Positions 1 through 26,809 of a stretch of 26,809 nt of DNA are shown here, one piece after another. The DNA comes from a virus, in the IMG/VR virus record IMGVR_UViG_3300046751_000885, positions 1-26,809 of that record. One strand, written 5' to 3'. The position numbers were made by a program, and so were the translations under genes. Every line of letters starts with the position of its first letter. The first letter of the stretch is position 1. Under the pieces are notes generated by a model. That model was given only the letters and a program-made list of their open reading frames with translations, did no database searches and was not told the origin of the DNA.

Positions 1-2961
1 GCGACCTATATCTATTGCGGCATCACTTGAAGCTGGCGTGCTTGTGTTTTCTGGAGTAATAGTGTTATTTGCAGAATCAAATAAAACGCCTACATCGCCT
101 GTTCCTATATACATACGATTTGCGCGTGTACCAACGGAGCCTACTGTTAAGCCGTTTTTGGCTATTCTAATAACTTGGCCGTCATCGCCTGTGTTGTTAA
201 GTAATAATGCAGGGTCTGTTGCGCCAGAGCTTTCTTTTGCAACGTGAACACCACCACTACCAAAAACCATAAAGCCATTGCCAGTAGTGTTGTTGTATAA
301 AGTAGTATCAGTAGTCCCAACCAACAAGTTGCCAGAAGCATCTAGCGTCATAACCTGCGAACTACCGCTAGTATAGAACGACGCAATATTGTTGCCTGAT
401 GCGCCTACTGTTAGCAGTGCTGTAGTTCCTGAGTTAGCTACAGTATGCAGGGTTGCGGCTGGGCTTTGAGTATTAATACCGACGTTACCGCTATCATCAA
501 TAGTCATTACAGCATCAGTTTCATCAAAGATTGAGAGCTTATTGCCGTTAACACCAATGGTGTAATCTCGCCCAGTGTTTTCGCTTAAAACAAGGGCGGG
601 AGCATAACCTTCAATATTTAAAACAGAGCCATAGCTGTTAGGGTTAGAGACAGACGACGCCCCTATAACGACGTTGCCGCCATTGAAGTAACTATCACCA
701 CCAGCAGTTATCACAACATCTTCGTTGTTCCCTGCGTCAATTAGTACAAGCTCACCGTCACCATTTGCATCTAGCCTAATAGCCGCTTTGTCTGAGCCGT
801 TGCTATTAGAAAATTGCGCCATAGTTGCTGATGACGTGCCAGAAGCTTGAACATCTAAGGCATAAGCACCGCTGGTTTTAAGGACTAATCTTTCATTAGC
901 GGCAAACCACTGGAACTTCGCAGTCGTGCCAGTGTCTTCGTAGAAGCTTATGTCTCCGTTGTTGGCTATTCCTAATCGCTCTGTATTATTAGTGTGTAAA
1001 CTCATGGGAATGTTTGCTATTGTTTTAACAAACAACTCAGTAGACCGACTTTGTATTTGTGAATAATTAGACGCTCCACCATTTGGCCTGAAATTTAACT
1101 GCGCAATATTGTCAGACGACCTGCCATCAAAATTAACTGTGTTAGCAGAAGAGTCAGAGTTAAACGTTGATGCGCCACTAGATGCCGTCACAGTACCCGT
1201 AACGTCGATGCCTGTGGAGGTTGTGGCTAGTTTTTGAGCGTTGCTGTGATACAGACTAACTGCACCGTTAGGAGCGTCTGCATAAAAAAGAGTATTTACA
1301 CCGGTAGAGTTTTTAATTGCAAAATCATCAGCTAGTATTTCTAAATTGCCTGCTGTGACATCATGTATAATACTTTTACTACCATTGTGGTAAATCTGTA
1401 GGTCAGATCCAGCACCAAACACAGCTTTATCATTGTCACCAAAGTTAATATCAGCAGAGGTAGTCATACCGTCTGTGGTAATAACGCCTGTAACGTCGAT
1501 GCCTGTGGAGGTTGTGGCTAGTTTTTCTGCGCCTGAAAAATACAGTTCAGCGTCGGTTGCCGTAAATCGTGCCTTTGTAGTTCCTAAGTCACCGCTTGCA
1601 ATTATGACGTTGTTATCTCCGCCAATATAAAGGCTACCTGTCCCAACGTCAGTGATTACCGAATTTGATGCGCTATGATAAATCTGTAGGTCAGAGCCAG
1701 CACCGAAGATGGCCTTAGAGTTATCAGCAAACTTTAGGTCTTCATCACTAGCTGACCATGTGAGTTTTGCAGTCGTGCCCGTATCTTCGTAGAAGCTAAT
1801 GTCGCCGTTGTTGGCGATACCAAATCTTTGAGCTGTATTACCTGAATTGAAAACATCAAAAGAACCATTAGTGCCACTTAACCTTACATGACCATCACTA
1901 TTACCTAAAAGAACTTGTCCAGCACCTATATTATTTGCTCTTCGTAAATCTGCTACATTTGCTGTTGCACTTGATATGGTCAAACCATCAGCAGTCACTG
2001 TGCCAGTTACGTCGATGCCTGTGGAAGTTGTGGCTAGTTTATTAGACCCTAAATGTGAAAGTGTCACGCCGCCATCAGTAAGAATCTTAATGGCTTCGTA
2101 ATCACTGTGTTCTGATTGGTCTACTGAATAAAACGTAGCAATGCCGTCAGCGCCAGAATCACGCCCAGCCTCAATACGCAAACCACGGCCAGTAGTGTCG
2201 TAATTAGCTGAACCAAAATAAACATCTACTTGAGAATTGTTGGCGTTGCTAGTGTTGTAAACTTTTAATGCTTCAGCAGTAGCTCCTGCACTATCAACGC
2301 GAACTGTAACAAGACCATCAGAAACAACTTCGTCAGATTGCATCCTGCCAGTAACGTCGATGCCTGACGAGGTTGTGGCTAGTTTGGCTGACCCGTCGTG
2401 GTACAGTGTTACCGCACCGTTACTGACGGCTGTCAAATAATTTTCGCTGAAAACATCTTGAAGGCTTAGGTTGTTGCCTTGTGCTACAAGGTCACCCGTT
2501 CCAACGTCACGAACTAAGCTTTTAGTCCCATCATGATAAATCTGTAGGTCAGAGCCAGCACCGAAAACAGCCTTGTCGTTGTCGCCGAATGAGATGTTCC
2601 CGGTCGTAGTTAGGCTAGGTACCGTTACACCCTTGTTGAATGAGAACCCGTCTGTACTCGATGAGTAGAGCAAGTTGGCGCTTGCTCCGTCGATCGTGAT
2701 ACCGGCTCCATTCGCTGCAGCTGCGTCCGCTGCGCCAGAAGCGAGAACAATGTTCTTGTCGTCAATCGTCAGGGTGGCTGAGTTGATTGTCGTGGTTGTA
2801 CCATTTACGGTTAAGTTACCACCCACAACCATGTTGCCGGATGTCGTTACATCGACGACATTGACAATGTCACTGCCAGTCAGGTCGAGGTTATCACCCG
2901 AGGGAAGCTCTTTGATGTTCGTATTGTCGGCGTCGACAATAAGTGGGAATCTATCTGCCAT
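1..2961 (-). CDS. Tail fibre / receptor-binding structural protein, 3' end outside window
   Basis: The frame is open for all 987 codons from the ATG at 2961 to the left edge, so only the N-terminal part is present. It starts MADRFPLIVDADNTNIKELP. Around residues 50-80 it has VNGTTTTINSATLTIDDKN, a segment I know from marine phage fibre proteins. The rest is repetitive: KLATTSTGIDVTG occurs four times, FGAGSDLQIYH three times, and an NNGDISFYEDTGTT block twice. Near residues 800-830 it reads SGNVGINTQSPAATLH, the usual GNVGI-type motif of such fibres. The start overlaps the stop of the preceding gene (TAATG), so the two are probably translationally coupled. Role inferred: a trimeric beta-rich fibre contacting the host surface. 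No catalytic site was seen. A chaperone-type C-terminal domain, if any, would lie beyond the edge. Confidence 0.85.
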   Translation of the reverse strand, partial: MADRFPLIVDADNTNIKELPSGDNLDLTGSDIVNVVDVTTSGNMVVGGNLTVNGTTTTINSATLTIDDKNIVLASGAADAAAANGAGITIDGASANLLYSSSTDGFSFNKGVTVPSLTTTGNISFGDNDKAVFGAGSDLQIYHDGTKSLVRDVGTGDLVAQGNNLSLQDVFSENYLTAVSNGAVTLYHDGSAKLATTSSGIDVTGRMQSDEVVSDGLVTVRVDSAGATAEALKVYNTSNANNSQVDVYFGSANYDTTGRGLRIEAGRDSGADGIATFYSVDQSEHSDYEAIKILTDGGVTLSHLGSNKLATTSTGIDVTGTVTADGLTISSATANVADLRRANNIGAGQVLLGNSDGHVRLSGTNGSFDVFNSGNTAQRFGIANNGDISFYEDTGTTAKLTWSASDEDLKFADNSKAIFGAGSDLQIYHSASNSVITDVGTGSLYIGGDNNVIIASGDLGTTKARFTATDAELYFSGAEKLATTSTGIDVTGVITTDGMTTSADINFGDNDKAVFGAGSDLQIYHNGSKSIIHDVTAGNLEILADDFAIKNSTGVNTLFYADAPNGAVSLYHSNAQKLATTSTGIDVTGTVTASSGASTFNSDSSANTVNFDGRSSDNIAQLNFRPNGGASNYSQIQSRSTELFVKTIANIPMSLHTNNTERLGIANNGDISFYEDTGTTAKFQWFAANERLVLKTSGAYALDVQASGTSSATMAQFSNSNGSDKAAIRLDANGDGELVLIDAGNNEDVVITAGGDSYFNGGNVVIGASSVSNPNSYGSVLNIEGYAPALVLSENTGRDYTIGVNGNKLSIFDETDAVMTIDDSGNVGINTQSPAATLHTVANSGTTALLTVGASGNNIASFYTSGSSQVMTLDASGNLLVGTTDTTLYNNTTGNGFMVFGSGGVHVAKESSGATDPALLLNNTGDDGQVIRIAKNGLTVGSVGTRANRMYIGTGDVGVLFDSANNTITPENTSTPASSDAAIDIGR
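1197..2385 (-). repeat. Dispersed in-frame repeats in the fibre gene
   Basis: A block of about 35 bp encoding KLATTSTGIDVTG occurs at about 1197-1236, 1491-1526, 2008-2040 and 2350-2385, nearly identical in DNA. A second block of about 45 bp, encoding FGAGSDLQIYH, occurs near 1391-1436, 1680-1724 and 2539-2584 (the last just outside these limits). A third, encoding NNGDISFYEDTGTT, occurs near 928-966 and 1768-1806. All are in the fibre reading frame, and their spacing varies from about 290 to 520 bp. This DNA identity provides sites for recombination inside the gene. Confidence 0.8.
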
Positions 2962-3374
2962 TACAATACTCCAACGACTGTGTTCTGCGATCTACCAACT
3001 ACGGTAAACGCCGCATTTGCCAGACTGATGTTTGTGTTTGCTGATCTTCCAAAAACCGTGAAGGTCGTGCCGTTTGCTGCGGTCGTGATCTCTTCCATAA
3101 CTGCGGCAACAACACGAAGCGCTATAACCGCTCCTGAAGAAAATGCTGCAGCCGTTGTGCTGTCTTGAGCCCTTGTTACGGTCAAGGTGTTTGTCGAAAT
3201 CGCTGTTACCTTAACAATCTCCGAGCCAGAGCCTTCACCTATCGAAGCATAGAAGTAGTCGCCCGACCCCAAGGAAGGGAAGGACGACGCATCTGACACC
3301 GATATCGACGTAGCGGAGCTTGTTATGGAACTCGCAAGCGTTGTGCTGGCGAGGTTCGCAAACTTAAGGGCCAT
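2961..3374 (-). CDS. Small Ser/Thr/Ala-rich phage structural protein
   Basis: 137 residues. The ATG at 3374 is preceded by a good Shine-Dalgarno (GAGG, 7 nt spacing). Composition is dominated by S, T, A and V, with short alternating stretches (SSATSISVSDASSFPSL, NTLTVTRAQDST) typical of beta-rich virion proteins. The C-terminal third contains two similar units, FTVFGRSANTNISLANAAF and FTVVGRSQNTVVGVL, i.e. an internal FTVxGRSxNT duplication. It lies between the 148-residue protein and the fibre gene and overlaps the fibre start. I infer a virion component at the tail tip or fibre base. No named family recognised with confidence. Confidence 0.7.
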   Translation of the reverse strand: MALKFANLASTTLASSITSSATSISVSDASSFPSLGSGDYFYASIGEGSGSEIVKVTAISTNTLTVTRAQDSTTAAAFSSGAVIALRVVAAVMEEITTAANGTTFTVFGRSANTNISLANAAFTVVGRSQNTVVGVL

Positions 3375-3400
3375 ATAATAACCTCAACAGAATCAATAAC

Positions 3401-3847
3401 TTAGGAGGCAGAAACCGTCCACGTTATGGTCAAACTGTCCGAAGTACCCTTGTTGATGACACTAAAAACAGTGTGACAGAGCATTGTTCCACCGCTGCTC
3501 GCATTAAAGATGCCAGCTTCTGTTACAGCCGCTGCACTGCTGGGCGTACCTGCAGGGAATGTTGCAACATAAACAACGTCATTGTTGTTGACGGTAGTGC
3601 TGGTCAATGCCGCACGAGCAGACTCAGAACCCAAGGCAGTGTCACCTGCAGATGCAGCTGTACTGTCAGTTCCGATAGCCATGTGGCTCATTACGCTGGA
3701 CGATGTGCCAGCCATGCGAGATGCAACATAGTTTTTGCCTGTTGTAACAACTAGGTTTTCAACAGACTCTTTTTGCTTTATTACACCGTCTTCTGAGGTG
3801 ACGACAATATCCAGCCGCCCCATTAGTTTAAGATCGTCTTGGATCAT
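3401..3847 (-). CDS. Hypothetical tail-associated structural protein
   Basis: 148 residues; ATG at 3847 with GGAG 9 nt upstream. The N-terminus (MIQDDLKLMGRLDIVVTSED) is followed by SVENLVVTTGKNYVASRMAG and HMAIGTDSTAASAGDTALGSE. The end is a beta-rich stretch finishing in SLTITWTVSAS. The VVTTGKNYVASRM...MAIGTD pattern recurs in short proteins next to tail fibre genes of many phages, so a role at the fibre attachment site is inferred. It is separated from its neighbours by only 12 and 26 bp, so it is clearly part of the leftward late operon. No enzymatic motif. Confidence 0.7.
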   Translation of the reverse strand: MIQDDLKLMGRLDIVVTSEDGVIKQKESVENLVVTTGKNYVASRMAGTSSSVMSHMAIGTDSTAASAGDTALGSESARAALTSTTVNNNDVVYVATFPAGTPSSAAAVTEAGIFNASSGGTMLCHTVFSVINKGTSDSLTITWTVSAS

Positions 3848-3859
3848 TGTTTGTCTCCA

Positions 3860-5248
3860 CTAGTCAGCGTTAAGTAGCATGAAGCCCATATCGCCCTTAT
3901 TGAGCACTGCGCTTGCTACCAACTTCTGAGCAACTAAAACGTCACTCACAGTTACACTGTCCGATTTACCAATCCGTGGAGACAGCACGGGTGTGTCCGA
4001 TACCGCGATAGAATCTTGTGCAAGCTTGGACACAGAAAAAGCATGCACTTCTGAAGTAATTATATTATCCGACGCCGCCTTGGTAAATGCAAAAATCGCG
4101 TTATCTGTCAAGGGGTTAGTGGAATCTTGTAGCGACTTGCCAAAAATCTTTTCGCTGGATTCCGTAACGGTATAAGAATCGGTTCTTACCTTGCCTACAT
4201 CGATAGTCTCATCGTCGGCAAACGTAACGTTTTCTGACTTTGACAGCCCGGCATCGATGACAGCAGGATCTGTAAAAGTAAACGCATCATCCACTAGCTT
4301 GCCAAACGTGACCGCGTGCTCGTCTTGAATTGTGTATATGTTGAACTTAAACGCCAAAGACTCTTTATCTATCTGGTTGAAGTCATCAAGCGTAAAGAAG
4401 TCCTGAAGTGCAATTTCAACACCCATTGTCTGAGAGTCAGTGAACGAGAACTGATCGTCCGGCGAGCCGGCAACATTTGTAAACCCATCACCAAACGAGA
4501 ACTCAAAAGAGAAGGGGGAGCGCGTTACCGTGAGTAGTTCAGTAACACTAATCGTTTCATTTTTGCCTAGCCCGGCGCTGTAAATAAGATCCTCGGTAAC
4601 ACTGACAGAGTCGGCCTCACCCTTGGTCGGGTGGAAAAGAGGACTATCACTTAGAGCAGTGCTGTCCACTGCCGACCGAGACATACTAATCGCGGTGCTT
4701 TCTCCAATCGAGGAGCTGTCGGCAAGCACTGAGGACACATCAAGCTCGGGCGCATCACTGAATATAACTGCGTCGTCATGACTTCTGTTGAAGGCCATAA
4801 CATGCTGCAGCGAATCAGAAACGCTGTAAGAGTCTACGTTTACTTTGTTCGCATTGGTAGAGACTGCGTCAGTTAAGATCTCTAGATCTAGCAGCCCGCG
4901 ACCGAAGCCAAACACGAGGTTCTGATCTGATACACCTACGGTATCTGAGTAGCTAGGCTCTGGGGATAGTGATACTGCATCACTGAAGCCAAACTCATTG
5001 GCAAAGTAGTAGATGGTCCGTTCGGGGTTGACGTGAACGTCGTGCAGGAACAAGTTACGCCAGTTAGGTGTGGCGTGAAGTCTCTGATACCTGATCTCCG
5101 GGGCTAGTGCTCTATAGCTGGTATCCAGAACAAGATTTCTTTCTGAGATAACAGCAGCAAAGGTACGCCGAGAAGCTTCGACGTATATCTTGCGGCTCGT
5201 AGCGTTCGCGACCAGCCTTCGGAATTTTACCTCGGCAAAGATCGCCAT
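3860..5248 (-). CDS. Repeat-rich structural protein (DS-V-S-D/E repeats)
   Basis: 462 residues from ATG 5248, seven bases before the BppU-like gene's stop is reached from upstream. Residues 1-85 form a distinct N-terminal domain rich in R, Y and hydrophobics (NWRNLFLHDVHVNPERTIYY). From about 85 to 440 it is built of degenerate units of about 18-20 residues around the pattern K-x3-D-S-x2-V-[ST]-[DE]. Examples are KVRTDSYTVTESSEKIFG, KLAQDSIAVSDTPVLSP and KSDSVTVSDVLVA. The chain ends with a short hydrophobic tail (MGFMLLNAD). The repeats are acidic and contain no Cys or enzymatic motif. Position between the BppU-like protein and the fibre genes points to a baseplate or fibre-linked decoration protein; adhesion is inferred only. 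Confidence 0.75.
   Translation of the reverse strand: MAIFAEVKFRRLVANATSRKIYVEASRRTFAAVISERNLVLDTSYRALAPEIRYQRLHATPNWRNLFLHDVHVNPERTIYYFANEFGFSDAVSLSPEPSYSDTVGVSDQNLVFGFGRGLLDLEILTDAVSTNANKVNVDSYSVSDSLQHVMAFNRSHDDAVIFSDAPELDVSSVLADSSSIGESTAISMSRSAVDSTALSDSPLFHPTKGEADSVSVTEDLIYSAGLGKNETISVTELLTVTRSPFSFEFSFGDGFTNVAGSPDDQFSFTDSQTMGVEIALQDFFTLDDFNQIDKESLAFKFNIYTIQDEHAVTFGKLVDDAFTFTDPAVIDAGLSKSENVTFADDETIDVGKVRTDSYTVTESSEKIFGKSLQDSTNPLTDNAIFAFTKAASDNIITSEVHAFSVSKLAQDSIAVSDTPVLSPRIGKSDSVTVSDVLVAQKLVASAVLNKGDMGFMLLNAD
3929..4999 (-). repeat. Array of degenerate DS-rich repeats (protein level)
   Basis: About 16-18 imperfect units of roughly 18-20 codons, clearest at the C-terminal end where successive units begin KSENVTFADD, KVRTDSYTVT, KSLQDSTNPL, KAASDNIITS, KLAQDSIAVS and KSDSVTVSDV. 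Conservation is at the protein level; DNA copies have diverged, so this looks old rather than freshly expanded. Confidence 0.65.
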
Positions 5249-5254
5249 ATGCGC

Positions 5255-5629
5255 TTACCCGAACTGTGATCTAACTTTAAACTTAATTAGATCAACCACG
5301 GTTTGAGTCCTGCCAGCTGAGTCTGTGAACTCTATTTCACCCTCTAAAACGCCAGTAGTGTCGAGCGTATCACCGTCAAATACAAAAGTGACCTTGCCGT
5401 CTGTAGCGTTTGTTACGGTCCCTATGATGGTGTCAATCAAGGCTGTTTGACCTACCTGACGCACGCGCATTCGAACAGAGCCACTAGTCAAATCAAGGGC
5501 TGCAAACGTTGCAGAATCATCTGGATCTAGCAGTGCTCCATCAGCAGCGCTATTAGAGTCTTTCAGCGTGATCTCGATCTCGGGCAGCTGGTCGCCCTGT
5601 ACAAGGTCAATAGTGGTTATGTAAGCCAT
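5255..5629 (-). CDS. BppU-like baseplate protein
   Basis: 124 residues. The protein opens MAYITTIDLVQGDQLPEIEI, followed by TLKDSNSAADG and, after a variable section, DLTSGSVRMRVRQVGQTAL. The C-terminal half has paired strands (GKVTFVFDGDTLDTTG, GEIEFTDSAGRTQTV). The QGDxLPxIxxTLKD opening with the later VRMRVR strand matches the N-terminal immunoglobulin-like domain of baseplate upper proteins (BppU). In those phages the domain anchors receptor-binding proteins to the tail. The ATG at 5629 overlaps the stop of the upstream gene (TAATG). I infer an adaptor attaching the downstream repeat/fibre proteins. Confidence 0.65.
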   Translation of the reverse strand: MAYITTIDLVQGDQLPEIEITLKDSNSAADGALLDPDDSATFAALDLTSGSVRMRVRQVGQTALIDTIIGTVTNATDGKVTFVFDGDTLDTTGVLEGEIEFTDSAGRTQTVVDLIKFKVRSQFG

Positions 5630-6252
5630 TAGATAAACGCCCTCGGTTTACAGGTGAGCGTACCGCCGGCAAATCCATACTTAACCTGACGGGTAGTGCG
5701 ACCTACTTCACGTTCGAAAAGGTCCCTATTAACTGCCGCCAAATTAGGATTTGTGAACGGGTGCCCGGCCATCATTTGCAGCCGATACAAAGCACCATGC
5801 ACAAGTGCTTCTCGATACTCTTTTCCAATAGAGTCCGGGATGCTTGTGCTGGTAGAGGTCGGCTTGACCGAATAAACGACCCTTAGCGAGTCGCTGTCAT
5901 TAGGTATGGGTGCCACAAAAAACTCAGCGTTGTCACGCTGTGAGTAATAAGCGGGCTTACCCCTTTCAGTTTCATCACCAAGACGGCGCAGCAGCTCGTT
6001 ATAGCTAATTGGCCGCAGCGCCGTGTGGTTATCGAAGATATCGATGATGTGATTAAGCTCAGTCCCTGTCGGAATGGTAACGGAATACTCATTGACCCCG
6101 CCGATCACAATTACGAACTCTGGCTCAGGGATGTAAACATCTGTCCTGCGACAGAAGTCAATCGCTGCATCACGAACTGCACGCTCTATGATGAAGTCAG
6201 GACAACCCTGAACTTCGGGTCGAATGTGAACGTTGAGGTCTGAGTACTTCAT
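5629..6252 (-). CDS. Head-tail adaptor-like protein 2
   Basis: 207 residues from ATG 6252. The N-terminal part is helical (RPEVQGCPDFIIERAVRDA, AAIDFCRRTDVYIPEPEF) and is followed by a beta section with YSVTIPTGTELNHIIDIFDN. The C-terminal half, with YREALVHGALYRLQMMAGHP, is helical. This helix-strand-helix arrangement and the AIDFCRRT segment are characteristic of phage adaptor proteins that sit between portal ring and tail, as in SU10-type podophages. Two neighbouring genes share the design (see 6252-6929), and both are in the usual place after the capsid gene. Assignment is from sequence pattern and position; it was not tested by search. Confidence 0.65.
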   Translation of the reverse strand: MKYSDLNVHIRPEVQGCPDFIIERAVRDAAIDFCRRTDVYIPEPEFVIVIGGVNEYSVTIPTGTELNHIIDIFDNHTALRPISYNELLRRLGDETERGKPAYYSQRDNAEFFVAPIPNDSDSLRVVYSVKPTSTSTSIPDSIGKEYREALVHGALYRLQMMAGHPFTNPNLAAVNRDLFEREVGRTTRQVKYGFAGGTLTCKPRAFI

Positions 6253-6929
6253 TAGGCCCTCCCGGCGTTCCTATCAGGAGTGTTCGGGATCGGCGTAGTT
6301 GCACTGTCAGCCTGAGTCTTAACGCCAAGGGCGTTAGCAAAAGACTGATAATGCATCATGGCTCGCTCTGCGTTACCTGCGTACTCCGAGTCCTTCTGAT
6401 ATGCACGATAGAGTATGTAATCTAATATACAGTTCGCATACACATCATCTAGGCTAATCGTCGTTGTATCGGTATCGAAGTTACTGATACTGATATCTGA
6501 CGGGGACGAGCTGTATACGATTTCTAGATCGTGACTGCCCGATGCGCCTTTTGGATACACGTAGAAATGCTTGGGGTCAGCAGGATCATAAATATAATGC
6601 TCGATCTTGTTTGCCCCGGCAGTTGTCTCGTGCCAGTTGGGTAGCGTCTCATCAAGAATCTTGCGATCTACTTGAGTAATAGCTCTACCACTTACGTTTC
6701 TAACAATCTCGATCAAGCGTAATGCCGCGGCCGGGAGAGTCTGCTTGCTGCCGTTAACACAAGAAAATGATTCGTTGACCATCTTTGCGTCTGGGCGATG
6801 CAATACAACTTCTTTCTGCGCGTCATTGAAGAACTTCAGCAACTCAGAGTTTGGGAATCTGACGTTGGTGCTGTCCTGTAAAATGATCGAGGCTCTGTCT
6901 AAGATGTCTACAACCTTTGTTGTTGCCAT
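6252..6929 (-). CDS. Head-tail adaptor-like protein 1 (DUF6682-type)
   Basis: 225 residues from ATG 6929. A GTG at 6944 is in frame, but the ATG lies 2 nt past the upstream stop and has GGGAGG at about 6 nt, so it is preferred; the GTG would be inside that Shine-Dalgarno. The protein has an N-terminal helical part (VVDILDRASIILQDSTNVRF, ELLKFFNDAQKEVVLHRPDA), a middle beta part (DPADPKHFYVYPKGASGSHD) and a C-terminal helical part (CILDYILYRAYQKDSEYAGN). It resembles the DUF6682/adaptor group found beside capsid genes. Likely a ring component joining portal to tail. It ends in contact with the next adaptor-like gene. Confidence 0.65.
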   Translation of the reverse strand: MATTKVVDILDRASIILQDSTNVRFPNSELLKFFNDAQKEVVLHRPDAKMVNESFSCVNGSKQTLPAAALRLIEIVRNVSGRAITQVDRKILDETLPNWHETTAGANKIEHYIYDPADPKHFYVYPKGASGSHDLEIVYSSSPSDISISNFDTDTTTISLDDVYANCILDYILYRAYQKDSEYAGNAERAMMHYQSFANALGVKTQADSATTPIPNTPDRNAGRA

Positions 6930-6931
6930 CG

Positions 6932-7198
6932 TCAATCCTCCCACTCAATAACTTCAAGGTCCGGCAAACCCTTCCAAATAGGATCGTAGTTAAAAATGTT
7001 ACCTGTGATGACATTTCTGACACGCTTAGGTACGGGCTGCTTTCTCTCAGACTCAGCAGGCTCTTTACCGTGCTGACGTAGACGTGCAACCTGATCTTCG
7101 AGCTGCTCGAGACTTAATCGGCGATCAAGCTTGACGCTAAATTCCGATTGAGCTTCCTTGAATAGCTCATCCTTTTTGAAACGCTTACCAGTTTCCAT
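6932..7198 (-). CDS. Small charged hypothetical protein downstream of the capsid gene
   Basis: 88 residues, ATG 7198. It begins METGKRFKKDELFKEAQSEF and has a helical charged middle (RRLSLEQLEDQVARLRQH). The C-terminus contains VRNVITGNIFNYDPIWKGLP, where TGNIFxYDP resembles short proteins found after capsid genes in other phages. It lies just past the hairpin that follows the capsid gene, and its stop is 2 nt before the ATG of adaptor 1. No function can be assigned. Confidence 0.7.
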   Translation of the reverse strand: METGKRFKKDELFKEAQSEFSVKLDRRLSLEQLEDQVARLRQHGKEPAESERKQPVPKRVRNVITGNIFNYDPIWKGLPDLEVIEWED

Positions 7199-7216
7199 AA
7201 CAAATCCAATAAGTTA

Positions 7217-7234
7217 GGGGGGCTTGCGCCCCCC
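7217..7234 (-). terminator. Hairpin with GNRA loop after the capsid gene
   Basis: On the transcribed (minus) strand it reads GGGGGGC, loop GCAA, GCCCCCC: a perfect 7-bp G/C stem closed by a GNRA tetraloop, nine bases after the capsid stop. The sequence that follows (TAACTTATTGG) has no clean T-run. I therefore read it as a partial terminator or a 3'-end stabiliser that lets the capsid message outnumber downstream messages. Confidence 0.7.
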
Positions 7235-7242
7235 GGTCGGTC

Positions 7243-8103
7243 TTAGACCTTCCACTTACCTACTGCGAGGCAATCAGGAACTACGACCTTAGAGCCGTAT
7301 ACCTTCAAGCCACGAACAGCATCACCGAAGGTGCTCTCGAGGCGAATAGTTTCAGTGTTAGTGAACTGAGACGCGAACGAGATAGCCTTTGGGTGGCCTG
7401 CAAGTACGTGAGTGTAAGTAGCATCATCACCAGCCGCTGGCGTGTAGAGCATGTTTGACTGATAAACAGTGAAACGGTCTACCATACCAACCCGACCGTT
7501 ACGCAGAGGAGACTCTGCATCACCAGTCAAGTACGCCTGACGAAGCTCAGACTGCTTGAGCAAGCTGATCATTGAAGGAGGCAAAACGATGAATCGTCCT
7601 TCCTCTGGAATGTTCAACTCATCCAAAGCTGTAGACAGCTCAAGGATTTCGCCCAAAACGTTTGAAGCTGTAATTGTGGTCTGAGAGCTAATAGTGCTAG
7701 CACCAGTCACAACAGAAGACATGACGTCAGTTTCGACTGCAACGCGCATACCTTCAGCAGCATCAGAAGATGCAGCTTCGAGCATGTTTACGTCAGCCTG
7801 AGCTGCCAATACGTCGTCAACCTTGAAGCTGTAGTACTTAGCCTTGTCGATCAACATCTCGACCTTGGCAGTAGTGAGCTCTTGGTTTGACACAGTACCG
7901 GCGTAGTCATTGATCGTTACCGCGGGTACGGTTCGGATAACAACTTTATCGCCCTGACCTGAGATCTCGCCTTCGTAGTCAGTGTTTGAAATTGCGGGCA
8001 GTACAGACTGCTTGTAGAACTTAGCCTGAAGGAGTTTCGAGAACACCTCAGGGATGAAGTTTACTTCAGATGTAGTACCCGTGCTGAAAAATGAAAAAGC
8101 CAT
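7243..8103 (-). CDS. Major capsid protein
   Basis: 286 residues, ATG 8103 with GAGGA 8 nt upstream. The N-terminus (SEVNFIPEVFSKLLQAKFYK) is followed by GDKVVIRTVPAVTINDY, the strand pattern typical of the N-arm and P-domain start of HK97-fold coat proteins of the P22-like sequence type. A helix then follows (NMLEAASSDAAEGMRVAVET). The middle has RFIVLPPSMISLLKQSELRQ, another usual coat-protein segment, and the end is GLKVYGSKVVVPDCLAVGKW. The neighbours are a scaffold upstream and a strong hairpin downstream, as expected for the most abundant virion protein. A single internal Cys is near the C-terminus. No decoration-protein gene is obvious beside it. Confidence 0.8.
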   Translation of the reverse strand: MAFSFFSTGTTSEVNFIPEVFSKLLQAKFYKQSVLPAISNTDYEGEISGQGDKVVIRTVPAVTINDYAGTVSNQELTTAKVEMLIDKAKYYSFKVDDVLAAQADVNMLEAASSDAAEGMRVAVETDVMSSVVTGASTISSQTTITASNVLGEILELSTALDELNIPEEGRFIVLPPSMISLLKQSELRQAYLTGDAESPLRNGRVGMVDRFTVYQSNMLYTPAAGDDATYTHVLAGHPKAISFASQFTNTETIRLESTFGDAVRGLKVYGSKVVVPDCLAVGKWKV

Positions 8104-8129
8104 TGTTTAATTCCTCACAAGAGTATTAA

Positions 8130-9041
8130 TTAACGGCGGATTGATCCTTGTTCCATGGCTTTTAAGATCTCGCCCTGATACTTCTCGAAGTCTCGATTCG
8201 GCATCCGCTTGATCTCTTCCACAGTCCAAGTTTTCTTTCCACCAGTATTAGGCTTCCGAGTTTTTGGCATCTTAGGTTCTGCAACCTTCCTTGCCTTCTC
8301 GAGAGCCTGCTCTTGCGGCGTGGGTGGCTTCATGCCCATATCAGCTTTGAACCGCGTCAAAATCGCATTGACATCGTTAGAAGATCCGCGTTCCACCCAC
8401 TCGTGAGTCCGAGGATCCTGAACCTCTAGCCAATTAATCCAGTCCGCGGTTTCGATCAGTTGATCTACATCGGGGTGGACCGCTCGGATTCGGTCAAAAT
8501 GCTCAGCCTGTGCTTGTGCTGAAACGGCTTCCTGTCGTCTGCGTTCTTCGGCAGCCAAGGCATCCTTGGTGCTTGAAACCTCTGCTTGGGTTCGACTTAA
8601 CTCGTCAAGGAGCGGACCGGCTATGTCGGGATATTCCTCCCGGATTTTTGCCAACTGCTCATTGTCTTTCTGTCTCTCCTCCAGCTGACCTTTAAGTTCG
8701 CCAACAGCCTGCATCAAATCCGCATTTAATTTGCGGAGATCAGCAGCCTCTTGGGTTGCTTTGGTCATCCTCGCTTGAGCGCCTTTCATCGCTTTCTCAG
8801 CTTTATCTAGCTGATCCTGCATTTGGGATACTTCGCCGCGTTCCTCTTCCTCAAATGCTGGAGCCTCATCCACACTTTCAACTTCGACCGTATCCGTAGG
8901 CTCGGGGGTCTCTTCAGCAAGCGCTTCCACTTGTTCGGTTTGCTCCTTGTCGACAGGAGATTCCGCTTCCGTTTCTGTCAGCTTGCTGAGCATTTCTCGT
9001 GCTTCAGCTTCTAAACGCTCAGGGTCATTTCTACTAGCCAT
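8130..9041 (-). CDS. Capsid scaffolding protein
   Basis: 303 residues, ATG 9041 with GAGGA at 7-8 nt. The first 75 residues are highly acidic (EETPEPTDTVEVESVDEAP). Residues about 70-185 are a long predicted coiled coil of E, K, A, Q and R (DQLDKAEKAMKGAQARMTKA). The C-terminal 60 residues are basic (KARKVAEPKMPKTRKPNTGG), ending KAMEQGSIRR. Acidic N-terminus, coiled-coil middle and basic C-terminus are the normal scaffold plan; the basic end contacts the coat protein. It lies directly upstream of the capsid gene. Function is inferred from composition and position, since scaffolds are poorly conserved. Confidence 0.78.
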   Translation of the reverse strand: MASRNDPERLEAEAREMLSKLTETEAESPVDKEQTEQVEALAEETPEPTDTVEVESVDEAPAFEEEERGEVSQMQDQLDKAEKAMKGAQARMTKATQEAADLRKLNADLMQAVGELKGQLEERQKDNEQLAKIREEYPDIAGPLLDELSRTQAEVSSTKDALAAEERRRQEAVSAQAQAEHFDRIRAVHPDVDQLIETADWINWLEVQDPRTHEWVERGSSNDVNAILTRFKADMGMKPPTPQEQALEKARKVAEPKMPKTRKPNTGGKKTWTVEEIKRMPNRDFEKYQGEILKAMEQGSIRR

Positions 9042-9074
9042 ATATTTTTCCTCGGGTCCACAAAGGGATGTCCG

Positions 9075-9293
9075 TTAAGTAATTGCGGATGTCCGGTTAG
9101 GGGTCCGCTCTCGGTCTAGTACCGCTTTCGCGGTATCTTCAAGTTCAAGCATGAAGCGCAACTCAGTTACGCGGCCTTGCTCAAACCTAAAATTCTTTTC
9201 GTCTGAATGCTCTAGCCGGTCTCTAGCGTCAGCCAATCGGGACGCCAGCAGGTCCGATATCAGGGACCATGCCGGGCTGAGCCGGAGCTCCAT
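9075..9293 (-). CDS. Small helical protein between portal and scaffold
   Basis: 72 residues if started at the ATG at 9293. An in-frame ATG at 9377 would give 100 residues, but its extra N-terminal segment lies wholly inside the portal gene and looks atypical. The protein is MELRLSPAWSLISDLLASRL followed by a charged helix (ADARDRLEHSDEKNFRFEQG) and RVTELRFMLELEDTAKAVLD. Short LL-x-x-RL-x-x-x-R-D-x-L proteins with a C-terminal Rxxx-ELR helix are common between portal and scaffold genes. Their role is unknown. It overlaps the portal 3' end by 65 nt. Confidence 0.6.
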   Translation of the reverse strand: MELRLSPAWSLISDLLASRLADARDRLEHSDEKNFRFEQGRVTELRFMLELEDTAKAVLDRERTPNRTSAIT

Positions 9294-11229
9294 CACCGCC
9301 CGGGCCTGCTCCGGCGAGCATTTGATTTTGGAGTGCTTGTTCAGCTTGCAACCTCTCTTCAGACTTAATAATTTCATCCGGGTCGATATCTAATGTCTGC
9401 GCGATGTCGCGCAACAAACTAGGTCGATCCACTAAAGCCGCATCCATGGGGTTAGAAACCAACGATAGGAACTGAAGCAGTCGCTGGCTTTGCACTTCTT
9501 TTTGCACGAGAGCGGTGCTACCTCTCGCGACGATCCTGAGATCGCCCTTGATTTCTTCCCGAGGATTGAACTCCATATTCCAATGGAACATTGCTTCAAT
9601 CATTGGCTCCAGAAGGAAGTCATCAATGTTTTTAATCGTGCTCTTGAGCGCCACATTCGCAGCACCCATGAGCATAGATATACCTGTAGCGGTCTTGTTG
9701 AGGGACGCAGTCTGCTCGCCGTGGGTGTAGGAGGGCAGGCTGGTAGTCTCGTCCGCAAATCGGCGGAAGATCTCAACGATCTGATTTAGCCCGTTAGCAT
9801 TAGCCACAGGCTGATACCAACGCACAGCAGGCATGGAACCGTCTCCACCCTCTCGGAGAAATACTCGCCAAGGGTGGATGTCTGTCGGGTCTTCTCCTGC
9901 TGCAAGCAAGTCTGTATTTACCTCAACCATTGGACCGGACGACAAAGCCATGTTGTCTAGCCAAATGCGGACGGCAGCATTCATTGTTGTTTGGCTGTCA
10001 CGCATCATGCGAGGTACACCAATCCCCCAGAATTGATGCGGATTACGCTCATACGGGAAGATGTGATACGGAATTTTGTAACCCGCAACAGGGTTCAGCA
10101 TCACCTTCAAAATTTTGCTGTCGCACAACCACACGCAAGCAGAGAACTGGTCGCTGAGCTCCATGCCCTCAGGGACATCAATGCCATGCTCTTCTAAAGC
10201 GTAGCCATCGACATCGCCCCAGTATTCAAATACTTCAAAACGGTTAGACTCAGCATGATCCCTAATGCCAGCAATCCTACGAAGTGTTCTTTCATGCTCT
10301 TCCTCAACATGATTACCTTTGCGGTTAATCTTGAGCATGTACCGGACCATCTCACCGTCAAAGCCGGGGAGGTCAGCCAAGTCCCTAAACTGGCGACGGG
10401 TCAACACATGGCGTCGAAATAGGCCGTTACAATCATCCAAAGTGGTGCAGTAAGGGTCGACATAAAGGTCAAATATCGATACGCTTTCTAGGTCGGGGAC
10501 TGGCGTCTCAACTACGCTCAGTGCGTAGGTCTGTGCGCCGCTTTCAGGGTCGATAATCTTCCCGTAAGACTGCTTCGTATCAATACGAACAGTGCCCGCT
10601 TTGACTGCACCCGAGCCAAAAATGCACGCCTCTAAGATAGACTGCTTCAGCTTTTGATCTGCACCGGCTTCAACTAGCTGGTCCTGAATCTCAGTTGTCA
10701 TGTTCTTGGCAGCTTCCGCAGCCATCTTTTGCTCGACCTCTTTGAAACCTTCCTCCAGCTCAGCCATACGCTGCTGCATGAGGTCTTGGTTTTGCATTGG
10801 GTCGGCGATGCCTGAAGCCATCATGACTTCTTGCATTGCTTGCTGTCGCATTTTTGCTGCGGTCAGCGGATCGATTGTTGCGATCGGAGTAGGTTGCACA
10901 GCGAAGTAAAGATCACCGTGCTGAAATAATAGGTCGACAATACGCGAGTAGGCGGCCATCACCTTGGTTCGAGTCAGGCCTACAAAAACTTTGGAGCGGG
11001 CGCCCCCAGCATCATTCAGACGCGCAAGAACTTCTGGCTCATACTGCCCATTGTACTGGCGCAGATCTTTAAGCCATTCGTTTTCTGTCTCTTTGCGTGC
11101 GTCTTTGTACTCTTGGAAGATGTCTTTCAGCCGGTGACCAAGACTTTGCAGCTCTTGTTCCTGCTGCCCGTCCAGATCATCGTCTGACACGATCTCTTCT
11201 ACTTCGTACAACTCTGCTGGATCTTGCAT
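9229..11229 (-). CDS. Portal protein
   Basis: 666 residues, beginning MQDPAELYEVEEIVSDDDLD directly after the terL stop (TAAATG). Typical portal features in order: an N-terminal helical region with KDARKETENEWLKDLRQYNG; a long helix with KMRQQAMQEVMMASGIADPM (about 128-147); a stem/wing section with FDLYVDPYCTTLDDCNGLFR; then ERNPHQFWGIGVPRMMRDSQ and TTMNAAVRIWLDNMALSSGP; and LNKTATGISMLMGAANVALK near the crown side. The C-terminus is a Gly/Pro/Ala-rich tail. It forms the 12-fold ring through which DNA is packaged and to which the adaptors bind. Order terL-portal-scaffold-capsid supports the call. Confidence 0.85.
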   Translation of the reverse strand: MQDPAELYEVEEIVSDDDLDGQQEQELQSLGHRLKDIFQEYKDARKETENEWLKDLRQYNGQYEPEVLARLNDAGGARSKVFVGLTRTKVMAAYSRIVDLLFQHGDLYFAVQPTPIATIDPLTAAKMRQQAMQEVMMASGIADPMQNQDLMQQRMAELEEGFKEVEQKMAAEAAKNMTTEIQDQLVEAGADQKLKQSILEACIFGSGAVKAGTVRIDTKQSYGKIIDPESGAQTYALSVVETPVPDLESVSIFDLYVDPYCTTLDDCNGLFRRHVLTRRQFRDLADLPGFDGEMVRYMLKINRKGNHVEEEHERTLRRIAGIRDHAESNRFEVFEYWGDVDGYALEEHGIDVPEGMELSDQFSACVWLCDSKILKVMLNPVAGYKIPYHIFPYERNPHQFWGIGVPRMMRDSQTTMNAAVRIWLDNMALSSGPMVEVNTDLLAAGEDPTDIHPWRVFLREGGDGSMPAVRWYQPVANANGLNQIVEIFRRFADETTSLPSYTHGEQTASLNKTATGISMLMGAANVALKSTIKNIDDFLLEPMIEAMFHWNMEFNPREEIKGDLRIVARGSTALVQKEVQSQRLLQFLSLVSNPMDAALVDRPSLLRDIAQTLDIDPDEIIKSEERLQAEQALQNQMLAGAGPGGDGAPAQPGMVPDIGPAGVPIG

Positions 11230-12822
11230 TTAGTAGCCCACTGTCGAGTCCAAACTCTTAAAGCCACGACGCGCAATATGAATGCGAGGTCGGGGCATTG
11301 AGGCTAATCCATGCAAAGCGATGGCATACGCCATCACCCTATCATCATAGCATCCTTGTTGAGAATTGAAACTCCCTTTATCATCAATAACATACGTTCG
11401 TAATTCGTTAACTAACTCGATGTCTGCGACACCCCCTTCGCGCTGCCGAAGTAGGGCGGCAAGGTTGTCGATAATGAGCGGTTTTGTCTTCGATGTAGTT
11501 AAGAAACCACCACGCTTTGTGAGCTTGTCACCGTATGCTCCATCAACAGAGCTTTCTACAAACAGATTCGGGTATTGGATTTCCTGCAACCGGCGTAATG
11601 TAGTCAGGCCGTGGTTGTTTCTTTCGACCACCATGTAGGCCCGGTTCCATCGGTCACCCAGCTTCCCTAAGAAGTTAGCGTACTCAAAGGGGTCGATGTG
11701 GCCGTGATAACACGCCACTTGATTGCCTAGAGAGTCCAGCACCTGAGCGCAGCTGTAGTCTCCATAGCTAAGACCCTCAGCAACGTCCACCCCAATCACA
11801 TAGCTCTCGTCTGGGTTTGGGCTACACCACTCCTTGTATGGGCCATGGGAGTAGTTCTCTAAGATCCCCGCACGGTAATCGCCCCGAAAGTCAGGCGTGT
11901 AGCAGTTGTCTTCCGCATCTCGTAGTACCGCGTCCTCTACAAAGCATCGGCCCGACGTCAAAAAAGCTTCGAGCGGGGTGCTCGGATATTCTTGCCGGAA
12001 CAAATCAGATGATCCCAGCTCGTCAAGTTTTGCGCGGCGGAACATCAACTGCTCATCGTCTAGCTTGTAGGCCTGCGCTAATTTTTCTTCCTCGGGGGTG
12101 CGCTCAAAGTAGGGGTTCACTTTGCGGCGGTACTCCGGCATCCAGTACCACGGTATAAAGCACACGACCCATTCAGTTTCGCCCCTAAGGGACTTCATCA
12201 CCTGATCGTAAAACCATCCGCCGGCACCATTCGCCGTGGATTCCAGAATAACTTCAGAGCCTTTTCCGCCCACTGTCTGTAGTAGACCCGCGACGATATC
12301 AGAGCCCTGTGGATAAAACGCGACCTCCGACCCATGCACGAATCGGTTTGTCTGTCCCCGGCCGGTCTGAGTCGATCTTGCTGTACCGACCCTGTACCGA
12401 CTGTTCAGTCCCTCGAATGCCAGCGTGCTCGCAGATTGCGATGCCAGTCCGGGTTTGAAAGCGGGGTGGGGGATATGGTCGTAAAACTGGCGCACCATAT
12501 TAAAGATCGAGTTGGTCGACTCGGCCAGATGCGAGAGTACAAACGCGTTAGCGTTTCGATTTTGTGTGATTTTCCAGAAGAATCGCCCCTCCACGTAGGT
12601 AGATATGCCTACCTGCCGGGCTTTTAAAACTAGGGCGCGGATATTCCCCTGCTTTTCTAACTGATTATCGAGGGTTTGATGCATCCATCGCTGGCCTGCA
12701 TTTAGCTCAAAGGGAGTTATCGTTCCTTCTTTGTTAACAATTCGCAGTATGTTTTTTGCGTACAGCGGGAAATTACTCTTCAGCTTCCTCGCTGCCTGCA
12801 CTATCTTCTCGTCGCTCGTCAT
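11230..12822 (-). CDS. terL: Terminase large subunit
   Basis: 530 residues, ATG 12822. The ATPase domain shows a Walker A of the terminase type at residues 66-75 (LKARQVGIST), an acidic segment HGSEVAF (163-169) likely forming Walker B, and the coupling motif ESTANG (194-199). QEYPSTPLEAFLTSG (277-291) marks the domain border. The nuclease domain has the three acidic positions expected of an RNase H fold: D346 in VIGVDVAEG, E400 in VVERNNHG and D494 in CYDDRVMAYA. Both domains look intact. It drives DNA into the prohead and cuts concatemers. The start overlaps the HNH gene by 50 nt, and the stop touches the portal start. Confidence 0.92.
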   Translation of the reverse strand: MTSDEKIVQAARKLKSNFPLYAKNILRIVNKEGTITPFELNAGQRWMHQTLDNQLEKQGNIRALVLKARQVGISTYVEGRFFWKITQNRNANAFVLSHLAESTNSIFNMVRQFYDHIPHPAFKPGLASQSASTLAFEGLNSRYRVGTARSTQTGRGQTNRFVHGSEVAFYPQGSDIVAGLLQTVGGKGSEVILESTANGAGGWFYDQVMKSLRGETEWVVCFIPWYWMPEYRRKVNPYFERTPEEEKLAQAYKLDDEQLMFRRAKLDELGSSDLFRQEYPSTPLEAFLTSGRCFVEDAVLRDAEDNCYTPDFRGDYRAGILENYSHGPYKEWCSPNPDESYVIGVDVAEGLSYGDYSCAQVLDSLGNQVACYHGHIDPFEYANFLGKLGDRWNRAYMVVERNNHGLTTLRRLQEIQYPNLFVESSVDGAYGDKLTKRGGFLTTSKTKPLIIDNLAALLRQREGGVADIELVNELRTYVIDDKGSFNSQQGCYDDRVMAYAIALHGLASMPRPRIHIARRGFKSLDSTVGY

Positions 12823-13264
12823 GCATCACCAAATTTTTAGCCCACCACCATAGGCTGTTATCGTCCATGTCCATCTTCATGACGTTTACTCGATAGCAGA
12901 CAAGCTGAATATTGCTCATCCGGTATCCAATACTGCTATCAATCCGATCTATACTTATGGCGGTTTCCATGACTGTCTTTCCATGTGTCATGGGGATGCC
13001 GCTCAGGGCACATAAGCCCTTCTGCTTTTTAAGAACCTCAAGCAACGCATCTACTGTTACGTCATCTGAGAACTTGCGCTCCGAATCTACGGTGCGTCTT
13101 TTTGCTGCACGTATCCGACTTCTTAACCACGATGCTGCAGTTCTACTTTCTGCCCGTCTTCTATGATCAACGTAGCAAACACGGCAAATCAGTCGACGCG
13201 CTTCGTAATCAGCCTTGGTTTTTACAACCCCGCATACGGTGCATTGCCTATCTTGATTTGACAC
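12773..13264 (-). CDS. HNH-type endonuclease with N-terminal zinc knuckle
   Basis: 163 residues, ATG 13264. The N-terminus has paired cysteines C8-x2-C11 and C27-x2-C30, a zinc-ribbon signature. The core reads GLCALSGIPM (83-92), SIDRIDSSIGY (104-114), then NIQLVC (118-123) and N127 near MK. This SxDRIDxxxGYxxxNxQxVCxxxNxMK pattern belongs to HNH-like nucleases found in many tailed phages. It lies immediately upstream of terL and overlaps it by 50 nt. HNH proteins beside terminase are known to assist terminase cleavage in cohesive-end phages; that role here is inference. Free homing activity is the alternative. Confidence 0.75.
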   Translation of the reverse strand: MSNQDRQCTVCGVVKTKADYEARRLICRVCYVDHRRRAESRTAASWLRSRIRAAKRRTVDSERKFSDDVTVDALLEVLKKQKGLCALSGIPMTHGKTVMETAISIDRIDSSIGYRMSNIQLVCYRVNVMKMDMDDNSLWWWAKNLVMHDERREDSAGSEEAEE

Positions 13265-13620
13265 GTTTGCCCCCGAGTCAACTCTTCAAACGCGGCAACC
13301 GCTTTCCTGCTGTTACTCACGGCTATTCGGTCTCCCATCAAATCAGTACCCATCCCAATGCATCCCTGCACATCGCTAGAAAAATTAGCTACGTGTATCA
13401 AGATGTAAGTTCTGTCAGGTACCGCTTCTAGCATCCACGTCCAGCCAAATCGCGGGCTTTCTCGCCACGTCATGTTATAGCTGCCTGTGGGGATGCAGGA
13501 GACATTTGGTGCGTTATCAAGCCAAGGACGCTCTATGGTGTAGAACGTCTCACCAGCGACCTTACAGACGCCTAGAGTGCCCTCGGGGTGATAACAGAAG
13601 CGTTCGATCGTTATATCCAT
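13222..13620 (-). CDS. DUF5675 family protein, possible lysis enzyme
   Basis: 132 residues, ATG 13620 one base after the stop of the 40-residue gene. The sequence has GTLGVCKVAGETFYTIERPW (14-33), then DNAPNVSCIPTGSYNMTWRE and ILIHVANFSSDVQGCIGMG (73-91). The ERPWxDNxPNxSCIPxGxY block and the IHxxNxxxDxxGCIxxG block define DUF5675. The H76/G86-C87 arrangement recalls the His-GC pair of L,D-transpeptidase-type enzymes, but the fold relationship is only suggestive. It sits downstream of a holin candidate, so a role in cell-wall breakdown is plausible. No classical lysozyme or amidase is seen in this window. Confidence 0.75.
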   Translation of the reverse strand: MDITIERFCYHPEGTLGVCKVAGETFYTIERPWLDNAPNVSCIPTGSYNMTWRESPRFGWTWMLEAVPDRTYILIHVANFSSDVQGCIGMGTDLMGDRIAVSNSRKAVAAFEELTRGQTCQIKIGNAPYAGL

Positions 13621-13621
13621 C

Positions 13622-13744
13622 TTACTTTTTATAAGCCTTGTTTTTTGCGGCTCTCATGCCACGCTTCGGTAAACCTTTCTTCATGCACTTGCCAGCCTTC
13701 TTACACTTCGCCGGGCTGGTACAGCCTTTACATGGTTTCATCAT
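13622..13744 (-). CDS. 40-residue Cys/Lys-rich protein
   Basis: Small gene starting with two consecutive ATG codons (13744 and 13741) after GGAAG. It reads MMKPCKGCTSPAKC, then KKAGKCMKKGLPKRG and MRAAKNKAYKK. Four cysteines (C5, C8, C14, C20) in CxxC-x5-C-x5-C spacing could bind one zinc; about one third of residues are Lys or Arg. It is packed between the 84-residue basic gene (2 nt away) and the DUF5675 gene (1 nt away), so it is translated as part of the late operon. Function unknown; binding of nucleic acid or peptidoglycan is possible. Confidence 0.7.
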   Translation of the reverse strand: MMKPCKGCTSPAKCKKAGKCMKKGLPKRGMRAAKNKAYKK

Positions 13745-13746
13745 GA

Positions 13747-14001
13747 TTACTTCCTATGTCGTCGGGTTTTAGTAGCCACCTTCTTAGGCTGGCTAGAATG
13801 CTGTTTGCCGGCTTTTGTATCAGCCCGCTTCTTACGGGTGGTCGCAGCGTACTCTTTCGCTGAGAGGCTTTTTATGGCCTTCTCAGGCAGGTATCTCTCG
13901 CCTGTCGCTTTAGAGCCCTGCGTAGACGGCTTACCTGACTTCGTTCGCCACTTCTGCGCGGTCCACTTCTTCAGGCTCTTCTGTGGTTTTTTCAGTGCCA
14001 T
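13747..14001 (-). CDS. Small basic late protein (DUF5872-like)
   Basis: 84 residues, ATG 14001 overlapping the previous stop (TGATG). It contains SLKKWTAQKWRTKSGKPS (9-26), TGERYLPEKAIKSLSAKEYA and ATTRKKRADTKAGKQHSSQP. The LKKWTxQxWxTKSGKPSxxxGERYLPxKAIKSL block is a known short conserved phage domain (I recall DUF5872). Strongly basic throughout, no membrane segment. Its biochemical role is not established. It belongs to a run of four tiny Lys-rich proteins between terS and the DUF5675 gene. Confidence 0.7.
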   Translation of the reverse strand: MALKKPQKSLKKWTAQKWRTKSGKPSTQGSKATGERYLPEKAIKSLSAKEYAATTRKKRADTKAGKQHSSQPKKVATKTRRHRK

Positions 14002-14189
14002 CAGTTTTTGTAGCCTCCGCCGCTGTCTTTGTACTGCTTAGCCAACATCTGCGCCTTCCTAGCTGACCACTGACCCGGCTTGCCGCCTTTACCGCCGGCT
14101 TTAATCTTTTCAAAGAGACGCTTCCTCATGGTTGGCTTTGTGTAGTTGCCCGACGCGTTTACTTTCGACTTGGGCTTTGCCTTTTTCAT
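14001..14189 (-). CDS. Small basic late protein with PGQWSARKAQ motif
   Basis: 62 residues, ATG 14189 overlapping the holin-candidate stop (ATGA). The C-terminal half reads GGKGGKPGQWSARKAQML and AKQYKDSGGGYKN. PGQWSxRKAQxxAxxYKxxGGGY is a short motif I associate with small phage and viral basic proteins in marine genomes. Highly positive charge suggests DNA or RNA contact, but nothing in the sequence proves it. It overlaps the genes on both sides, so expression is tied to them. Confidence 0.68.
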   Translation of the reverse strand: MKKAKPKSKVNASGNYTKPTMRKRLFEKIKAGGKGGKPGQWSARKAQMLAKQYKDSGGGYKN

Positions 14190-14380
14190 TTTGAACCCAC
14201 TGGCTGAGTCGTCATGAATCGAAGCACTACAATGCCGGTAGCAATACCGCAGCCAACCATCGCTTGAACTGCAGGATTAGCTGGCAAAAAACCAACAAAG
14301 CCCTGTAGCACCGAAAGACACGCGAGAGCCGCCCCGTACTGCACTGTGCGAGATTTAAATGCTTGCCGTAAGTTATCCAT
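14186..14380 (-). CDS. Holin candidate, two membrane segments
   Basis: 64 residues from ATG 14380, which has GAGGAAG just upstream and lies 2 nt past the preceding stop; an in-frame ATG at 14410 inside that gene is less likely. The N-terminus is short and charged (MDNLRQAFKSRT). Two hydrophobic stretches follow, about 14-32 (YGAALACLSVLQGFVGFL) and 38-56 (AVQAMVGCGIATGIVVL), split by a PANP turn. The tail (TTQPVGSK) is short. Size, two membrane spans and placement upstream of a possible wall-degrading gene fit a small holin. Proof would need a lysis assay. Confidence 0.62.
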   Translation of the reverse strand: MDNLRQAFKSRTVQYGAALACLSVLQGFVGFLPANPAVQAMVGCGIATGIVVLRFMTTQPVGSK

Positions 14381-14382
14381 TA

Positions 14383-14637
14383 CTACTTCCTCGATTTGGC
14401 GCCAGAGCATTTCCAGCGCTTCCTAGATAGATTGTTGGGGGTATTCGGGTCATCCTGCTTTGATTTAGGCAAACGCTTCTTAATACCCAGAGATCTGGCG
14501 CAATAACTGTCACCTTTCTTGGTTCCGGCCTTAACACGCGGTCCGCCATCCTTGGCTTTGCCTGCTTGCCCATAGGAAACCTTCTTTCCTGAGGCAGTAA
14601 CCTTCACTTTTGCCTTGCCTTTACGCGGTGTAGCCAT
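14383..14637 (-). CDS. Small basic late protein with GDSYCARSLG motif
   Basis: 84 residues, ATG 14637 with GAGG further upstream than usual (about 11 nt). The N-terminal half is nearly all K, G, A and V (RKGKAKVKVTASGKKV). The second half has KGDSYCARSLGIKKRLPKS then DDPNTPNNLSRKRWKCSGAK. The SYCARSxGIKKR...DPNTPNxLSRKRWKC pattern with two cysteines recurs in short proteins of aquatic phages. Function unknown. It opens the run of basic late proteins and is followed 2 nt later by the holin candidate. Confidence 0.68.
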   Translation of the reverse strand: MATPRKGKAKVKVTASGKKVSYGQAGKAKDGGPRVKAGTKKGDSYCARSLGIKKRLPKSKQDDPNTPNNLSRKRWKCSGAKSRK

Positions 14638-14651
14638 CGTTTTTTAAACCT

Positions 14652-14777
14652 CTACATGAAGTTATGGTGCAAATCGTCTAATTCTCGTTCCAATATTGCA
14701 AGTTTTTTAGCGTCGGTACTCTCAGAAAGACCGCCCCCCCTAAATATGATGGGTAGGGGGTACCCCAAAAATGGCAT
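14652..14777 (-). CDS. Possible 41-residue protein
   Basis: An ATG at 14777 opens a frame reading MPFLGYPLPIIFRGGG then LSESTDAKKLAILERELDD and LHHNFM, stopping 14 nt before the next gene. The C-terminal half has the look of a real amphipathic helix (AKKLAILERELDDLHH), which is why I list it. Against it: no Shine-Dalgarno before the ATG, and the N-terminal half crosses a G7 run and a GGGGTACCCC palindrome. A second frame covering the upstream part (MEDYPLPKIENAIFGVPP, stop just before the G7 run) is equally protein-like. The real gene may therefore start in that frame and change frame. Confidence 0.35.
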   Translation of the reverse strand: MPFLGYPLPIIFRGGGLSESTDAKKLAILERELDDLHHNFM

Positions 14778-14915
14778 TTTCAATTTTAGGGAGTGGATAG
14801 TCCTCCATGGTACCGGGTCGTCGACGACGCCACATCGAGACGCGTATCCCCCCCCATACCCACCTGATCAGCGGGCCTTTTTCCTGCAATCCGGGGAGCC
14901 GAACCTAGCAAAGGT
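14778..14915. other. Palindrome-rich spacer next to terS; candidate packaging site
   Basis: No convincing gene. The stretch 14757-14870 has an unusual density of perfect palindromes: GGGGTACCCC (14757-14766), CCATGG (14805), GGTACC (14810), GTCGTCGACGAC (14817-14828), ACGCGT (14840) and TGATCA (14865), plus runs of 7-8 C. It lies immediately downstream of terS, where many phages keep cos or pac. No terminator-like T-run was seen on either strand. Confidence 0.4.
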
Positions 14916-15386
14916 TCAGTCCTCATCCTGTAAGTCTTTGTTATCGCTACCGAAATCGATCACCAGCAAGTTGTCCGCCGGCGAAACCTGCTCAATTTCC
15001 TCTTCACCAAGGTCCAAATCAGCCAAAAAAGACGACTCGAAAGTAGTGATCTCCTTCTGTTCAGGAGCAAGCCATCCCTCAGCCTTAAACAGGCCCTCGA
15101 TCGCTCTCAGTTTGTCCGCATCCTTCTCCGCAGAAACTCCCAGCTCCTCGAGACGACTAATCCATTTCTCACGTCTGTCCTTTGATTCTTCAGCCATAAC
15201 AGCTCTTCTCCGCTCGATCTCTGCTTTTACGTTAGGTTTCGCTAGGTTCTCTGTTGATTGCACCCTGAGGCAATTATCGCTGTTCTGACTGTACCCAGCG
15301 CGTCTACAGGCCTCTGTACCGTTACCGGTGAGCAGATACTCCTCAACGAACTTCTCCTGCTTGATGGTTAGCTTTTGTTCTTTCAT
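14916..15386 (-). CDS. terS: Terminase small subunit
   Basis: 156 residues, ATG 15386 with AAGGA 8 nt upstream. It opens MKEQKLTIKQEKFVEEYLLT followed by GNGTEACRRAGYSQNSDN. The LTxKQExFVxEYLxTGNGTEAxRRAGYS block is the helix-turn-helix start of the Terminase_2 family. A central charged helix follows (NVKAEIERRRAVMAEESKDR), then EKWISRLEELGVSAEKDADK. The C-terminal 50 residues are acidic (LDLGEEEIEQVSPADN). It recognises the packaging site and hands DNA to TerL. Unusually, it is separated from terL by about 2.1 kb holding the basic-protein and lysis candidates and the HNH gene. Confidence 0.85.
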   Translation of the reverse strand: MKEQKLTIKQEKFVEEYLLTGNGTEACRRAGYSQNSDNCLRVQSTENLAKPNVKAEIERRRAVMAEESKDRREKWISRLEELGVSAEKDADKLRAIEGLFKAEGWLAPEQKEITTFESSFLADLDLGEEEIEQVSPADNLLVIDFGSDNKDLQDED

Positions 15387-15445
15387 TCCATACGTCCTTG
15401 CCTTACTTCCCTATAAGAGAGACCGGCATTGGGGTGAGTTGTTTT

Positions 15446-15751
15446 TTATCCCGCCGCGATAAATTTTTGGCCTAGAGTCAGGGCCGCCGCGAACAATATC
15501 CAAGCCGCTCGTTCCATCATTGCGCCTCGTCCTGTATGCACTGCGACCTGTTGCTCGATGTCTCGCTGTGCGTCTTCCATCTGATCAAGCCGGTGCTCAT
15601 GTCGTTTGAGCCTCGCATCGTGTCCAATCATCCGTTCATCCACCCGACTGGCTTGATTACTGAGGGCCTGAACGTTGGCCGTTAGTCGATCAAGCTTTGC
15701 GTCAATACTTGACAGGGTCTGCTGTAAATCCATCGCTGTGGTCGTCTCCAT
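15446..15751 (-). CDS. Coiled-coil protein with C-terminal membrane anchor (XhlA-like)
   Basis: 101 residues, first gene of the leftward late block. After MDLQQTLSSIDAKLDRLTAN it forms a long heptad helix (residues about 10-72: VDERMIGHDARLKRHEHRLD, QMEDAQRDIEQQV). One hydrophobic segment follows at about 82-96 (RAAWILFAAALTLGQKF). A tail-anchored coiled coil of this size resembles XhlA-type holin-associated proteins and some spanin-like proteins, but no lipobox or cysteine is present. The ATG at 15751 has no clear Shine-Dalgarno; the ATG at residue 7 is an alternative. Lysis role is inferred. Confidence 0.6.
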   Translation of the reverse strand: METTTAMDLQQTLSSIDAKLDRLTANVQALSNQASRVDERMIGHDARLKRHEHRLDQMEDAQRDIEQQVAVHTGRGAMMERAAWILFAAALTLGQKFIAAG

Positions 15752-15828
15752 CGGTTTAGGCCTAAGTGCTTGATCAATGGAAACATTTTACCCATCTGAA
15801 AGCCTTTTTTCTAATCTATTTAAAAAAA

Positions 15829-15863
15829 CTTGTAGACATGCAAAATCTCTTGTGTTTTATAAT
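15829..15863 (+). promoter_or_regulatory. Early rightward promoter
   Basis: A perfect -10 hexamer TATAAT at 15858-15863, preceded by TGTGTTT. The -35 is poor: TAGACA at a 19-bp spacing is the best candidate within TTGTAGACATG. A weak -35 next to dyads suggests regulation. Transcription would start near 15870. Confidence 0.6.
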
Positions 15864-15870
15864 TACGCAT

Positions 15871-15885
15871 CCGGTCGCTGACCGG
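15871..15885 (+). promoter_or_regulatory. Perfect hairpin at the expected early mRNA 5' end
   Basis: CCGGTC-GCT-GACCGG, a 6-bp G/C stem with a 3-nt loop, beginning 7-8 bases after the -10 hexamer. The early transcript would start with a stable hairpin, which commonly protects mRNA 5' ends; as DNA it could also be an operator. Confidence 0.6.
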
Positions 15886-15889
15886 CATG

Positions 15890-15903
15890 TGTCAATTGTG
15901 ACA
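15890..15903. promoter_or_regulatory. Inverted repeat TGTCA-ATTG-TGACA
   Basis: Perfect 5-bp arms around a 4-bp centre, just downstream of the hairpin and 20 bp before the first early ATG. The size fits a binding site for a dimeric regulator. No copy was noticed at the other divergent region. Confidence 0.5.
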
Positions 15904-15923
15904 AACCACACGGAGAGCTAAAC

Positions 15924-16214
15924 ATGCAACACACAGCCATCAACCCTAAGCACCAGCGAGCACTCAACAGCCTGTACAAGGCAGACCGCAAACTCTGCGC
16001 CCTGATCAACGCCAACGAGCTCAAGCTCGAGGCTCTCGAGCCGGGTACTGATAAGTACTACAACACCAGCAATCGCCTCGAAGAGCGCGAGGGCGAGCTT
16101 CACTGGAATCTGCAGGAGCGATACGTCGATGAGGCTGAGCTACCCAAGCGGGAGATCGCCGCATTCATCAAGTCCTATGTCGCCTTCCACGGCTACACGC
16201 CTTACCTCGTCTAA
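15924..16214 (+). CDS. Hypothetical early protein, 96 residues
   Basis: First gene of the rightward early operon. ATG 15924 lies 16 nt after the start of the leader ACACGGAGAG, which includes GGAG. The protein is charged and largely helical (KHQRALNSLYKADRKLCALI, NRLEEREGELHWNLQERYVD), ending in a Tyr-rich tail (FHGYTPYLV). No motif, membrane segment or cysteine cluster recognised. Position directly behind the early promoter suggests a host-takeover or regulatory role; this is inference from position only. Confidence 0.65.
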   Translation: MQHTAINPKHQRALNSLYKADRKLCALINANELKLEALEPGTDKYYNTSNRLEEREGELHWNLQERYVDEAELPKREIAAFIKSYVAFHGYTPYLV

Positions 16215-16241
16215 ACCAGACCAACACACGGAGAGATACCC

Positions 16242-16565
16242 ATGTCAGACCTAACCAACAACCCAATCTGCCTAGTTCTAGCCAGCCTCATCGCTGACGA
16301 CATCGCTGAGCTCATAGACGCTCACCACGACTGGGATTACGCACTCGATCGTCAGCGTCACTACAGAAAGACCTGTGACGGCTTTGCGCCTGAGTACATC
16401 GAGGAGTGGAACGCAAAAGCCCTGAATCGCGTTCTCGACGTGGAGCGCAAGCTAGCCTCAATCGGCATCAACGTGCAGGAAGCGCACAACCGCCTGAAGG
16501 CTAAGCAGGAAGACCTGCGGCCGGTCGTTACAGAAGAGCAATTATTTGGAGGTGCGACAGCATGA
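16242..16565 (+). CDS. Hypothetical early protein, 107 residues
   Basis: ATG 16242, again 16 nt after the start of an ACACGGAGAG leader (16226-16235), matching the previous gene. The N-terminus is hydrophobic-acidic (CLVLASLIADDIAELIDAHH) and the rest is helical with charged residues (ALNRVLDVERKLASIGINVQ). It ends EEQLFGGATA, overlapping the next start by 4 nt (ATGA). No family recognised. Confidence 0.65.
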   Translation: MSDLTNNPICLVLASLIADDIAELIDAHHDWDYALDRQRHYRKTCDGFAPEYIEEWNAKALNRVLDVERKLASIGINVQEAHNRLKAKQEDLRPVVTEEQLFGGATA

Positions 16566-16912
16566 GCAGACAGCTACCAACAGCGGACGAGATCCGCGAA
16601 TCAGTCACCGACTGCAACACTTGGCATCGACGTTTTTTCCGGTGCTTTATCGATGGCTCGTACATAGGCCGAGCCCATTACCTATACAACTGCGAGAAGG
16701 TCCTCGACGTGTACCACAATGATCGTGCCCTTCGCGCCTTTGCTATCGAGACGTTCTGCGACTTCATCGCACACGAGGAGGGCTGCAAGCCGTCAACGGT
16801 CCGGGTGCACTTGGTGAAGGTCGTTGACCGGGACGTTTTGGAAGCGCTGAACGTGGAGCTGATCGACGACCTGCGCGACCTCGTCCGCGATCAAGTGGAG
16901 GGCGCAGCTTAA
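16562..16912 (+). CDS. Hypothetical early protein, 116 residues
   Basis: ATG 16562 overlaps the previous stop. The sequence has RQLPTADEIRESVTDCNTWH, then FRCFIDGSYIGRAHYLYNCE and FCDFIAHEEGCKPSTVRVHL. The C-terminus is an acidic helix (LNVELIDDLRDLVRDQVEG). Five cysteines are scattered rather than in CxxC pairs. No known domain recognised. Its TAA stop is followed on the very next base by the first hammerhead ribozyme, so a terminating ribosome would cover stem I of the ribozyme. Confidence 0.65.
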   Translation: MSRQLPTADEIRESVTDCNTWHRRFFRCFIDGSYIGRAHYLYNCEKVLDVYHNDRALRAFAIETFCDFIAHEEGCKPSTVRVHLVKVVDRDVLEALNVELIDDLRDLVRDQVEGAA

Positions 16913-16969
16913 CCGCACTGATGAGAGCCGGAGGGAAACCGGCCGAAACACCCTGCGGGGTGTCTGCGG
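16913..16969 (+). ncRNA. Hammerhead self-cleaving ribozyme 1 (type I)
   Basis: All invariant core elements are present: CTGATGA at 16918-16924, GAAA at 16945-16948 and GTC at 16962-16964. Stem I is CCGCA (16913-16917) with TGCGG (16965-16969). Stem II is G16925-C16944, a bulged A16926, then GCCGG (16927-16931) with CCGGC (16939-16943) and a 7-nt loop AGGGAAA. Stem III is ACACCC (16948-16953) with GGGTGT (16958-16963) and loop TGCG. Every stem pair is Watson-Crick. Cleavage is expected after C16964. Both ends leave through stem I, so it is type I. It starts on the first base after a stop codon and ends 34 bases before the next ATG. Tertiary loop contacts cannot be judged by eye. Confidence 0.92.
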
Positions 16970-16980
16970 AAATCCACCGC
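16966..16980 (+). promoter_or_regulatory. Hairpin competing with ribozyme 1 stem I
   Basis: GCGG (16966-16969), loop AAATCCA, CCGC (16977-16980). The left arm is the 3' strand of ribozyme stem I, so the two pairings exclude each other. After cleavage it would sit at the 5' end of the downstream mRNA. The equivalent hairpin exists after ribozyme 2 with a matching base change. Confidence 0.6.
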
Positions 16981-17003
16981 TCAATGACCAACAGGAGGTC
17001 AGC

Positions 17004-17279
17004 ATGAATACTTTTACGAACCCGGCTTTGGCAGCAGAGCCTCTCACTGAGGTCTACAGCGCCACTGATTGCGTTTTCAACGACGTTCGCACCGCAACCG
17101 TGTACAAGCGCGGTCGCCTCGAGCACTGGCCTGAGGGCTCATGCTGGGCGTTCGAGTGGCGTGTCGTCACAGGGTACGACAGCGACCCCCGCATCGTGTC
17201 CAACCGCTGCTATCAATACTACGACGACGCTGAGGCTGATGCCGATACTTGGGTGTACCACCCGGAGGTGGAGTCATGA
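17004..17279 (+). CDS. Hypothetical early protein, 91 residues, downstream of ribozyme 1
   Basis: ATG 17004 with a strong Shine-Dalgarno (AACAGGAGG, 6-nt spacing). The protein is rich in aromatic and acidic residues (LEHWPEGSCWAFEWRVVTGY, SNRCYQYYDDAEADADTWVY) and short; no family recognised. Its message is bounded by two predicted ribozyme cuts (16964 and 17413), so it may be released with the 28-residue membrane peptide on one 449-nt RNA. The stop overlaps the start of that peptide (ATGA). Confidence 0.68.
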   Translation: MNTFTNPALAAEPLTEVYSATDCVFNDVRTATVYKRGRLEHWPEGSCWAFEWRVVTGYDSDPRIVSNRCYQYYDDAEADADTWVYHPEVES

Positions 17280-17362
17280 GGCAGTCCGAAGAGCAGCAAG
17301 TGCTCGTGATGCTAATCCTGAGCGCCATCATGCTGGTTGCCCTGTATGCCCCACTGTACTAG
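17276..17362 (+). CDS. 28-residue single-span membrane peptide
   Basis: ATG 17276 overlaps the upstream stop, with GGAGGTGGAG before it. It reads MRQSEEQQVLVMLILSAIML then VALYAPLY. Residues 9-25 form one hydrophobic span after a short polar N-terminus. Its TAG ends at 17362, and ribozyme 2 begins at 17363. Small phage membrane peptides of this kind often inhibit host functions or aid lysis or superinfection exclusion; which, if any, applies is unknown. Confidence 0.7.
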   Translation: MRQSEEQQVLVMLILSAIMLVALYAPLY

Positions 17363-17418
17363 CCACACTGATGAGTGTCGGAGGAATACCGACCGAAACG
17401 CCCAAGCGGCGTCTGTGG
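17363..17418 (+). ncRNA. Hammerhead self-cleaving ribozyme 2 (type I)
   Basis: Same architecture as ribozyme 1. Core: CTGATGA 17368-17374, GAAA 17395-17398, GTC 17411-17413. Stem I is CCACA (17363-17367) with TGTGG (17414-17418). Stem II is G17375-C17394, bulged T17376, GTCGG (17377-17381) with CCGAC (17389-17393) and loop AGGAATA. Stem III is ACGCC (17398-17402) with GGCGT (17408-17412) and loop CAAGC. Relative to ribozyme 1 there is a compensatory change in each stem: G-C to A-T in I, C-G to T-A in II, A-T to G-C in III. Cleavage is expected after C17413. It begins on the first base after a stop codon. Confidence 0.92.
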
Positions 17419-17428
17419 AATTCACCAC
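17415..17428 (+). promoter_or_regulatory. Hairpin competing with ribozyme 2 stem I
   Basis: GTGG (17415-17418), loop AATTCA, CCAC (17425-17428), the counterpart of the hairpin at 16966-16980. The G-to-A change in the CCGC arm matches the C-to-T change in the shared arm, so pairing is kept. Confidence 0.6.
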
Positions 17429-17452
17429 TCTACCGTCCAACAGGAGGACAGT

Positions 17453-17710
17453 ATGAATAGCAAAGTCGTAAAGCTGTCAGGCTTCAAGAAGCAACCTATC
17501 GGTGACCGCGTATGTCGGTCGGTTTACCAGAGCGATACCGACTGGTCTGAGGTTCAGGCCATGGCATTGCAGAAAGGCATCCTTGACCCCGACAAGCTGT
17601 GGCTCCATGACATAGCCCGGTTCAATGAAATGGGTTCGGGGTTCCCCGGTACCGTTAAGGAGTTCCTTCGCTTACTACAGCAAGGTCGCTCTATTCCCTC
17701 TTACAAGTAA
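17453..17710 (+). CDS. Hypothetical early protein, 85 residues, downstream of ribozyme 2
   Basis: ATG 17453 with AACAGGAGG at 6 nt, almost identical to the leader of the gene at 17004. The frame is open further upstream, but that part is the ribozyme, so the ATG at 17453 is chosen. The protein begins MNSKVVKLSGFKKQPIGDRV and has DWSEVQAMALQKGILDPDKL and TVKEFLRLLQQGRSIPSYK. No family recognised. It is followed within 9 nt by an intrinsic terminator. Confidence 0.68.
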   Translation: MNSKVVKLSGFKKQPIGDRVCRSVYQSDTDWSEVQAMALQKGILDPDKLWLHDIARFNEMGSGFPGTVKEFLRLLQQGRSIPSYK

Positions 17711-17718
17711 CAGGTAAT

Positions 17719-17755
17719 GGGGTGGTGATTTTCTTTTCCCCGCCCCGATTTTTTT
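17719..17755 (+). terminator. Intrinsic terminator
   Basis: GGGGTGG (17719-17725) pairs with the CC(C)CGCCCC arm ending at 17746, with a T-rich loop, and is followed by GATTTTTTT. It lies between the 85-residue gene and the next ATG (17765) and overlaps no coding sequence. It probably lowers transcription into the following gene chain. Confidence 0.72.
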
Positions 17756-17764
17756 GGAGACATC

Positions 17765-18067
17765 ATGAGCACCTATTCAATCAATCTCGAGACTGCGTCG
17801 TGGGGTGCAACCCAAGCGATCTACCGTCTCGACCAATCCTTCGTGGGCACCTCAGACTACATGGGTGTCGCTTACTTTTGGCCTCACGAGTTTAAGCACT
17901 GGCTTCGCGCATGCACCGTAGCGGAGAGAAAAAAAGTTCATCAGCTCTGGCTCAAAAATAACCTCAGCTTCGAGGCCGGCATCGACCCAACAATCGACTG
18001 CCAGCCCCACTGGGAAATCATCAAGCGCGTCTGCAAAACAGTCGCAAGAGAGGAGATTAAACAATGA
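17765..18067 (+). CDS. Hypothetical early protein, 100 residues
   Basis: ATG 17765 with GGAG 8 nt upstream, placed in the T-run of the terminator. Contains YMGVAYFWPHEFKHWLRACT and QLWLKNNLSFEAGIDPTIDC: many aromatic residues and three Cys, no recognised domain. Overlaps the next gene by 4 nt. First of a chain of nine or ten overlapping small genes that reads to 20264. Confidence 0.65.
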   Translation: MSTYSINLETASWGATQAIYRLDQSFVGTSDYMGVAYFWPHEFKHWLRACTVAERKKVHQLWLKNNLSFEAGIDPTIDCQPHWEIIKRVCKTVAREEIKQ

Positions 18068-18441
18068 ACCTCAACACCTTACCTTTCGCTGACCGGGCCT
18101 GCGTGGCCCGCTTACTGCTGGAGATATTCGCACCTCAGGAGCTGATGCGCCTCGCTGTCACAGTCAATGATGGCGAGGAGGATGTCGTCAGAAAGTCATT
18201 CGATATGACCGTGGTACTCGATGCCATGGCGGCAACCGATGAGGACTATCTGATCATCTACGAAAAATGGGCCGATGGCAGTTGGAATCGGCTGGGAGGC
18301 TTCTGGCTGATCTACAACAACGGCTCTGAATTTGACCCAGTCGTCTGCATATCAGATTGCTTTTACTCACCTGCGGGTGAGTCGGTGATCAATGGCATCT
18401 ATGACCGGGTCAATCAGCACTTCGAAAAGGAGGTGGCGTAA
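18064..18441 (+). CDS. Hypothetical early protein, 125 residues
   Basis: ATG 18064 in an ATGA overlap. Acidic protein; N-terminal helical part (DRACVARLLLEIFAPQELMR) and a beta-rich middle with WADGSWNRLGGFWLIYNNGS. No family recognised. Ends with TAATG overlapping the next start; GGAGG within its last codons would serve that gene. Confidence 0.65.
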   Translation: MNLNTLPFADRACVARLLLEIFAPQELMRLAVTVNDGEEDVVRKSFDMTVVLDAMAATDEDYLIIYEKWADGSWNRLGGFWLIYNNGSEFDPVVCISDCFYSPAGESVINGIYDRVNQHFEKEVA

Positions 18442-18620
18442 TGAAATTAACACGCGAGGGACTGATGAAAATCATCATCGAGAACGCCGACCAGCTGTGT
18501 GTGTTTTACATCACCAAAGAGGGCGCCCACTTAGAGTCCTTGGACCTAAGCAACCCTGCATCGTTCAACGGCGATTGCATCCAACTGAACTGCGAAACGA
18601 CTTCGGAGGCTACGTCATGA
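18441..18620 (+). CDS. Hypothetical early protein, 59 residues
   Basis: ATG 18441 (TAATG overlap) with AAGGAGGTGG upstream, a very strong Shine-Dalgarno. Reads MKLTREGLMKIIIENADQLC, then VFYITKEGAHLESLDLSNP, ending NCETTSEATS. Fills an otherwise empty gap in the chain and overlaps the next gene by ATGA. Function unknown. Confidence 0.68.
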   Translation: MKLTREGLMKIIIENADQLCVFYITKEGAHLESLDLSNPASFNGDCIQLNCETTSEATS

Positions 18621-18844
18621 ACGACGACTGGTTCCCCCACGAGATTGGTCGTGACGTGTACGAGCAGAAAATCGTTCCGATGATCGCGGCAGGACAGATT
18701 CACGAGAACGTGACCGGATGGGACATAACCTACCTGACGGACGACGAGACTGGGCTCACCGTGGGATATGTGGCTGAGCATGAGGATATCTGGAGGGCGC
18801 ATCTCGATAAATACTGGGCGATCAAAATCACTGAGGTGAAATGA
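18617..18844 (+). CDS. Hypothetical early protein, 75 residues
   Basis: Start at ATG 18617, which has GGAGG 7 nt upstream and an ATGA overlap; a longer in-frame reading from 18392 would run across two neighbours and is rejected. Acidic, with WFPHEIGRDVYEQKIVPMIA and GYVAEHEDIWRAHLDKYWAI. No family recognised. Confidence 0.65.
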   Translation: MNDDWFPHEIGRDVYEQKIVPMIAAGQIHENVTGWDITYLTDDETGLTVGYVAEHEDIWRAHLDKYWAIKITEVK

Positions 18845-19032
18845 TGCCGGCGCCAGTCTACCGCTACACCATCACCGACAGGGCTAAGGCCCTGCTACGC
18901 GGCGGCTTTTATGAACATGAGGTCGCCTCAATTTTAATGGTCGAGTTCACCCTCGACGAGTTTCAAGTAGAAGACTTGCCCAAGCTGGTCAGGTTCATCA
19001 ATGACACGAGGAAAAAAGCAGATGCACTATGA
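18841..19032 (+). CDS. Hypothetical early protein, 63 residues
   Basis: ATG 18841 overlaps the previous stop by ATGA. Reads MMPAPVYRYTITDRAKALLR, then EVASILMVEFTLDEFQVEDL. Short helical protein of unknown function; overlaps the next gene by a few bases. Confidence 0.62.
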   Translation: MMPAPVYRYTITDRAKALLRGGFYEHEVASILMVEFTLDEFQVEDLPKLVRFINDTRKKADAL

Positions 19033-19240
19033 ACTTCCAACCCACGTTCTGGAAAGAATTGTCTCACCGAACGGGAGCTACAAAACCGTTCAGCCTCACC
19101 ATCAAAGGTCTATGGCCGTTGAAATACTGAAGCGGCGCAAGATCATGGCCGAACTCGAACGAAAGCTGGGGGAGCTGGTAATCGACAAAGCTGACCTCAT
19201 CGCAATGAAAACCCTGCTCGCTAAGGAGTTGAATCAATGA
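19022..19240 (+). CDS. Hypothetical early protein, 72 residues
   Basis: The ATG at 19022 is chosen because AGGA lies 9 nt upstream; an in-frame ATG at 19001 would add seven residues and lacks this. Basic helical protein (SMAVEILKRRKIMAELERKL, ADLIAMKTLLAKELNQ). Its last codons carry AAGGAG for the next gene, whose ATG overlaps its stop. Confidence 0.6.
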   Translation: MHYELPTHVLERIVSPNGSYKTVQPHHQRSMAVEILKRRKIMAELERKLGELVIDKADLIAMKTLLAKELNQ

Positions 19241-19677
19241 ACAATTATAAAGTTGGAGACAAGGTGGACGTCAGGGTTTTGGACGGGGATAAACATTTCA
19301 TAGATGACCCTCGACACCCTCGACTGAGAAGCATCGAAACAATCATGAAGCAGTCCGGGCTAGGACCGCATGACTGGATCTATTACATCGAAGACATTGA
19401 GGACCAAAAAGACATTTGGTTCGAGGTTCTCGAAATCAATCTGGCCGTGCTTGACGACACATTCAGGGATGGGAACGAGGAGGAGATCCTTCACAACATT
19501 TGCAAGGACGCCTTCCCGGAGACAAAGCGTTCATCCAGCGGCTACTTTGCTGAGGAGGCCTACATCGCTGGAGCTATGTTTCGCAACTCACATTATACAG
19601 TCAGGCTACACCGGGAGTGCGGCTTCAAAGACCAAACCCACAGCGATTACCTCAGCTACACATGGGAGCTCCAGTAA
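19237..19677 (+). CDS. Hypothetical early protein, 146 residues
   Basis: ATG 19237 with AAGGAG at 9 nt. The longest protein of the chain; begins MNNYKVGDKVDVRVLDGDKH, a beta-type start, and contains HDWIYYIEDIEDQKDIWFEV. Strongly acidic, with three Cys. No family recognised. TAATG overlap with the next gene. Confidence 0.66.
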   Translation: MNNYKVGDKVDVRVLDGDKHFIDDPRHPRLRSIETIMKQSGLGPHDWIYYIEDIEDQKDIWFEVLEINLAVLDDTFRDGNEEEILHNICKDAFPETKRSSSGYFAEEAYIAGAMFRNSHYTVRLHRECGFKDQTHSDYLSYTWELQ

Positions 19678-19895
19678 TGATTACCGCACACATAGAGCTA
19701 GAAGTTTCAGAGCTGGACGTTATCAACCCGGTAGTTCACCGATGGACTGAAAGCGTAGAGTCGGAGGGCCGTGTCGAACAGGTGTCTTTTTTCGAGGTTG
19801 AATGGGACAGGATCGAATGGCTGGGTCAAATCGTTGAGCTGGATTGTGACGGTGAGCGACAGCTTGAGGATTACCTGAGTGAGATTTCCCCGTGA
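19677..19895 (+). CDS. Hypothetical early protein, 72 residues
   Basis: ATG 19677 in a TAATG overlap; a longer in-frame ATG at 19617 lies inside the previous gene and is rejected. Acidic: AHIELEVSELDVINPVVHRW, FFEVEWDRIEWLGQIVELD. Small acidic proteins of this sort in early phage operons are sometimes DNA mimics or host inhibitors, but nothing specific is visible. Confidence 0.62.
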   Translation: MITAHIELEVSELDVINPVVHRWTESVESEGRVEQVSFFEVEWDRIEWLGQIVELDCDGERQLEDYLSEISP

Positions 19896-20086
19896 GATTT
19901 AAGTTTGTCACCAATGACAGTGATGATGCGAAGCTGGCAATGCAAGCCGCAGAACAAATGGCCAACCGGTTTCAGGAGCCTGTCTGCATTCTATTCGACT
20001 ACTCAACCGTGTTGCTCAGCCTAAACGACAAGCCGGCACTCGAGATCGTCTACCCGGAGTTTTGGAGTGGCAGTCGATATGGATAA
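19892..20086 (+). CDS. Hypothetical early protein, 64 residues (GTG start)
   Basis: GTG at 19892 overlaps the previous TGA (GTGA). Reads MRFKFVTNDSDDAKLAMQAA, then RFQEPVCILFDYSTVLLSLN, a compact alpha/beta-like pattern. The start codon is less common but the overlap pattern supports it. No family recognised. Confidence 0.58.
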   Translation: MRFKFVTNDSDDAKLAMQAAEQMANRFQEPVCILFDYSTVLLSLNDKPALEIVYPEFWSGSRYG

Positions 20087-20264
20087 CAACGATGTGCTTA
20101 AAGATCTAATGCATGAGCACGAGTTATCCCCGCAACAGGTAGCCGAACTGCTAGGCATGACGAGAGAGGGGGTCTACAACTGGACTCGATCCCGGGACAC
20201 AAGCGGCTATCGAAAGATGCCAGACCCGGCTCTCAAACTACTCAAGATAACCCTACTTCGGTAG
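20079..20264 (+). CDS. Small HTH DNA-binding protein
   Basis: 61 residues from ATG 20079; an in-frame GTG at 20067 is possible, but it overlaps GGAG, the likely Shine-Dalgarno. Contains VLKDLMHEHELSPQQVAELL then GMTREGVYNWTRSRDTSGYR: helix, turn (LSPQQVAELLGMT), recognition helix (REGVYNWTRS), an XRE/Cro-like HTH. Ends ALKLLKITLLR. Being last in the early operon, it may act as an early-to-late switch or a Cro-like regulator; targets unknown. The terminator overlaps its stop codon. Confidence 0.72.
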   Translation: MDNNDVLKDLMHEHELSPQQVAELLGMTREGVYNWTRSRDTSGYRKMPDPALKLLKITLLR

Positions 20265-20273
20265 GGTTTTTTT
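20251..20273 (+). terminator. Intrinsic terminator at the convergent junction
   Basis: CCCTAC-TTCG-GTAGGG followed by TTTTTTT: perfect 6-bp stem with a stable TTCG tetraloop. It overlaps the last codons of the HTH gene. The leftward gene stops at 20272, so early transcripts from both sides meet here. For leftward transcripts the downstream bases are TTATCTTG, a weaker signal. Confidence 0.88.
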
Positions 20274-20691
20274 ATACCGGCACAAACCGCTGAATGAGGT
20301 AGTGGAGCATGACCTCCATGTCCTGATCATCGCCCCGGTCACGCCTCCCGCCAATCGCATTGTAATCAGGCTCGTCGCATAGATTGATGTAGCCTATGCC
20401 ATCCTTCCACGAGACAAACAGAAACGCTGGCACGCCAGTGACGCCCGTCAACAAGCGTATCCGGGCAACCTTATCAGCACTGATCATGTACGTGGAAAAG
20501 TGGTCCCGGGTATAGTTCCTCACCTTGATCTCGACCATGCCCACAACGTAACCGTCACGCTCAAAGAACCAATCGAGACCGTACAGTCGTTTGGCTTTGA
20601 TGGCGCGGGCGTTGTACTTCTCCGCTATGGTATCTGCTATCTCGCGTTCTGCGCTGATGTCACGCGATGTTTCGTAAATAGGTCTAGCCAT
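20272..20691 (-). CDS. PD-(D/E)XK nuclease-like protein 1
   Basis: 139 residues, ATG 20691. Residues 38-60 contain D40 in GLDWFFERDG and E54-x-K56 in MVEIKVRNY, the D-x(13)-ExK pattern of the PD-(D/E)XK superfamily. An upstream helix carries E16/E17 (SAEREIADTIAEKY), as is usual. The C-terminus has VSWKDGIGYINLC and an Asp/Arg-rich loop. Such phage proteins act as Holliday junction resolvases, replication nucleases or host-DNA degraders; which one is not decidable here. It is the last gene of the leftward replication block. Confidence 0.6.
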   Translation of the reverse strand: MARPIYETSRDISAEREIADTIAEKYNARAIKAKRLYGLDWFFERDGYVVGMVEIKVRNYTRDHFSTYMISADKVARIRLLTGVTGVPAFLFVSWKDGIGYINLCDEPDYNAIGGRRDRGDDQDMEVMLHYLIQRFVPV

Positions 20692-20959
20692 GACTCTTGG
20701 CCCATATCCGACGTGTCCAATAGGTCACGATCTCGTTGAAGTTAGGAACGGGCTCGTCATCAGGGAGCATAGCTAACAGCTCCTTGATGCGGTCCACGTC
20801 CTGCTTGGCGTAGTGTTGAGGGAGTTCGAGGTAGAGAGACCGGAACATCATGTCGTGGAAGTCTTTGTCGATGTGCTTTCGCACGTAGGCCTCCACAATT
20901 GGATACTCCAGATGGATGGCGGCGAGGTGGAGCTGTCGCCTAAATTCCGGCACTCTCAC
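20684..20959 (-). CDS. Hypothetical protein in replication block (GTG start)
   Basis: 91 residues if started at GTG 20959 (another GTG lies at 20953). Contains PEFRRQLHLAAIHLEYPIVE, YVRKHIDKDFHDMMFRSLYL and a Pro/Asp loop (LPDDEPVPNFNEIVTYW). Mostly helical, no motif recognised. Overlaps both neighbours (8 nt downstream, 20 nt upstream), which fits the compact leftward operon. Weak Shine-Dalgarno. Confidence 0.58.
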   Translation of the reverse strand: MRVPEFRRQLHLAAIHLEYPIVEAYVRKHIDKDFHDMMFRSLYLELPQHYAKQDVDRIKELLAMLPDDEPVPNFNEIVTYWTRRIWAKSHG

Positions 20960-21344
20960 AGAGTTTCTCTCTAATGATCATGATCCCTTCATCGAGACCA
21001 ACAGTGCAGGTGTAATCGAAGTTCTCCGGGTAGTCCCCTATAACGTGTAGAGGGAACACCATGCGGATCGGACGTCTATCGAATCGGTATATCAGGAGGG
21101 GGATATATTTTTTCCCCGCGGCTTTTAAAATTTGCTCCCACCACCACGTCTGATGGATGTCACCCTTGGCGTAACGCTTGCACTCAATGAGAAAGGGCCC
21201 AAGCTTCAGGTCCCCCTCATCTGCCACCTGATACTGCGTCAGGTTTCGGCGCAGGCCTTGAGTCGCTTCATCACCCAGCCAGTCACGGAATGTGTTGACT
21301 ACCTCACGCTCGAACTGAGCGCCCTTTGTCCGTGAATTAACCAT
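20940..21344 (-). CDS. PD-(D/E)XK resolvase-like nuclease 2
   Basis: 134 residues, ATG 21344 with GAGG upstream. The start NSRTKGAQFEREVVNTFRDW and the core DEGDLKLGPFLIECKRYAKG (D45, E54, K56) match the Hjc/VRR-type nuclease pattern: Kxx(x)FEREV helix, then D-x8-ExK. A WWWEQILKAA helix and a beta pair (YIPLLIYRFDRRPIRMVFPL) follow. Likely a Holliday junction or branched-DNA resolvase clearing recombination intermediates before packaging. All catalytic positions appear intact. Confidence 0.72.
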   Translation of the reverse strand: MVNSRTKGAQFEREVVNTFRDWLGDEATQGLRRNLTQYQVADEGDLKLGPFLIECKRYAKGDIHQTWWWEQILKAAGKKYIPLLIYRFDRRPIRMVFPLHVIGDYPENFDYTCTVGLDEGIMIIREKLCESAGI

Positions 21345-21618
21345 TGGTGACCTCAGCAGTCAGCCACCCCAGATACACTTGCGCCTTCGCGAGATCCTCT
21401 TTTGGACGATCCTTCTCGCTGTACCGCCATGTGTACTTGATCAGGTTGCCTTTCAGGTAACCGCGGAACTCTTCCGGGGACATGCTGGCCTTGATGGCGT
21501 CGATACACTCGAGGTCCGGGTATTGCGAGTTGTTGCTAGCATAGTGCTTCGGCTTCGAGACTCGGTCCCAGTCTTCCGGTGTCGCTTCGTTCAACGATAA
21601 GTGATGATGTTTGCTCAT
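21337..21618 (-). CDS. DUF3310 protein (T7 gp1.7-like group)
   Basis: 93 residues from ATG 21618, which has GAGGA 8 nt upstream; the reading frame is open to 21681, but that extension has no ribosome site. Core: VSKPKHYASNNSQYPDLECI, then IKASMSPEEFRGYLKGNLIK and YTWRYSEKDRPKEDLAKA. H-Y, ECIDAI, EEFxGxLKGNxIKYxWR and DLxKAxxYL are the DUF3310 signature. Members are linked to nucleotide kinase activity in T7; activity here is by analogy. The first 83 nt overlap the Ref-like gene in another frame. Confidence 0.82.
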   Translation of the reverse strand: MSKHHHLSLNEATPEDWDRVSKPKHYASNNSQYPDLECIDAIKASMSPEEFRGYLKGNLIKYTWRYSEKDRPKEDLAKAQVYLGWLTAEVTNG

Positions 21619-21886
21619 GTAGATATTCCTCTGATCCGTAACGCTCAATGAACTGAGCTTTGTAAGGGTGGCGCGATACACACATTGGCGTAGCTAAGCC
21701 GGCCCGGTGGTGGTTGGGGCATAGTGGTATTGTGTTTAAGTGCGCCCCCGGTTTGACCTTCCCTGAAATATGATGGACCTCGGCCGGCGAATTCACGCCA
21801 AGATGCAAGCGACAAACGATGCACCCCAGCTGAACGATGGCATCCATCCACTCTTTCTCTTCCTTGGTGGCTGAGTGAGACTTCAT
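21536..21886 (-). CDS. Ref-like HNH nuclease (RecA-dependent nuclease family)
   Basis: 116 residues from ATG 21886, overlapping the previous stop (ATGA); a longer frame upstream is antisense noise inside the coiled-coil gene. C22-x2-C25 (GCIVC), H38-H39 (AEVHHISG), then GAHLNTIPLCPNHHRAG (47-63) with C56, H59, H60, and HPYKAQFIERYGSEEYLHEQ. This matches the P1 Ref family, a zinc-containing HNH fold that cuts RecA-coated D-loops. The last 20 or so residues, beyond the domain, lie in the overlap with the DUF3310 gene. A role in recombination fits the nearby annealing protein and exonuclease. Confidence 0.78.
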   Translation of the reverse strand: MKSHSATKEEKEWMDAIVQLGCIVCRLHLGVNSPAEVHHISGKVKPGAHLNTIPLCPNHHRAGLATPMCVSRHPYKAQFIERYGSEEYLHEQTSSLIVERSDTGRLGPSLEAEALC

Positions 21887-22218
21887 CCCATCAACGTCCT
21901 CATTTCTGCCCGTGTGGTAGCCATCTCTGTCTGCCACGTTTTGAACGAAACCTCTGCCGCCAGTGCATTCTGCTTTGCTGCCGCAAGAGCTCCCTTGGCA
22001 GTGCCTCGAGCAACCCGCGCTTCGAACATTTCCTGCTGGTCGTCTGCCCACTTGGTCTGGGCCGCAACAGTCTTATGTCCGTGGTGGTTCTCAGCCTGAA
22101 ACATCAGCTTTGCGGCTGTGCGCTTCTCTGTGGCCTCAGCCGTGGCCAAAGCAACCTCCGCCTGCTGTACCTCAGCACCAGCATTGCGGATGGCCTGAGC
22201 AAAGCGTTCGTTATCCAT
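21883..22218 (-). CDS. Coiled-coil hypothetical protein, 111 residues
   Basis: ATG 22218 with AGGAG 7 nt upstream; further in-frame starts lie inside the helicase gene. Alanine- and glutamate-rich helix throughout (QQAEVALATAEATEKRTAAK, ARVARGTAKGALAAAKQNAL), with HHGHK in the middle. No catalytic motif. Located between the primase-helicase and the Ref-like nuclease, so probably a replication accessory or structural helper. Overlaps the helicase 3' end by 8 nt. Confidence 0.65.
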   Translation of the reverse strand: MDNERFAQAIRNAGAEVQQAEVALATAEATEKRTAAKLMFQAENHHGHKTVAAQTKWADDQQEMFEARVARGTAKGALAAAKQNALAAEVSFKTWQTEMATTRAEMRTLMG

Positions 22219-24052
22219 TTGGATTCTCCTTCGAGTACTTGATGTAATATTTTGGACGGCCGGATCGGCGCTCGAGGTACTGACACGTTCGGTTGTCGAA
22301 CTCGAAACCGACCTTGCCCTCATAGCCTCCGTTGCGGTTCTTAAGGATTTCGAGGTACACGTCCCACTGCTTTGTGAACTTTTCCTCTGGCTCCTCGCCT
22401 AGAACCCGGCACTGCTCTAGGTGCTCGACCTTTCGCTTGTTTTTCCACAACGACATGAACCCATCTGCCAGATCGGTGATCGACCCAGATCCTTTGACGT
22501 CGTATTTGTTTGGGGCTTTGTGTTCGTCTTCACCTTTCCGGGAGTGAGTCACCAAAAACACGGTAGCCCCGGTGGTCATCTTGAAGTTGACGACCTTTTC
22601 CACAAACTTCTGCTGACCCTCATAGTCGTCCTGCCTGACCATGTTGGTAAGTGAGTCGATTACGAATACCGACACGCCATAACGACGGTATGCGTACTCA
22701 AAACATTTCATGAGGTCTTCGGGCTTTGGTGTGATGTTGTCGACGTACAGCCACAGGTTTGGGCCCATCCATTCCATCAGCTTTTGCCGGTACTCTTTGG
22801 GCGGCTCGGAACTGCCTCCGGCCTGCTTCATCATGCGACCCAGCGTCTGCTTCGGTGTCATCTCGAACGACGCAACCAGCACTTTTTGTCCTTGTTCGAC
22901 AGCATTCAGGCAGAGCTGCCCAAGCCACATACTTTTGCCATGACCGTTGATGCCGGTGATTCCCCACATCTCGCTGGGCCGGAACCGAATATCTTCCTCG
23001 TCCAATTTCAACCAGCCGGAACCAAACCCCTGCTTGTCGCTCACTGACCGATCAAAGTAGTCGTCGATCTCAGTCTCAAACTCAAACACTGATCTGAGCG
23101 TGTCCGGGTCTTGCCACCGGGCCTCGTCATACGCTGCCTCGAGCACGAGTCGCGCCTGCTCATAGCCTTGTTTCTGCAGGAGCTCGTTGATGTCCTTGGT
23201 CGGTAGCTTTACTCGATAGCACCGGTCACCCAAACGCTTCATGATTTCCTGTGCCGCTAGGTCACCTTGCTCGTCCATGTCAGTAGCAATGATGATCTCT
23301 TCAAACCGGGCAAGGTTCTCGTATTCGTTGGCGATCCAATTGGTTTGCTTAGCACCCTTACCACCACCCATAGGGACAGACAGGGCAGGGAAGCCCAGCT
23401 CACCGCATGCTATGGCATCCCACTCACCCTCCGTGATCCACACCTTACGAGCATTCGCCGGCATAGCCTGCCAACCAAACAGTATGGGCTTCAGGTCTTT
23501 TTGAGTGGACGGGTTACCGTCATGGTTCATGGGCTTGGTCTTGAGAAAAATGAGCTGACCAGTCGTATCATGAAACGGGAAGACGACATCCAAACCACCC
23601 CGGGTCTCTGTCTCGTATATCTTGTACCTGAAACAGACTTCACCCATTTCCTTGAACCCACGTCCCTGCATGTATGCATGTATCAGGGTGTTGTGAGTCT
23701 GTGTTGGTGGAGCAGGGGTGGTGTATTTTTTCTTTGCCGACTGCGAAATTTTTGGGGCGGGGCTGTAGTCACGTATCCCGTAGCGCTTAGCTGACCATTC
23801 CATGGCGTCAGTAAGTGAAAGGCCTCGACCATGTTGGATGAGATCAAGCATGTCACCACCATCACCAGTCGCAAAATCAATCCACTTGCCGGCCTTTTCC
23901 CCGTGAAGGTAGACCGATAAACTTCGCCCCCTATCTCCCTCGATGCTGCCAACCTTGTAGCACCCGGACTCGATGATTCCCTCAGGAAACAACTCTTGGC
24001 ATATTTGATGGGCATGCCTCCCTAGCTCTGATGAGAGCACACGTATATCCAT
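22211..24052 (-). CDS. Primase-helicase (T7 gp4 / Twinkle type)
   Basis: 613 residues, ATG 24052 overlapping the initiator stop (TAATG). N-terminal region (20-90) has the zinc-binding-domain outline, ending FATGDGGDMLDLI (60-72), but the usual cysteines are missing. TOPRIM primase core: WITEGEWDAIACGE (205-218, E208) and IIIATDMDEQGD (253-264). RecA-fold helicase: Walker A GITGINGHGKS (364-374), ASFEMTP (394-400), Walker B VFVIDSL (462-468), and VTHSRK (501-506) as the gamma-phosphate sensor region. It should unwind DNA at the fork and may synthesise primers. No DNA polymerase is in the window; presumably it is beyond the right edge or elsewhere. Confidence 0.9.
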   Translation of the reverse strand: MDIRVLSSELGRHAHQICQELFPEGIIESGCYKVGSIEGDRGRSLSVYLHGEKAGKWIDFATGDGGDMLDLIQHGRGLSLTDAMEWSAKRYGIRDYSPAPKISQSAKKKYTTPAPPTQTHNTLIHAYMQGRGFKEMGEVCFRYKIYETETRGGLDVVFPFHDTTGQLIFLKTKPMNHDGNPSTQKDLKPILFGWQAMPANARKVWITEGEWDAIACGELGFPALSVPMGGGKGAKQTNWIANEYENLARFEEIIIATDMDEQGDLAAQEIMKRLGDRCYRVKLPTKDINELLQKQGYEQARLVLEAAYDEARWQDPDTLRSVFEFETEIDDYFDRSVSDKQGFGSGWLKLDEEDIRFRPSEMWGITGINGHGKSMWLGQLCLNAVEQGQKVLVASFEMTPKQTLGRMMKQAGGSSEPPKEYRQKLMEWMGPNLWLYVDNITPKPEDLMKCFEYAYRRYGVSVFVIDSLTNMVRQDDYEGQQKFVEKVVNFKMTTGATVFLVTHSRKGEDEHKAPNKYDVKGSGSITDLADGFMSLWKNKRKVEHLEQCRVLGEEPEEKFTKQWDVYLEILKNRNGGYEGKVGFEFDNRTCQYLERRSGRPKYYIKYSKENPNG

Positions 24053-24720
24053 TACTTAACCTCAGCAAGTAAGTCATCTGTTCGTTGTTTATTTTTAAAT
24101 CGATTGAGAGAGTCCCAGTCTGGGCTCCCAATACGTTGCCACCCCCGGCTTACTGCGAAAGGGATGAGTTCCCCTAGATCAAAGCCATGCTTGGCCATGG
24201 TCTCGAAGTCATGCGTCTGACGAGTAACCGTCGACTTGCCCGGCTTTCGATTGCCGGCTTTGTAATCCCACCACTCTTGCCATGCCCGTTTAGGAATACC
24301 TTCAGGGCGGGAGTCCAATAGTTCTTCTTTCCAATGTTTCTTCTTAGTAGATGTTTCTTCTTCTACTATGTTTATTCTTAGGTGCTGATTTTCGACATGT
24401 CGATTTTCGACATCTTGATTTTCGATATGTTGTTTTTCGTCATATACCTCCCAATCGAATACGTGCTTGCCCTGATCTATATAACGAATGCGCCGTATGT
24501 ATCCGGAAGCTTCTAGGGTGTCTGCTATGTTTTTGATTCGACCGGGACTGCACTTGAAGTGCTTGCACAGTTGTCGCTGGGTCACCCGCCAATCATCGAT
24601 GTGGGTCAACAAGTATGCGAGGACACCAATCGCTTCGGGGGTAAGATCTGGATCACGCAGCAAATCGTTTGGCAACTTTGTGTAATGCCGGGATTTGTTG
24701 GCCGCGGGTTTGAAAATCAT
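24052..24720 (-). CDS. Winged-helix replication initiator containing origin repeats
   Basis: 222 residues from ATG 24720; a TTG at 24723 is in frame but ATG is preferred, 14 nt after the start of an ACACGGAG leader. Residues about 12-80 form a winged helix: HYTKLPNDLLRDPDLTPEAI, then VLAYLLTHIDDWRVTQRQLC, recognition helix KHFKCSPGRIKNIADTLEAS and wing YIRRIRYIDQG. Residues 97-114 are a 5-residue repeat (IENQD, VENRH, VENQH) encoded by the 15-bp DNA repeats. The C-terminal domain is helical (KRAWQEWWDYKAGNRKPGKS). The plan matches phage O-type initiators that bind repeats within their own gene and recruit the helicase, which is encoded next. Confidence 0.78.
   Translation of the reverse strand: MIFKPAANKSRHYTKLPNDLLRDPDLTPEAIGVLAYLLTHIDDWRVTQRQLCKHFKCSPGRIKNIADTLEASGYIRRIRYIDQGKHVFDWEVYDEKQHIENQDVENRHVENQHLRINIVEEETSTKKKHWKEELLDSRPEGIPKRAWQEWWDYKAGNRKPGKSTVTRQTHDFETMAKHGFDLGELIPFAVSRGWQRIGSPDWDSLNRFKNKQRTDDLLAEVK
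24334..24384. repeat. Three 17-bp A/T-rich direct repeats
   Basis: Plus-strand copies ATGTTTCTTCTTAGTAG (24334-24350), ATGTTTCTTCTTCTACT (24351-24367) and ATGTTTATTCTTAGGTG (24368-24384), exactly head to tail. The tract is pyrimidine- and T-rich on this strand and abuts the 15-bp repeats, like the A/T-rich part of a lambda-type origin. Confidence 0.75.
24387..24446. repeat. Four 15-bp direct repeats (candidate iterons)
   Basis: Plus-strand copies GATTTTCGACATGTC (24387), GATTTTCGACATCTT (24402), GATTTTCGATATGTT (24417) and GTTTTTCGTCATATA (24432). The first three differ at three or four positions at most; the fourth is degenerate. The core TTTTCG-A/T-C/T-AT is kept in all. They lie in frame inside the winged-helix gene, two bases after the 17-bp repeats. 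Confidence 0.82.
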
Positions 24721-24756
24721 CAACTGCTCCGTGTGGTTCGCTGTAAAGCGCAGCTA

Positions 24757-24785
24757 ACGATATGAAAAATCTTTTGATAGTGCAA
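24757..24785 (-). promoter_or_regulatory. Leftward promoter for the replication block
   Basis: On the minus strand: -35 TTGCAC (24785-24780), 17-bp spacer, -10 TATCGT (24762-24757). The -35 overlaps the TGCAA...TTGCA inverted repeat, so a protein bound there would block it. The expected start is about 30 nt before the initiator ATG. Confidence 0.55.
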
Positions 24786-24809
24786 ATTTAATTGCACAGA
24801 TGAGAACTA

Positions 24810-24838
24810 TTCTCACATAAGACTTTTTTCAGTATACT
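24810..24838 (+). promoter_or_regulatory. Rightward promoter for the repressor-like gene
   Basis: -35 TTCTCA (24810-24815), 17-bp spacer, -10 TATACT (24833-24838). The -35 is one arm of the TGAGAA/TTCTCA dyad and the -10 lies in the 16-bp palindrome, the usual layout of an autoregulated repressor promoter. Confidence 0.6.
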
Positions 24839-24864
24839 GAAAGAACTTCACACGGATAAGATAA

Positions 24865-25272
24865 ATGCATTATGACAACAAGAAGCGGTCCGAATACTTA
24901 AATAAACAATTAGATAAACGAGGAGTCGCGAGTTGGGGTCGCGCCTCTGAAATCGCTCGCCGTACCGGCTGCAGTAATGCAACTGCAGATGCATGGCTCA
25001 AAGGCAGCCTGCCTAAAAATATCCAAATGGGAATAAATTTTGCTGACGAATTCGGTTTAGACTTCTACGAATGGTCTACCGGAAAGTCTAGAGGCGCTTT
25101 CATCTCAGAATCTCGTCTCACTGAGCTGATCCATAGATGCAAAAACTTCGAAGATAAATATAATATCGATTTGAACGCAAAACAGATGGCCGCTCTCATC
25201 TTAATGGGTGAGTCTGACGAGCAAAGCCTAGAAACATTCATGGAGAATCTCCGCACGTTTTTAGCTAAGTGA
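24865..25272 (+). CDS. HTH repressor-like regulator
   Basis: 135 residues, ATG 24865, 15 nt after the start of an ACACGGATA leader. N-terminal HTH at about 26-46: RASEIARRTGCSNATADAW followed by LKGSLP. The pattern ARRTGCSxATAxxWLKG is that of Cro/CI-type DNA-binding domains. The rest (LTELIHRCKNFEDKYNIDL, QMAALILMGESDEQSLETFM) is helical and has no Ser-Lys peptidase signature, so no RecA-induced self-cleavage is expected. It faces the initiator across palindromic operators and probably represses its own and the leftward promoter. Lytic regulator or prophage repressor cannot be told apart here. Confidence 0.75.
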   Translation: MHYDNKKRSEYLNKQLDKRGVASWGRASEIARRTGCSNATADAWLKGSLPKNIQMGINFADEFGLDFYEWSTGKSRGAFISESRLTELIHRCKNFEDKYNIDLNAKQMAALILMGESDEQSLETFMENLRTFLAK

Positions 25273-25294
25273 CACGATTTAATGGAGTTAACGA

Positions 25295-25441
25295 ATGACC
25301 AAGGACAGGATTACCGACGCGGATCTGCTGGTACTAATAAAAAAATTTATTACCGACAATCCATCAATCCATGTGACCGATTGTGATGATGAAGTCGCAA
25401 AATTAATTGGCCTAGACAGCCCATATCCATCTGAAGATTGA
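25295..25441 (+). CDS. Small acidic protein, 48 residues
   Basis: ATG 25295 with GGAG 8 nt upstream. Reads MTKDRITDADLLVLIKKFIT, then DNPSIHVTDCDDEVAKLIGL and ends DSPYPSED. Acidic, helical N-terminus, one Cys. It lies 22 nt after the HTH gene and so is probably co-transcribed; its stop overlaps the -35 of the next promoter. Function unknown; a repressor partner or antirepressor is one possibility. Confidence 0.62.
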   Translation: MTKDRITDADLLVLIKKFITDNPSIHVTDCDDEVAKLIGLDSPYPSED

Positions 25442-25468
25442 CAAAGTCTTTTCAGCGCGTAAACTTTG
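25438..25468 (+). promoter_or_regulatory. Promoter with dyad for the recombination genes
   Basis: Perfect -35 TTGACA (25438-25443), 16-bp spacer, -10 TAAACT (25460-25465). CAAAGT (25442-25447) and ACTTTG (25463-25468) are inverted repeats spanning the promoter and could hold an operator. It begins in the stop codon of the 48-residue gene. Confidence 0.62.
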
Positions 25469-25504
25469 TGGTGAATCTTTTGATTTACTACACGGATATG
25501 CGAC

Positions 25505-26164
25505 ATGGACAAGACTACTAAAGCCCACATATGGGCGACTCTCTCTGATGTAAACATCACCCCTCACTGTACTGAATCCGAAACGATTAACGGCAGCACT
25601 TTCCCTGCCGTTTCGTGGATGAATGCTCACGCACTTATGATGGGCATTTTCCCGGAGTACACATGGGAGTTCACCGAAGACCCTGAAGGTCGTGAAGTTC
25701 ACTACTTCAACGATGGCACCTGCGAAGTACGGTGCCGGATGACGATCGAGGGGCACACTCAGATCACATCAAACATGGTAAGGGACGGCGGAGAAGTTGT
25801 TCGCAACCCTAATAGCTTTCAAATCAACACAGCGAAACAGCGATGCCGAGTCAAGGCTATGGCTGAGTTTGGTTTGGGCCATGAATTGTGGCTGAAAAAC
25901 ACCACGCCGGAACCGGTGGAGGAAGTGACTGACGAATCTTATGAGCCAGTGGCTGAGCCTCCTCAGGATCAAGACCCACAGCAAAAAACCGTCATCGACC
26001 GGCTATGGATCGGCAGCCTCGAGGAAATCCAAAAGGCTCGAACTAAAACTGCTGGGCAGAAGATGTTTGATCGTTACGTTAAGGCTCTCAAAACTCGAGG
26101 CCTTGAGGACTATCGCATCGACCGGTGGGAAGAGGTCTGCGAAAAGAAGGGGTGGAAAGCATGA
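25505..26164 (+). CDS. Single-strand annealing protein (DUF1071 / Sak-type)
   Basis: 219 residues, ATG 25505, 15 nt after the start of an ACACGGATA leader. Residues about 30-135 follow the DUF1071 pattern: STFPAVSWMNAHALMMGIFP, YTWEFTEDPEGREVHYFNDG, EVRCRMTIEG and finally SFQINTAKQRCRVKAMAEFG with LG. The INxAxQRCxVKAxAxxGLG helix is the strongest mark. The Rad52-like fold anneals complementary single strands during recombination and replication. A Pro/Glu-rich linker (EPVAEPPQDQDPQQK) leads to a C-terminal helical segment. Overlaps the exonuclease start by 4 nt, the usual exonuclease-annealase pair. Confidence 0.82.
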   Translation: MDKTTKAHIWATLSDVNITPHCTESETINGSTFPAVSWMNAHALMMGIFPEYTWEFTEDPEGREVHYFNDGTCEVRCRMTIEGHTQITSNMVRDGGEVVRNPNSFQINTAKQRCRVKAMAEFGLGHELWLKNTTPEPVEEVTDESYEPVAEPPQDQDPQQKTVIDRLWIGSLEEIQKARTKTAGQKMFDRYVKALKTRGLEDYRIDRWEEVCEKKGWKA

Positions 26165-26809
26165 TGCACCCCCAAGGTTCCGAGGGCTGGCACAGAGCTC
26201 GTGCCGGCAAGATCAAAGCATCTACCTGCGTCGTATGGGAGCATATGCATCCTCACATGAGCGTACAGGAAGCTGTACGACAGGAAGTCAGGGCGATTCT
26301 AGGTGCCGAGTCTGAGTTTGTAACCAACCCTGCTGTCGAGCACGGCCATAAGATGGAAGACTATGGCCGCATTAAGCTAGAAGAGATTAACCGGTACAAG
26401 GTTGATGAAACTGGACTGGTCGTTCACTCAGAGCATCCTTTTCTAGCTGCATCGCCAGACGGCTTGGTAGGTATCACCGGGGGCATAGAGATCAAGTGTC
26501 CCTACTACGCAAAGAAGCCTTACTCCGTATTCGAGGACAGCAAAATCATGTACCTGTGGCAGTGCTACATGGTCATGGAAGTCTGTGACTTGGATTGGAT
26601 GGACTTCATTTGCTACCTGATCAAGAGCCCAACCGATGAAGGTCAGTGGCACATTGATAGGGTAGAGCGCAACTGGAACTTCCTTGATGAAGAGCTTCCC
26701 GGGCGCATGCTGCCGACACCCAGCAAAGGCACAGTGACTAGGCTGGAGCTGTACAAGGCATGGCATGACTTCATTCAAGAAGAAGCCGCCGACCCTGAAC
26801 GCGCACAAA
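26161..26809 (+). CDS. YqaJ-family exonuclease (lambda Exo type), 3' end outside window
   Basis: 216 codons are visible from ATG 26161 (a second ATG follows at 26164) and the frame is still open at the right edge. SEGWHRARAGKIKAST (7-22) is the entry motif. The catalytic centre is D100 in AASPDGLVG and E110-x-K112 in GGIEIKCPYY, matching the PDGL...EIKCP signature of YqaJ recombinases. A later WQCYMVMEVCDLDWMDFICY segment is also typical. It resects double-strand ends 5'-3', giving single strands to the annealing protein encoded just upstream. All catalytic residues are present. Confidence 0.9.
   Translation, partial: MMHPQGSEGWHRARAGKIKASTCVVWEHMHPHMSVQEAVRQEVRAILGAESEFVTNPAVEHGHKMEDYGRIKLEEINRYKVDETGLVVHSEHPFLAASPDGLVGITGGIEIKCPYYAKKPYSVFEDSKIMYLWQCYMVMEVCDLDWMDFICYLIKSPTDEGQWHIDRVERNWNFLDEELPGRMLPTPSKGTVTRLELYKAWHDFIQEEAADPERAQ

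Follow-up and report, generated by a model that had tools for sequence, protein, structure and literature searches.

The window, a stretch of 26,809 nucleotides from the virus record IMGVR_UViG_3300046751_000885, comes from the genome of a marine tailed phage, of which it is a fragment with terminase, portal, and primase-helicase genes. Its structural genes lie on the minus strand, and its plus strand carries a block of small genes without known function. Two hammerhead ribozyme motifs, both on the plus strand, are found amid these plus-strand genes. Copy 1 (16913–16969) adjoins the stop codon TAA (16910–16912) of a gene for a 116-residue protein (16562–16912), and copy 2 (17363–17418) adjoins the stop codon TAG (17360–17362) of a 28-residue open reading frame (17276–17362). 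The cassettes are separated by a gene for a 91-residue protein (17004–17279), whose stop codon is overlapped by the start of the 28-residue frame (ATGA), and copy 2 is followed by a gene for an 85-residue protein (17453–17710). All of these genes are on the plus strand, and the 116-, 91-, and 85-residue products are unknown. The last codons of the 28-residue frame are also present in two related records, L033 and L050. Among named phages, no direct relative was found at the DNA level; the best terminase match is that of Roseobacter phage CRP-7, at merely 34% identity, and the CRP-7 genome contains no hammerhead with the pattern of the window. Elsewhere in the window, 20272–20691 and 20940–21344, both on the minus strand, encode small PDDEXK-type phage nucleases (Pfam PDDEXK_14 and PDDEXK_15).

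Both motifs adopt the type I layout, in which stem I is open. Copy 1 was recognized from its sequence, a structural finder, a covariance model, and the fold of the isolated stretch, and copy 2 from the first three of these. Copy 1 reads CCGCA-CTGATGA-GAGCCGGAGGGAAACCGGCC-GAA-ACACCCTGCGGGGTGT-C-TGCGG and copy 2 reads CCACA-CTGATGA-GTGTCGGAGGAATACCGACC-GAA-ACGCCCAAGCGGCGT-C-TGTGG. In copy 2, stem I is composed of 17363–17367 and 17414–17418, the core CTGATGA occupies 17368–17374, stem II spans 17375–17394, GAA lies at 17395–17397, stem III spans 17398–17412, and the cleavage-site base is C17413; the layout of copy 1 at 16913–16969 is identical. The core elements CTGATGA, GAAA, and GTC (the GUC cleavage site) are present in both copies. 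Stem I has five pairs and stem II has six pairs plus one bulged base after G10.1, A16926 in copy 1 and T17376 in copy 2. Stem III has six pairs in copy 1 and five in copy 2, the shorter stem being due to a 1-nt deletion relative to the orthologues in L033 and L050. The predicted cut falls between C16964 and T16965 in copy 1 and between C17413 and T17414 in copy 2. An outer extension of stem I in copy 1 (GGGCG/CGCUC) was considered and dropped, as copy 2 has no equivalent. In copy 2, positions 17366–17379 are self-complementary (ACACUGAUGAGUGU), and some of the catalytic core could be locked up in the resulting hairpin.

A previous sequence-only reading of this DNA had described 17363–17418 as a second hammerhead that keeps every core base of the first and differs from it by a compensating change in each stem. 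The coordinates are exact, the type I hammerhead is complete, and the exchanges G16915–C16967 to A17365–T17416 in stem I, C16928–G16942 to T17378–A17392 in stem II, and A16950–T16961 to G17400–C17410 in stem III are all found as described; the bulge in stem II and the pair missing from stem III of copy 2 had been overlooked. The two copies are 82% identical over a 44-nt stretch and 91% identical in the leader, and are therefore related copies, not independent inventions.

The core pattern CTGATGAN{8,30}CGAAAC matches twice in the window against 0.06 matches expected, which excludes a chance origin, and none of the shuffled sequences contained two matches. The structural finder, which requires all three stems, returns exactly copies 1 and 2 from the window and nothing from 60 shuffled windows. 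A family covariance model scores copy 1 at 82.0 bits and copy 2 at 76.4 bits, both copies being part of its training set; when the same model was used to look for a third, degenerate copy in the window, everything else scored 11 bits or less. No Rfam hammerhead model matches the window at its gathering threshold. RAGATH-1 (RF03152) is the sole Rfam hammerhead family with a match in the region up to an E value of 10, giving copy 1 25.9 bits against a gathering threshold of 56.3, and copy 2 is absent from its matches. The findings point to many type I hammerheads in phages, forming a large group, that escape the Rfam models.

Covariation was examined in an alignment of 36 distinct, non-redundant relatives. 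The core is invariant in this alignment except at the free position 7, and 93.7% of the paired cells hold: stems I and III pair in 100% of cells and stem II in 91.6%, with 12 unpaired cells at the first position of stem II that all stem from a subtype in which that pair is shifted by one base. Changes on both sides of a pair occur in 119 cells; shuffling the columns leaves 36, and sliding the partner strand leaves no more than 8. Owing to the kinship of the sequences, these counts do not represent independent events. Position 3 of stem I is C-G, G-C, or A-U, and position 4 takes five pair types. The sequence-only reading had argued from the two copies that the RNA fold is under selection and had named related phages as the place to look for covariation or for stems broken without compensation. 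Among the 36 relatives the stems covary and no such breakage occurred, which supports selection on the fold. That reading is incomplete rather than wrong, in that the stem I strand also covaries with a second partner downstream.

Hammerheads are not universal among the relatives of this phage. An initial search of viral contigs for a strict version of the core yielded 67 stretches, and among the records found by a search for terminase relatives, 14 of 36 contain hammerheads; half of the larger records tested are free of them. At least two hammerheads around small genes on the same strand, the mark of the phage gene-flanking clusters, are present in the window itself, which has two. L050, L037, and L054 have three each, and the 11-kb record L131, a distant relative, has nine on its minus strand within about 4 kb (358–4545), nearly one per small gene. 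In one of its elements (2611–2681), CCGAAGA replaces the core CTGANGA and all stems are intact. In another subtype, which is not present in the window, A9 is separated from stem II by an additional U (CUGAUGA-U-GGC); it occurs in L033, L037, L050, L054, L038, L099, L268, and many genome contigs and is common both in phages and among contigs from many bacterial phyla. Short hammerhead-like BLAST matches were also seen in two named gut phages, Faecalibacterium phage FP_Mushu (L475, 401–482) and Flavonifractor phage Castelnaud (L474, 401–460), the latter antisense to an annotated gene.

In both copies, loop II is complementary to the sequence downstream of stem I, hereafter the tail. The predicted pseudoknot of copy 1 (16934–16975) pairs G16934, G16935, and A16936 with T16973, C16974, and C16975, and that of copy 2 (17384–17423) pairs GAAT (17384–17387) with ATTC (17420–17423), for three and four pairs, respectively. 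Complementarity of at least four pairs between loop II and the tail is found in 40 of 114 hammerheads compared with 12.7 ± 3.1 with permuted tails, and one pseudoknot pair covaries (alignment pair 25–66, G-C to A-U). A contact between loop II and the tail has previously been described for hammerheads, and a loop II pseudoknot is used in about 40% of the gene-flanking phage hammerheads of PMC3088659.

Directly after the loop II contact strand, 6–7 nt past stem I, lies a second complement of 4–5 nt, whose partner in stem I is the 3′ strand. The hairpin of copy 1 (16966–16980) joins GCGG (16966–16969) to CCGC (16977–16980), and that of copy 2 (17415–17428) joins GTGG (17415–17418) to CCAC (17425–17428). 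Each hairpin excludes stem I, and each is backed by covariation in the family, in which the pairing takes the forms GCGG/CCGC in copy 1, GUGG/CCAC in copy 2, and CGGG/CCCG in a third paralogue of the relatives. The 36 aligned sequences had been gathered with a pattern that fixes tail bases 1 and 2 (CC), and the test therefore uses the next two, which match in 32 of the 36 (permuted mean 6.7, maximum 14); the remaining four have merely three tail pairs. On the alignment, the tail pairing shows 43 both-side changes compared with at most 13 when slid. At least four tail pairs are present in 52 of 157 hammerheads (19.6 ± 3.6 permuted) and in 45 of 129 from a set chosen regardless of the tail (21.4 ± 3.4 permuted), each count being above every permutation.

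The tail follows stem I through five sequence types. L246 and L236 have the 5′ strand of stem I in common, but their 3′ strands are not alike, and their tails vary in step with the 3′ strand; at wobble pairs of stem I, the tail follows the 3′ strand over the 5′ strand by 7 to 2. From these sequence comparisons, the tail appears to track the 3′ strand and not to be a copy of the 5′ strand. The downstream repeat is not taken to be a target-site duplication, given that it complements a variable internal strand and tends to follow that strand at wobbles. A tail pairing of 5 bp is also found in the unrelated Faecalibacterium phage FP_Brigit, but beyond the group of the window the tail hairpin is a minority feature, strongly predicted in 16% of other hammerheads compared with 9% permuted. 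The pairing itself is well supported; its function is inferred.

The 3′ strand of stem I is also the 5′ end of the downstream messenger once the RNA is cut. In folded 3′ products, the tail hairpin has a probability of 0.99 in copy 1 and 0.98–0.99 in copy 2. In the uncut RNA, an energy model without the pseudoknot gives the tail hairpin a probability of 0.29 in copy 1 and 0.78 in copy 2, with stem I of copy 2 at merely 0.02. By this model, competition of the tail hairpin with stem I before the cut, strongest in copy 2, could reduce cutting.

In the leader downstream of each hammerhead, a good ribosome binding site serves a start codon that lies 34 nt beyond the ribozyme, and start codons in the wider set lie mostly 18–39 nt past stem I. 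A hairpin encloses the ribosome binding site before gene 17004 (16985–17001, TGACC-AACAGGA-GGTCA) and before gene 17453 (17435–17449, GTCC-AACAGGA-GGAC), both on the plus strand. Such hairpins are present in 24 of 107 ribozyme-linked leaders (4.9 ± 1.8 permuted) and at 105 of 1143 genes without a ribozyme (65 ± 7.6 permuted). Because enrichment is also seen at ribozyme-free genes, the ribosome-binding-site hairpin was rejected as a part of the ribozyme module and is a wider feature of these phages. Small covarying hairpins, for example AATCT-GAGG-AGATT and GACCT-AAGG-AGGTC, often surround the ribosome binding sites of this phage group, as in L131, L152, L202, L099, L213, and the window. One L131 cassette suggested a switch by which release of the strand would expose the ribosome binding site; this idea fails for the group of the window, in which the two hairpins can coexist.

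Hammerheads with tertiary contacts can re-ligate, and 5′-hydroxyl ends and 5′-terminal stems hinder 5′-dependent decay in bacteria. Given this background, the simplest reading of the tail is one-way release followed by capping. The explanation that we favor, and judge to be probable, is that the hammerhead cuts the early-gene transcript between small genes, after which the tail captures the freed strand and caps the messenger. We infer cutting in the cell, with the following order of folding. The ribozyme would fold as it leaves the polymerase, with stem I paired and loop II docked on the tail through the pseudoknot, and cleavage would follow at C16964 or C17413, on the 3′ side of the base. 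On the upstream side, the messenger would retain a structured 3′ end right behind its stop codon, and the downstream messenger would receive a 5′-hydroxyl leader of about 40 nt with its ribosome binding site. The cut would free the 3′ strand of stem I from the ribozyme, allowing it to pair with the tail (GCGG with CCGC, GUGG with CCAC), and the resulting 5′-end hairpin would block re-binding and re-ligation, making the cut one-way, and should stabilize the messenger as a shield against 5′-end-dependent RNases. A fuller proposal is put forward tentatively, at a little under even odds. In it, the natural hammerhead would contain its own strand switch, with two covarying partners for one strand of stem I, and its own cut would yield a capped messenger, possibly under the control of the ribosome at the adjoining stop codon. 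Each cassette would then serve as a one-way gene separator, sealing the messenger on its upstream side and capping the one on its downstream side.

The main rival of product capture is a switch that acts before the cut. A ribosome finishing at the upstream stop codon would mask stem I on its 5′ strand, leaving the 3′ strand to pair with the tail, the ribozyme would be off, and the messenger would stay joined; cutting would take place only with the stop codon free. The placement of the ribozymes is consistent with such a switch. As the sequence-only reading had noted, copy 2 begins immediately behind a stop codon, with no base between, and copy 1 does likewise; more widely, 45 of 150 hammerheads with a recognizable upstream frame begin exactly on the base that follows the stop codon. 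In a sizeable second class, drawn from viral and genome contigs, the upstream frame ends at the core UGA (CUGAUGA), such that the catalytic core would double as a stop codon; this class needs gene-call checking, because upstream frames were picked mechanically, by taking the longest run without a stop codon that reached 40 codons or more. The competition of the tail with stem I in uncut RNA (equilibrium values, without the pseudoknot) also favors the switch. However, a compact phage genome would equally pack elements tightly behind stop codons, and the switch would have no time to act if cutting outpaces transcription of the tail. We consider the pre-cut switch unlikely, and it can coexist with product capture.

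It is distinctly doubtful that these are ordinary messenger-separating phage hammerheads with a functionless downstream complementarity. Many equally placed phage hammerheads lack the tail hairpin, and the basic arrangement has already been described, but the tail tracks stem I through five sequence types, in tail-blind sets as well. A further alternative treats the cassettes mainly as DNA, with the repeated islands serving as recombination joints that swap small genes and RNA cutting being secondary. Cassette 1 (16911–17006) is 97% identical to a cassette of L050 in which both flanking genes differ, and gene 17004–17279 follows a CCGCA-type hammerhead in the window and a CCCGT-type hammerhead in L050; genes have therefore been exchanged at the cassette, and the comparison indicates that genes are swapped while cassettes remain. 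Recombination joints, however, would conserve sequence, not compensated pairs, and paralogues in the same genome differ in step on both strands, which makes this alternative highly improbable. The sub-threshold Rfam scores, the competing folds of copy 2, and the core-mutant copy in L131 might suggest that the motifs have lost their activity or arose by chance, but this is scarcely credible in light of at most 0.06 chance matches expected per window and an invariant core with compensated stems across 36 relatives.

Among known systems, the glmS ribozyme also cuts itself in a bacterial messenger leader and leaves a 5′-hydroxyl end, as proposed for the hammerheads of the window. The glmS ribozyme depends on a metabolite, and less messenger is left once it has cut; the hammerheads of the window have no visible ligand domain, and their cut product would carry its own 5′ hairpin. 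Similar to the elements described here, the type II hammerheads of Streptomyces phages (RF02276) lie in gaps between small phage genes, ahead of a ribosome binding site. An example is found in phage Paolo (L267, 512–576, 56.4 bits) between two small genes, and BLAST suggests similar type II hammerheads in many Streptomyces phages. In this type, the open stem is stem II rather than stem I, and the cut product is therefore without the strand switch. RAGATH-1 (RF03152) shares the type I layout and the conserved core, but its model has a minimal stem II and a longer stem III than the hammerheads of the window.

The closest counterparts are the hammerheads clustered around genes in phages and prophages that were published in 2011 (Perreault et al., PMC3088659). 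According to the available text of that report, tandem phage hammerheads of like arrangement cut in vitro and in Escherichia coli, and the proposed role is to cut long transcripts into shorter messengers. Those clusters belong to the same ribozyme class as the elements of the window, and in both cases multiple copies border single phage genes or short blocks of them. They differ in that the available text of PMC3088659 mentions no downstream sequence with which the 3′ strand of stem I would pair anew, and no exact stop-codon placement. A description of a competing hairpin or re-pairing tail was not found in the accessible main texts searched, and re-pairing of the tail with the stem I strand appears to be a new feature of hammerheads. 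The role of bacterial and phage hammerheads is described as still open in PMC6155905. The elements of the window belong to the known gene-flanking phage hammerheads, with the downstream re-pairing tail as an apparently new variant feature, and a second conserved partner for the cut strand offers a specific and cheap test of a role in messenger processing.
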